DNA from: Microcaldota archaeon
GTDB lineage: Archaea > Micrarchaeota > Micrarchaeia > Anstonellales > Anstonellaceae
DNA: 45,330 nt
NCBI GenBank assembly: GCA_018304295.1
Contig: JAGVWK010000031.1
Span: 1-45,330 of the forward strand
Direction: 5' to 3'
This document shows positions 1-45,330 of the stretch, piece after piece (the stretch's first letter is position 1; the number at the start of each line of letters is the position of its first letter). Made by a program: the position numbers and the translations under genes. The notes below the pieces were generated by a model, which saw only the letters and a program-made list of their open reading frames with translations, was not told where the DNA came from and did not search any database.

Positions 1-245
1 CAAAACGCATGGTTTACTCGTGCGAGGCTGACAGAGAATATGCAGAAGAGCCAGGGTTTCTTGGCTTTGCTGAACAGACTAAAATAAGCAGCCTCAATCT
101 TGTGCAGGAACAGCGATTTTTCTATCATTTCGATTACGGGGAAAATTGGTACTTTGAAATCAGTGTGGCTAGAATCGGACCCGCACTGGAAACGCCTGCG
201 CCCAAGGTGCTGAGGCGGAACAAAAATATGCCAGCGCAATATTGA
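1..245 (+). CDS. pRiA4b ORF-3-like protein, C-terminal part (5' truncated by window edge)
   Basis: The reading frame is open from the left edge (frame of base 3) to a TGA at 243-245, so the gene starts outside the window; the ATG at 9 is probably internal. The end has the pattern typical of plasmid pRiA4b ORF-3-like proteins: an aromatic stretch with YHFDYGENWYFEISV, then a Pro/Ala-rich turn and a terminal PAQY. The biochemical role of that family is not known; members often sit next to mobile or defence genes, and here the next genes are a restriction-type pair on the opposite strand. The family call rests on motif resemblance only. Confidence 0.6.
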   Translation, partial: KRMVYSCEADREYAEEPGFLGFAEQTKISSLNLVQEQRFFYHFDYGENWYFEISVARIGPALETPAPKVLRRNKNMPAQY

Positions 246-287
246 AGGCAAAGTTGTGGCTCAGAAGTTATTCGCCATTTTTCATTG

Positions 288-343
288 TGTCGTAATTTGT
301 TTCGCTCATTACGACAGCTGAAAAAAATCCTTTTGGATTTTTT
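288..343. terminator. Tandem inverted repeats between convergent genes, likely bidirectional terminator
   Basis: Two perfect inverted repeats fill the space between convergent genes. The first has arms TGTCGTAA (288-295) and TTACGACA (309-316). The second is a tight hairpin with arms AAAAAATCC (322-330) and GGATTTTTT (335-343) and a TTTT loop, which gives a U-rich 3' end on both strands. Position and shape suggest transcription termination for both neighbours; termination itself is inferred. Confidence 0.55.
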
Positions 344-349
344 CATACC

Positions 350-1216
350 TCAACCGCCTTCTTTGACATGCTCTAGCCATTTTTTTGTTTTTTCCATTAA
401 TAAATTTTGAGAACTCGCGCTAAGGTTATACATCATCTGAGCTAATGTAAAGCTAGGGTATGTTTTCCTGTTCCTTACTGCGTCAGAGGCAGATATCAAT
501 AATTCAAGCGCATTCTTTACATCTGCTTCGGCGTTTAAACTGATAGCCAAAGCGCTTAATGAGTGTAGCCATCCTATATTCTGCGAGTTTATAGAGATTG
601 ATTGGGATTCCTTGAACGTCGGATTTTCTCCAAGCCCGCGTGTTGTCGGATCCAATAACGTGGGATTTAATGCTGCGCAAACCTCACAAAACTTCTCCCA
701 GAATTTTGCAGCTTCTCTATCTGAATTCGATATCAACCTTTGCTCCATTGTGCTCTTTAGCAATTCAACATCCGCATCATCAAATGGAATGTTTTTTCTA
801 TGTGCTCCGATGCGCAAAATTATTTTCTTATTATAACTTGCAAATTCAAATGGGTGCTCAGCGCGATTAATTGAAATTATGACGTAATTTTTATCGTGGG
901 ATGAATGTTCATCTATGATTATTTTATCATTGATTTTGGATAAGTTGTTTTTCTTCCACTGTTCTGTGTTCTCCCACGAGTGTCCATCAATCCACTTTTT
1001 TGTCTTCGGCAAATCTCCGGTTTCTATTATAAGATAACCGCCGAGACTATTATAGAATGAGATTACCTCGGTGATAAAATCTTCAGAATCTGGGATGCCG
1101 TCTTGGGGTTGTTTTAATTCGTAAAACTGGTTCTCTTCCCCTGTTTTGGCATTATCCGAATTGAGCTTGGCCTTTAGTTCCTCTAATGTTGGCCTGATTC
1201 CGTTTGTGGCATTCAT
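350..1216 (-). CDS. AlbA_2/Schlafen-type DNA-binding domain protein
   Basis: A 288-residue protein. Residues 28-65 carry the AlbA-2 (Schlafen AlbA-like) signature: an FYELKQ stretch, then ITEVISFYNSLGGYLIIET. The C-terminal half, from about residue 160, is helical and not recognised. AlbA-2 domains bind DNA or RNA and are common in regulators and defence-associated proteins. Its ATG overlaps the stop of the upstream type IIG enzyme by 4 bp (1213-1216), so the two are translationally coupled and probably act together. Role in restriction, regulation or immunity is inferred from this coupling. The region is somewhat richer in A+T than the neighbouring core genes, in keeping with an accessory block. 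Confidence 0.6.
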   Translation of the reverse strand: MNATNGIRPTLEELKAKLNSDNAKTGEENQFYELKQPQDGIPDSEDFITEVISFYNSLGGYLIIETGDLPKTKKWIDGHSWENTEQWKKNNLSKINDKIIIDEHSSHDKNYVIISINRAEHPFEFASYNKKIILRIGAHRKNIPFDDADVELLKSTMEQRLISNSDREAAKFWEKFCEVCAALNPTLLDPTTRGLGENPTFKESQSISINSQNIGWLHSLSALAISLNAEADVKNALELLISASDAVRNRKTYPSFTLAQMMYNLSASSQNLLMEKTKKWLEHVKEGG

Positions 1217-4113
1217 TCAATCGCCTTCTGGATTATCTTGCGCTCTTCGGGGATTATTCCATAAATGTCAAAAACGAGGGAGTCAATTTCTGCTTCAAGC
1301 CTTGCGGTGCCAGCATTTGCATCCTTCTTTTTGAGCTTGAGAATTTCCTTCACCTTGTCGGTTATCTTTTCAGCGAGAGCTTCTTCCTTCTTGTTGGAAG
1401 GAAGTTTTATTGGGAAATCTTCAATTTGTGTTGTGCGCAATTCTATATACCCGCTTTGCATGTGGGTTGAAAAAAATAATACTTGCGCATAGAATGATAA
1501 CAGAGTGGAGTTTATAAGAGCAGCCAAATATTCATTCTGCGCTTTTTCTTTTGATTGGACCACGTAAGTCGTGTTGACTGCGGCTACTGAACCATTACTA
1601 ATCCCTGCTGTTGGCCGCAGGCAGAGTTTTTTCATTAGAATGTGTGGTTCATCTGGCGTATCCTTTTGAGATTTGGCGATTACCCGTTGGGAAGATTTAA
1701 CAAAAAACGGAGAAATGTTCTCGTTACTGACTACTTCGATATAACCCTCTCTAAAAATTTCAGCTTTTTGCTCCAGAGAATTCTTTTCTATAATTGCTGC
1801 GCTTGTTGCTTTGGGCCGGTATACAGTTAAGACGCGCGGCAACCTAGATAATTTTTTGACTAATTCAAATTCTTTCCGCGAGCCGATATATGGTATGATT
1901 GAATTGTATAAACTTGTGATTTCAACAGGGGAGATTGCGATTTTTGGTATTGTTCCGTATTTTAACTGGGCGACATCGTCTATTCTTAGAAGGGCAACAT
2001 TACTGTTCTCTGGATTATCTTTTTTCAATACGAAGATTATTGGGTATATGGAGGCAGAAAACCAAGAAATGGCTGAAGTGTCCAAAATTTGTTCAATGGT
2101 GGAATTTTTTAATATAAATCTCCGTAGTTTAACAGCATAATCATTTGCAAGAAGTTTATTTGAAACAATATAGCTTATTCTGCCTTTATCTCTTAACAAG
2201 TCATAACCGAGCTTTACAAACGGAATAAAAAGATCGAACTGACCCGCAATGACTTCGGAGTAAACAGCCAGAATTTTTCTTTTTGTTATTTCCTGTTCAT
2301 GTGTCCTGACGTAAGGCGGATTCCCGACAACAAAATCGTATTTCTTCTTTTTCAGCCCGTCGCTTGCGTCCTTGTCTTTCGCAAGGCTTTTGCCAGTTGC
2401 TCCGTAAAACTCAGGAAGGCTTGATTGCGATTGGGCAGGCTCAAGTGAGTCTGTTTCGTAAATTTGGAAGCGCGGCACCTTGAAGGCGTTATTGGCTTTG
2501 GCGGCTTTTGTGTAAAGGTCTATTATCTGGAAGAGCAGGTTCATTTCCGTAATGCTCACTGCAAACGGGTTTATGTCAAAGCCATGTATGTGCATCCCTA
2601 CGGAGGTTACTATCTCCTCGCACTCTTTTGGAGTGAGCCGCTCATAAACATCAGCCCATTTTTTGTTGTCAAGGGCTTCTTTGGGGGTGGCTTTGCCGAA
2701 TTTCACTGCTTGGCGCGCAATAAGCCGTCGCGCAGCGCGCACAAGGAAGCCGCCTGAGCCGCAGGCAGGGTCTATCAGCTCCTTGTTTTCTATTGCTTTG
2801 GACGGAACATACTCAACAGAGTCAAGGATGTAATCAACGACTTCGTCAGGAGTGTAAAATTCACCGAGCTTTTTCCTCTCTTCCTTGGGCAGGTATTTCT
2901 CGTACAATTTCCCCAGTATGTCCCGGTCTACTTTTGAGAAATTGAATTGATTGAAAAACCACAGTACTTTGTTTAGGACCTTGTCAAGCTCCCCGTCCCC
3001 GCTTTCATACCAGTCAAGGGGATTGTTTTTCTCGTAAAAGTGGCTGTAGATATTCTTGGCACCGCCATAGGAAAACTGCACTATTTGCTTGAAAACGCTC
3101 GTGTCCCCAAGCACGGGCTCATGTAGCTGTTCACGCAGGCGCTCAATGCCGCCATTGCATATTTTCTTGCTAAGCAGCCCCTTGTCCTCGCAAATGCGTA
3201 TGAAAAGCAGCCTGTTAAGGAGCAAATATACGGACTCTTGACAGAAAACGTGCTTGTTTTCCTCTTCCTTGTCGTCAGGGCGGTTGGAAACGGCTTTCCA
3301 ATAATGATAGCCCAGAAATGAGGCATATTGCTTGTATTTCGCCTCGGCACCCATGTCAACTCTGGCAAGCTCGTCCTTCTTTCTCCGGCTGGTTCCGGTG
3401 AGTATCCCTTCAACCTCGTCTTTTATCTGTTTGTACTGAGCGTAGCCCGCATAGTATTCATCAAAAGCGGCATAAGTGTAGCGGCGCAGAAGGTCGTTTG
3501 AGATGTATTTTAGCTGCTCAATGAGCTTCTCAAATCCGGCTTCTTCGGAAACGTCAATTTTCGCGTAATATTCGTCAAAATGAGCATATTTTGCCTCGCT
3601 CCATACCTGCTGCTTTGCGATGCTTCCAAGAAATAGGACTTGCTCCGTTTCCTTTGTGGTGAGTTTTTCTTCGCTTGCCCTTTTTGCCTCAACAATCGCC
3701 TTGATGTCCAAATCAACTTTCAGTATGCGCCCATGCGCCATAATTTCCCAAAGCAGGATGCGATAACCGTTCGTAAGCCCGATAAAGCGTGTTGAGGCAT
3801 CGGCGTATTTGCCCGCCTGTTCGCGCCATTTTTCAGCATCAAGGTTTTCATTCGGGCGCTTTGTCTCTATAACGACCGCCCTGTTTTTATTCTCATCCAG
3901 AAGGGTAATGTCCGTCCTTCCCCTTTCAAATGCGTATTCGCTGCCTTGGTAGCCCAGAACGCCCTCCACGAAATACTTTGCAAACCTTGGGCTGAAGTCG
4001 TGCTCGTGGCTGTCAAAAGTTATCTCCTCGTTTATCTTCTTGAAGGAACGGAGGGATATTTCAGTAAAACTGGCGTTTAGCTTCTGTGCCATAATACCCG
4101 TTATGGTATCCAT
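1213..4113 (-). CDS. Type IIG restriction-modification enzyme (nuclease plus N6-adenine methylase)
   Basis: A single polypeptide of about 966 residues that should cut DNA and methylate adenine. The N-terminal part holds a PD-(D/E)xK-type nuclease: a TDITLL aspartate near residue 68, then VVIETK with Glu 83 and Lys 85. The methylase core follows: GEFYTPDEVVDYI near residue 413, S-adenosylmethionine motif DPACGSGGF near 448 and catalytic NPPY near 597. The C-terminus (IDSLVFDIYGI) resembles the target-recognition domain of Eco57I/TaqI-like enzymes. I chose the ATG at 4113; the frame is open to 4158, and another ATG lies at 4092. It overlaps the AlbA-domain gene by 4 bp. All catalytic motifs look intact. 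The DNA target cannot be read from the sequence. Confidence 0.88.
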   Translation of the reverse strand: MDTITGIMAQKLNASFTEISLRSFKKINEEITFDSHEHDFSPRFAKYFVEGVLGYQGSEYAFERGRTDITLLDENKNRAVVIETKRPNENLDAEKWREQAGKYADASTRFIGLTNGYRILLWEIMAHGRILKVDLDIKAIVEAKRASEEKLTTKETEQVLFLGSIAKQQVWSEAKYAHFDEYYAKIDVSEEAGFEKLIEQLKYISNDLLRRYTYAAFDEYYAGYAQYKQIKDEVEGILTGTSRRKKDELARVDMGAEAKYKQYASFLGYHYWKAVSNRPDDKEEENKHVFCQESVYLLLNRLLFIRICEDKGLLSKKICNGGIERLREQLHEPVLGDTSVFKQIVQFSYGGAKNIYSHFYEKNNPLDWYESGDGELDKVLNKVLWFFNQFNFSKVDRDILGKLYEKYLPKEERKKLGEFYTPDEVVDYILDSVEYVPSKAIENKELIDPACGSGGFLVRAARRLIARQAVKFGKATPKEALDNKKWADVYERLTPKECEEIVTSVGMHIHGFDINPFAVSITEMNLLFQIIDLYTKAAKANNAFKVPRFQIYETDSLEPAQSQSSLPEFYGATGKSLAKDKDASDGLKKKKYDFVVGNPPYVRTHEQEITKRKILAVYSEVIAGQFDLFIPFVKLGYDLLRDKGRISYIVSNKLLANDYAVKLRRFILKNSTIEQILDTSAISWFSASIYPIIFVLKKDNPENSNVALLRIDDVAQLKYGTIPKIAISPVEITSLYNSIIPYIGSRKEFELVKKLSRLPRVLTVYRPKATSAAIIEKNSLEQKAEIFREGYIEVVSNENISPFFVKSSQRVIAKSQKDTPDEPHILMKKLCLRPTAGISNGSVAAVNTTYVVQSKEKAQNEYLAALINSTLLSFYAQVLFFSTHMQSGYIELRTTQIEDFPIKLPSNKKEEALAEKITDKVKEILKLKKKDANAGTARLEAEIDSLVFDIYGIIPEERKIIQKAIE

Positions 4114-4240
4114 GCTGTCTTTTTTAAGCTTAATCAAAGGGACTTTCCAGTGGCACAAGGGCGAATTGTTCTGTTTTTTCTTCCGTTATACGCCTTGTTT
4201 TTATACTTTTTTTGCGAATGCCTGTAAACGAGGTGGGAAC

Positions 4241-4843
4241 ATGGCAGAACGCACAATAAAGCCATTGCAATACAAGGAACTTGAAGGGCTGTCTGAAAAG
4301 CAGATTGCGCAGCACCATGACGTGCTGTATGCGGGTTACGTGAAAAAGACAAACGAGATACGCCTTGCGCTTGCGAACGTGGATTTGGCAAGCACGAATG
4401 CGACTTTCTCTTCTTTGAGGGAACTCAAGGTGGAGGAGACTTTTGCGCTTAACGGCGTGAAGCTGCACGAGAGCTATTTTGACAATTTAGGCGGCAAGGA
4501 GGCTGCGGCAGGCACTGTAAAGGACTGGATTGCAAGGGACTTTGGCTCTTATGAGAAATGGGAGGCACAATTCCGCGCGCTTGGGGTTGCATCAAGGGGC
4601 TGGGTAGTGCTTGCATTTGACTTGGAGGAGGGGATGCTCTACAACTTCATTGCGGACATACACAATCAGGGCGGGATATGGGGTGCGGTGCCAGTCTTAG
4701 TGCTTGATGTCTACGAGCATGCGTATTTCATAGATTATGCCACAAACCGCAAGGCATACATAGACGCATTTTTCAAAAACATAAAATGGCAGGAATGCAA
4801 CGAAGTAATTAAAAGGTATAAGCTCGAACAATTCAGAAAGTAA
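4241..4843 (+). CDS. sod: Fe/Mn superoxide dismutase
   Basis: Converts superoxide to oxygen and hydrogen peroxide. The 200-residue length fits the Fe/Mn family. The four metal ligands are visible: His25 (AQHHD), His76 (KLHES), Asp156 and His160 (DVYEHAY); the active-site tyrosine Tyr33 is also present. The usual KHH after the first ligand is replaced by VLY, a second-shell change. The frame is open further upstream, but the ATG at 4241 is preceded by a GAGGTGG ribosome-binding site at 4230-4236, and the protein begins as expected there. A TATA-like TTTTTATACTTT lies near 4197-4208. It is probably transcribed with the next gene, 23 bp downstream. Whether it uses Fe or Mn cannot be told from sequence. 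Confidence 0.93.
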   Translation: MAERTIKPLQYKELEGLSEKQIAQHHDVLYAGYVKKTNEIRLALANVDLASTNATFSSLRELKVEETFALNGVKLHESYFDNLGGKEAAAGTVKDWIARDFGSYEKWEAQFRALGVASRGWVVLAFDLEEGMLYNFIADIHNQGGIWGAVPVLVLDVYEHAYFIDYATNRKAYIDAFFKNIKWQECNEVIKRYKLEQFRK

Positions 4844-4866
4844 GGCGGTATTTTAAGGGGCGGGCA

Positions 4867-5253
4867 ATGAGAAAAGAAGACGAGATACGCAAAAAATTGC
4901 AGGAGGTAATTGCTGCAAACTCAAAAAGGCGCCTGCCCTCCCCTGAGAGAATTGACATAATGAACGGGCTTTCTTTTTTGCTGCAAAGGGGAAAATACGA
5001 GACGCTTCGCGATTGGGAAACGCGAAAGGCAGAAGTGAACAGGATTGCGGCTACTTTTGACAACAGTGATTATCGGTACCGCTATTGCAGGCGTGGCTTG
5101 CGCGGCGAGCGGATATATGACGAGAAATTTGAGTCCAACGGATGGGTGCTGGCTGCGTATGCGTGGGCATTGCAGATAAGCGACCCGGTTGAAATGACGC
5201 TTCTTGCATATGAGCTTAACAGAAGGAAAAAGCTCATGAAATTATCTAAATAA
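4867..5253 (+). CDS. Hypothetical protein, 128 residues
   Basis: Not recognised. It is a charged, Arg/Lys-rich, soluble protein without signal peptide or membrane segment. Residues 1-45 look helical; the middle has an aromatic/basic stretch (YRYRYCRRGLRGERIYDEKF) and the end is again helical and basic. A GGGGCGGG ribosome-binding site precedes the ATG. The gene lies 23 bp behind superoxide dismutase and may be co-transcribed with it, but nothing in the sequence ties it to oxidative stress beyond position. Confidence 0.6.
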   Translation: MRKEDEIRKKLQEVIAANSKRRLPSPERIDIMNGLSFLLQRGKYETLRDWETRKAEVNRIAATFDNSDYRYRYCRRGLRGERIYDEKFESNGWVLAAYAWALQISDPVEMTLLAYELNRRKKLMKLSK

Positions 5254-5285
5254 GGGAAAAATAAAAAAGAAAGAAAAGAAAGGAG

Positions 5286-5741
5286 TTACTTGCACTCCCC
5301 TTCCTTGCAGCCCGTGAACAGCACTGAATCAAGGGAGTATTTGCCTGCGCAATTAAACGCCATTGAAAGGGACATTGCAAGCATCACAAGGTCAAGCTCC
5401 ATCCTGCCAAGTGGCTGGCCTGCGGATATTTTCGTTGTCCAAAGCGCAACAGCCATTACGCAAGCAAGAAGGATGCCCGCCACCTGCGTTCCGATGCCAA
5501 GCAGCATTGCCAAGCCCCCAAAGAACTCAACGCCGCCCACAAAGGGAGCCATGAGCCCCGGAGCAGGTATTCCGATGCTGCCAAAAAACTGCGCAGTCCC
5601 GTCAAGCCCAGTGAGCTTTGCGTACCCGTGTGCAATGAACACCACCGCAAGCCCCAGCCTTATGAAAAGCGGGGAGAGGTCCCAGAATTTGCATTGCAAG
5701 TCGCACAGCAAATTTGAATGTTTTTTGTTTTCGTTTTTCAA
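5286..5741 (-). CDS. DoxX family membrane protein
   Basis: A 151-residue integral membrane protein with about four hydrophobic helices. It has the DoxX pattern: PLFIRLGLAVVFIAHGYAKL near residues 24-43, a GxxFFGSIGIPAP stretch near 52-62, then GGVEFFGGLAMLLGIGT. DoxX-like proteins occur beside quinone- or thiosulfate-linked redox enzymes and in oxidative-stress units; the exact reaction is uncertain for most of them. Here it lies 46 bp downstream of a UbiA prenyltransferase on the same strand, so a link to lipid quinones is plausible. The C-terminus carries a short Cys motif (CKEGECK) at the membrane edge. Confidence 0.8.
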   Translation of the reverse strand: MKNENKKHSNLLCDLQCKFWDLSPLFIRLGLAVVFIAHGYAKLTGLDGTAQFFGSIGIPAPGLMAPFVGGVEFFGGLAMLLGIGTQVAGILLACVMAVALWTTKISAGQPLGRMELDLVMLAMSLSMAFNCAGKYSLDSVLFTGCKEGECK

Positions 5742-5787
5742 TAAACCACCCGTGTCCTGATTTTTTATGCATGCTTTTTATGCGTTC

Positions 5788-6678
5788 CTATAACAGCAGC
5801 CCGATGCAGCAGAGCAGGGCCCCCCAGTTGAGCGCGCTTATGCAGCCCTCAAGTGCAAGCGGATAGTTGCCCTTTTTTATCTGGGAAAAAGCCCGGGCAT
5901 ATGGGTATATGCCTGCGATGCCAAGAAGCGCAAGGCTTGAGGAGGAAACGTATGCGACAAGGAGCGCCCCTGCCCCGGCTATTAGGCTTATTTTGAGCAC
6001 TAGGACTGTTGCTTGCAAGCCACACACGGTTGTGAGCGTGCGCTTTGCACAGCGGCGGTCTATTTGCTCGTCAGGCAGTTGCGCTGCAAGCAGTATGTTT
6101 GAAACAAGCGCACCCACAAAAATTGAAATCGGCCAGCCAAGAGTGCTAAAAGAGCCTGCCTGCACAAAATACACCGTTTGCACAAGCAGCGGGCCCATCC
6201 CTATGAAAGTTGCAATCTCGCCAAGGGGGAAATTGTAGGAAAGGCGCAGCTGGGGGGCGGTGTAGAAAAATCCAATAAGCATTCCTGCAAAGCCCAGAAG
6301 GAAAACCCACCAGCCCACTATGCTGCCCAGAAGCGCAAAAATGGAGAGGGAAACGGCAAAGCAGGCAAGGAAAAGCGCAAGTATCTGCCTTTGGGTGAAA
6401 AGCTTGTTCTGTATTGCAAAGCTGCCCCCTGTGGGGCCTGTTTTTTTCCTTGGGAAATTGCTGAATTTATGGTCAAAGTAGTCGTTTGCAACGTTTGTGC
6501 CAAGGTGCGCAAAAATAACGCCAAATGCCGCCAGCAGGAAAAGATGCGGGCGGAAAACGCCTTCGCTTATGGCAAGCGCGCCGGCAACAAGCGCTGGCAT
6601 GAGGCTTGCGCCAAGGAAGGGCGCGCGCGTCGCTATTATGAGCTTTTGGAACAAATCCATTTCATCACTTTGGCGCAT
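5788..6678 (-). CDS. UbiA family prenyltransferase, MenA-like
   Basis: A polytopic membrane enzyme of 296 residues expected to attach a polyprenyl chain to an aromatic acceptor. Both Asp-rich metal/diphosphate motifs are present: NVANDYFDHK near residues 62-71, and LPDEQIDRR in the middle of the protein. The HLGTNVANDYFDH form is closest to MenA (1,4-dihydroxy-2-naphthoate prenyltransferase). No other menaquinone gene is visible here, so the acceptor is uncertain. Start at 6678; an ATG at 6660 is an alternative and gives an N-terminus closer to relatives. The gene is divergent from a flavodoxin-fold quinone reductase and followed by DoxX, a grouping that fits quinone metabolism. Confidence 0.82.
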   Translation of the reverse strand: MRQSDEMDLFQKLIIATRAPFLGASLMPALVAGALAISEGVFRPHLFLLAAFGVIFAHLGTNVANDYFDHKFSNFPRKKTGPTGGSFAIQNKLFTQRQILALFLACFAVSLSIFALLGSIVGWWVFLLGFAGMLIGFFYTAPQLRLSYNFPLGEIATFIGMGPLLVQTVYFVQAGSFSTLGWPISIFVGALVSNILLAAQLPDEQIDRRCAKRTLTTVCGLQATVLVLKISLIAGAGALLVAYVSSSSLALLGIAGIYPYARAFSQIKKGNYPLALEGCISALNWGALLCCIGLLL

Positions 6679-6689
6679 TGCCTTAATAT

Positions 6690-6740
6690 CAACGTTATAA
6701 TAGCATCGTTATATTTAAATATGTATTTGGGGCATATATG
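6690..6740. promoter_or_regulatory. Divergent promoter region, UbiA / quinone reductase
   Basis: The 76-bp spacer between divergent starts is very A+T-rich. A near-palindromic ATATTTAAATAT lies at about 6711-6722, and TTATAAT at about 6694-6700 and CATATAT at 6733-6739 are further TATA candidates. The central box could serve both directions. Individual box assignment is inferred from spacing to the starts. Confidence 0.45.
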
Positions 6741-6754
6741 GAAGAGGGGATGGG

Positions 6755-7396
6755 ATGGACCTTATAGTATATGCGCACCCTGATGCGCACGATAGCCACA
6801 ATGCGGCAATAAAAAGGCACGTTGAGGAAAACCTCAAGGGCAGGGGGAAAGAGTACGAAACAATAGATTTGTATGCGGAGGGGTTCAACCCGCTTCTAAG
6901 CGCGCAAGCGGCAATCGGCAAGGGAGAGCCTGACGGGCTTGTGGAAAAATATCAGGGTAAAATAGCAAAAAGCGAAAGGCTTATTTTCATATTCCCGATA
7001 TGGTGGTATGCGCCCCCTGCAATACTGAAGGGGTTCTTTGACAGGGTTTTCACTGCGGGCTTTGCATATAATTTCAGGAAAGAGCCCTCAATGCCAAAGG
7101 CACTGCTGCCACTGATAAAGGCGTGCGCGTCTCAAAAGGCTTGCTATGGGATGTTTTTGAAGCAGCTTCCGGTGGAGCAAAAGCTCGTTGGCAAAAGCGC
7201 AGTGGTGATAAACACCTTTGGGGGCAATGACATAGGGTATGAAATGTTCGGCAGCGCCCCGGAGTATACGGTGGACAAGGCTGTGCTTAACTTTTGCGGC
7301 GTTATGGACGTGAAAAGGGTGCACTGGTTTGAGGCGCGCGGGAGCGTTGAGATTCCAATTAAAGTAAGGGAAGAAATAGATGCTGCGCTTGCCTGA
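6755..7396 (+). CDS. Flavodoxin-fold NAD(P)H:quinone oxidoreductase
   Basis: A 213-residue soluble flavoprotein of the NQO/MdaB/KefF group, expected to reduce quinones by two electrons with NAD(P)H. It starts with the typical DLIVYAHPDAHDSHNAAI phosphate-binding region and has the flavin-contact motif FPIWWYAPPAILKGFFDRVF near residues 82-101, then AYNF. A GGGGATGGG ribosome-binding site precedes the ATG. It is divergent from the UbiA prenyltransferase, so a natural quinone substrate made with that enzyme is a reasonable inference. No truncation or missing motif is seen. Confidence 0.85.
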   Translation: MDLIVYAHPDAHDSHNAAIKRHVEENLKGRGKEYETIDLYAEGFNPLLSAQAAIGKGEPDGLVEKYQGKIAKSERLIFIFPIWWYAPPAILKGFFDRVFTAGFAYNFRKEPSMPKALLPLIKACASQKACYGMFLKQLPVEQKLVGKSAVVINTFGGNDIGYEMFGSAPEYTVDKAVLNFCGVMDVKRVHWFEARGSVEIPIKVREEIDAALA

Positions 7397-7469
7397 GCAC
7401 AAGCAAACCACTGCCTAGAAGCCACTTGCGCCTGCCTTGAATGCATGCGCGCATTGCTACATGGCATTG

Positions 7470-7778
7470 CTATATGGTTTGCGCTTTTGCCCATTTTGCG
7501 TATTTTTCGTTTGCATCTGCGCTTGTTTGTAATATGCACGGAAGTTCGTATGGGTGCAGCCTTTCAATTTCCTTTTTTGCCTTTTTTGCGCTTGCAGGGG
7601 TTGTTTTTGCAATGAGCACATATTCTTTTTGCTTTTGCAGCTTTCCCTTCCAGCGGAACATGCTTGTGCTTTGGAAAACGTTTGCGCATGCTATTAGCTT
7701 CTTGTGAATGAGGCAGGCTGCTGCCTGCAGTGCTGTTTTTTCGGACGGGAAGGGAACGTAAAGAAGTGTTAGTTGCAT
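7470..7778 (-). CDS. cutA: CutA1 divalent-cation tolerance protein
   Basis: A 102-residue member of the CutA1 family, small trimeric ferredoxin-like proteins linked to copper and divalent-metal tolerance. Family hallmarks: the central FRWKGKLQKQKEYVLIAKT stretch (residues 41-59) and HPYELPCIL near 75-83. The N-terminus reads LLYVPFPSEKTA rather than the more usual VxxTxxS form. A TATA-like TTAAATATA (complement of about 7799-7807) lies roughly 26 nt upstream of the ATG, which suggests a leaderless or short-leader transcript. It is a single gene between a convergent quinone reductase and the nitrilase-like gene on its own strand. Confidence 0.88.
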   Translation of the reverse strand: MQLTLLYVPFPSEKTALQAAACLIHKKLIACANVFQSTSMFRWKGKLQKQKEYVLIAKTTPASAKKAKKEIERLHPYELPCILQTSADANEKYAKWAKAQTI

Positions 7779-7810
7779 GGGAGAATGGGGCAGGCAGGGT
7801 ATATTTAAGC

Positions 7811-8602
7811 CTAAGCTTCAGGGTCAAGCTCGCTTGCCTTTACAGTGCCGGAGTATGCGAATTTGCGCGCATCTGTAAGGTATTGCTTTCTTAGGCGGAA
7901 CCATTCCACGCGGAAGGGGTCTATTTCCGCAACGTATGCGCCTTCCTTTTCGCCTGCTATTAGAATTTCCTTTCCGTCGGGGTCAAAAATCGCGCTTTTT
8001 CCTGCGTATTCGCCACCTGAGCGGTTTGTCCCGAATAAGTACATTTGGTTCTCTGCTGCGCGCGCCTGCAGAAAGGCAAGCCACTGGTGGGACTCATCCT
8101 TTTTCACTGCACCCTGCACAAAAAGGAAAAAACCCCACGAGAGCCCGAATTCGCGCGCAGCTTCAGGGAAGCGCAGGTCATAGGAGAGAAGGTTTGTAGA
8201 GCGGAAAGTAAAAGTATCAAAGTAGGGCATTTGGGAGCCGGGGGAAAAGAATTGCGTTTCCCCTGTAATTGAGCACAGGTGTATCTGGCGGTATTTGCAA
8301 ATGAGCTTTGAGTTATTGTCAAATACAACTGCGGTTTTGTAAAGGGAATTCCCGTCCTTTTCTATGTAGGAGCCTATTGTATAGGCTTTTTTTGCGCGCG
8401 AAAGCTCGTATAGGAAGGAAATTGTTGCGCCTTTTTCATCCTCGGCAAAACGGGAAGCGTCTTCTATTGGGCTGCCTGCGCAGAAAAGCTCTGGAAAAAG
8501 ATAGACTTCCGCATCTTGGGAAAAGGAAAGCTCTTTTGCAGCTGCTATGTTTTGGGGAACTTCGCAGTCTTTTACTGCTGTTTGCACAAGGCAGATTTTC
8601 AT
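7811..8602 (-). CDS. Nitrilase-fold protein lacking catalytic Lys and Cys (probable pseudoenzyme)
   Basis: A 263-residue carbon-nitrogen hydrolase-fold protein. The start at 8602 gives the usual MKICLVQ N-terminus; the upstream extension to 8857 is unlikely to be coding because it overlaps a gene on the other strand. The family triad is Glu-Lys-Cys. Glu38 is present (LFPELF). The Lys position in the YRKIHL motif is Gln106 (KYRQIHL, codon CAG), and the nucleophile in the CYDxRFPE motif is Ser140 (LLSYDLRFPE, codon TCC). With two of three catalytic residues gone, ordinary amidase activity is unlikely; a binding or regulatory role, or changed chemistry, is possible. The surrounding fold motifs are well kept, so this is not simple decay. 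Confidence 0.82.
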   Translation of the reverse strand: MKICLVQTAVKDCEVPQNIAAAKELSFSQDAEVYLFPELFCAGSPIEDASRFAEDEKGATISFLYELSRAKKAYTIGSYIEKDGNSLYKTAVVFDNNSKLICKYRQIHLCSITGETQFFSPGSQMPYFDTFTFRSTNLLSYDLRFPEAAREFGLSWGFFLFVQGAVKKDESHQWLAFLQARAAENQMYLFGTNRSGGEYAGKSAIFDPDGKEILIAGEKEGAYVAEIDPFRVEWFRLRKQYLTDARKFAYSGTVKASELDPEA

Positions 8603-8681
8603 AAAAATATATGGGATAAAAAGCTTAATATTGCTCCATGGCAAGTTAATGGCTGGAAACTTCCAAAACACGGGTGCCAAA

Positions 8682-9284
8682 ATGCAATACGTTTTCATAG
8701 ACGAAAGCGGCGACCTTGGGCTGAAGGGCTCAAAATACCTTGTTCTTGCGGCGCTTATAGTTGAGGATAGCAGGAAGCTTGAGAAGCTGATAAAGAACAT
8801 GCGGCGCAACAAGTTCAAGAAAGAACTCAAAAAGGCTGCCGAGATAAAGGCAAACAAATCTTCGGAAGAGGTAAGAAGTTACATGCTTGAGAAGCTGAAT
8901 TTGGTGGGAAACGCCAAAGTGCTCTATGTTGTGCTTGAGAAAAAGAAACTTTTCAGCGAATACCTCAAAAACGACAAGAACAAATTGTATAACTATGTTG
9001 CAGGAAAACTGGCACAAAACCTGCGCTTAAGCGAGCCAAACATTGAAATACGGATAGACAAGTCAAAGGGAAAACAGCTGTTGCAACGCGACTTTAATGA
9101 GTATTTTGGTGGGAAGCTAAATGGCAAGGATAAACCTAAAATTTACCATAGTTATTCGGAATGCTGGGCAGGCTTGCAATTTGCGGATTTGCTGGCTTGG
9201 TCATGCTTCCAGAAATTTGAGCATTCTGACAGCCGTTTCGTGGATTTGATAAAAATAGCGCAGGAAGTTTACCACGTTTGGTAA
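8682..9284 (+). CDS. DUF3800 protein
   Basis: A 200-residue DUF3800 protein, a family with an RNase H-like core of unclear role often found beside mobile and defence genes. It begins with the diagnostic YVFIDESGD and has the closing acidic motif WAGLQFADLLAW near residue 168. I chose ATG 8682, which puts FIDESGD at the N-terminus; an in-frame ATG at 8649 would add 11 residues. The gene is divergent from the nitrilase-fold protein with A+T-rich promoter DNA between them. It is followed by a strong hairpin at 9293-9342. It looks like a lone accessory gene. Confidence 0.8.
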   Translation: MQYVFIDESGDLGLKGSKYLVLAALIVEDSRKLEKLIKNMRRNKFKKELKKAAEIKANKSSEEVRSYMLEKLNLVGNAKVLYVVLEKKKLFSEYLKNDKNKLYNYVAGKLAQNLRLSEPNIEIRIDKSKGKQLLQRDFNEYFGGKLNGKDKPKIYHSYSECWAGLQFADLLAWSCFQKFEHSDSRFVDLIKIAQEVYHVW

Positions 9285-9292
9285 ATATGCAG

Positions 9293-9342
9293 AACCCAAA
9301 AGCACTTGCACGTGCACCTCAAGGTACACTGGCTTTTGGGTT
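9293..9342 (+). terminator. Long perfect-stem hairpin after the DUF3800 gene
   Basis: Outer arms AACCCAAAAGC (9293-9303) and GCTTTTGGGTT (9332-9342) are perfect 11-bp complements. Inside lies a second imperfect stem (GTGCACCT with AGGTACAC) and the palindrome TGCACGTGCA (9307-9316). The hairpin starts 8 nt after the stop codon and runs into GGGTTTT, so a terminator or 3' stabilising structure is the likely role. Such a long stem is unusual in this window. Confidence 0.55.
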
Positions 9343-9461
9343 TTACCTGCCGTATTCTCTTTGCATGTTGGTGCTTATAAGGATTTGTTTGTGTGCCCAC
9401 TATTAACCCTTAAATACAAAAAGAGCCGTAAGACGATTGCTTGAAAAAGCGGAGTGAAAAA

Positions 9462-9697
9462 ATGAAAGGGCAGATGGCAGTGACAATGATTTTGTTGATG
9501 GTTTTCATAGTGTCCTTCGCAATAATTATGGCGCGCGGTCCGTTTTTACATGGCGCAAAAACAGGAGTTTGGCCATAGATTTTGTGTTGAAAGCAATATT
9601 TCCGGGCCCTGAAGATGCCGCGTTGGATGTATTGAAGGCATTGGCAGGAGGAGCGATAACCGCGTGCGGAGCAACCGCAATTACACTAGGAAATTGA
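9462..9697 (+). pseudogene. Small membrane or pilin-like gene with an apparent frameshift
   Basis: The ATG at 9462 opens a 38-codon frame (start MKGQMAVTMILLMVF) with one hydrophobic segment and a stop at 9576-9578. In the +2 frame, open through the same region, a coherent helical sequence runs on to TGA at 9695-9697 (IDFVLKAIFPGPEDAALDVL, then a Gly/Ala-rich end). Joining the two needs one frameshift at about 9510-9530. The KGQ before a hydrophobic stretch recalls archaeal class III (type IV pilin-like) signals, but this is weak. A TTAAATAC box near 9411-9418 could be the promoter. It may instead be an intact 38-residue peptide. Confidence 0.4.
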
Positions 9698-9721
9698 AAA
9701 GAATAAAAGGGAAAAGCTTCC

Positions 9722-11914
9722 TTAAGCGTCAAGGAAGTCATTGGGCGTTGGCGGGTCGGGCTTCTCGCCCTTGCGCTCCCTTATTTGCCTTACGACTTTT
9801 GCAAGCAAATCGCGCGGCATTGCCTCGTACCCTGCGTATTCTTGGTAGGGGATTGCCCTTCCTTGGGTTGCAGAGCGCAAATCGTTTCCAAAGCCGAACA
9901 TTTCAGCTACAGGAAGTTTCACGACAACGGTTGTTTGCTCGCCTTCCTGCTGCAAATCAATCATTTGGCCGCGCCTTCCCTGAGTGAGAGTGATTACATT
10001 GCCCATGTAGTCCTGCGGCACCAGTATCGTTACCTTTTGCTTGGGTTCCTGCAATGTAACGCCAGCATAAAGCATTCCGGCGTATATGGGGCGTTTTGTG
10101 GCAGGTATTATCTGCGCAGGGCCACGGTGAACCGGGTCCTCGTGGATGAGGGCGTCGGTGAGGCGCGCTTTCACGCCCACTACCTTCTCCTTTGCAAGCG
10201 CTCCCTTGTCCATTGCCTCTTCAAATCCCTGTATCATAAGCTCGCTTATCTCGTTGAGATATTGTATCCCTCTTGTGTCATTGATAAGGATGTTCTTGTT
10301 GTAGATGTCCATCACGCTTTTTGCCTCGTCGCGGGGCATTCCCGCCTCCACGAGCGTTTCCACAAGGGATTTTCCCTTTGGGCGCCCGTCTGGGATTTTG
10401 CCGTCAAGCATTGCCTGATACACGGTTGGTTCTATTGGCTCAATAATGAACTTGAGCTTTGTGTGCTTGTTTGGGGACTTGCCCTCTATTGGGCCTGCCT
10501 TGCCGCTTATCATTTCGCGGTACACCACAATTGGAGGCGAGGTAACTATTGGGATGCCCCGCTCCTTTGTTATTTTGTATTCTATTATCTCAAGGTGCAA
10601 TTCCCCCATTCCGGAGATGAGGTGCTCGCCAGTCTCCTGGTTTATCTCAACTTTTAGCGTCGGGTCTTCCTTTGAGAGGGCGCGAAGCGCCATGATGAGC
10701 TTTGCAAGGTCCTTTGAGTCCTTTGCCTCTATGCTCTTTGTAACGACCGGCTCGGAGTAGTGGGAAATTTTCTCAAAAGGCTCCACCTGCCCGGAGCTTA
10801 TTGTTTCGCCAACGTATACGTCGCGCAAGCCCACTATCCCTACGATGTTGCCTGCAATAACGTGGTCTATCATCACCCTGTCAGGGCCCATATAAATTGC
10901 GCACTGTTGCACCTTTTCCTCTGTAAAGCGCGATGCAAGGTAAATCATGTCGGATTTTTTCACCTGCCCGCTAAAGAGGCGCACCATTGCAACTTCCCCT
11001 GCGTGCTCGTCGTTCACCACGCCAAAGCACACGCCTATTGTCTTTGCGCTTGCGTCGCACATTGCCATTGATTTTCCCTCTGTGGACTGCATGTCGCCCT
11101 TCCATATTACAGGGATGCGGCTTGGCTGCGCCTGCAGAGGATTGGGAAGCTTGTCAACAACCATTTCAAGCAATACCTCGTCAAGGGGCGATTTTTCAAC
11201 AAGCGTCTTGTGGTCGCCGGCCTTGCAGTAATTTACCAAATCCTTGAAAGAGAGGTTAAAGCGCTTCATTGAGTTGAAGGAGAGCGCCCACTTGTTGTAT
11301 GCCGAGCCGAACGTGATGTTTCCCTTGTTCACTGCAATGAACCAGTCGTCGCGCTTGTCTTCTGGCGCATACTGCACGATGATTTTGTTGAGGCCGTTTA
11401 TTATCTTTACAAAGCGCTGCTGCATCTGCTCGCCGTCAAGCTGCAGCTCATTGATAAGCCTGTCAACCTTGTTTATGAATATTGATGGGTGCGCGCGCTC
11501 CTTTAGCGCTTGGCGCAGCACCGTCTCCGTTTGTGGCATTATGCCCTCCACGGCGTCAACAACGAGCACTATGCCGTCCACTGCGCGCATTGCGCGCGTT
11601 ACGTGGCCGCCAAAGTCCACGTGCCCGGGGGTGTCAATGAGGTTAACTAGGTAGTCCTGCCCTTTTAGCTCAAATGCGATTGAAATGTTTGCGGATTTTA
11701 TGGTGATGCCCCTTGCCTGCTCCTGCTCGTCAAAGTCCATAACGCGCTGCTCGCCTGCCTTTTCCTTTGAGATAAGCCCTGCGCGCGCCACTAGGGAGTC
11801 AGTGAGGGTGGTTTTCCCGTGGTCCACGTGCGCGCAGATTGCGACGTTGCGCACGTTCTTTGTGTTGGACATCAGCCTTGCAACTTCTTCCACGACGTAT
11901 TCTTTTCGTACCAT
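9722..11914 (-). CDS. fusA: Translation elongation factor EF-2
   Basis: The 730-residue archaeal elongation factor 2, the GTPase that drives ribosomal translocation. G domain motifs: AHVDHGKTT (P-loop, residues 28-36), the RGITI switch and DTPGH, and NKVD. The diphthamide site is kept: His596 in EDPVHRGPAQ. Length is normal for archaeal EF-2. In many archaea this gene follows S7 in the str operon; here it lies 6 kb away from the S7 gene, in the same orientation, separated by toxin-antitoxin and accessory genes. The upstream region has a 22-bp imperfect palindrome around TTTTAAAA (about 11942-11963). An intact diphthamide histidine implies Dph enzymes elsewhere in the genome. Confidence 0.97.
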   Translation of the reverse strand: MVRKEYVVEEVARLMSNTKNVRNVAICAHVDHGKTTLTDSLVARAGLISKEKAGEQRVMDFDEQEQARGITIKSANISIAFELKGQDYLVNLIDTPGHVDFGGHVTRAMRAVDGIVLVVDAVEGIMPQTETVLRQALKERAHPSIFINKVDRLINELQLDGEQMQQRFVKIINGLNKIIVQYAPEDKRDDWFIAVNKGNITFGSAYNKWALSFNSMKRFNLSFKDLVNYCKAGDHKTLVEKSPLDEVLLEMVVDKLPNPLQAQPSRIPVIWKGDMQSTEGKSMAMCDASAKTIGVCFGVVNDEHAGEVAMVRLFSGQVKKSDMIYLASRFTEEKVQQCAIYMGPDRVMIDHVIAGNIVGIVGLRDVYVGETISSGQVEPFEKISHYSEPVVTKSIEAKDSKDLAKLIMALRALSKEDPTLKVEINQETGEHLISGMGELHLEIIEYKITKERGIPIVTSPPIVVYREMISGKAGPIEGKSPNKHTKLKFIIEPIEPTVYQAMLDGKIPDGRPKGKSLVETLVEAGMPRDEAKSVMDIYNKNILINDTRGIQYLNEISELMIQGFEEAMDKGALAKEKVVGVKARLTDALIHEDPVHRGPAQIIPATKRPIYAGMLYAGVTLQEPKQKVTILVPQDYMGNVITLTQGRRGQMIDLQQEGEQTTVVVKLPVAEMFGFGNDLRSATQGRAIPYQEYAGYEAMPRDLLAKVVRQIRERKGEKPDPPTPNDFLDA

Positions 11915-12041
11915 TCAAAACACCATTTTTAGGGGCATAAAACAGCCGCTTTTAAAACGGGCTGGAATATGGATTTACCTAAGTAGTTTAACGAAGATAA
12001 GATAGGGCGGGAATGTTTAAAACGTTTGTGGCGAAAACCCC

Positions 12042-12422
12042 TTACTTGCCCTGCCTTGTTTCCTCCTTTTTCTCTTCTTTTTCCTGTTCTTGCAGCATTT
12101 TCCTTATGGCTGGCCTTATTTCCGGCGCGCGTTCGGACGCGGTTTTCCAGAGTATTTCAAGGTCAATGCCAGAATAAGCGTGAATGAGCTTGTCGCGCAT
12201 CCCAATGATATTTTTCCACGGGATTTCGGGGTATTTTTCTGTCATTTCTTTTGGGAGATTTTTGGCTGCTTCGCCAAGTATCTCAAGAGCCCTCGCACAT
12301 GCATAAACAGCCTTTTGGTCTTTGGAGAATGAGGCCGCGTCCTTGTGGCCTTTTATGAATTGGCCTATTGCGTCTATTTGCTCAAGAATGTCAGTGAGGC
12401 AGGTTTTCGGCTGCACGCTCAT
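12042..12422 (-). CDS. hepT: HepT-like RNase toxin (DUF86)
   Basis: A 126-residue helical HEPN-type RNase. The catalytic Rx4HxY motif is visible as RDKLIHAY near residues 76-83, and AVYACARALEILGEAAKNLP is the family helix. The C-terminal 20 residues are Glu/Lys-rich. In characterised MntA/HepT pairs the partner nucleotidyltransferase silences HepT by AMP transfer to the tyrosine of the RNase motif; that tyrosine is present here. It overlaps the MntA-like gene by 4 bp (ATGA, 12419-12422), the usual coupled toxin-antitoxin arrangement with the antitoxin first. Toxicity is inferred from the family. Confidence 0.87.
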   Translation of the reverse strand: MSVQPKTCLTDILEQIDAIGQFIKGHKDAASFSKDQKAVYACARALEILGEAAKNLPKEMTEKYPEIPWKNIIGMRDKLIHAYSGIDLEILWKTASERAPEIRPAIRKMLQEQEKEEKKEETRQGK

Positions 12423-12709
12423 ATCGCAACAACTTCCTTTTGTATCTGCTTTGAAACAATGGGTTTTAGCCCTTTCTTGGATACTAAATCCACTTTTACT
12501 CCAAGAAAGTCGCTTAGGTGGCGCTCAAGCTCCACAAACTGGAAAAAATCAGGTGATACGTCAAACTCTGCGAGTATGTCTAGGTCGCTCTTTTTTGTCT
12601 GCTCGCCGCGCGCATAGGAGCCGAAAATTCCAAGGGTTTTAACTGCAAAAGTGCGCTTAAGCTCTGCCTTGTGCGCTTTTAGCGTTTTTATCATGTTTTG
12701 AAGTTTCAT
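12419..12709 (-). CDS. mntA: MntA-like minimal nucleotidyltransferase antitoxin
   Basis: A 96-residue nucleotidyltransferase of the MNT group. The active site GSYARGEQTKKSDLDIL (residues 26-42) has the GSX10DxD form with both acidic residues. The frame is open to 12793, but the ATG at 12709 fits the family N-terminus and lies about 21-28 nt from a TTTTATACA box (complement of 12729-12737), which suggests a leaderless mRNA. It pairs with the overlapping HepT-like toxin and should neutralise it by AMP transfer. The pair lies between EF-2 and the Cys-rich protein gene, all on the minus strand. Confidence 0.87.
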   Translation of the reverse strand: MKLQNMIKTLKAHKAELKRTFAVKTLGIFGSYARGEQTKKSDLDILAEFDVSPDFFQFVELERHLSDFLGVKVDLVSKKGLKPIVSKQIQKEVVAI

Positions 12710-12756
12710 AAATAGATTTGGGGCGGGTTGTATAAAACCCTTGCGGCATTCAAGTT

Positions 12757-14352
12757 TTACGCCTGCTGCGAGCCTATTGAGTAAATGTCCCATTTGAGGG
12801 ACTTTTTGCTTTGGAGCTCTTCTGCAAGTTGGGCGAGAATGCTGGACTTTATTGAAGAGTATTTTTCCCTTGGGAGCTGGGCATTCCCTATTGCGTTTCG
12901 CAAATTCTTTGAGTTGAAGCAGAACATGGAGTCCGAGCTGCTTTCAAGGTTGTGGCAGTAGAGGCTGTCCGAGCAATCCCTGCAGGAGTCCATTTCAAGG
13001 CAGCGGCGCAGCTTTAGGGAATAGTAGGAGTTCATGCAAAAGGAACTGTCAAATATCATGGAGCAGCCGAAAAGGTGCTCGCTTGTGCGCGGCCAGAAGC
13101 AATAGGCGCAGTATTTTGAAAAAATGCAGGGCGCAGAACGGTAGCAGTTTGAGGAGGAGGCCGTTGTTGCGCACTCAATTGTGTTTTGGTTTGTGCCCTG
13201 CTCGTATTCAGTGGGAAAGAAAGCGATGTTTCCCAGAAATTCGTGCGCGTTTTCAAGCGTGATGCGAGTTGCATCAGCTTCGCTTATGCGCATAATTTCC
13301 CCTATTTTAAGCGCCTCGTGGAATTTCACAAGCCGATTGCGGGGTATTTCAAAAAACGAGGAGTAATCCACGATTATCACGGGGGAGCCGCTTATTGCGG
13401 ATTTGCCATAGGCTTTTGAACGGCAGTTATGCTCAAGCCATTGCGTATAATCGCCAAGTTTCCCAATCGGTTTTCCCAGTATTACCTTTGATGCCTGTTC
13501 AAATGCGCTTTGTATGGGTGCAAGGTCTGTGTGAGGGCATGCTGCATCAAATTTTAGGTGCGAAAATGCGGCTGCGCCCGTTTTGCATTTTGCAGCCAGT
13601 TCCACAAGGGAATATATGCGCTTGTTTTTTTGAAGCTCCTGCGCCATCTGCAAGAGAAGGGATTTTTTTATTTGCGCGTATTTTTCAGCCGGAAGCACAA
13701 GGTTTCCTATTGCAAAGCGCTTGTTTTGCATGTTAAAGGAGTACATGCAGTCGGAGCAGCTTGAGAGGTTGTAAGAGTAGTAGCAGTCAGAGCAGTTTTC
13801 GCTTCTCCAAAGCTCAAAGCTTCGCACGTCGCGGTAAGTCTCATGGCATTTCAGGCATAACTTGGATTCGCCTATGCCGTTGCAGCCAAAGCAGCCCTCG
13901 CACAATCTTCCCAGCGTGCAGTGCGCAATATATTTTGAGTCGCCCAGCTTTGCGCAGTTGAGCATGTAAAAGCTATCGTTTATGTTTGTGCTTTCGTATA
14001 CGCATTGGGAATTTCCTAGGATGATGTTTCCGGCGTAAAAAATGCGCTCCTGCACTGCGGACACTATGGAATCCATGTCTTTCACATCGTTTATGGAGAG
14101 AGGGGAAAACTTCCTGTTGAAATCTATCTCGTCAAAGCTCATGTATTTGGATATTCCGTTGAAATTGGAGTCAACATAGGAAACCGGCTTGTTGCTTATG
14201 CTTGAGCGCCTCCTTAATACAGGGTCGTTTGTTTCGCAAAGCCAGCTTTTGTATTCTTCAAGTGGGCCAAGCTCCGCATTGAAAAGGATTTTTGCTGCCG
14301 CCTGCCAGCGCTTGTTTAGGTTTTGGCGGCATAAGAACTCTTGGGAATCCAT
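12757..14352 (-). CDS. Internally duplicated Cys-rich protein, unknown function
   Basis: A 531-residue protein with no family I can name. It has two homologous halves. Each half ends with a Cys/Asn/Ser repeat region followed by a conserved cap: FAIGNLVLPAEKYAQIKKS near residues 213-231 in the first half, and NAIGNAQLPREKYSSIKSS near 489-507 in the second. Before each cap are CxxC and CxD/N repeats such as NCSDCYYSYNLSSCSDC and SCRDCSDSLYCHN. Such short repeating turns suggest a right-handed beta-helix or solenoid, and the paired Cys suggest metal or Fe-S binding. No signal peptide or membrane helix is seen, so it is probably cytoplasmic. A perfect palindrome lies just upstream and a Bat-type regulator precedes it on the same strand. 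Confidence 0.75.
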   Translation of the reverse strand: MDSQEFLCRQNLNKRWQAAAKILFNAELGPLEEYKSWLCETNDPVLRRRSSISNKPVSYVDSNFNGISKYMSFDEIDFNRKFSPLSINDVKDMDSIVSAVQERIFYAGNIILGNSQCVYESTNINDSFYMLNCAKLGDSKYIAHCTLGRLCEGCFGCNGIGESKLCLKCHETYRDVRSFELWRSENCSDCYYSYNLSSCSDCMYSFNMQNKRFAIGNLVLPAEKYAQIKKSLLLQMAQELQKNKRIYSLVELAAKCKTGAAAFSHLKFDAACPHTDLAPIQSAFEQASKVILGKPIGKLGDYTQWLEHNCRSKAYGKSAISGSPVIIVDYSSFFEIPRNRLVKFHEALKIGEIMRISEADATRITLENAHEFLGNIAFFPTEYEQGTNQNTIECATTASSSNCYRSAPCIFSKYCAYCFWPRTSEHLFGCSMIFDSSFCMNSYYSLKLRRCLEMDSCRDCSDSLYCHNLESSSDSMFCFNSKNLRNAIGNAQLPREKYSSIKSSILAQLAEELQSKKSLKWDIYSIGSQQA

Positions 14353-14388
14353 GCAGCAATTATGAAAGAAGTTGCGTATTAGGCTTAT

Positions 14389-14404
14389 TTGGACGTATGT
14401 CCAA
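14389..14404. promoter_or_regulatory. 16-bp perfect palindrome upstream of the Cys-rich gene
   Basis: TTGGACGTATGTCCAA has 6-bp arms and a 4-bp centre. It lies 37-52 nt upstream of the Cys-rich gene start, just beyond a possible TATA region (AAATAAG, complement of about 14383-14389). In archaea this position suits an activator or a TBP/TFB-region regulator. The adjacent Bat-type HTH gene is a candidate binder. Confidence 0.5.
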
Positions 14405-14427
14405 GTTGGGAAAGAGGAGGGATAGCG

Positions 14428-15123
14428 TTAGAAATGCCTTTTTAGGAACTCCTTTGCAGCGTGGGGTATGAGCTTTGACTCCGCGCGCCTTAGGCGCTCT
14501 TGGAGGCTGCGCCGGGAGATGCCTGCGACTTTTGCCAAATCGTCAAGGCGCGATTTGCGCGGCCAGTCATAGTAGTTGTTTTGCAGCGCGATTGAGAGCG
14601 CCTGCATCTGCTTTTGCGTCAGGTGCATGCTGTCCTCGCCTTTGTAGTTGCCTATCCTTGAAACGTGCACCTGCCCGACCGAAGAAAGCTCTTTTAGTAT
14701 TTTCTCAAGGTGGGAGGGGTCGCTTGCTAGCACCGGGTAGATTTCAAAGCCTGCCTGAACGTCTATGGGCTTTGTGCAAATTGCGCCTGCTGCAAGGGCT
14801 TTTTCATAAGATGAGTTAGGCCCGCTCACGCTGTGGAAGGCGAGTGCGCGCGTGCGGTTTTTGTCAAGCACGTAAAAGGCGCGGGTTTTTGGGTTGCGCT
14901 TAAGGTATGTGAGAAATTCGTCAAGCTCGGAAGGTTTTTCCGCGTTTATGCCCCACAAAAGCTTGTAGTCCACGCTTTTGGGCTTGTGGGAGTAGCATAC
15001 AACAGGGCTTAGCTGCTCAAGGCGTATGTGCGGGAATTTCTCGCTTGCGCGGCTTGCAGGGCAGTCCTGATGGTAGACTTTTATTATTGCGGATTTGAGG
15101 CTGCTGCCAATTTCATCTTCCAC
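14428..15123 (-). CDS. HTH-10 (Bat-type) transcription regulator
   Basis: A 231-residue regulator. The C-terminal part (about 167-222) is an HTH-10 domain as in bacterio-opsin activator proteins: LTQKQMQALSIALQNNYYDW, then LDDLAKVAGISRRSLQERLR. The N-terminal 160 residues form an alpha/beta sensing region I cannot assign; it has scattered Cys (CPAS, VVCYSH, AICTKP) that could sense redox or metal. Regulators of this type usually act near their own gene. Here the next gene on the same strand is the duplicated Cys-rich protein with a perfect palindrome in its promoter, so it is the likely target. Confidence 0.8.
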   Translation of the reverse strand: MEDEIGSSLKSAIIKVYHQDCPASRASEKFPHIRLEQLSPVVCYSHKPKSVDYKLLWGINAEKPSELDEFLTYLKRNPKTRAFYVLDKNRTRALAFHSVSGPNSSYEKALAAGAICTKPIDVQAGFEIYPVLASDPSHLEKILKELSSVGQVHVSRIGNYKGEDSMHLTQKQMQALSIALQNNYYDWPRKSRLDDLAKVAGISRRSLQERLRRAESKLIPHAAKEFLKRHF

Positions 15124-15191
15124 GCTTTAATTTGAGCCTTATTGCATTTAAACCATTTGGCAAAAGGGAAGAAAGGAGCAAGCAAAAAATA

Positions 15192-15212
15192 CGGGTGCCC
15201 TTCAGTCACCCG
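15192..15212 (-). terminator. Terminator-like hairpin
   Basis: Arms CGGGTG (15192-15197) and CACCCG (15207-15212) are perfect complements around a 9-nt loop. On the minus strand the stem is followed by TATTTTTT, the classic terminator layout, and it overlaps the stop codon of the small gene at 15202-15306. It therefore supports minus-strand transcription of that gene. Confidence 0.5.
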
Positions 15213-15306
15213 CAAAAGATTCCGGGATGAGATCCTTTATGCTCAGCTTGCCTATATGTGCCTGCAGGCTGCGGAACTGCTCATCCATCATGTATCCCCA
15301 GTCCAT
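15202..15306 (-). CDS. Possible 34-residue small protein
   Basis: The ATG at 15306 follows GGGGGGTG at 15315-15322, a plausible ribosome-binding site. The product starts MDWGYMMDEQFRSLQAHIGK and is an acidic, probably helical peptide ending in FAGD. It ends in a hairpin with a T-run, and an A+T-rich promoter-like stretch plus an inverted repeat lie upstream. These signals together suggest a real small gene, divergent from the Lrp-like regulator. No homologue is recognised; a small untranslated RNA is the alternative. Confidence 0.35.
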   Translation of the reverse strand: MDWGYMMDEQFRSLQAHIGKLSIKDLIPESFAGD

Positions 15307-15328
15307 TTCATACACCCCCCGTGCTTTG

Positions 15329-15345
15329 TTGGCAATACTAGCCAA
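15329..15345. promoter_or_regulatory. Inverted repeat, possible operator
   Basis: TTGGC-AATACTA-GCCAA is a perfect 5-bp inverted repeat with a 7-bp centre, between the small gene start and its promoter-like DNA. It could bind the divergent Lrp-like regulator; this is inference from position. Confidence 0.3.
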
Positions 15346-15443
15346 CTGGAGGAAGATGCGCAGGGTTAGGATATTAAAGTTATTGGGTATTTTTAGTAAA
15401 AAAAGTGATAATTTTATATGATTTTGCCGATAATTTACTAGTT

Positions 15444-16436
15444 ATGGGATATGTTATAGAAGATATAGATGATATAGATAAGAGAATAATATACGAGCTT
15501 GACCTCAATTGCCGCATTCCTGAGACAAAACTTGCGAAAATTGTTGGCAGGTCAAAGGAGTCTGTTAGATACAGGATAAAACGGCTGCGCGCGGATGGGG
15601 TGATTACCAAATTCGGAACCATGATAAACCTTACAAAGGTGGGTTTTGAAGCCATGAAAATATACCTTCGCGTGAGGGAAAAAAAGAAGCTCATGGAATT
15701 GTTTACTTCGCACTATTTGCAGCGCCAAGATGTATTTTGGTTTGGAAAAGGGGATGGGAGCTGGAATATCGGGCTTACGTTTTTTGCCAGGAACAGCAAG
15801 GATTTTTTCTGGATAAAAAACGAGCTTTTTTCAAATTTTAAGGAGTTGGTGATTGAGCAGGTTGTGGGTTCAGTGGTTGAAAACTATTCGTTTGGCAAAA
15901 AGTTCCTTTTGAATGACGAAAAAATTGAGCCTAAAGAAGTGCTATTTCTAGGAGCCAAGGAAGAAGGAGCGGTAGGCGAGAAGGACAAGCAGATATTGGA
16001 ATGCCTGCTCATAGATGGCAGGATGAGTTATGTGGATATAGCTTCAAGAGTGGGGTGCTACCCTGAATTTGCAAGAAACCGCATCAAGGAGCTCGAAGAG
16101 AGAAAAATAATTTCCATGCACTCGATTTCAATTGATTACAAAAAAATTGGGTATGAGTTCTATAAGACCTATATTTATTTTGAGGGCTTCACAAAGGCGC
16201 ACGAAAAACGGTTTTACGAGCTTGCGTGCAGGCACCCAAACGTGCTATATTACTTAAAAGTGCTTGCGCCGTGGGATGCAGAGCTTGAGATTATGGCTAA
16301 GAATTATCACGAATACAACCGGATAGTCAATTATTTCAGGGAGCAGTTTTCCGACGTTCTTGTGCAGGTGCAGACTACTGCGCTGGACGTGGATGCCCTG
16401 TTCCCTTCAGAAAAACTGCCGATTATTCGAACATAG
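15444..16436 (+). CDS. Double Lrp/AsnC-type regulator
   Basis: A 330-residue transcription regulator made of two Lrp/AsnC units in tandem. The first winged HTH is IDKRIIYELDLNCRIPETKL onward (about 10-60) with SKESVRYRIKRL as recognition helix. The second is DKQILECLLIDGRMSYVDIA onward (about 186-235) with ARNRIKELEERKII. Each is followed by a region that may be a ligand-binding (RAM-like) fold. Single Lrp proteins are about 150 residues, so this is a duplication or fusion. The ATG at 15444 lies about 26 nt after a TTTTATATG box, typical of a leaderless archaeal mRNA; the earlier in-frame ATG at 15405 would precede that box. It overlaps the next convergent gene by 14 bp. Confidence 0.8.
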   Translation: MGYVIEDIDDIDKRIIYELDLNCRIPETKLAKIVGRSKESVRYRIKRLRADGVITKFGTMINLTKVGFEAMKIYLRVREKKKLMELFTSHYLQRQDVFWFGKGDGSWNIGLTFFARNSKDFFWIKNELFSNFKELVIEQVVGSVVENYSFGKKFLLNDEKIEPKEVLFLGAKEEGAVGEKDKQILECLLIDGRMSYVDIASRVGCYPEFARNRIKELEERKIISMHSISIDYKKIGYEFYKTYIYFEGFTKAHEKRFYELACRHPNVLYYLKVLAPWDAELEIMAKNYHEYNRIVNYFREQFSDVLVQVQTTALDVDALFPSEKLPIIRT

Positions 16437-17718
16437 CAGTTTGGTGTTCTAACGCGATACGGGTTTTCCAGTAAGCGAGTTCCCTCAGGGCGAGCTGTCC
16501 GTGCGACCAAGAAAGCGGCAAGCCGCTCCTCGGATCAAATTCCACTACATAGTGTTTTATGCCGGTGCCAAAGATGTGCTTGGAGAGCAAAACGCCTGCG
16601 CTTACAATTTTAGCTTCACTGCTGTCCAGAGCCCCGATCCAGTGGGAAAAGCCAAGCTGCTCTGCACGCCGTAGCACGCCACACATGATAAGCGGGCAGA
16701 AAGGATTGTTCATCTGGTTTCCGATTGCTCCGACTGGTATTTCCAGGGCAAGCTGGCGAGCGCCGCCTTTTGTTATGTAGAATTTAATGGAGGCTGTGCC
16801 ATCCTTTCTTTCTGACACCGCATAGTCATAGTTCTTTCTTCTATTTTTTTCTTTCCACGCTTCCGCCCCTCCGGGATAAACCTCTTCAACAAGCGATTCT
16901 AATCCTTTGGAAATGAGCGTGTCAAGCCAGCGTTTGGCTTTCCCCTTGAATATGTTTTCAGCGCCAAATAACATGGTGCTGCCGTCAATTGCGCCTATCA
17001 GGCGCTCCAGACTTTGGAGTTCTTCAGGGCTTAAAACGCCGCCTTTGTCTTTCTGCTTTTGCAGCAAACTGGAGATTTCCTGGACTTTTTGGTCTTGTAG
17101 TGGCAGAAATCTGAAGTAATTTGGCTCAAGTCCGTATTCCCCCATGTATTCGCGCATCATAGGCGTTAAAACCGGCTCTGAATTCAATTGTTTGCGTATT
17201 TCTTGTAAATCCTCGACTTTCCCGTAAGGCAAATCGCTGGGAAGGTTCAGAATTGTTGCGGGAATTTCGAGCTTATCAAAAAGCCTTTTCAAGCGCAGAA
17301 GAAATGCCCAGGATATCCGCTCTACATATTTTATTTCGCGTATTGGGCTAAAAGTGCCCCCGGTTTCACTTGGAATTGGCTTGTCCAGCATGCCCGGGGC
17401 ATCATAGTTTGCCCCGAATTCTTTTGAAAAATAGATGAGATTGAAAAACAGCAGCACCTTACTTATCTTAACCGGATCAAAGCCGCGGTTGTTAAAATCA
17501 AGGTGCGGCTCCCCGCCCGCTATTTCTTCCTTGATGGGATCAAACCGGGTACGAAACTCCGACCTATTTGGGGGGTAGGTGCGATAAAGGCTTGCTGCCG
17601 TCACCCCAACAGTAGTTCCTACCATTCTGCGTATTGGGCCGTTATCGCTCAAACCCGGAGCTGTGAGCATCCCGTTTCTTGCCACAATTATCCGAGGAAG
17701 AGGAGGTAGGGCATCCAT
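16423..17718 (-). CDS. Hypothetical protein, 431 residues
   Basis: Not recognised. It is soluble and mixed alpha/beta with no signal peptide or clear membrane helix. Notable stretches are a Gly/Ser-rich start, a helical middle (SSLLQKQKDKGGVLSPEELQ), and a C-terminal part with SIKFYITKGGARQLALEIPV and HWIGALDSSEAKIVSAGVLL that looks like a folded catalytic or binding domain. The start is supported by a TTTATATAG box (complement of 17739-17747) about 25 nt upstream. It is convergent with the Lrp-like gene, whose 3' end it overlaps by 14 bp. Confidence 0.65.
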   Translation of the reverse strand: MDALPPLPRIIVARNGMLTAPGLSDNGPIRRMVGTTVGVTAASLYRTYPPNRSEFRTRFDPIKEEIAGGEPHLDFNNRGFDPVKISKVLLFFNLIYFSKEFGANYDAPGMLDKPIPSETGGTFSPIREIKYVERISWAFLLRLKRLFDKLEIPATILNLPSDLPYGKVEDLQEIRKQLNSEPVLTPMMREYMGEYGLEPNYFRFLPLQDQKVQEISSLLQKQKDKGGVLSPEELQSLERLIGAIDGSTMLFGAENIFKGKAKRWLDTLISKGLESLVEEVYPGGAEAWKEKNRRKNYDYAVSERKDGTASIKFYITKGGARQLALEIPVGAIGNQMNNPFCPLIMCGVLRRAEQLGFSHWIGALDSSEAKIVSAGVLLSKHIFGTGIKHYVVEFDPRSGLPLSWSHGQLALRELAYWKTRIALEHQTAMFE

Positions 17719-17901
17719 AACAGGGTATCGTACCGAAACTATATAAACATATTTTGTTATACGCTATAACAGGGTTAATAAAAGGAAGCCCGTGGCTGCG
17801 GCTAATTAAGCGAGAATAAAAGAAAAATGAAAAAGGAGAAAGAACTTGCCTTGCGCTTCTTGCCACTTTGCCACCTTTGCGTGGCAAGATGTCGCGTTCG
17901 C

Positions 17902-18507
17902 TTAACGTGCCGAACGCGCCATCCTTTCTGTTTCGTCGCGCTTTTTAATTGCGTAGGAAGCGTTGACATCCCCGCGCGATGCTGATTCTATTTCGGCAGC
18001 CAGTGCCTCTGCCATTGTTTTCTTGTTGCCAAAGGACTGCATTATTGCCGCCAGAGAGAGGTTGCGCAAAGCCATGTCAAGCCTGCGTTGCGCGGACACG
18101 TCCACTGCGACCTGATAGGATACGCCGCCGAATGAGACGCGCGTGAAGTCTTCCCGCGGTGCGGCGTTCTGCACTGCGTCAACAAGGAGCTGCACTGGGT
18201 TTTTCTTTGTTTTTGCCTCAAGAAGCTCAAAGGCATCCTGCACTATGCGTATTGCCTTTGTTTTCTTCCCTTGCATGCGCCCGTGTGTGCGTATTACCTT
18301 CCCGGAGGTTTTCTCGCCGGTGCCGCCCCTCATGAGCTTGTTGATGAGCCGCTCCACGATGTTGACGTTGCGCTTGCCAAAGGGGTGCTTTGCGTGCCTT
18401 CCGTGCGAATGTGGCAATGCAACAGGGGCAAGGCTCACGTAGTTGCGAAGGCTCAAGTCGCTTACCCCGACTGATTCAAGCTCGTATTTTCCAAATAGTT
18501 TTTCCAT
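17902..18507 (-). CDS. rps7: Ribosomal protein S7 (uS7)
   Basis: The 201-residue archaeal form of small-subunit protein S7, which organises the 3' domain of 16S rRNA. Conserved parts: KRNVNIVERLINKLMRGG, then NPVQLLVDAVQNAAPREDFT and VSAQRRLDMALRNLSLAA. It is the last gene of the RNA polymerase/str cluster in this window. Its leader is 160 bp and carries a 17-bp tandem repeat and candidate TATA boxes near 18578-18600, so it may have its own promoter. EF-2, which often follows it in archaea, is not next here. Confidence 0.96.
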   Translation of the reverse strand: MEKLFGKYELESVGVSDLSLRNYVSLAPVALPHSHGRHAKHPFGKRNVNIVERLINKLMRGGTGEKTSGKVIRTHGRMQGKKTKAIRIVQDAFELLEAKTKKNPVQLLVDAVQNAAPREDFTRVSFGGVSYQVAVDVSAQRRLDMALRNLSLAAIMQSFGNKKTMAEALAAEIESASRGDVNASYAIKKRDETERMARSAR

Positions 18508-18523
18508 TCAAATCACTCTGCAT

Positions 18524-18570
18524 TCCTTATTTTGGTTCTTTCCTTATTTTGGTTCTTTCCTTATTCGGTT
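18524..18570 (-). repeat. 17-bp tandem repeat in the S7 leader
   Basis: The unit TCCTTATTTTGGTTCTT occurs at 18524-18540 and 18541-18557, followed by a partial third copy (TCCTTATTCGGTT, 18558-18570). It ends about 17 bp upstream of the S7 start. On the S7-sense strand it reads as repeated AAGGA purine tracts, so it could affect ribosome loading or bind S7. Simple slippage is equally possible. Confidence 0.7.
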
Positions 18571-18667
18571 GCATTAGCATATATGTCGTATTAGCATAAT
18601 AAATGTGATGCCCGAAAAGGGCGCGGGAAAAATGTTGGCGGGATGGGAAAAAATAAAAAATAACGGT

Positions 18668-18892
18668 TTACCTTTTCTTCTTGCCGGTTGCCTTTTTGGA
18701 GCCAAGCATCGCAATCTGCGACTCGTGCTTGAGCTCTAGGCCAAACAGGAAGAGCACTACAACGAAGACCATTTCAGTCCCGTTTACCATGCGCGTCCCG
18801 GTTGCGGCACCTGCAGCCAATGCAGCCGCAGAGAGCACCCCGACTGCCATTACAAGCTTCCAGCTTGATTCAGCCAAGTCAGCATATCCCAT
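18668..18892 (-). CDS. Small membrane protein inside the str operon
   Basis: A 74-residue protein with two hydrophobic helices (about residues 11-31, VMAVGVLSAAALAAGAA, and 40-53, EMVFVVVLFLFGLEL) and a basic tail ending KKATGKKKR. No family is recognised. It lies between S12 (51 bp upstream) and S7 (160 bp downstream), all on the minus strand, a place normally empty in archaeal str operons. Co-transcription with S12 is likely. The basic tail facing ribosomes would fit a membrane anchor for translation, but that is speculation. Confidence 0.6.
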   Translation of the reverse strand: MGYADLAESSWKLVMAVGVLSAAALAAGAATGTRMVNGTEMVFVVVLFLFGLELKHESQIAMLGSKKATGKKKR

Positions 18893-18943
18893 TTTTTCAC
18901 CCCTATGTTCATTTTCCGCTTTTCTGCTGTTTTTACGTTCCGC

Positions 18944-19372
18944 TTATCTCTTGGGCTTTTCCTTCCTCTTCTGCACCAGCATCTGCAAATCAACGCCATT
19001 CACCGCGTCAACCTTGTAGCGCACGCCGGGTATGGAGCCCATCTGCCCGCGCTGCGAGCCCCCAAGGCCAGATATTGTAACTTCATCATGCTCATCTATA
19101 TAATTGATTGCCCCGGAGCGTGGCGCGAATGCGGTAACGAGCTTGCCGTTCTTTATAAGCTGGATTTTTACGCACTTTATAAGGCCCGAGTGGGGCTGCT
19201 TTTGCTCAAGGGCTTTCTTTTCTATCACAATGCCCTTTGCCTGTGGGGAGCCTTCAAGCGGGTCGTATTTCTCCTTAAGGCGCAGTTTTTTGCGTTTCCA
19301 CGGCTTCTTGAGCCAGCGCTGGCGCTGGCGTTTGCGTGCAACGTCCCTTCCTGAAAATTCTCCTCTTGCCAT
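18944..19372 (-). CDS. rps12: Ribosomal protein S12 (uS12)
   Basis: A 142-residue archaeal S12, a decoding-centre protein. The ATG at 19372 gives [15 protein letters not shown]. Conserved parts: KKYDPLEG-like [30 protein letters not shown] and IPGVRYKV. The decoding loop, nearly always PNSAxRK, reads PHSGLIK here (codons CCC CAC TCG GGC CTT ATA AAG), so Asn, Ala and the conserved Arg are replaced. The rest is ordinary, so this is a real lineage difference or a local sequence error. It lies 78 bp after NusA in the operon. Confidence 0.95.
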
Positions 19373-19450
19373 AGTTATACCTGCCTTTTTAACATGCATT
19401 GGTGCGTGGCTTGATACATGTTTTGTTAATGGTTTTGTTAATGTGCCGCA

Positions 19451-19873
19451 TTAATGGGTTGCAAGGCGAAGGTCGCAGTTGAACTTGCGCTGCACAAGGG
19501 TGCGCGCGAGCTTTATGCGCTTTCCGTCCTTGCCAATCGCGCTCCCCCTGTCGCGCTCATCGACGTGAACGTAAATCGTCTTGGAATCCATTTTGTCATG
19601 AACGTTTATATTGGTTACGGCGATGGGCGCAAACAGGCTCCTCACAAATTTTTCCATCTGCTCGTTGTCCTCAAACACCAGTACCTGCCTGCCAAACGAC
19701 TGGCGCACGCGCGTTATGTTCGCGCCCTTTTTTCCTATTGCCTTTCCCAGCTCGCCCTCGCTCACAATGAAGACTATTTCGCTTTCGCTTATTATGCAGT
19801 CGCGCACCATTGCACCGGTAAGGGACTCAAAGGCGGAAATGCACTTTAATTCGTCGTTTGTTAATTCTACCAT
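19451..19873 (-). CDS. nusA: Archaeal NusA-like KH-domain transcription factor
   Basis: A 140-residue protein with two KH RNA-binding domains and none of the extra bacterial NusA domains, as usual in archaea. KH GxxG motifs: LGKAIGKKGANITRVRQSFG in the first and SAIGKDGKRIKLARTL in the second. Start choice is between ATG 19873 (preceded by AAGGGAT) and ATG 19888; I chose 19873 because MVELTNDELK matches the usual N-terminus. It follows L30e by 32 bp and precedes S12, the standard archaeal order. Confidence 0.92.
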   Translation of the reverse strand: MVELTNDELKCISAFESLTGAMVRDCIISESEIVFIVSEGELGKAIGKKGANITRVRQSFGRQVLVFEDNEQMEKFVRSLFAPIAVTNINVHDKMDSKTIYVHVDERDRGSAIGKDGKRIKLARTLVQRKFNCDLRLATH

Positions 19874-19905
19874 CAAATCCCTTTGCATTTGCCAAATCCC
19901 TGCGC

Positions 19906-20244
19906 CTACTGCTCCTTCTTTGCAAACGAAAGTATTGTGGAGTTGCCCGCGTCCTGTATGCAAAGCGAGGAAACGGGAAAAGGCTTTCCGCACACCGAGC
20001 CAAGCTCAATGGATGTGCCCTCAAACTCCAGTATCGGAATTGAGGAAAGCTTGCAGAATTTCTGTATGTCGTTTTTTGTAAATTCAGGGCAGTTGGAGGA
20101 AAGCACTATGAGCTTGCTTTTCCCCAAAAGCGCGCGCTTGAAAGAGGAACGGCTGCCGAATTCCACTTGGCCGCTGTCAACCGCCATCCTTATTGCCTTT
20201 GAGAGCGTAAGGGACTCTGATTCTGCTGTTTTTTTCTTTGCCAT
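19906..20244 (-). CDS. rpl30e: Ribosomal protein L30e
   Basis: A 112-residue member of the L7Ae/L30e RNA-binding fold. Typical elements: LSKAIRMAVDSGQVEFGSRS, KLIVLSSNCPEF in the central strand, and the IPILEFEG stretch. Archaeal L30e is encoded between rpoA'' and nusA, exactly its place here (21 bp after rpoA''). The C-terminus has two extra Cys (VCGKPF, SLCIQD). Assignment to L30e rather than L7Ae rests on this position. Confidence 0.9.
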   Translation of the reverse strand: MAKKKTAESESLTLSKAIRMAVDSGQVEFGSRSSFKRALLGKSKLIVLSSNCPEFTKNDIQKFCKLSSIPILEFEGTSIELGSVCGKPFPVSSLCIQDAGNSTILSFAKKEQ

Positions 20245-20265
20245 TCAAATCTACCCCGAATTAAT

Positions 20266-21267
<1,002 letters not shown>

Positions 21268-21305
21268 TCATCTCTGCTTTTCATGGCTTATGCGCCGTTA
21301 TCGTT

Positions 21306-23870
21306 TTATACGTCGTTCTCGGAAGGCTTTAGCGCGTCCGGTATCTCCGGAATGGCTATCTTTGCGCCGCTTCTCATCGGGTCCACGCCGTCACCGCCGT
21401 ATATGCACTGCACCACCATGCCGCGCGAGTCGCGCACGGAGTAGTCGTTGCGCACAACCATGTCCTGCAGCGCATTTATAAGCCGCCTTTGCATGTAGCC
21501 TGAGCGCGCGGTGCGTATTGCGGTGTTGACAAGGGACTCCCTGCCTCCCATTGAGTGCAGGAAGAACTCCGTCGGAAGAAGGCCTTTTGAGAAGGGGTTG
21601 AACACAAAGCCGCGCGAAGCCGCGCCCACGTCGCCCCTTTTGAAATGCACAAGCGTGCGGCCGCGGTAGCCTCTTTTCACCCTCTTTGCGCGCACTGCCT
21701 GCTGCCCCACCATTGCAGTCATCTGTATTGCGTTAAGCAACGAGCCGCGCGCGCCAATCTTTGCCATGAGTATCGCGGTGTTGGTGAAGCCGAAGTGGTT
21801 TTCAATTACCTTGCCGGAATTGTCGCGGGTGCGCGAGGTTATGCCCATTATCTTGTCCTCAAGGGATTCGCGCATTGAGCGGCCGGATATGCGCTCAAGG
21901 GTGCCATTCTTGTATTGCATTATCGCGGTGTCTATTTCGCGGCGCATAGTATCCTGCAATTCCTCCACCTTGTTTCCTATTTCCGAAGGAAGGGAATAGT
22001 TGCGAAGGGATACTGAAAGGCCTTGGCGGGTTATGACTGCCAGAGACATGCGTGTTGCGGTGTCCACAAAGCGCAGCGCAGCCTCGTTGCCGCGCAGGTG
22101 CACTATTTTCTCAAGTATTTCGTTTTCAAAAGACTTGCTTTCAAGCGCGCCCGAGAGCAATATGCCGTCCTTTATCACGATGTTTGCGTCAGGGTCGGGG
22201 TCTATTTCGTGCGCGGGCTTCTTGGAGAGGCGCGAGCGCATCTGAAGGTTCAGCTCCTTGGGAAGCAGCATTGAAAAGAGCAGCTTTCCTGAGTATTTGT
22301 CCCCCTTGTCAGGCGAGGGCAGGTCGTTTACGCCGGCTATTGCAAGCAGGTTGCAGGCTTCCGCCTTTGTGAAAAGCGCGTCGTTGCGCGTCATGTAATA
22401 TGCGCCGGAAACGTAATCTTCCTGTGGCTTTATTATTGCGTGCCCGTGGCGGGGGGAAATTATCTGCCTGTGCACCTTCATGAGAAGCTCCGCCTCCACG
22501 CGAGCCTCCTCGCTCTGTATCACATGCAGGTTCATTTCGTCGCCGTCAAAGTCAGCGTTGTATGGGGGGCACACCGTGGGGTTCAGTCGCAGCGTCCTGC
22601 CGGGGAACACGCGCACCGAGTGGCACATTATTGAAATCCTGTGCAATGAAGGCTGCCTGTTGAAAAGCACCGTGTCCCCGTTTATTAGCTGGCGCTCCAC
22701 CGTGCAGCCTATGCAAAGCGTGTCTGCGCACTCCTGCCTTGTTAAATCGTTCACAAGCACGCGCTTTCCGTCAGGGCGAAGCACGTAAAGGGAGCGGGGG
22801 TAGTCCGCTGAAAGCACGTATTTTTTGAGATCCTCAAGGTTCCAGGTGGTAACCTTTATGGGCACTGTAAGGTCCTCTGCGATTTCAAGCGGGACGCCGA
22901 CCTCGTCAATTGAGATGTTAGGGTCAGGGGAGATGACGGTGCGGGCTGAGAAATTCACGCGCTTTCCGGAGAGGTTGTACCTAAAGCGCCCTTCTTTCCC
23001 TTTAAGCCTTTGCGAAATTGTTTTCAGCGGCCTGCCTGAGCGGTGGCGCGCAGGGGGGATGTTGGACGTGTCATTGTTGAAGTAGGTCGTAACATGGTAC
23101 TGGAGAAGCTCCCATAAGTCTTCTATTATGAGCTGCGGCGCGCCTGCATTTATGTTTGCCTCCAGGCGCTGGTTTATCCTCATTATGTCAACGAGCTTGT
23201 GCGTGAGGTCGTCTTCAGACCGCTCGCCGGTTTCAAGAGTTATGGAAGGGCGCACGGATACAGGCGGCACAAGAAGCGCGGTGAGCACCGTCCATTCCGG
23301 GCGCGCGTGCATTGGGTCAAAGCCAAGAATGCGAAGGTCCTTATCGGACACCTGTGAAAGCCAGTCGCGCACTTCTGTCGGGAGCATATTTTGCTTGCCC
23401 TTTGAAAAGCCGGTTGGCTTGAGGAGCTTTATCTCTTCAAGCGCAGTGTGGCAGTGGGGGCACTTGGAAAGCTTTTTTGTCTTGCTTTTCATCTCCATTT
23501 CTATGTCGGACTCTATCACTGCGGACAGGTCTTCCACCTGCTTTTCGGACAAAAGCAGGCGCTTGCACGAGTGGCATGTGCTTTTAAGCACAAAATAAAT
23601 CGTCTTGCCGAATTCCGGGTGTATCACGGGGCGCACAAGCTCTATGTGCGCAAAGTGCCCCGGGCAGCTGCGAAGCTTCCCGCCGCAGGTTTTGCACTTA
23701 AGGCCGGGGTCAATGACACCCATGCGCTGGTCAACAAGGCCCCCGTCAATTGGATAGGAATCGTCGTTGTAGGTGTCGGGCACCGTTATCTTTGCGGCTG
23801 ACATCTTCCTTATCATCTCTGGCGAGAAGATGGAAAACTTCAGCCGGTCTATCATTTTTGACACGTACAT
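21306..23870 (-). CDS. rpoA1: DNA-directed RNA polymerase subunit A'
   Basis: The N-terminal catalytic part of the largest subunit, 854 residues. The clamp zinc site is Cys59, Cys62, Cys69 and His72 (CKTCGGKLRSCPGHF). The catalytic Mg site is YNADFDGDEMNLH near residues 436-448, with all three Asp. The end (VQCIYGGDGVDPMRSG) is the usual A' terminus before the split. A further Cys pair (CHSCKRLL) and CPHCH lie at 99-140. It follows the rpoB' fragment by 25 bp. No defect is seen. Confidence 0.97.
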   Translation of the reverse strand: MYVSKMIDRLKFSIFSPEMIRKMSAAKITVPDTYNDDSYPIDGGLVDQRMGVIDPGLKCKTCGGKLRSCPGHFAHIELVRPVIHPEFGKTIYFVLKSTCHSCKRLLLSEKQVEDLSAVIESDIEMEMKSKTKKLSKCPHCHTALEEIKLLKPTGFSKGKQNMLPTEVRDWLSQVSDKDLRILGFDPMHARPEWTVLTALLVPPVSVRPSITLETGERSEDDLTHKLVDIMRINQRLEANINAGAPQLIIEDLWELLQYHVTTYFNNDTSNIPPARHRSGRPLKTISQRLKGKEGRFRYNLSGKRVNFSARTVISPDPNISIDEVGVPLEIAEDLTVPIKVTTWNLEDLKKYVLSADYPRSLYVLRPDGKRVLVNDLTRQECADTLCIGCTVERQLINGDTVLFNRQPSLHRISIMCHSVRVFPGRTLRLNPTVCPPYNADFDGDEMNLHVIQSEEARVEAELLMKVHRQIISPRHGHAIIKPQEDYVSGAYYMTRNDALFTKAEACNLLAIAGVNDLPSPDKGDKYSGKLLFSMLLPKELNLQMRSRLSKKPAHEIDPDPDANIVIKDGILLSGALESKSFENEILEKIVHLRGNEAALRFVDTATRMSLAVITRQGLSVSLRNYSLPSEIGNKVEELQDTMRREIDTAIMQYKNGTLERISGRSMRESLEDKIMGITSRTRDNSGKVIENHFGFTNTAILMAKIGARGSLLNAIQMTAMVGQQAVRAKRVKRGYRGRTLVHFKRGDVGAASRGFVFNPFSKGLLPTEFFLHSMGGRESLVNTAIRTARSGYMQRRLINALQDMVVRNDYSVRDSRGMVVQCIYGGDGVDPMRSGAKIAIPEIPDALKPSENDV

Positions 23871-23895
23871 TTTTTCACCTGTTTAATCTTCCGGC

Positions 23896-25212
23896 TCATG
23901 CCTTGTCGCGCAATAGGAGGCGGGGGAATATGTGCAGCGCCTTTATCTCGTCAAGCAGAAGCTTGAACGCGTAGCTCATTTCCACCTGGTGCAGGTCGGT
24001 TGACTCGCACACGGGGCAGTATTCGCGGTTCTTCACGTGGTCCTTTATTGCGATTGAGCCGCACTTGGAGCACACAAGCTCAAATGTGCGGTCGGACTCC
24101 TCAAGCAGCCGCTCGCGCAGCAGCATTGAGGCGCCATACCCTATAAGGCAGTCGCGTTCCATTTCACCGAAACGCAAGCCTCCCTCCCTTGCCCTGCCTT
24201 CTGTTGGCTGGTGGGTGAGCAGCTGCACAGGGCCGCGCGAGCGCACGTGCATCTTGTTTGAAACAAGGTGGTGGAGCTTCTGGTAGTAAATTACGCCTAT
24301 GAAAATGCGGCTCTTTATCATTTCGCCGCTCACGCCGTCGTAAAGGATTTCCTCGCCGTATTCGTCAAAGCCGTTCTCCTTGAGCGCCTTTATGTAATCT
24401 TCAGCCTTGTCGCCGTTGAACGCTGAGCAGTCGCCAAACTTCCCTGAGTAGCACACGCTCTTGCCCCCAAGCATCTCAAGGAGGTGCCCCGCAGTCATAC
24501 GCGAGGGTATTGCGTGCGGGTTTATTATCAAATCAGGCACAATGCCGTCCTTTGTAAATGGCATGTCATCCTGCGCCAGCTGCATTCCAACCACGCCTTT
24601 TTGCCCGTGGCGGGATGCGAACTTGTCGCCAAGCTCAGGCACTTTTATGGAGCGCACGCGCACCTTCACTAGCTTGTTCCCTGAAAGCGAATCAGTGAGC
24701 ATCACAGAGTCAACCACCCCGTCATCGCCGCTCTTTATTGCAAGGGAATTCTCGCGCTTCTTTTCCTCTGAAACGCCAAACACCGTCATTTCCTCAAGGA
24801 AACGCGGAGGGGAGGTTTTTCCCAATATCACGTCGCGGGAGGAAACAGTGCTTTCAGGCTCAACTATCCCGTCCTCGCCAAGGTGGCGGTAAGCCTTCTC
24901 ATCGCGGTAGCCGCCAGTTGTTGCGGGAGGGATTTCAAACTTGTCCTTTTGGCCGCCGGGGTATTTGCGCTCCTCGGACTCGTGCGTCTTGTAGAAAACG
25001 CTTCTTCCAAGGCCCCGCTGCACCGCGGATTTATTCATTACAAGAGCGTCAGAGAGGTTGTAGCCCATCATGGACGTAATTGCAACAACAAAATTCTGCC
25101 CTGCCGCCCTTTCGCTGAACTTAAGTATTGAATAGGGGCGCGTCTGCACAAGGGGCTGCGCAAATTGAAATTCGTTGAGTACGTCCCCAGGGACTGCTTT
25201 GCCATTGCGCAC
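23896..25212 (-). CDS. rpoB1: RNA polymerase subunit B', C-terminal fragment (downstream of frameshift)
   Basis: Carries the catalytic C-terminal part of rpoB'. Residues that match known B subunits begin at QPLVQTRPYSILKF and run through RAAGQNFVVAI, the KYPGGQKDKF region, GDKFASRHGQKGVVG and the final zinc ribbon (CSKCGS, CPVC). The first 18 codons after ATG 25212 are out of frame relative to the family; the true frame there belongs to the preceding fragment. Between the two matching parts about 11 residues expected near 25155-25165 are absent. Either this is a real split with an overlapping start, or the gene has a deletion or assembly error. See the N-terminal fragment at 25068-25718. Confidence 0.85.
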   Translation of the reverse strand: MRNGKAVPGDVLNEFQFAQPLVQTRPYSILKFSERAAGQNFVVAITSMMGYNLSDALVMNKSAVQRGLGRSVFYKTHESEERKYPGGQKDKFEIPPATTGGYRDEKAYRHLGEDGIVEPESTVSSRDVILGKTSPPRFLEEMTVFGVSEEKKRENSLAIKSGDDGVVDSVMLTDSLSGNKLVKVRVRSIKVPELGDKFASRHGQKGVVGMQLAQDDMPFTKDGIVPDLIINPHAIPSRMTAGHLLEMLGGKSVCYSGKFGDCSAFNGDKAEDYIKALKENGFDEYGEEILYDGVSGEMIKSRIFIGVIYYQKLHHLVSNKMHVRSRGPVQLLTHQPTEGRAREGGLRFGEMERDCLIGYGASMLLRERLLEESDRTFELVCSKCGSIAIKDHVKNREYCPVCESTDLHQVEMSYAFKLLLDEIKALHIFPRLLLRDKA

Positions 25213-25718
25213 GCCATTGTAACGCGCGGGGAAGAGTTGTATTCGGGATAGGGCAGCACTGAAACCGTTACGCCCATTATGGACACGGGGTCTATCTCAA
25301 GGTGCGTGTGCTCAGTGGTGAGGTTTTCTTCCGAAAGCGCAACGTATGCGCTCTCTTCCTCTTCCGCATCCAAGTATTCAATAATGCCAAGGCGCACGAG
25401 CTTGCCCCAGGTTGTTTCGTTGCTTTGAAGCTGCGCAATAAGCGCAGGGGTGAGGCGGGACTGGCCGTTTTCCACCACTATGTAGGGGCGGCGCGCCCTT
25501 CCGGAGTCCGTGTTAATGTAAACGTCGTCCGTCTGGGAGTTGTAGTGGAAATTTGCTTCAGGGGAAATGGTGCCGCTGCGGCGCTTCTCCTTAAGGTCTT
25601 TTACAAGCTGCGAGCCTGACTCGCTAAAGCCAATGAAGCGGCCGTTTATGTACACGCTGCATTTTTGCTGCCCTATTGGCTTTGTGATTTTCTTTTTTCT
25701 CTTTTTTACCTTTGCCAT
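25068..25718 (-). CDS. rpoB1: RNA polymerase subunit B', N-terminal fragment (upstream of frameshift)
   Basis: The first part of rpoB', starting at ATG 25718 (MAKVKKRKKK). It matches B subunits up to the PYPEYNSSPRVTMACAMAKQ block and TNFNLR, then leaves the family sequence at about 25160 and reads 30 unrelated residues to a stop at 25068. The matching sequence resumes in another frame as the 23896-25212 reading frame, which overlaps by 145 bp. In full-length relatives about 11 residues (the DTR...HY block) lie between the two parts. Because rpoB is essential and single-copy, a sequence error, a population variant or a functional split must explain this. Confidence 0.8.
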   Translation of the reverse strand: MAKVKKRKKKITKPIGQQKCSVYINGRFIGFSESGSQLVKDLKEKRRSGTISPEANFHYNSQTDDVYINTDSGRARRPYIVVENGQSRLTPALIAQLQSNETTWGKLVRLGIIEYLDAEEEESAYVALSEENLTTEHTHLEIDPVSIMGVTVSVLPYPEYNSSPRVTMACAMAKQSLGTYSTNFNLRSPLCRRAPIQYLSSAKGRQGRILLLQLRP

Positions 25719-25761
25719 AAATACCACGTTGCAATCTTTATTTTCATGCATTGAATTCTCA

Positions 25762-27225
25762 TTAAAGTTTTACGTTCATGCGAAGCAGCACCTGCTCCAC
25801 GTTCTCTTCCTTTTCCCCTATTGAAACTTCGCACAAAAGCGACAGGTTCTTTACCAGCGCGCATGAGGGGCCTTCTGGGGACTCGTTTGGGCAGAGCTTT
25901 CCCCAGTGCGTCCCGTGCAGGTCGCGTGCCTTGAAGTGCGGGTGCTTTCTTGAGAGCGGGGAGATTATGCGGCGCAAATGCGAGGCTGTTGCCAAAAAGC
26001 TTGTCCTGTCAAGCAATTGCGAAACTCCGGTCTGGCCTGCAATCCAGTTGCCAGTCGCCATTGAATACCTTATCCTATCGGAGAGCGCGTCAGGGCGCAC
26101 AAGAGTCTGCACTGCCAAGCGCCTGCCTCTTGCGTCCGCCCTTCCCGCTTGGTATGAAACGTCCTTTACAAGGAACTGGAATGCATAGCGGAAAAGCTCT
26201 TCCATAAGATCGCCTGCAAGCTTTATGCGCTTGTTCGCATAGTGGTCCTTGTCGTCAGGCTTTATGTCCTTGTATGCAACGCGTATTGAGCGCTCAGCCA
26301 TCTTGCACAAATAGTATGCCTTCTTTATGCGGTCTTCCGCGGTTGTGCCAATGTGAGGTAGCAGGTACGTGTCAAGCAGCACTTCCGCGCGCTTTATCCT
26401 GTATTCCGTTGCCTGGCCGGGAGCTGCCTTTTTCCCAAGATAGTCTATTGCGTCATCCTTGTTTGAGGACGTGTCGGTTTCCAAATTGAGCAGTATGTCG
26501 GAAAGAACGTGCTTGTCTTGGGGGAATGCCGCCAGTATGTTTTCCTTTTTGTCAAGCCCGAGCGCGCGCACAACCGAGATGAAAGAGAGGTCCTTTGGTG
26601 CTGCGGGGAAAACAACGCGCAGCAGCCCCTCGTTCACGCGTTCCACAACAGAGCGCGCCCTAAAGCCGTTTCTTGTTGAGAAAACCTTTGCCGTTACTAT
26701 GGAATTGTCCTTTTCGCGCGTGCACATTATGCGGTTTGGAGCCAAATCCTCTATAGATACTAGTGCGCGCTCGCTTCCGTTTATAATGAAGTAGCCGCCC
26801 GGATCCGCGGAGTCCTCCCCGGAGTCAATGAGCTCCTCCTCAGACATGTTGGACAGGTAGCAGAGCTTGCTTTTCACCATTACAGGAAGTTCGCCGATGA
26901 AAACTTCGGAGAAGGTGCGTTTTTCAACGCCGTTAAAAACAGGTATTATTTCAAGGAAGATGGGTGCGGAGTATGTGAGGTTGCGAAGGCGTGCTTCATA
27001 TGGGGTGATAATGCGCTGCGCGCCGTCAGCCTCTATTATTTTTGGCTTGTCAAGGCGGATTTTTCCAAAGTGCAGCTCAAATCCCTCAATGGAAGGCTGT
27101 ATCACGCCAACGCGGTCAACTATTTCCTGTATGCCGATGTCAACGAATTTGTTGTAGGAATCAAGATGCTGTTTCACAAGGCTGTTTTCGCGGAAATACG
27201 CTGGTAGCAATTCCTTTGTAATCAT
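25762..27225 (-). CDS. rpoB2: DNA-directed RNA polymerase subunit B''
   Basis: The N-terminal half of the second-largest subunit, 487 residues from the chosen start. It begins AYFRENSLVKQHLDSYNKF, the usual opening, and ends with the HPHFKARDLHGTHWGKLCP and NESPEGPSCALVKNLSL blocks that close B'' before the B''/B' split. I chose ATG 27225 because it follows AAGGGTG at good spacing and gives the family N-terminus; ATG 27273, 2 nt after the rpoH stop, would add 16 residues. Splitting of rpoB is known from many euryarchaea and some DPANN. Confidence 0.95.
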   Translation of the reverse strand: MITKELLPAYFRENSLVKQHLDSYNKFVDIGIQEIVDRVGVIQPSIEGFELHFGKIRLDKPKIIEADGAQRIITPYEARLRNLTYSAPIFLEIIPVFNGVEKRTFSEVFIGELPVMVKSKLCYLSNMSEEELIDSGEDSADPGGYFIINGSERALVSIEDLAPNRIMCTREKDNSIVTAKVFSTRNGFRARSVVERVNEGLLRVVFPAAPKDLSFISVVRALGLDKKENILAAFPQDKHVLSDILLNLETDTSSNKDDAIDYLGKKAAPGQATEYRIKRAEVLLDTYLLPHIGTTAEDRIKKAYYLCKMAERSIRVAYKDIKPDDKDHYANKRIKLAGDLMEELFRYAFQFLVKDVSYQAGRADARGRRLAVQTLVRPDALSDRIRYSMATGNWIAGQTGVSQLLDRTSFLATASHLRRIISPLSRKHPHFKARDLHGTHWGKLCPNESPEGPSCALVKNLSLLCEVSIGEKEENVEQVLLRMNVKL

Positions 27226-27275
27226 ATAATGCACCCTTGTGGATTTGGCTTGCTTCACTGCACTTGCTATCATGC

Positions 27276-27518
27276 TTACTTCACTACCATGCGATAGTAA
27301 GAATATTCTGTCGTATCAGCCTTGCTGTCGTTGCGCGTAATCTTTATCACGTCACCCATTTCCGCGCCCAGCGAGGCGATTGCCGGGTCTGCTTTTTTTA
27401 TGCGCGGCAGTTGCTGCGGCGTAACGCCCAGTTTTGAAAGTACTTCCTCTTTTTCCTTTTTGTGCAGTATCTCGTGCTTTGGGACAAATTCATGTGAAAA
27501 AGACTGGGGTTTTGTCAA
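27276..27518 (-). CDS. rpoH: DNA-directed RNA polymerase subunit H
   Basis: An 80-residue subunit H, matching eukaryotic RPB5 C-terminal domain. Key block: FVPKHEILHKKEKEEVLSKL, then PRIKKADPAI and DVIKITRNDS. No ATG is in frame upstream of the conserved part, so translation probably starts at TTG 27518, preceded by AGGTG at 27525-27529. That ribosome-binding site lies in the 3' arm of a hairpin. It is the first gene of the RNA polymerase operon, 2-50 bp before rpoB''. Confidence 0.93.
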   Translation of the reverse strand: MTKPQSFSHEFVPKHEILHKKEKEEVLSKLGVTPQQLPRIKKADPAIASLGAEMGDVIKITRNDSKADTTEYSYYRMVVK

Positions 27519-27524
27519 GGCAAC

Positions 27525-27545
27525 ACCTAACCAAGCGCAGTTAGG
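27525..27545 (-). promoter_or_regulatory. Hairpin masking the ribosome-binding site of rpoH
   Basis: In the rpoH leader, arms CCTAAC and GTTAGG (complements of 27540-27545 and 27526-27531) pair around an 8-nt loop, with two further possible G-T pairs. The 3' arm contains the AGG of the AGGTG ribosome-binding site, about 6 nt before the TTG start. The fold would hide the site, which suggests translational control of the whole operon. The effect is inferred, not shown. Confidence 0.5.
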
Positions 27546-27557
27546 GTATTATGCAGC

Positions 27558-27582
27558 AAAAGCATTATAAAGGTATTTAAAA
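27558..27582 (-). promoter_or_regulatory. Promoter of the RNA polymerase operon
   Basis: On the minus strand, TTTAAATACC and CTTTATAATGC (complements of about 27562-27582) lie 45-65 nt upstream of the rpoH start. Either could be the TATA box. A leader of some 20-40 nt would contain the hairpin at 27525-27545. Confidence 0.5.
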
Positions 27583-27630
27583 AGGGCAAGTTCAAGATTT
27601 CCCGCCGGCGATAAAATTAGGATTTACGGC

Positions 27631-27726
27631 GTGAAAAAACAGCATTTGGGTGTAGAAAACAGTTCTTGCATCTTTTGCAGGCTGTTTGCCGGGATTTTGA
27701 CCCGCGCCCGTTTCTTCAAAGTTTAG
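27631..27726 (+). pseudogene. Possible remnant of a HIT-family gene
   Basis: A GTG-initiated 31-codon frame contains SCIFCRLFAGIL, which resembles the N-terminal zinc/fold motif of HIT hydrolases (CIFCKIIAGEI). It then diverges and stops. No HIT active-site histidine triad follows. It could be a gene fragment or a chance match; it lies in a 197-bp spacer. Confidence 0.18.
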
Positions 27727-28159
27727 TGGAAGCAATAAAATCCTCCAAAAATTTCAAGTTTGCGGTTGTTTTTGGGTCCGCGTCCATTGGAACGTAAAAT
27801 CTCAGGGATTCCAATCCACGTTTTGCGTTTGCAACCAATTCTTGCGGCACCTGCGAGGGCTGGTCGTGAAATTGCGCCACCGCTATTAATGCTGATATTG
27901 CGCCTGCGGCATTTTGGAGGTCGCGGGAAAAAAATAGAACCATATAGGGGGCGTTCAATGTTTTTGGGTCGTTAAGAAGTGTGCAGAGGCTATCTGCAAT
28001 TGCCCCGCTCACGCTAAAAAGGGCTTTTTCTGCCCTAAGCGAAGCAGCAGAATAACCGGCGGTAGCAGGTAGGGGGACCTTGAAAAAACCTATTTCTTGC
28101 CCGAACCTAGTGCTGACGCGCACTGGCACGGACAAAACTTGTGTGGGGGCATGTGCCAT
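27716..28159 (-). CDS. Hypothetical protein, 147 residues
   Basis: Not recognised. It is a soluble, Ala/Leu-rich protein. The first 45 residues look like beta strands (VLSVPVRVSTRFGQEIGFFK), and the rest like helices with VLFFSRDLQNAAGAISALIA in the middle and a closing helix LKFLEDFIAS. A TATA-like ACTTTTATAAAC lies roughly 31-42 nt upstream of the ATG on the minus strand. It sits between the PfkB-type kinase and rpoH, in the same orientation as both, with 49 bp to the kinase stop. Confidence 0.55.
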   Translation of the reverse strand: MAHAPTQVLSVPVRVSTRFGQEIGFFKVPLPATAGYSAASLRAEKALFSVSGAIADSLCTLLNDPKTLNAPYMVLFFSRDLQNAAGAISALIAVAQFHDQPSQVPQELVANAKRGLESLRFYVPMDADPKTTANLKFLEDFIASTKL

Positions 28160-28208
28160 AAGAATACCAAAGGATATTGTGTAGCTAAAAGTTTATAAAA
28201 GTGTATAT

Positions 28209-29132
28209 TTAAGCCAAGGATGTTCCTATTCTTGAGATTGCACGCGCAGCAAGGGATGCGCCAAGTGCGCCGCATTCCTTAAGGGGCTTTTTTTTGCACA
28301 TCCCATAAAGGAAGCCGGCTGCAAAATAGTCCCCTGCGCCGCTGGTGTCCATTACGCGCGCCTTTTTTGCGGGTATTTTAATGCGCATTGCCCCTGAGAA
28401 TATTGATGCCCCTTTTGCGCCCCTTTTGAGCACGATTGTTTTTGCAAGGGAGAGGAATTTTTTTGCGCTTATTCCAAGGGCTGCGAATTCCTCCTCGTTT
28501 GCAAAAAGCACTGACGGTGGGAATTTTTTTAGGAGCGCGAGCAGCCCCTTTCTTCTCCCGCTTACCATCGGGGGACTTTCAATGGAGAACGCGATGGGAA
28601 TGCCTGACTTTTTTGCCTGCTGCATTAGTTTTGCGCATGTTTTCCCAAGCGCTTGGCGGGAGAGGGCGGTTATGGACGTTAGAAAGAGGCATTTTGAGCT
28701 TTTCAGGGCTGCGCTCTCTATTTTGGAATATTTTTCAGAGTTTCCCAGGCTTACTGCGAAAGTGCGCTGCCTGTCGGGAGTGATAAGCGCGAGGATTTTG
28801 CCGCTTGCGCCCTTAAGCGCTTGAAGCAGGCTTGTGATTTTCAGCCTGCGCAGGTTTGCGGCAAAAAGCAGCCCTTCCCTGTCTTTTGCAAGCGAGCCTG
28901 CATATGCGCATTTTCCGCCCAAATATGAAATCCCCTCGCACACGTTGCGCGCATTGTCCCCTGCGCTTGTGAAGGATATTTTTACGCGCGAGCACAATGC
29001 CTCAAGCTTTTTCCTTTCCATAAAATTTGAGCCTCCTTTTTTTAGGCGCAAGGATGCAAGCCGTGTGTTTGTGCAGCGGGAGGAATAGTCCATAACGGGG
29101 GTGCCTGTCGCAAAGACGTCAAATGATGCCAC
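28209..29132 (-). CDS. PfkB-family sugar or nucleoside kinase
   Basis: A 307-residue ribokinase-fold kinase that should phosphorylate a sugar, sugar phosphate or nucleoside. Substrate-side motif: SAGDNARNVCEGISYLGGKC near residues 56-75. Catalytic motif: DTSGAGDYFAAGFLYG near 263-278, whose last Asp is the general base. Start is GTG 29132; a CTATAAAAGG box on the minus strand lies about 20-30 nt upstream. It is divergent from form III RuBisCO with shared promoter DNA. A ribose-1-phosphate kinase of this family feeds RuBisCO in Thermococcus, so that role or adenosine/ribokinase is possible here. The substrate cannot be fixed from sequence. Confidence 0.82.
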   Translation of the reverse strand: MASFDVFATGTPVMDYSSRCTNTRLASLRLKKGGSNFMERKKLEALCSRVKISFTSAGDNARNVCEGISYLGGKCAYAGSLAKDREGLLFAANLRRLKITSLLQALKGASGKILALITPDRQRTFAVSLGNSEKYSKIESAALKSSKCLFLTSITALSRQALGKTCAKLMQQAKKSGIPIAFSIESPPMVSGRRKGLLALLKKFPPSVLFANEEEFAALGISAKKFLSLAKTIVLKRGAKGASIFSGAMRIKIPAKKARVMDTSGAGDYFAAGFLYGMCKKKPLKECGALGASLAARAISRIGTSLA

Positions 29133-29148
29133 GAATGCTGTGCGGGCG

Positions 29149-29169
29149 CAAACCTTTTATAGTATATAT
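29149..29169. promoter_or_regulatory. Shared divergent promoter, kinase and RuBisCO
   Basis: CCTTTTATAGTATATATGG (29152-29170) reads as a TATA box in both directions: TTTTATAGTATATAT toward RuBisCO (start 29183) and TATACTATAAAAGG toward the kinase (start 29132). Spacing to both starts is about 20-30 nt, so both mRNAs may be leaderless and may compete for the same TBP site. Confidence 0.6.
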
Positions 29170-29182
29170 GGATTGACTGCAC

Positions 29183-30478
29183 ATGGCAAAAGTTGAATGG
29201 TACGCTGATTTTGTGGATGAGGGGCATTCGCCTTTAAAAGACGACATTGTTGCGCTTTTTTATTTTGAGCCTGCAGCGGGCATAAGCAAAAAAGAGGCTG
29301 TTGGAAGGATTGCATCCGAAAGCTCAACAGGCACGTGGACAACGCTTTTCACAATGCCCCCGCGCATGAAAAAGCTCATGGCAACCGCATTTGAGATAGA
29401 CGGAAACTTCGTGAAAGTCGCATATCCGATTGGGCTTTGGGAGGAGGGGAATGCGCCGCAGCTTCTTTCAGGAATTGCGGGGAACATTTTTGGCATGAAG
29501 GCGATTGAGAATTTGAGGCTTGTTGATGCAAGCTTTCCGCATGCGTATGTGAGGAACTTCAAGGGTCCCGGATGCGGGATGGAGGGCATACGCAGGATGA
29601 TGAAGGTGAAAAAGCGCCCCCTTACGGGCGCAGTGCCAAAGCCCAAAGTTGGGTTCTCTGCTGCAGAGCATGCTGCGATTGGGTATGAGACATGGATGGG
29701 CGGCTTTGATTTGGTAAAGGATGACGAGAATTTGACTTCAACGCATTTTAACCGCTTTGAAGAGCGCGTAAAGCTCATGACAAGGCTGCGCGAAAAGGCG
29801 GAAAAAGAAACAGGGGAAGAAAAGGATGCGCTCATAAATATCACCGCGCCGGTTGCGCAAATGGAAAAGCGGGCAAAAATGCTCCATGAGAACGGATGGA
29901 GGTATGCAATGGTGGACGTTGTGGTTGCCGGCACTTGCGCAGTTCAGCACATGCGCGAGGTTTTGGCGGATTATGGGATGGCGATGCACGCGCACCGTGC
30001 AATGCACGCATCCTTTGACCGCAACCCAAAGCACGGCATTACAATGCAGTTTTTGGCAAAAATGCACAGGCTTATCGGGGTTGACCAGATACATGCGGGC
30101 ACTGCGGTGGGCAAGCTTGTCGGGGACAGGAAGGAAGTGCAAAGCGTTGCGAATGTGCTTCGCGAAAAAGTTACAAAGGCAGAGGGGAAGATGCTCCTTA
30201 GGCAGGAGTGGGGCGGCATAAAGGGGGCATTTCCTGTATCTTCCGGCGGGCTGCACCCTGCACTTGTGCCTGAGGTAATGGATATATTCGGGAACGAATG
30301 CGTAATACTTGTGAGCGGCGGGATACACGGGCACCCCAAAGGAACGCGTGCTGGAGCAAAAGCCTCAATGGACGCGATGCATGCGAAAATGGATGGAAAG
30401 ACGCTTGAGGAGGCTGCAAAAAAAAGCGCGGAGTTGCGAGCGGCGCTTGAAAAATGGGGCTACCTGAAGCCCAGATGA
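29183..30478 (+). CDS. rbcL: Form III ribulose-1,5-bisphosphate carboxylase large chain
   Basis: A 431-residue archaeal RuBisCO that fixes CO2 onto ribulose-1,5-bisphosphate to give two 3-phosphoglycerates. Active-site parts are intact: STGTWTTL near residues 48-55, KPKVGFSA, the carbamylated Lys179 with Asp181 and Glu182 (GGFDLVKDDE), HAHRAMHASF, loop 6 GTAVGKL, and SGGIHGHPKGT. In archaea this form usually works in nucleotide salvage, turning AMP- or nucleoside-derived ribose into 3-phosphoglycerate rather than in a Calvin cycle. The other enzymes of that route (AMP phosphorylase, ribose-1,5-bisphosphate isomerase) are not in this window. It overlaps the convergent phosphodiesterase gene by 19 bp. 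Confidence 0.96.
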   Translation: MAKVEWYADFVDEGHSPLKDDIVALFYFEPAAGISKKEAVGRIASESSTGTWTTLFTMPPRMKKLMATAFEIDGNFVKVAYPIGLWEEGNAPQLLSGIAGNIFGMKAIENLRLVDASFPHAYVRNFKGPGCGMEGIRRMMKVKKRPLTGAVPKPKVGFSAAEHAAIGYETWMGGFDLVKDDENLTSTHFNRFEERVKLMTRLREKAEKETGEEKDALINITAPVAQMEKRAKMLHENGWRYAMVDVVVAGTCAVQHMREVLADYGMAMHAHRAMHASFDRNPKHGITMQFLAKMHRLIGVDQIHAGTAVGKLVGDRKEVQSVANVLREKVTKAEGKMLLRQEWGGIKGAFPVSSGGLHPALVPEVMDIFGNECVILVSGGIHGHPKGTRAGAKASMDAMHAKMDGKTLEEAAKKSAELRAALEKWGYLKPR

Positions 30479-31032
30479 AAAGCCTGCGCATGGTAAGTTG
30501 AGAGCGTTTCATATTTTGGGCCTGAGGGCTGAAGAACGCTTTTCTTCAGCGCAAACTCCTGTGCAACAAAGGAGCCGAAATCAAATTGCGAATATTTTTT
30601 TGCAAAGGATGCAATTTCCGCTTTTGCTTTTTCCGCGTTTGCCTTTGGCCTTGCAAGCGTAACGTGCGCATGGAACTTTCTTTTTTCGCCTTGAACTTCA
30701 ACGCCCGAAGCCTGCACTTTTGCGTTTATGCAACAAACAAGCCCTTCAAGTGGCGCGCAGCGCGCATTTGCAAACAGAACCGCCGGGTTGTGCAAGGAGG
30801 GGAACACGCCTATCCCTTTTATGGAAATTCCAAGATGCAGGAATTCTACCCACTCCAACGCGCTTTGAAGCTGCTGCAAATGCGCTTGGGGCGCCTCAGC
30901 GAAAAAGCACAATGTTATGTGCAGGCTTTCCTTTTCAACTTTTTTGAAATGCGCACCGGGTAGTTCGGATGCTGCCAAATGGAGCTTCTCGCGCATTTCT
31001 TCTGGAAGCTCTATGGTGCAAAAGAGGCGCAT
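30460..31032 (-). CDS. thpR: RNA 2',3'-cyclic phosphodiesterase (2'-5' RNA ligase family)
   Basis: A 190-residue member of the LigT/2H phosphoesterase family, which opens 2',3'-cyclic phosphates on RNA ends. Both HxT motifs are present: ESLHITLCFF near residues 40-49 and KFHAHVTLARP near 128. The frame is open to 31167, but ATG 31032 gives the family start MRLFCTIELPEE and has a TTATTTATAC box (complement of about 31051-31062) about 25 nt upstream. It is convergent with RuBisCO and divergent from the Cys-rich lipoprotein. Confidence 0.88.
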   Translation of the reverse strand: MRLFCTIELPEEMREKLHLAASELPGAHFKKVEKESLHITLCFFAEAPQAHLQQLQSALEWVEFLHLGISIKGIGVFPSLHNPAVLFANARCAPLEGLVCCINAKVQASGVEVQGEKRKFHAHVTLARPKANAEKAKAEIASFAKKYSQFDFGSFVAQEFALKKSVLQPSGPKYETLSTYHAQAFHLGFR

Positions 31033-31179
31033 GCAAAAAGATGGGCAGCGCTTGTATAAATAATGTGTGCTTGCTGTGCATTTTGCGGTGCATGCCTGCG
31101 ATGGGTGAGTGCGCCGCCTTTGTAGCGGCAATGCCGCGCGGATATAAAAACATATGTTATAATCCATTTTGGTGATGGA

Positions 31180-31440
31180 ATGAAAACTATTTTGGTTGCG
31201 CTTATTTTTGCTGCTGCGGTTTTTGCGTTCGGGTGTATTTCAAGCCAGCAAGAGGCTGGGCAGGGGCAGATGGTGGGCAGTGACACTGATGCGCACGGGT
31301 GCATCGGGTCGGCAGGGTATGTATGGTGCAATGTAACGCAGGAGTGCATGCGCCCATGGGAACAAAACTGCACGCTTTCGGTGCAGGAGCAGGCAAGGCG
31401 GTTCTGCAATGCAACAAATGTGGAAAAAGTTTACGCGTGA
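31180..31440 (+). CDS. Cys-rich lipoprotein, reading frame ended early by TGA
   Basis: An 86-residue frame with a lipoprotein signal: hydrophobic start ILVALIFAAAVFAFGC with the lipobox Cys at residue 19, so it is probably anchored outside the membrane. A Cys-rich domain follows: HGCIGSAGYVWC and ECMRPWEQNC. Similar eight-cysteine lipoproteins occur in archaeal genomes; the function is unknown. The TGA at 31438-31440 is followed in the same frame by 54 more sense codons with further Cys that continue the domain (see 31438-31605). A GTTATAATCC box lies about 16-26 nt upstream of the ATG, fitting a leaderless mRNA. Confidence 0.75.
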   Translation: MKTILVALIFAAAVFAFGCISSQQEAGQGQMVGSDTDAHGCIGSAGYVWCNVTQECMRPWEQNCTLSVQEQARRFCNATNVEKVYA

Positions 31441-31605
31441 GGGCAACATGTGCGCGTAGTGAGTTCAATGGACGGGGCAGGCTCCGCGTTTTACGTGGAC
31501 GGGGTTGAGGTTGCGCGCTGCCCAATTGTTGCTCCTGAATCCATGAGCGCGCAATGCAGGCAGCTTATGATGGGCAATAATTGCGTGGAGCAGGAAATCT
31601 GCTAA
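31438..31605 (+). pseudogene. In-frame continuation of the Cys-rich lipoprotein after TGA
   Basis: Directly after the TGA the same frame stays open to TAA 31603-31605. It encodes GQHVRVVSSMDGAGSAFYV and ends MMGNNCVEQEIC, with three Cys. Family resemblance suggests a Cys at the TGA codon (VYxCG), one base away (TGC). A GAGGG tract overlaps the stop, and an in-frame GTG follows at 31450. It is thus a nonsense mutation, a re-initiation site or a recoded codon. A separate product from GTG would lack a secretion signal. Confidence 0.6.
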
Positions 31606-31666
31606 GGCAAATTGGCGCAAAAAACCCGCCAGAAAGAAATATAAGGTTTGGATTGAGAAGAGTGGC

Positions 31667-33097
31667 ATGATGATTCCTAAAATAAGCGGGCTGGAGCTGA
31701 AAAAGGGCGCGGGAGTGTACGCCGAATTCAAGAAAAATGCAAAGGTGTATGCGGCGGTATTGTTTTTTGCGCTTGCGCTTTTGCTTTTCCTTTCAGTGTT
31801 GCGCAACAGCCTTTTTGGGGATATTGACGAGGAAAAGAAAATATGGTTTGAGCTGTCTTTTTTGCTTCTTGCTGCAATAATGGCTGAAATGCTTGTGAAT
31901 TACCTTAAGCAGCCGGTAGTGATGGTGCTGCTCATTGTTGGGGTCGTGATTTCGCCTTCCGCAAGCGGGATTATTTATGGGATTGTTGCAGGCGTGCTGG
32001 ATTTTCTTTTGGCAGCAGCGGGAATTGTGTTTTTTATGCCTGCGGATGCGCCGCATCTTGTGCAATCCGGCGGGCTTATTGAAATTTTTGCAAAGCTAGG
32101 GGCGATTTTGCTGCTGTTTAAAATAGGGCTGCACTGTGAAACAAAGAAAATTTTCAACGTCAAGAACCTCGTGATTGCGCTCCTTGGAGTTGTGGTGCCT
32201 TTTGCAGGAGGGTATTATTTCGCTGTTGCAGGGGGGCACTCTTTTTACTATGCGCTTTTTTTGGGCGCCGCGCTCACTGCAACAAGCGTAGGGGTTACCG
32301 TTGCGGTCCTTGAGGAGCTAAAATTGCTGCAAACGCAAATGGCGCAGGCGCTTTTGGGGGCTGCGGTTATTGATGACATACTTGCGCTCCTTGTGCTTTC
32401 CTTTGTGCAAAACATTCCTGCAGGCGGGATTGGGGAAGGGGTGTTTTTGCAGATTGGGTCGCTTGTGGCAACTACGCTGATATTTGTAGTGGGTGGAATA
32501 CTTCTTGGCAGGTTTGTTGTGACTGTGTATTTTGATCCGATTGTGGGAACTGAGAAAATGCCCAAAAGAGGCTTTCTTGCAATGCTTATGTACCTTCTTT
32601 TCTACGCGTACGTGGCGGAGTTTATCGGGCTTTCCGCAATAGTGGGGGCGTTCATTGCGGGCATTACAATGAACTACAGCCACAAAACCGAGAGGCTCCT
32701 TGACATGTTTTATCCCCTTGAGGCGCTATTTACGCCGGTATTTTTCATTTCACTCGGGCTGCTTGTGGACGTGAATGCGCTTGTGGAAAACATTGTGCCC
32801 ATATTCATAGTCACGCTGCTTGCGATTGCGACAAAAATTGTCGGGTGTGGCGTTGGGGCGGTCCTGAGCGGAAGCAATGTGAAAGAGGGAATTGCGATTG
32901 GAGCGGGAATGGTGCCGCGCGGCGAGATTGCACTTATTATAGGCTTGTACGGGCTTACCGCGCTCACTCCTGAAGGCGTTCCGGTGCTTGGGCCAAGCGA
33001 ATATGCGGTGATTGCATCCATGGCTTTCATTACAACCATTATTGCGCCGCCGCTCATACAGATGACGGCAGGAAAAAATGCTGCAGCCGTGCAATAG
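31667..33097 (+). CDS. CPA2-family cation:proton antiporter
   Basis: A 476-residue integral membrane transporter of the Na+(K+)/H+ CPA2 group, with about 13 hydrophobic helices. Recognisable are GAALTATSVGVTVAVLEELK and AAVIDDILALLVLSF (the Asp-Asp ion site), and the conserved ending GAGMVPRGEIALIIGLYGL. It should exchange Na+ or K+ for protons and so hold internal pH. No TrkA-type regulatory domain follows. An ATATAAGG box lies about 26 nt upstream of the ATG. It has an N-terminal extension of about 40 residues with a helix before the usual core. Confidence 0.9.
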   Translation: MMIPKISGLELKKGAGVYAEFKKNAKVYAAVLFFALALLLFLSVLRNSLFGDIDEEKKIWFELSFLLLAAIMAEMLVNYLKQPVVMVLLIVGVVISPSASGIIYGIVAGVLDFLLAAAGIVFFMPADAPHLVQSGGLIEIFAKLGAILLLFKIGLHCETKKIFNVKNLVIALLGVVVPFAGGYYFAVAGGHSFYYALFLGAALTATSVGVTVAVLEELKLLQTQMAQALLGAAVIDDILALLVLSFVQNIPAGGIGEGVFLQIGSLVATTLIFVVGGILLGRFVVTVYFDPIVGTEKMPKRGFLAMLMYLLFYAYVAEFIGLSAIVGAFIAGITMNYSHKTERLLDMFYPLEALFTPVFFISLGLLVDVNALVENIVPIFIVTLLAIATKIVGCGVGAVLSGSNVKEGIAIGAGMVPRGEIALIIGLYGLTALTPEGVPVLGPSEYAVIASMAFITTIIAPPLIQMTAGKNAAAVQ

Positions 33098-33159
33098 GTA
33101 TGCGTAACCATTTGTTATAGGCTGCATTTATTTATTTTCCAGCATCAAAGCGCAAAAGA

Positions 33160-34341
33160 ATGTCGTATAAGGAAATAATCTCAGTGCCGGGCATAAAGCC
33201 CGTGCTTTTCACGCTGTTTATGGTGAGCTTTGGCTTTGGGGTAATACTTCCAATGCTCCCTTTTTACGCGCTATCGCTTGGGGCAACGCCTTTTGAGCTT
33301 GGGATGCTCACTGCCGTTTTTGCGTTCATGAGCCTTGTTTTCTCCCCGATTATGGGAAGGCTTGCGGACCGCTTTGGAAGGCGGGTGATACTGCTTGTTG
33401 GCACGTGCGGCTTTGCGGTTTCCTACCTGCTTTTTGCGTTCACGGATTCTCTTGCAATGGCGTTTGCCGCGCGTGCGGTTGAGGGCATTGCGGCAGCCGC
33501 GATGTTCCCTGCGTGCATTTCGCTTATCTCTGATTTCACAACGGAAATGCAAAGGGGAAAGGCAATGGGGCTTGTGAGCATGGCGTTTTCAGTTGGGTTC
33601 ATTGCAGGGCCTGCATTTGGCGGGCTTGCATCCTCCTTTGCGGTAAAGGACGCGTTTTTGCTTTCGGCGTTTTTTGCAGCCTGCAACTTTGCGTCCATTG
33701 CGCTGCACATAAAAGAGCCGAAGGAAAAGGCTGAAAGCAAGGACATTGCAACGCAGGAAATCGGGCTTCTTTCACACATCAAATCCCCGCTTCTTTTTCT
33801 TTTCCTCTCAAGCTTCATGGTTGCATTCATGATAGGGGGCATTGATGCCGCCCTTGCGCTTTATACAGGGGAGCAGATGGGCTTTTCCTCAACGCAAATA
33901 GGCATTGTTTTCACGTATATAGGGATACTCATAATGGCAATGCAGCTTGCAACCGGCAGCCTTGTGAACAAATACGGTGAGATAAGGCTGATAAAATGGG
34001 GGCTTTTGCTTTCCGGCGCTGGCTTTTTCCTGCTCATGTTCTCGCAAAGCTGGCTGCTTCTGATGCTTGCGCTGGCGGTATTTGTGTGCGGCAACGCGCT
34101 TGTGTTTCCCTCGGTTACGTCGCTTATCACAAAGAAAGTGCACGGAAAAAGGGGTGCGGTGCTTGGGCTTGTTTCCTCCTTTAACTCCCTTGGGCAGATG
34201 CTTGGGCCACTTGTTGGCGGGCTTTTGTACGGGATAAGCCATCAGCTTGCGTTTCTTGGGATGGCGATTATTATATGGGCTTATTGGATATTATTTTCGC
34301 TATTTGGGGCGAAAAAGGCTGAAGAGAAAAGGGAAGTTTAG
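33160..34341 (+). CDS. MFS transporter, drug-efflux type
   Basis: A 393-residue 12-helix major facilitator. Motif A is clear between helices 2 and 3: GRLADRFGRR near residues 67-76. The pattern FGFGVILPMLPFYALSLGA in helix 1 and the GPAFGGL motif in helix 5 fit the TetA/Bcr-like proton-coupled efflux group. Substrate is unknown. It lies 62 bp after the antiporter, in the same direction, and ends 4 bp into the convergent Pro-rich gene. Nothing suggests a defect. Confidence 0.88.
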   Translation: MSYKEIISVPGIKPVLFTLFMVSFGFGVILPMLPFYALSLGATPFELGMLTAVFAFMSLVFSPIMGRLADRFGRRVILLVGTCGFAVSYLLFAFTDSLAMAFAARAVEGIAAAAMFPACISLISDFTTEMQRGKAMGLVSMAFSVGFIAGPAFGGLASSFAVKDAFLLSAFFAACNFASIALHIKEPKEKAESKDIATQEIGLLSHIKSPLLFLFLSSFMVAFMIGGIDAALALYTGEQMGFSSTQIGIVFTYIGILIMAMQLATGSLVNKYGEIRLIKWGLLLSGAGFFLLMFSQSWLLLMLALAVFVCGNALVFPSVTSLITKKVHGKRGAVLGLVSSFNSLGQMLGPLVGGLLYGISHQLAFLGMAIIIWAYWILFSLFGAKKAEEKREV

Positions 34342-35789
34342 GATGCAATCGCAAGGCACAAATCCATCAGAGCCAGCAGCCTGCGCCGTTTTTTATTGTT
34401 TAGGTTGGGGTGCGCCTGCAAAAATGCAAGCAGTTTTTTGTAAAGCGACAGGTAGCGGGCTTTTTGTGCAGGCAGGCGCCCGTTTTTATCCGGGCGCAGT
34501 TGGCCGTGCCAATATGCATCGCGCGCGGCAGGCTTGCCTGAACCGGCAAAAGGATTAAACCCGCCTTTTGAATCGCTCAAAATGCCGTCAAAATCAAAGC
34601 CAAGTGTTATGCATGTTTCCCTTGCGCGCCTTTCTGCGTCCCTTGCACGTTTTTCTTCTGCTTTCCTTCCCGATTTTGCACTGCTTTTTGTAGCCGGTGG
34701 TTGTCCGCCGCTTTTTGGCAGGCTGCCGGCATGGTTGCCCCCTGCCGAATCTTCATTTGCAAAAGTGTTTCCCTCTTTTGCAGCATTCCCATTTGAGTTG
34801 GCATGATGGAAGTTTGGCAACGCAGTAGGAGGAGATTGGGCTTCGTAACGCTTGGGTGCCTGCTTGTTTTTTGCAAAACTGGCGCCATCAGGCTCATAAT
34901 CGGCACGCGGAGCGGGCTTGCCGCCAAAAAAGGGCGGCGCAAGGGACCATTGGAAATCAGTGGCATTGGAGTCAGTTTTTTTGCCGCTTGCAGGTTTTTT
35001 GTAAAAGCCCGCAGAATGCCTTGCGGATTCGCTGCCAATGGGAACTATCCTGCCAGGCGCTGGCGCAAAGAAGCGCGCGGGCGCATTTGCTTGCGGATTG
35101 GAAGGGATTTCTTGCGGCGGTTTGTGCCTGCTTGCTCCGCCAGGGGATGCTTGGACGGGCTTAAGAAAATCCGGGGCATAAAGCACTACGATGGATTTTC
35201 CGGCGTTTGGGGAAACCGGCAGATGGGATGGCGCTGGTTGGAAGGCATCGGCAGCATAAAGGGCTGCGTTGGCGGTTGCAGCAGGGCCAACTGCGTTGTT
35301 GGCATGCAAAAAAGCCGGGCTTTCGGGCTTTTCTGCAGCAGGTGCCTGCGCGGAATCTTTTTGCGGCGGCTGGGAAGAAACAATCTCGTGCAAAATAATT
35401 GCATATTTTTGGGGCATATCGCCTGCAACAGGCAACGGGAGCATTGCGTTTTCCAATGGGTTCTGTCGTGTTTGCTCTTGCGGTGCCACTGCAGGCGCGT
35501 TTGGAACCGGCACGATTGCCATCTGCAGGCTTTGTTGGGCGCCGGGTTTTGCTGCAGGCTGCTCTTTGGTGGCTGCGCCTGAAGCAGGGATTTCAGTTTT
35601 TGGCTGGGGGGACCGCAAATCCAGCTTCATGAAATCCAAAAACGTGCCTGAATTCCTGCCGCATGCTGAGCAGTTGCCGCCAGCGCAGCCAATGCATCCT
35701 CCCGAACCTTGCGGCTGCAGCCTAGCGAAAAACCCGGCCTGCTGTCTGCGCGTAGAAGACGGGACCGGGGTTGCTATTACTTCGGGCAT
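34338..35789 (-). CDS. Pro/Ala-rich protein with N-terminal Cys cluster, unknown function
   Basis: A 483-residue protein of low complexity. Residues 31-46 hold a Gly/Cys cluster, SGGCIGCAGGNCSACG, a possible metal or Fe-S site. Residues 60-370 are rich in Pro, Ala, Gln and Ser and probably disordered, with short repeated hydrophobic islands (AIVPVPNAP, YAIILHEIV, SIVVLYAPDFL) about 50-60 residues apart. The C-terminal 110 residues are Lys/Arg-rich and likely folded (RARETCITLGFDFDGILSDS, then RYLSLYKKLLAFLQAHPNLN). No signal peptide is seen. It is the second gene of an operon with the 129-residue Cys-motif protein, behind a tandem DtxR-type operator. No known family recognised. Confidence 0.7.
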   Translation of the reverse strand: MPEVIATPVPSSTRRQQAGFFARLQPQGSGGCIGCAGGNCSACGRNSGTFLDFMKLDLRSPQPKTEIPASGAATKEQPAAKPGAQQSLQMAIVPVPNAPAVAPQEQTRQNPLENAMLPLPVAGDMPQKYAIILHEIVSSQPPQKDSAQAPAAEKPESPAFLHANNAVGPAATANAALYAADAFQPAPSHLPVSPNAGKSIVVLYAPDFLKPVQASPGGASRHKPPQEIPSNPQANAPARFFAPAPGRIVPIGSESARHSAGFYKKPASGKKTDSNATDFQWSLAPPFFGGKPAPRADYEPDGASFAKNKQAPKRYEAQSPPTALPNFHHANSNGNAAKEGNTFANEDSAGGNHAGSLPKSGGQPPATKSSAKSGRKAEEKRARDAERRARETCITLGFDFDGILSDSKGGFNPFAGSGKPAARDAYWHGQLRPDKNGRLPAQKARYLSLYKKLLAFLQAHPNLNNKKRRRLLALMDLCLAIAS

Positions 35790-35809
35790 TCAAAGACCTA
35801 AGGTTGTTA

Positions 35810-36199
35810 TCACTTGTATCTTTCGTATATTTGCGTAAATGCATCGTTTGCATGCGCAGAGAGAACGGTTGCAACTATTCCGGGGAGTTCCGGGTGCACG
35901 CCCTTGTCTTCCAAAACGATTCCCCGGGCTGCCAAAAGTATCTGTGTGAAATTTTTTTGCAGTTCCGGACAAGAGGCGCTTGCGCCTTCAGCATTGAGAC
36001 TGAGGCAGAGGATGGAAAAATCCCTCATCATTCCCACAAGGCCTTTTTCGCCAGTTGCAGGATTACCCTCTATTTTATGCTTAAGATAGGGAGGCAGCCC
36101 AGCAAGCTTGAGCGTAACGCCGCAGCCAAGCCTGCAGGTAGAGCACCCTGCCTGTGCGTTTGCTGCGCTTGCTGCGCTTGCTGCAAAAGATATTCCCAT
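35810..36199 (-). CDS. Cys-motif protein, 129 residues, unknown function
   Basis: First gene of the operon controlled by the DtxR-type operators. The N-terminus MGISFAASAASAANAQA is Ala/Ser-rich and weakly signal- or leader-like without a basic start; it is followed by GCSTCRLGCG (residues 18-27), a CxxCxxxC cluster. The rest is helical with two more Cys (ILCLSL, ASCPEL). The downstream partner also opens with a Gly/Cys cluster. Iron binding, a leader-plus-core peptide or an Fe-S scaffold are all possible; none is shown. It stops 20 bp before the Pro-rich gene. Confidence 0.7.
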   Translation of the reverse strand: MGISFAASAASAANAQAGCSTCRLGCGVTLKLAGLPPYLKHKIEGNPATGEKGLVGMMRDFSILCLSLNAEGASASCPELQKNFTQILLAARGIVLEDKGVHPELPGIVATVLSAHANDAFTQIYERYK

Positions 36200-36216
36200 C
36201 TTTACACCACATTATG

Positions 36217-36246
36217 TTAGGTTAGCCTAATTTAGGTGTGCCTAAA
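36217..36246. promoter_or_regulatory. Two tandem DtxR/IdeR-type operators
   Basis: TTAGGTTAGCCTAA (36217-36230) and TTTAGGTGTGCCTAAA (36231-36246) are both TTAGG-N4-CCTAA, centres 15 bp apart. This is the known recognition pattern of DtxR/IdeR regulators and archaeal relatives. The sites lie between the divergent starts of the Cys-motif operon (36199) and the regulator (36291). For the operon they cover the expected TATA region; for the regulator they lie just upstream of its TATA box (about 36259-36267). Metal-dependent repression of the operon and self-control are the likely result. Confidence 0.85.
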
Positions 36247-36290
36247 AATAATGCCGAGAATTTATAAGGCTTGCTGGCTGAATGTGTGCA

Positions 36291-36770
36291 ATGAGAAAGA
36301 AGTTCAACCTTGCAGAGGAGGAATACCTCAAGGCAGTGCTTGCGCTTTCTGGCAAAAATAAGGCTGTGAGGACAAAGGATGTTGCAAATGCCCTTGGGCT
36401 TGCCCCCGCCTCCGCAACCCAGATGCTTGAGAAGATGGCAAAAAAGAGGCTGCTGCGCCATTCGCCCTACAAGGGGGTGGAGCTTACGCAAAAGGGCAGG
36501 GAGGATGCGGAGGCAGTTCTTCGCCGCTACCAGCTCTTGGAGCGATTTTTCATTGAATACCTCAGGATAAGCCCAAGCGAGGCTGCGCATCAGGCCTGCC
36601 TTATGGAACATTTCATTTCAAAGGAGACACAGAGGCGCATTTGCCAGATTATGAAGCACCCGGAAAAGAGCATGGGAAACAAGCCCATGCCAAAATGCAG
36701 GCTGGAGAAGGACTGTGATTCATGCATGGAGAAATTCCCTGCGCCCAAGGCGGGCAGGCTTCTTCTTTAG
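36291..36770 (+). CDS. DtxR/IdeR-family iron-dependent transcription regulator
   Basis: A 159-residue metalloregulator. The winged HTH is RTKDVANALGLAPASATQML (27-46) followed by the wing. Primary metal-site residues of DtxR match: Cys103, Glu106, His107 in ACLMEH. A Cys there favours iron over manganese. Ancillary-site residues Glu84 and His100 are also present, while the usual His79 is Tyr80. The C-terminus has an extra cluster CRLEKDCDSC and no SH3 domain. ATG 36291 fits a leaderless mRNA from the TATA box at about 36259-36267; ATG 36282 is an alternative. It is divergent from the Cys-motif operon across two perfect operators. Confidence 0.9.
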   Translation: MRKKFNLAEEEYLKAVLALSGKNKAVRTKDVANALGLAPASATQMLEKMAKKRLLRHSPYKGVELTQKGREDAEAVLRRYQLLERFFIEYLRISPSEAAHQACLMEHFISKETQRRICQIMKHPEKSMGNKPMPKCRLEKDCDSCMEKFPAPKAGRLLL

Positions 36771-36778
36771 GCGGCGTT

Positions 36779-36796
36779 TTACCCGAAAGTGGGTAA
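36779..36796. promoter_or_regulatory. 18-bp inverted repeat upstream of the riboflavin operon
   Basis: TTACCCGAAAGTGGGTAA has perfect 6-bp arms around a 6-bp centre. It lies 6 bp upstream of the TATA box ATATATAA (36803-36810) of ribB, a place suited to an activator. Archaeal riboflavin genes are often controlled by RbkR; whether this is such a site is not known. It could also be the terminator of the regulator gene, which stops at 36770. Confidence 0.5.
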
Positions 36797-36840
36797 GATG
36801 CAATATATAACTAAAATGAAGACTTTTTGACGGTGTTTTT

Positions 36841-37503
36841 TTGGCTGGAGCAGGCAGTGGAAGCGCAAACCTTGCGCAGGCGGTCGCATCCCTGAGAAAG
36901 GGAAGGCCGGTGGTTGTGTTTGATTCCGCAAAGCGCGAGCGCGAGGCGGACATAATGGTGCATGCAAGGTTTGCAAGCGCGCAGAAGCTTATGATGCTGC
37001 GAAAAGATGCGGGAGGGCTTGTGTGCCTTGCAACTAGCGCAAAAGTCGCGCAGGAGATGGGATTACCGTTTTTGTCTGACGCGTACCAGAAGGCGGGGCT
37101 TGCAAGGCTTTTGTATGCAAGGACAAAATACGGGGACAAGCCTGCGTTTTCAATTTCAGTTAACCATGCGGGCACTTATACAGGGATTACAGACAACGAC
37201 CGCTCCCTTAGCGCGCGGGAGTTTGCAAGGGTTGCAGGGATGGGAAGTTGGAAGGGAAAGGAATTTCAAAAAAACTTTCGCGCACCCGGGCATTTGCAGC
37301 TTCTTATCGGAAAGAGCCTGCAAGAGAGAAAGGGGCACACCGAGCTTGGGGTGCATTTGTGCAGCCTTGCGGGCCTTCCGCCCGCAATACTCATGTGCGA
37401 AATGCTTGGGAAAGGGAATGCGCTTTCAAGGGAAAAGGCAATCGCATATGCGAAAAAGAAAGGGCTTGCTTTCATAGAGGGAAAGGAAATAATGGGTGAG
37501 TGA
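36841..37503 (+). CDS. ribB: 3,4-dihydroxy-2-butanone 4-phosphate synthase
   Basis: Makes the four-carbon precursor of the riboflavin xylene ring from ribulose 5-phosphate. It is the archaeal stand-alone form, 220 residues. Motifs: FDSAKREREADIM (acidic metal/substrate loop), RKDAGGLVCLAT, AGTYTGITDNDRS, and RAPGH with KGHTE. No ATG or GTG is available in frame at the 5' end, so the start is probably TTG 36841, 5 nt after GGTG. TATA box ATATATAA at 36803-36810. It is the first of five tightly packed riboflavin genes; the stop TGA abuts the ATG of ribC. Confidence 0.93.
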   Translation: MAGAGSGSANLAQAVASLRKGRPVVVFDSAKREREADIMVHARFASAQKLMMLRKDAGGLVCLATSAKVAQEMGLPFLSDAYQKAGLARLLYARTKYGDKPAFSISVNHAGTYTGITDNDRSLSAREFARVAGMGSWKGKEFQKNFRAPGHLQLLIGKSLQERKGHTELGVHLCSLAGLPPAILMCEMLGKGNALSREKAIAYAKKKGLAFIEGKEIMGE

Positions 37504-38022
37504 ATGGAAAAATTAAGGGGCGGAAAAATAAAAGTCGGGCTTGCGGACACCACTTTTGCGCGCGCTGACATGGCAGCATATGCGATGGATGAGATACGGA
37601 AGAAATTCCCGAAAATGAAAGTGGAATTTGTGAGAAGGACGGTGCCTGGCATAAAGGATTTGCCAGTGGAATGCAAGCTTTTGTATGAGCAAGACAAGTG
37701 CGACATTGTGATGGCGTTTGGGATGGCAGGGAAGGAACAGGTGGACAAGATGTGCACGCACGAGGCGTCGCTTGGGATACAGATGACAAAGCTCATGCTC
37801 GGGAAACACATAATAGAGGTATTTGTGCACGAGGATGAGGGTAAAGATGAGGCTGACCTGCTTTCCATTTTTGAGGACAGGAGCAGAAAGCACGCAATAA
37901 ATGCAATTCTCATTGCAACAAACCAGCAGGAGCTTGTGAAAATGGCGGGCAAAGGGCTTAGGCAGGGAAAGCAGCACGCCGGGGCAATAGGGGCGGCAGG
38001 AAAAACAGGGGTGCAAAAATGA
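37504..38022 (+). CDS. ribC: Archaeal riboflavin synthase
   Basis: Joins two molecules of 6,7-dimethyl-8-ribityllumazine to riboflavin. The 172-residue protein belongs to the archaeal RibC family, related to lumazine synthase and unrelated to bacterial RibE. Typical stretches: KVGLADTTFARADMAAYAM, RRTVPGIKDLPVECK, AFGMAGKEQVDK and CTHEASLGIQMT. The last 25 residues are Gly/Lys/Ala-rich. It follows ribB with no gap and overlaps ribH by 4 bp (ATGA), so the three are translationally coupled. Confidence 0.93.
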   Translation: MEKLRGGKIKVGLADTTFARADMAAYAMDEIRKKFPKMKVEFVRRTVPGIKDLPVECKLLYEQDKCDIVMAFGMAGKEQVDKMCTHEASLGIQMTKLMLGKHIIEVFVHEDEGKDEADLLSIFEDRSRKHAINAILIATNQQELVKMAGKGLRQGKQHAGAIGAAGKTGVQK

Positions 38023-38417
38023 AAATGGCAATAATATCCTCGGAATTCAACATGGAGATTGCGGACGTTATGCGCAGCTCTGCAAAAGCTGCTGCAAGGA
38101 AATTAAAAACGAAAATTTCGTGCGAATATGTTGTGCCGGGCGTGTGCGACATCCCTTTTGCGCTCCAGAAGGCGCTCAAAAGAAAAAACGTGCAGGCTGC
38201 TGTGGTCCTTGGAGCGGTCGTGAAGGGCGAGACTGGGCATGACAGGCTTATAGCGGAAGTTGCGGCGCACAAGTGCATAGGGCTTTCGCTCCGGTATGAA
38301 AAGCCCGTGGGCTTTGGGATAATTGGGCCTGGCGCAAGCTGGGCAAAGGCAAAAAAAAGGGCTTGGGAATACGGGCAGCGGGCTGTTGAAGCTGCGGTTA
38401 GGATGTGCAAAATTTGA
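38019..38417 (+). CDS. ribH: 6,7-dimethyl-8-ribityllumazine synthase
   Basis: Condenses the RibB product with the pyrimidine from RibD to give lumazine. Length (132 residues) and motifs fit archaeal RibH: SEFNMEIADVM, YVVPGVCDIPFALQKAL, VLGAVVKGETGHD with the catalytic His, and PVGFGIIG. It probably forms the usual pentamer or 60-mer. It overlaps the end of ribC and is followed after 13 bp by ribA. Confidence 0.94.
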   Translation: MKMAIISSEFNMEIADVMRSSAKAAARKLKTKISCEYVVPGVCDIPFALQKALKRKNVQAAVVLGAVVKGETGHDRLIAEVAAHKCIGLSLRYEKPVGFGIIGPGASWAKAKKRAWEYGQRAVEAAVRMCKI

Positions 38418-38430
38418 AAGGGGAATTAAA

Positions 38431-39048
38431 GTGGAAAAGAAAAAATCGGATGGGCAGCACGCAATTTCCGTAAGGAAGGTTGCGCAGGCGAATTTTCCCT
38501 CAAGGCATGGCACATTCAAAATAGTTGCGTTTGTTTCAAATGACGGCAAGGAGCACGTTGCGCTTGTGAAGGATGGGGCAAGGGAGAAGCCGCCCCTTGT
38601 AAGGCTGCACAGCGAATGCCTTACAGGGGACGCGCTGGGCTCAAAGAGATGCGATTGTGGAAGGCAGTTGCAAAGCGCGCTTGGCATGATTGCAAAAAAC
38701 GGCTCCGGTGCGCTTCTTTATTTGAGCCAGGAGGGAAGGGGCATCGGGCTTGCGAACAAAATACGCGCCTATGCGCTGCAGGATAAAGGAAGGGACACCG
38801 TGCAGGCAAATATTGAGCTTGGATTTGGCGCGGACGAGCGGGATTTTGCGTTTGCAGCGTGCATGCTGCGCAGGCTTGGGTTTGAAAAAATCAGGCTCAT
38901 TACAAACAATCCGCAGAAAGTGCGCGCGCTGGAGGAAAACGGCATAGAAGTAGTGCAGAGGGTTGCGCACAAGGCATTTCGCACAAGGGAGAATGCAAAA
39001 TACCTTAGGACAAAAAAGGAAAAGATGGGGCATTTGCTTGACGTTTAG
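38431..39048 (+). CDS. ribA: GTP cyclohydrolase II (bacterial type)
   Basis: Opens GTP to the first pyrimidine of riboflavin synthesis. The 205-residue protein has the zinc site CLTGDALGSKRCDCG, the LHSEC strand before it, and YLSQEGRGIGLANKI. GTG 38431 is the likely start: it follows AAAGGGGAA, and upstream sequence overlaps ribH. Most archaea use the unrelated GTP cyclohydrolase III (ArfA) and ArfB for this step, so this bacterial-type enzyme next to archaeal RibC is notable and suggests transfer. ribD follows after 7 bp. Confidence 0.92.
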   Translation: MEKKKSDGQHAISVRKVAQANFPSRHGTFKIVAFVSNDGKEHVALVKDGAREKPPLVRLHSECLTGDALGSKRCDCGRQLQSALGMIAKNGSGALLYLSQEGRGIGLANKIRAYALQDKGRDTVQANIELGFGADERDFAFAACMLRRLGFEKIRLITNNPQKVRALEENGIEVVQRVAHKAFRTRENAKYLRTKKEKMGHLLDV

Positions 39049-39055
39049 TGGTCGC

Positions 39056-40141
39056 ATGGGAAAGGATGAAAAATTCATGGGGATGGCAATTGCGCTTGCG
39101 CTTAAAACAGACCCTGCGCCAAACCCGCGCGTGGGTGCGGTAATAGTGAAAAATGGCAAGGCAATTGCAAGCGGATACCACAGGAAAGCAGGAGAGGCAC
39201 ATGCGGAAATTGACGCGCTTGGGAAATTGAAAAGGGGAGAAGCAAAAGGCTCAACTATTTACGTAACCCTTGAGCCGTGCTCGCATTATGGCAGGACTCC
39301 CCCCTGCACAAAGGCGATTATCAGGGCGGGGATTTTAAAAGTAGTGTATGCTGTGGGCGACCCAACAGGGAAGGTAAAGGGAGGGGAGGAGCTGAAAAAG
39401 GCAGGCATAAAGGTGCAAAGCGGAGTGCTGCGCGCGCAGGCTGAAAAACACAACCCGGCATTTTACAAGGTTGCAAAAACAGGGCTGCCTTTTGTAACGC
39501 TGAAAGCCGCGTGTTCGCTTGATGGGAAAATTGCAAGCAAAATAGGGGACTCAAAATGGATTTCCTCCCCTGCCTCAAGGAGAATTGCGCATGCGCTTAG
39601 GGCTAAAAACGACGCAGTGCTTGCGGGCATTGGAACAGTGCTTGCGGACAATCCGCGCCTTAGCGCAAGGATAAGGGGCGCTGGCGAGCCGCTGCGCATA
39701 ATATTGGATTCAAGGCTGCGCATTGCGCTTAATGCAAGGGTGCTGCGAGGGGGCAGGGCAGTTGTTGCAGCGAATTTTGGATGCAGCGCAAAAAAGAAAA
39801 GAGAGCTGGAAAGCATGGGGGTGCGCGTGCTTTTATTTGCGGGCAGCAAGGTGCCCTTAAAGCCGCTCTTGCGCGCGCTTGTGGAAATTGGGGTTTCAAG
39901 CGTGCTTGTGGAGGGCGGCGGGGAAGTGAATGCAGGCTTTGTGCGCCAAGGGCTTGTGGACAGGTATTGTTTTTTTGTGTGCCCGAAAATAGTCGGAGGG
40001 CGGGATGCAAAAAGCGCTGTTGAGGGGGAAGGAGTTTCCCTTGTTGCGAATGCGCTGAAGCTGCGCTTTGAAAAATTCGGGAAGGTGGGCGCGGACATTC
40101 TGGTGAGCGCGGTGCCTCTGCAAAAGGGGGAATTTGGGTAG
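39056..40141 (+). CDS. ribD: Bifunctional pyrimidine deaminase/reductase
   Basis: Deaminates and then reduces the pyrimidine made by RibA. The N-terminal deaminase (about 1-140) has the zinc motif AGEAHAEIDAL and PCSHYGRTPPC. The C-terminal reductase (about 145-361) has FVTLKAACSLDGKIA and SVLVEGGGEVNAGF. The ATG at 39056 gives MGKDEKFMGMAI, the family start. Archaea normally make the reductase (ArfC/RibD2) alone, so the fused bacterial form goes with the bacterial-type RibA next to it. It is the last gene of the operon. Confidence 0.93.
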   Translation: MGKDEKFMGMAIALALKTDPAPNPRVGAVIVKNGKAIASGYHRKAGEAHAEIDALGKLKRGEAKGSTIYVTLEPCSHYGRTPPCTKAIIRAGILKVVYAVGDPTGKVKGGEELKKAGIKVQSGVLRAQAEKHNPAFYKVAKTGLPFVTLKAACSLDGKIASKIGDSKWISSPASRRIAHALRAKNDAVLAGIGTVLADNPRLSARIRGAGEPLRIILDSRLRIALNARVLRGGRAVVAANFGCSAKKKRELESMGVRVLLFAGSKVPLKPLLRALVEIGVSSVLVEGGGEVNAGFVRQGLVDRYCFFVCPKIVGGRDAKSAVEGEGVSLVANALKLRFEKFGKVGADILVSAVPLQKGEFG

Positions 40142-40196
40142 CAATTGGGAAGCTGGGTTATAATGTATTGTGTTGTTATAATGCGCGGGTGTAAAA

Positions 40197-40790
40197 ATGA
40201 AAATATTTGTCATTGCATTGCTTGCCGCCATGCTGCTTTTGTACGGGTGCGCCGCAAGCGGCGATGGCGCGCAACAGCCGGCTGCTGCGCAGCAGAACGG
40301 GCAGGCAGGAGCAGGCGCCCAGGCAGGTGCTGGCGGGGGGAATAGTGGCACAGGCGGGCAGGAAAATGCCACGCAGCAAATGCCGCCAAATGGCGGCAAC
40401 TGGGTGGGGCAGGGGAATGCAAGTGCTGGCACTGGGCAGATGGCTGGAGGCAATTGGAATGGAACCGGCAATGCGAACGGGACGGAAAATAGCACGCAGG
40501 CAGAGCCGACGGGTATTGTGAGGGAATTCACCATCCACGCAAGGATTTGGGAGTTTGAGCCGTCCACAATTGAGGCTGACGAGGGGGACACAGTGCGCAT
40601 AACGCTTGTGAGCGAGGACGTTTCGCACGGGATATTCATTCCACAGTTCGGCTTTGACCTTAAGGCAGGCGCAGGTGAAAATGCAACTGGAGAATTTGTT
40701 GCAGGCAGCAAGGGCACATACGCCTTCAGGTGCAATGTGTTCTGCGGGGAAGGGCATATGGGGATGGTGGGAACGCTGGTTGTGAATTAG
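40197..40790 (+). CDS. CuA-type cupredoxin lipoprotein
   Basis: A 197-residue lipoprotein with a lipobox (LLLYGCAAS, Cys18), a Gly/Ala/Asn/Gln-rich linker (about 20-105) and a C-terminal cupredoxin. The cupredoxin has a full CuA site: His144 (VSHGIF), then Cys179, Cys183, His187 and Met190 (CNVFCGEGHMGM), as in cytochrome oxidase subunit II. There are no subunit II membrane helices and no oxidase genes nearby, so it is a free CuA electron carrier or a copper-delivery protein. Two TTATAAT boxes lie upstream (about 40158-40164 and 40175-40181). The next gene starts at the base after its stop. Confidence 0.88.
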   Translation: MKIFVIALLAAMLLLYGCAASGDGAQQPAAAQQNGQAGAGAQAGAGGGNSGTGGQENATQQMPPNGGNWVGQGNASAGTGQMAGGNWNGTGNANGTENSTQAEPTGIVREFTIHARIWEFEPSTIEADEGDTVRITLVSEDVSHGIFIPQFGFDLKAGAGENATGEFVAGSKGTYAFRCNVFCGEGHMGMVGTLVVN

Positions 40791-41381
40791 ATGCAGAAAA
40801 TGTTTGCCGCAGCATTGTTGCTTGCATTTGCATTCGGATGCGTGCAGCAGCCGCAGTTTGGGGCGTATGGCAGCGCGCACGAGCATGCGGATTTCAAGAT
40901 GTATGTGAACGTGCAGGCGATTGATTTTTCAGCTGAAAAATACCAGACAGAGATACCTCACGATGCGCAGGCAGGAGAGGAATGCGGCAATGACACTTCA
41001 AGGCTTGCGCATTTGCACGGCTGGGATGGGAATGTTGTGCACAAGCACGCAACAGGGGTTACGTGGGGCTATTTTTTCGGCACCATTGGCATTAACATGA
41101 GCGATTCGTGCATTTTTGTGCGGAAGGATGGGACTGCATTGTGCGATGCAAAGTTTGGAAGCTGGAGGTATTTTGTAAACGGGAAGGAAGTGAAGCAGAT
41201 TAGGAACGTGGAGATAATGAACCTGGACAGGGTGCTTATAACGTATGGGCAGGCAGATAAAACGGAAATAGCAGCGCAGCTTGAAACAGTAACTTCCAAG
41301 GCGGCAAGTGAGGATGCAAACGGCACCTGCGCCAGCGGGGAGGCAAATGCAAGCGCAGCAGAAGGCTATTTTGATTCCTAG
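40791..41381 (+). CDS. His-rich lipoprotein, possibly copper-binding
   Basis: A 196-residue lipoprotein (lipobox FAFGCVQ, Cys17). It has HxH motifs: HEHADF (residues 30-35), LAHLHGWDG and VVHKHATGVTWGYFFG. There are also four or more Cys (ECGND, SCIFV, LCDAK). The His pairs and its place right after the CuA protein, with no gap, suggest copper binding or delivery; this is inference. The end is a low-complexity linker (GEANASAAEGYFDS) stopped by TAG 41379-41381, after which the same frame continues into the next gene. Similar proteins occur in archaeal and candidate-phyla genomes without known function. Confidence 0.75.
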   Translation: MQKMFAAALLLAFAFGCVQQPQFGAYGSAHEHADFKMYVNVQAIDFSAEKYQTEIPHDAQAGEECGNDTSRLAHLHGWDGNVVHKHATGVTWGYFFGTIGINMSDSCIFVRKDGTALCDAKFGSWRYFVNGKEVKQIRNVEIMNLDRVLITYGQADKTEIAAQLETVTSKAASEDANGTCASGEANASAAEGYFDS

Positions 41382-41387
41382 GAGATT

Positions 41388-41864
41388 GTGGGGGAATATT
41401 TCAGGCTTGGGCAAATCGAGCAGGCAAGGAACCTCACTTTGGAAGACCTTGCACGCATGGGGGAGCTTACAGGCACAAATGCAGGCATGCACGGGGAATT
41501 TTTGGAGGCGCAATGGATGGCGCAGCACGGCTACTCGCAGCACGTTATGCACAGCCTGCAATCAATTTACACGTATGCAAAGTGGGAGGAAGAGGCCTGC
41601 CCTGCACACCAGCTTTGGCATGCGGGCATTTTCCTGCAATTCAATGAAACGCACATGGCGGAGCATGCGATAGAGGAGGGAAAAGAGCAGCTTGGGGAAT
41701 GGGACGCAATGGCAATGGAAAAAAGGGCGCAGAACCCGCAGACTTACCCGCAGCTTGAGGAAATTTTGAGTGCGATGGAAAGGGAGATAAGCGCATTTGA
41801 AGCAGGGGATTATGCGACAGCAGTGGAAAAGGCAAAATACATAGGGGAAAATGGGTATTGCTAG
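41388..41864 (+). CDS. Helical protein in frame with the preceding lipoprotein
   Basis: A 158-residue helical protein starting at GTG 41388, after AGGAG at 41380-41384. It has several His and Trp (MHGEFLEAQWMAQHGYSQHV; HQLWHAGIFLQF) and may bind metal. It has no signal peptide of its own, yet it is in the same frame as the preceding lipoprotein, and only one TAG and two codons separate them. It may have been the C-terminal domain of a 357-codon lipoprotein, or is translated separately by re-initiation. No family recognised. Confidence 0.6.
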   Translation: MGEYFRLGQIEQARNLTLEDLARMGELTGTNAGMHGEFLEAQWMAQHGYSQHVMHSLQSIYTYAKWEEEACPAHQLWHAGIFLQFNETHMAEHAIEEGKEQLGEWDAMAMEKRAQNPQTYPQLEEILSAMEREISAFEAGDYATAVEKAKYIGENGYC

Positions 41865-41881
41865 GGAAAAGAGGCGGTTGC

Positions 41882-42430
41882 ATGAGAAACGTGTTAATTG
41901 TGCATGGTGCGGAAGGATACCCTCAGGAAAACTGGTTCCCATGGATGAAAGAAGAGCTGCAAAAGCTCGGGTGCGAAGTGCTTGTGCCGCAGTTCCCGAC
42001 CCCGCAGGGGCAGGTGCTTGCAGACTGGATGGAAGTTTTTGAAAGCAATAGGGGGCAGCTTGGGGAGGATGCCATATTGATAGGGCACAGCTTGGGAGTG
42101 CCTTTTGTTTTGAACGCCCTTGAGGAATATCCGGCGCACGCTGCTTTTCTTGTTGCAGGCTTTGTCGGGAAGGCGGGCAATGTTTTTGATGAGAGCATGA
42201 AAAGTTTTTCGCAGCGGGAATTTGAATGGGGGAAAATAAGGGAAAACTGCAGGGAATTTTACGTATTGCACTCTGACAATGACCCTTACATAAAATTGGA
42301 AAAAGGGCAGGAAGTTGCAAAAAAGCTCCGGGTTGGGCTCACTTTGGTGAAGGGAGCCGGGCATTTCAATGCAAAGGCGGGGTATGTGAAATTCCCGCTT
42401 CTGCTGGAAATGGTGAAAGAAGAACTCTAA
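41882..42430 (+). CDS. YdeN/RBBP9-like small serine hydrolase
   Basis: A 182-residue alpha/beta hydrolase. The start NVLIVHGAEGYPQENWFPWM and the nucleophile elbow LIGHSLGVPF (Ser near residue 71) are typical of RBBP9/YdeN proteins; the acid (SDNDPY) and His (GAGHFN) of the triad are also present. The natural substrate of this family is unclear. It follows the copper-type gene set by 17 bp and may be co-transcribed, though it is cytoplasmic. Confidence 0.85.
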   Translation: MRNVLIVHGAEGYPQENWFPWMKEELQKLGCEVLVPQFPTPQGQVLADWMEVFESNRGQLGEDAILIGHSLGVPFVLNALEEYPAHAAFLVAGFVGKAGNVFDESMKSFSQREFEWGKIRENCREFYVLHSDNDPYIKLEKGQEVAKKLRVGLTLVKGAGHFNAKAGYVKFPLLLEMVKEEL

Positions 42431-42504
42431 TGGGATAAATACTGCGATAGTATCAAACACGTATACTTCCCAGAGCTTAAGGATAGGATTAAGCGAAGGA
42501 AAAT

Positions 42505-42532
42505 TAGTTAACTTTCTTTAGTTAGCTTTCTT
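42505..42532 (+). repeat. 14-bp tandem repeat
   Basis: TAGTTAACTTTCTT (42505-42518) and TAGTTAGCTTTCTT (42519-42532) differ at one base. They fill the space between the convergent hydrolase and BofA-like genes. The T/C-rich plus strand may serve as a terminator for the hydrolase transcript. Confidence 0.5.
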
Positions 42533-42825
42533 CAGAGCGGTATGCCAAGGTAAGTGAGCAGAAGCACTATAAGGACCCCGAAAATGCCGCCTATTGCGGC
42601 AATGAGGAAGGTGAGCAAGTCTATAGGTGCCCTTATGAGCCCAAAATAGGAGAGAAGCCAGAATATCAGGACGCCGAAAATGCCATTAAGCACAAGAGGC
42701 GCGAGTTTTTTCAGCACGTAAAACAAGGCGGCTGCTATTAGAATGGAAATGGCGAGTGCAAGCAACAGCCCCCATGCCATGTTGGGATTTTGCATGGGAG
42801 GTTTATATTGGTTTTGATAACGCAT
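42532..42825 (-). CDS. BofA-family membrane protein
   Basis: A 97-residue protein with a short polar N-terminus (Tyr/Gln/Pro-rich) and about three hydrophobic helices. Its C-terminal half, LVLNGIFGVLIFWLLSYFGL followed by a helix with AAIGGIFGVLIVLLL, matches the pattern of BofA proteins. In Bacillus, BofA holds back a membrane protease in sporulation; archaeal relatives are of unknown role. A TTTTTTATAACG box lies about 20 nt upstream of the ATG on the minus strand. It is divergent from the TAG-split VOC gene. Confidence 0.65.
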   Translation of the reverse strand: MRYQNQYKPPMQNPNMAWGLLLALAISILIAAALFYVLKKLAPLVLNGIFGVLIFWLLSYFGLIRAPIDLLTFLIAAIGGIFGVLIVLLLTYLGIPL

Positions 42826-42883
42826 TTGCGCAATTTTACGTTATAAAAAACGCTTATAATATTTGCCATTATAACTGTGTTTT

Positions 42884-43291
42884 ATGGCAAAACAAATTTT
42901 CGTGAACCTTCCGGTAAAAGTCCTGCAAAAATCAATTGGATTTTTCACAAGGGTCGGCTTTTCCTTTGACCCGAAATTCACTGATGAAAACGCGACGTGC
43001 ATGGTAATAGGGGAAAACATTTTTGCCATGCTGCTGGTGGAAAAATTCTTCAAGACGTTCATAAAAAAAGAGATTGCGGATTCGGCAAAAACAACCGAAG
43101 TGCTGCTTGCGATATCCTTTGAGAGCAGGTAGGAGGTGGATGAAATAATGGGCCGTGCGCTTGAAGCGGGCGCAAAGGAAACGCGCGAAAAGCATGACGA
43201 GGGATGGATGTACGGAAGGAGCTTTGAGGATTTGGACGGGCACATCTGGGAAGCATTTTACATGGATGAAAGCCAGATGCCGAAAAACTGA
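42884..43291 (+). pseudogene. VOC (glyoxalase-like) gene split by an in-frame TAG
   Basis: The frame runs 135 codons from ATG 42884 to TGA 43289-43291 with one TAG at 43130-43132 (codon 83). The first part (NLPVKVLQKSIGFFTRVGFSF) and the second (EVDEIM, then MYGRSFEDLDGHIWEAFYM) together form a normal VOC protein with two beta-alpha-beta modules. The TAG is followed by GAGGTG and an in-frame ATG at 43148, so two peptides of 82 and 47 residues could be made. A GAG-to-TAG change would explain the stop. Function in relatives is mostly unknown, with metal-dependent or resistance roles in some. Confidence 0.75.
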
Positions 43292-43322
43292 TGGCATCAC
43301 ATAAAAATTTTGGAGGGATAGA

Positions 43323-43745
43323 ATGGCAACAATAAATCCGTATTTGAATTTTAATGGGAATGCAGAGGAGGCGTTTAATTTCTACAAGGCGGTGTTTGGC
43401 GGGGAATTCGCAGTGCTGCAGAGGTACAGGGAAATGCCCGGAGACGAGAAGGTTTCAGAAAGCCAAAAAGAGAAAATCCTGCACGTAGCGCTGCCCATTG
43501 GAAAAGATGATGTGCTTATGGGCTCTGATGCCCCCGAACAAATGGAGCATGTGAACTTTGGGAATAATTTTCACATCTCAATAAGCGTGGACGGCAAGGA
43601 GGAGGCGCAGAGGGTTTTTGAGGGGCTTTCCAAAGGGGGGAAGGTGCAGATGCCCCTTGCGGACGCTTTCTGGGGCGCCTATTTTGGCATGGTTGCGGAC
43701 AAATTCAGAGTACAGTGGATGGTAAGCTACACGTACAAGAAGTAG
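43323..43745 (+). CDS. VOC family protein, PhnB-like
   Basis: An intact 140-residue VOC protein. The start INPYLNFNGNAEEAFNFYKA is the typical PhnB-like opening; VLMGSDAPEQM and the C-terminal GAYFGMVADKFRVQWM are also family signatures. Members are small metal-binding proteins of mostly unknown reaction. GGAGGGATAG gives a strong ribosome-binding site. It is flanked by two damaged VOC genes, so this is a VOC cluster in decay with one survivor. Confidence 0.87.
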   Translation: MATINPYLNFNGNAEEAFNFYKAVFGGEFAVLQRYREMPGDEKVSESQKEKILHVALPIGKDDVLMGSDAPEQMEHVNFGNNFHISISVDGKEEAQRVFEGLSKGGKVQMPLADAFWGAYFGMVADKFRVQWMVSYTYKK

Positions 43746-43748
43746 GGC

Positions 43749-44110
43749 ATGATGCGCAGCTTGGATAGCGTGGTTGGCATGGAAAAAATTGCCCAGTTTT
43801 GTGGTTTGAGAAGGATGCGGAGCAAGCTGCCGGATTCTACGCTTCGCTTTTCAAAAAATCAAGGGTTACAGGCAAAGAAAAATACGGGAAGGCGGGCGCG
43901 GACGTTTCAGGCATGCCCAAGTGAAGCGTAATGACGGTTGGATTTGAGCTTGAAGGCCAGCATTTCACTACGCTTAATGGCGGCCCGTATTTCAAATTCA
44001 CCCCTGCAGTGTCTTTTTTTGTTGGCTGCGGGACAGAAAAAGAGATGGACGCGCTCTGGGCAAAGCTCTCTAAAGGAGGGCGGCGCTTATGGGGCTTGGG
44101 AAATCTGCCT
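43749..44110 (+). pseudogene. Decayed PhnB-type VOC gene
   Basis: The pieces of one gene lie in different frames. From ATG 43749 or 43779 the frame reads EKIAQF, then the match moves to another frame (WFEKDAEQAAGFYASLFKKS) after a run of four T near 43796-43799; one missing T would restore it. In that frame a TGA at 43922-43924 stands where PKGSVM is usual (Gly, GGA). After it, MTVGFELEGQHFTTLNGGPY and FFVGCGTEKEMDALW match well. The 3' end is lost at the convergent TSUP gene. So it has a frameshift, a nonsense codon and a truncation. Confidence 0.8.
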
Positions 44111-44843
44111 AGAACCCCAAAAACACCATCCACTCATACGCGAACTTCAGCCCTATGAGGAGGATGAGGACAAGCACCAGTTTCCTGAACGCTTCTTGTG
44201 GGATTCTTTCCACAATGCGCTTTCCAACAAACGAGCCCGCAAGCGCAACTATCAATAGGGCTGGCACGTAAGCGTAATAGTCCTGCTGGAGGAACCCGCT
44301 CCCAAAGTAAATGGGAATCCTTGCCATATCCACCGCTAGGGCAATCGCCGCTGCGGTTGCGATGTACATTTCCTTCTTGAGGCTGAATGCAGTGAGGAAT
44401 GCGCTGCGCAGTGCCCCGCCGGTCCCTATCAATCCGGCAAGAAATCCGGAAACCCCTCCCCCAACTATTGCATATGCGGTATTTGCGGGAAAGCTGATTT
44501 TCTTCCACACAAGTGAGGAGAATGCAAATGCCGCAAGGAAAGCGCCAAGCGCAAGCTTGAGCAATTCCTGCGGGACATAGCTCACAAGCAGCGCGCCTGC
44601 AAGCGTAAGAAGCACGCTTGGGACTCCGAAAACCAGCAGAAGCCTCCTGTCCAGCCCATGCCTGAAAAACGCCAGCCTTCCAATGTTCCCAAATATGTGC
44701 AGCAGGGCGACCAGCACAAGCGCGGTTTTGAAATCCACAAAAAACAGCGCAAGGGGCAGGAACACTGTGGATGAGCCAAACCCCGCCATAGTCCCAATTA
44801 TTTCAGCAAGGAATGCAGCAGCCAAAAACAGGAGAGGTTCCAT
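44109..44843 (-). CDS. TSUP (TauE/SafE) family transporter
   Basis: A 244-residue membrane protein with about eight hydrophobic helices. The two TSUP repeats begin EIIGTMAGFGSSTVFLPLAL and GFLAGLIGTGGALRSAFLTA. The family exports or takes up sulfite, sulfonates, thiosulfate or other organic anions; the substrate here is unknown. A GTTTTTATACCTC box (complement of about 44860-44872) lies some 20-30 nt upstream of the ATG. It is divergent from a DsrE-like gene, which would fit sulfur metabolism. Confidence 0.87.
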   Translation of the reverse strand: MEPLLFLAAAFLAEIIGTMAGFGSSTVFLPLALFFVDFKTALVLVALLHIFGNIGRLAFFRHGLDRRLLLVFGVPSVLLTLAGALLVSYVPQELLKLALGAFLAAFAFSSLVWKKISFPANTAYAIVGGGVSGFLAGLIGTGGALRSAFLTAFSLKKEMYIATAAAIALAVDMARIPIYFGSGFLQQDYYAYVPALLIVALAGSFVGKRIVERIPQEAFRKLVLVLILLIGLKFAYEWMVFLGF

Positions 44844-45013
44844 GCAGTTGTTGCCTTGGCGAGGTATAAAAACGTTCTGGATTCATGAGAGGCTGTTCCT
44901 TCAGAAGGGCAACACCGCGCCAGGCTGCCAAAAGAGGGGCTGTTTTCTGGGAAATGGGCTGCCCTTCAGATAGTATCTTATTATCCTGTTAGCCAACCTA
45001 TTTTGGTGATGCC

Positions 45014-45330
45014 ATGGTTGGGGCAAAAATCGCGATTGTGATAGACTCAAATGATGCGGAGAAAGCCTGGAATGCCTTCAGATTTGCCAGCCTCGTGCTG
45101 GGGAAAAATGACAGCGTGAAAGTATTCCTGATGAATAGTGGGGTGGAGTGCCTTGTTGATTCTGGAAAATTCAACGTCAAAAGCCTTTCCGAAAAATTTG
45201 AGCAGGGCGGGGGCAAGCTTCTTGCCTGCGGCACATGCATAAAAAGCAGAAGCATGGGAGAGGTATGCGAAATCTCCAACATGGAAACATTATATGCCCT
45301 TGTTATGGAAAGCGACAGGACGGTATATTT
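45014..45330 (+). CDS. DsrE-family protein, 3' truncated by window edge
   Basis: The frame is open from ATG 45014 to the right edge. It reads KIAIVIDSNDAEKAWNAFRF and AWNAFRFASLVLGKNDSVKV, then FLMNSGVECLV and ACGTCIKSRS, the pattern of DsrE/DsrF-like proteins, small alpha/beta proteins that carry sulfur on a Cys. The two Cys in ACGTC are the likely sulfur site. At least 105 residues are seen; little should be missing, as the family is about 110-130 long. A TATCTTATTAT stretch upstream (44974-44984) may be the promoter. Confidence 0.78.
   Translation, partial: MVGAKIAIVIDSNDAEKAWNAFRFASLVLGKNDSVKVFLMNSGVECLVDSGKFNVKSLSEKFEQGGGKLLACGTCIKSRSMGEVCEISNMETLYALVMESDRTVY

Follow-up and report, generated by a model that had tools for sequence, protein, structure and literature searches.

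A DtxR/IdeR-family switch over a probable iron-starvation accessory module in a micrarchaeal genome

INTRODUCTION

The closest described systems to the locus presented here are the DtxR/IdeR regulons, with which it shares the family of the regulator, the operator sequence and iron transporter genes (FTR1 and FeoB) among its predicted targets. A 14-bp consensus, TTAGGNNNNCCTAA, has been proposed for IdeR sites that are occupied by a single dimer (PMC8464063). The locus differs from these regulons in being archaeal, in possessing a regulator that lacks an SH3 domain, ends in a Cys-rich tail and has a changed ancillary metal site, and in its predicted main target, which is an undescribed operon of two genes, designated P1 and P2.

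Likenesses are also apparent to the Cys-rich proteins that accompany ferrous iron transporters. FeoC is a Cys-rich FeoB accessory with the motif CxxGxCKxCP; it depends on its Cys residues to be fully functional, and a [4Fe-4S] cluster forms in it (PMC8749426). The cores of the P2 Cys clusters in the window species and one relative, CAGGNCSAC and CPGGLCPGC, fit CxxGxCxxC, and FeoB co-occurs with the operon in relatives. P2, however, is 300-570 aa in length and mostly predicted to be disordered, without a winged-helix domain. PF12669 likewise represents a Cys-cluster protein encoded next to FeoB, but it is a small membrane peptide, whereas P1 and P2 are much larger and give no PF12669 match. Clusters of NifX-type and MinD-ferredoxin genes share loci with P1-P2 in two relatives; they are absent from the locus described here, and none of their members is homologous to P1 or P2.

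Iron acquisition and its regulation in small-genome uncultured archaea are almost unknown, and a full-text literature search returned no paper that joins DPANN or Micrarchaeota with both FeoB and DtxR. What the locus offers is an operator of defined sequence, two protein families still without a name and a predicted regulon, made up of FTR1 and P1-P2 and, in relatives, of Feo. It is situated in a 45,330-nucleotide stretch of DNA, referred to below as the window. The genome from which the window derives is designated G000, and other genomes of the same phylum are designated G001, G005 and so on.

RESULTS AND DISCUSSION

Operators and organization of the locus

The features of the locus are listed in Table 1. 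Two operators, separated by 1 bp, are situated between a plus-strand DtxR-family gene and the divergent, minus-strand P1 and P2 genes, which are themselves 20 bp apart. The original prediction, made from the letters of the window, had described two adjacent sites at 36217-36246; two perfect sites are indeed present, the last base being 36245. It had also recognized in them the DtxR/IdeR pattern, and the published consensus bears this out: bases 1-14 of the IdeR/DtxR consensus are reproduced in operator 1, and both operators match the redefined consensus (PMC8464063).

Table 1. Positions in the window of the features of the regulator-P1-P2 locus
Feature	Positions	Strand	Remarks
P2	34338-35789	-	ORF, 483 aa; Pro/Ala-rich, mostly predicted disordered; N-terminal Cys cluster
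P2 Cys cluster CIGCAGGNCSAC	35661-35696	-	Residues 32-43; G005 counterpart CQICPGGLCPGC
P1	35810-36199	-	129 aa; predicted helical; belongs to an undescribed family with five known members
P1 N-terminal Cys cluster CSTCRLGC	36122-36145	-	Residues 19-26
Operator 1 TTAGGTTAGCCTAA	36217-36230	none	Perfect TTAGG-N4-CCTAA; -18 to -31 from P1 start codon
Operator 2 TTAGGTGTGCCTAA	36232-36245	none	Perfect TTAGG-N4-CCTAA; -33 to -46 from P1 start codon
TATA-like element TTTATAAG of the regulator gene	36261-36268	+	15 bp downstream of operator 2
Two-domain DtxR/IdeR-family regulator	36291-36770	+	159 aa, from second ATG; first ATG at 36282

A first-order Markov model of window sequence predicts 0.03 perfect sites for the window itself, 0.7 for the genome and approximately 6e-6 tandem perfect pairs per genome. 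The whole 1.05-Mb draft genome contains three perfect sites, two at this locus and one elsewhere. Searches for tandem sites in 301 genomes of the phylum gave matches in three, each directly beside a DtxR-type gene, and a reversed control pattern gave none in the same 301 genomes. One-mismatch operators elsewhere in the window genome and in G005 were present mostly at chance-level counts and were not interpreted.

The regulator

The regulator contains both the winged helix and the metal-binding/dimerization domain that define the DtxR/IdeR/MntR group, with matches to Fe_dep_repr_C (PF02742, 1.8e-20) and Fe_dep_repress (PF01325, 9.4e-16), so that its earlier assignment to the DtxR/IdeR type is upheld. 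It aligns over 125 residues with solved IdeR, DtxR and MntR chains. The second ATG is the better start, since the G005 orthologue begins there; numbered from it, the Cys/Glu/His triad is C103/E106/H107, and from the first ATG it is C106/E109/H110. This triad had been proposed to match the iron site of DtxR. In the alignment, the Cys, Glu and His of the primary metal site are kept as proposed, but Glu occupies the position of DtxR Met10. At the ancillary-site positions His79, Glu83 and His98 the regulator has Tyr, Glu and Ala, respectively; the ancillary site of DtxR is therefore not retained, and the protein is referred to here as DtxR-family rather than as a canonical DtxR.

The C-terminus of the regulator (36720-36770) carries, in place of an SH3 domain, the Cys-rich tail CRLEKDCDSCM, which is kept in G005 and may be an additional site for metal binding or redox chemistry. 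The regulator gene is likely to be autoregulated, with either sign, because its TATA-like element, assigned from archaeal promoter spacing and a leaderless start at 36291, is situated 15 bp from operator 2.

The P1 and P2 proteins

P1 gave no family match in Pfam or NCBIfam, ferritin and FeoC included, and P2 none in the same collections; FeoC models from both sources matched no P1 or P2 member. The earlier observation that the operon products match no familiar family is borne out, and the description of both as starting with a Gly/Cys cluster was approximately right, given the residues at which the clusters lie (Table 1).

The structural model of P1 is all-helical, with a mean pLDDT of 67 (moderate confidence), and a PDB fold search with it returned no recognizable fold, the best match having an E value of 0.73. 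A likeness of the P1 C-terminus to ChaB (1sg7, E value 0.54) was not significant and was absent in Pfam, and it was dropped. Five genomes, all from one archaeal order, contain a P1 gene (the window genome, G005, G057, G071 and G037). Each P1 was recovered by a profile of the other four, with E values from 5e-4 to 1e-14; in this leave-one-out search the window P1 scored 1.4e-8 and the next window ORF 0.1. The G057 member emerged from a profile search and inspection of its weak matches, that of G071 was found with a three-sequence profile, and that of G037 was recognized by its position before P2. A match in G042 was to a frame with neither operator nor iron neighbours and was taken as noise. 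Conservation resides in the helical C-terminal 100 residues of P1, the Cys spacing differing among members.

The P2 model has a mean pLDDT of 39, with a helical hairpin at residues ~438-482 (pLDDT ~72-88). The codon signal of P2 is weak but positive, at 0.066 compared with 0.38 for the MFS gene; the two ORFs opposite P2 gave -0.12 and 0.03. The Cys clusters of the window and G005 P2 share the pattern CxxCxGGxCxxC. The alignment score of these two proteins, 74, is not above those of shuffled sequences (46 +/- 7, largest 81), and the window P2 is tied to that of G005 by position, Cys cluster and overall design only. The P2 proteins of G005 and G057 have in common a central motif, IGxYTYEDIxxxxWLRKxYGH, which a search of the 301 phylum genomes found in eight at E < 1e-6, all of the same order. 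Neither this search nor a C-terminal P2 profile found the window P2, which may be degenerate or fast-evolving, as its missing central motif and weak codon signal suggest. Searches of viral, plasmid and phage families with P1, the regulator and the P2 motif yielded no relatives.

Across relatives, P2 varies in its Cys clusters and in its company. The G057 protein has CxxxCxxCxxC clusters with weak Fer4 matches (best E value 0.009, below the cut-off). A second type of module, in G002, G031 and G021, has a P2 with HxxxCxCxxC clusters and small partners with HxH and a late Cys that the P1 profile did not recover; the loci concerned are L107, L106 and L109, respectively. In these three genomes and in G055, neither operator nor DtxR gene was found near P2 (the contigs are short), and the small partner is a different one. 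P2 alone is therefore not iron-specific. A D-2-hydroxyacid dehydrogenase gene adjoins the module in G005 (L006 36-854) and G055 (L108 4718-5225).

The cassette in relatives

The occurrence of the P1-P2 pair together with its operators in relatives, on which the original prediction depended, was found: a DtxR gene is adjacent or near in all five P1 loci, and an operator-like site precedes P1 in each, a perfect one in three of the five. The family is known from these five members only, and the contigs are short. G005, which belongs to the same family but another genus, has the regulator-P1-P2 triad with two perfect operators (spanning -4 to -38 from the P1 start) in a different genomic place. 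Its regulator is 64% identical to that of the window and its P1 31% identical, the P1 alignment scoring 101 as against 26.6 +/- 4.6 in shuffles.

The more distant loci add iron transport genes. In G057, from another family of the same order, one perfect operator separates P1 (135 aa) and P2 (309 aa) from a divergently oriented DtxR-FeoA-FeoA-FeoB series. In G071, two one-mismatch operators come between FeoB and P1, which P2 follows, and the same contig carries DtxR, a NifX-type gene and MinD-ferredoxin ATPases. In G037, DtxR, a one-mismatch site, P1 and P2 are followed by a gene of the NifX type and then by two for MinD-type ATPases, with ferredoxin motifs in at least one of the two. FeoB thus accompanies P1-P2 in G057 and G071; within the reach of the sequence, the loci of the window, G005 and G037 have none, and a local search found no Feo gene near the window cassette.

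Clusters of NifX-type, MinD/ferredoxin ATPase and DtxR genes were noted at L110 3384-8454 and L111 1-5167, FeoB also being present in G071. We take the clusters of G037 and G071 to be reminiscent of the orange-protein cluster of Desulfovibrio.

In G098, from another family of the same class, twin perfect operators directly precede a DtxR-FeoA fusion gene, followed by FeoB. These twin sites (C29 9495-9534; L021 1501-1540) are, judging by their position, likely to be an iron-uptake operator, and they support the reading of the operator as an iron signal in the phylum.

A third operator at an iron permease gene

For the window genome, regulon and Feo gene content were assessed by pattern and family searches. 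The third perfect site is on another contig, where the start of an FTR1 iron permease gene (PF03239, 1.8e-50) follows it at a distance of 48 bp. Together with the FeoB and FeoA genes beside the cassette in relatives, this site favours the predicted link to iron rather than to metal in general.

In G001, a sister species of the same genus, the same uvrC-like gene is followed by an orthologous FTR1 gene, upstream of which the TATA-like stretch is retained but the operator is missing. The regulator was not found in G001 at the threshold used, and the 48 bp that separate the MFS gene from ribB in this species contain no cassette. Regulator, cassette and FTR1 operator are thus all in the window species and all missing in its sister, in what is a single comparison of two incomplete genomes. 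The FTR1 gene of G005 also has no operator.

Proposed function and alternative explanations

The operators in the window overlap or abut the TATA-like element of P1, and the sites of G057, G071 and G037 stand in the same relation to the best TATA-like stretch before P1; these elements were called by inspection and consensus counting rather than by mapping. Given this placement, P1-P2 would be expected to be expressed at low iron. We regard the locus as a DtxR/IdeR-family switch over an iron-starvation accessory module, with a probability of roughly 0.6, the biochemical function of P1 and P2 being inferred. In these archaea, the pair probably constitutes a new accessory to iron acquisition, tied to Feo uptake or Fe-S delivery.

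By this account, the metal-loaded regulator dimer would occupy the P1 TATA region, block TBP/TFB and so repress P1-P2; when iron is scarce it would leave the operators, and P1 and P2 would be made together with the iron importers. Less certainly, the two proteins might act in the cytoplasm with the importer. On a long flexible tether, the FeoC-like Cys cluster of P2 might hold Fe(II) or an Fe-S cluster, with the helical P1 as its partner, so that the pair would receive or relay incoming iron or tune the transporter. P2 may, by analogy, work as the Cys-rich Feo accessories do while standing outside the FeoC and PF12669 families. If its Cys cluster binds iron, P2 would represent an independent archaeal answer to the role of those accessories.

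Several other explanations deserve consideration. P1-P2 might, instead of aiding uptake, belong with the NifX-type protein and the MinD/ferredoxin ATPases and work in Fe-S assembly or in a sensing complex built on Fe-S clusters, low-iron induction then rationing these clusters. The gene order in G037, where P1-P2 directly precede the NifX-type and two MinD-type ATPase genes, the presence of the same genes on the G071 contig, and the clusters of G057 P2 with their sub-threshold Fer4 matches are all in keeping with such a role; it nevertheless seems unlikely, in that the window, G005 and G057 are without such genes next to P1-P2 and Feo genes are present in two contexts. Members of the DtxR family of the MntR type respond to manganese, and a module that both responds to and handles another metal, most likely manganese, must also be weighed. 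The best NCBIfam scores of the regulator are to MntR models, albeit far below cut-offs, the residue at the DtxR Met10 position is acidic as in MntR, and the DtxR ancillary site is not kept. The Cys at the DtxR Cys102 position is, however, retained in the P1-linked regulators, those of G037 and G071 included, and the linked transporters are FTR1 and FeoB, which makes this explanation improbable.

IdeR activates bacterial ferritin when iron is plentiful, and the original prediction had entertained iron storage by the operon. A regulator that activates at plentiful iron, with P1-P2 binding the excess for storage or detoxification, would suit Cys-rich proteins under a predicted iron regulator and a long disordered P2 that could hold metal. 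The position of the operators, overlapping or abutting the TATA-like element in all five P1 loci, is on the other hand that of a repressor and predicts expression at low iron; the other genes with perfect sites encode importers (FTR1, FeoB), neither P1 nor P2 has a Pfam match, ferritin included, and P1 has no PDB fold match. Storage is accordingly less likely than had been supposed, and we consider it quite improbable. Least weight is given to P1 as the precursor of a secreted or modified peptide made at low iron. The G005 sequence CSTCKLTSAC, with its CxxC-x5-C spacing, recalls subtilosin-type sactipeptides, and the gene pair does lie inside a predicted iron-regulated operon, yet conservation is in the helical C-terminal 100 residues while the Cys spacing is variable. 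The sactipeptide reading was rejected, no radical-SAM maturase having been recognized among the listed neighbouring ORFs of the P1 loci.

A further reading can be offered tentatively, namely that P1-P2 might form an undescribed iron-handling machine of DPANN-type archaea that exists in two versions. The iron version would be of the CxxC type, under DtxR and joined to Feo and NifX/MinD-ferredoxin genes; the second would be of the HxxxCxCxxC type with its different His/Cys partner. In both, a small helical protein would be paired with a long disordered one whose metal-binding Cys clusters are interchangeable, and the two could lead incoming metal to cofactor assembly.

Other genes in the window

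Two further genes in the window were noted. A RuBisCO large-chain gene (PF00016, 3e-78) is present at 29183-30478 in this small archaeal genome, and 40197-40790 encodes a putative lipoprotein whose weak cupredoxin-like match (PF13473, 1.3e-5) falls just short of the cut-off.
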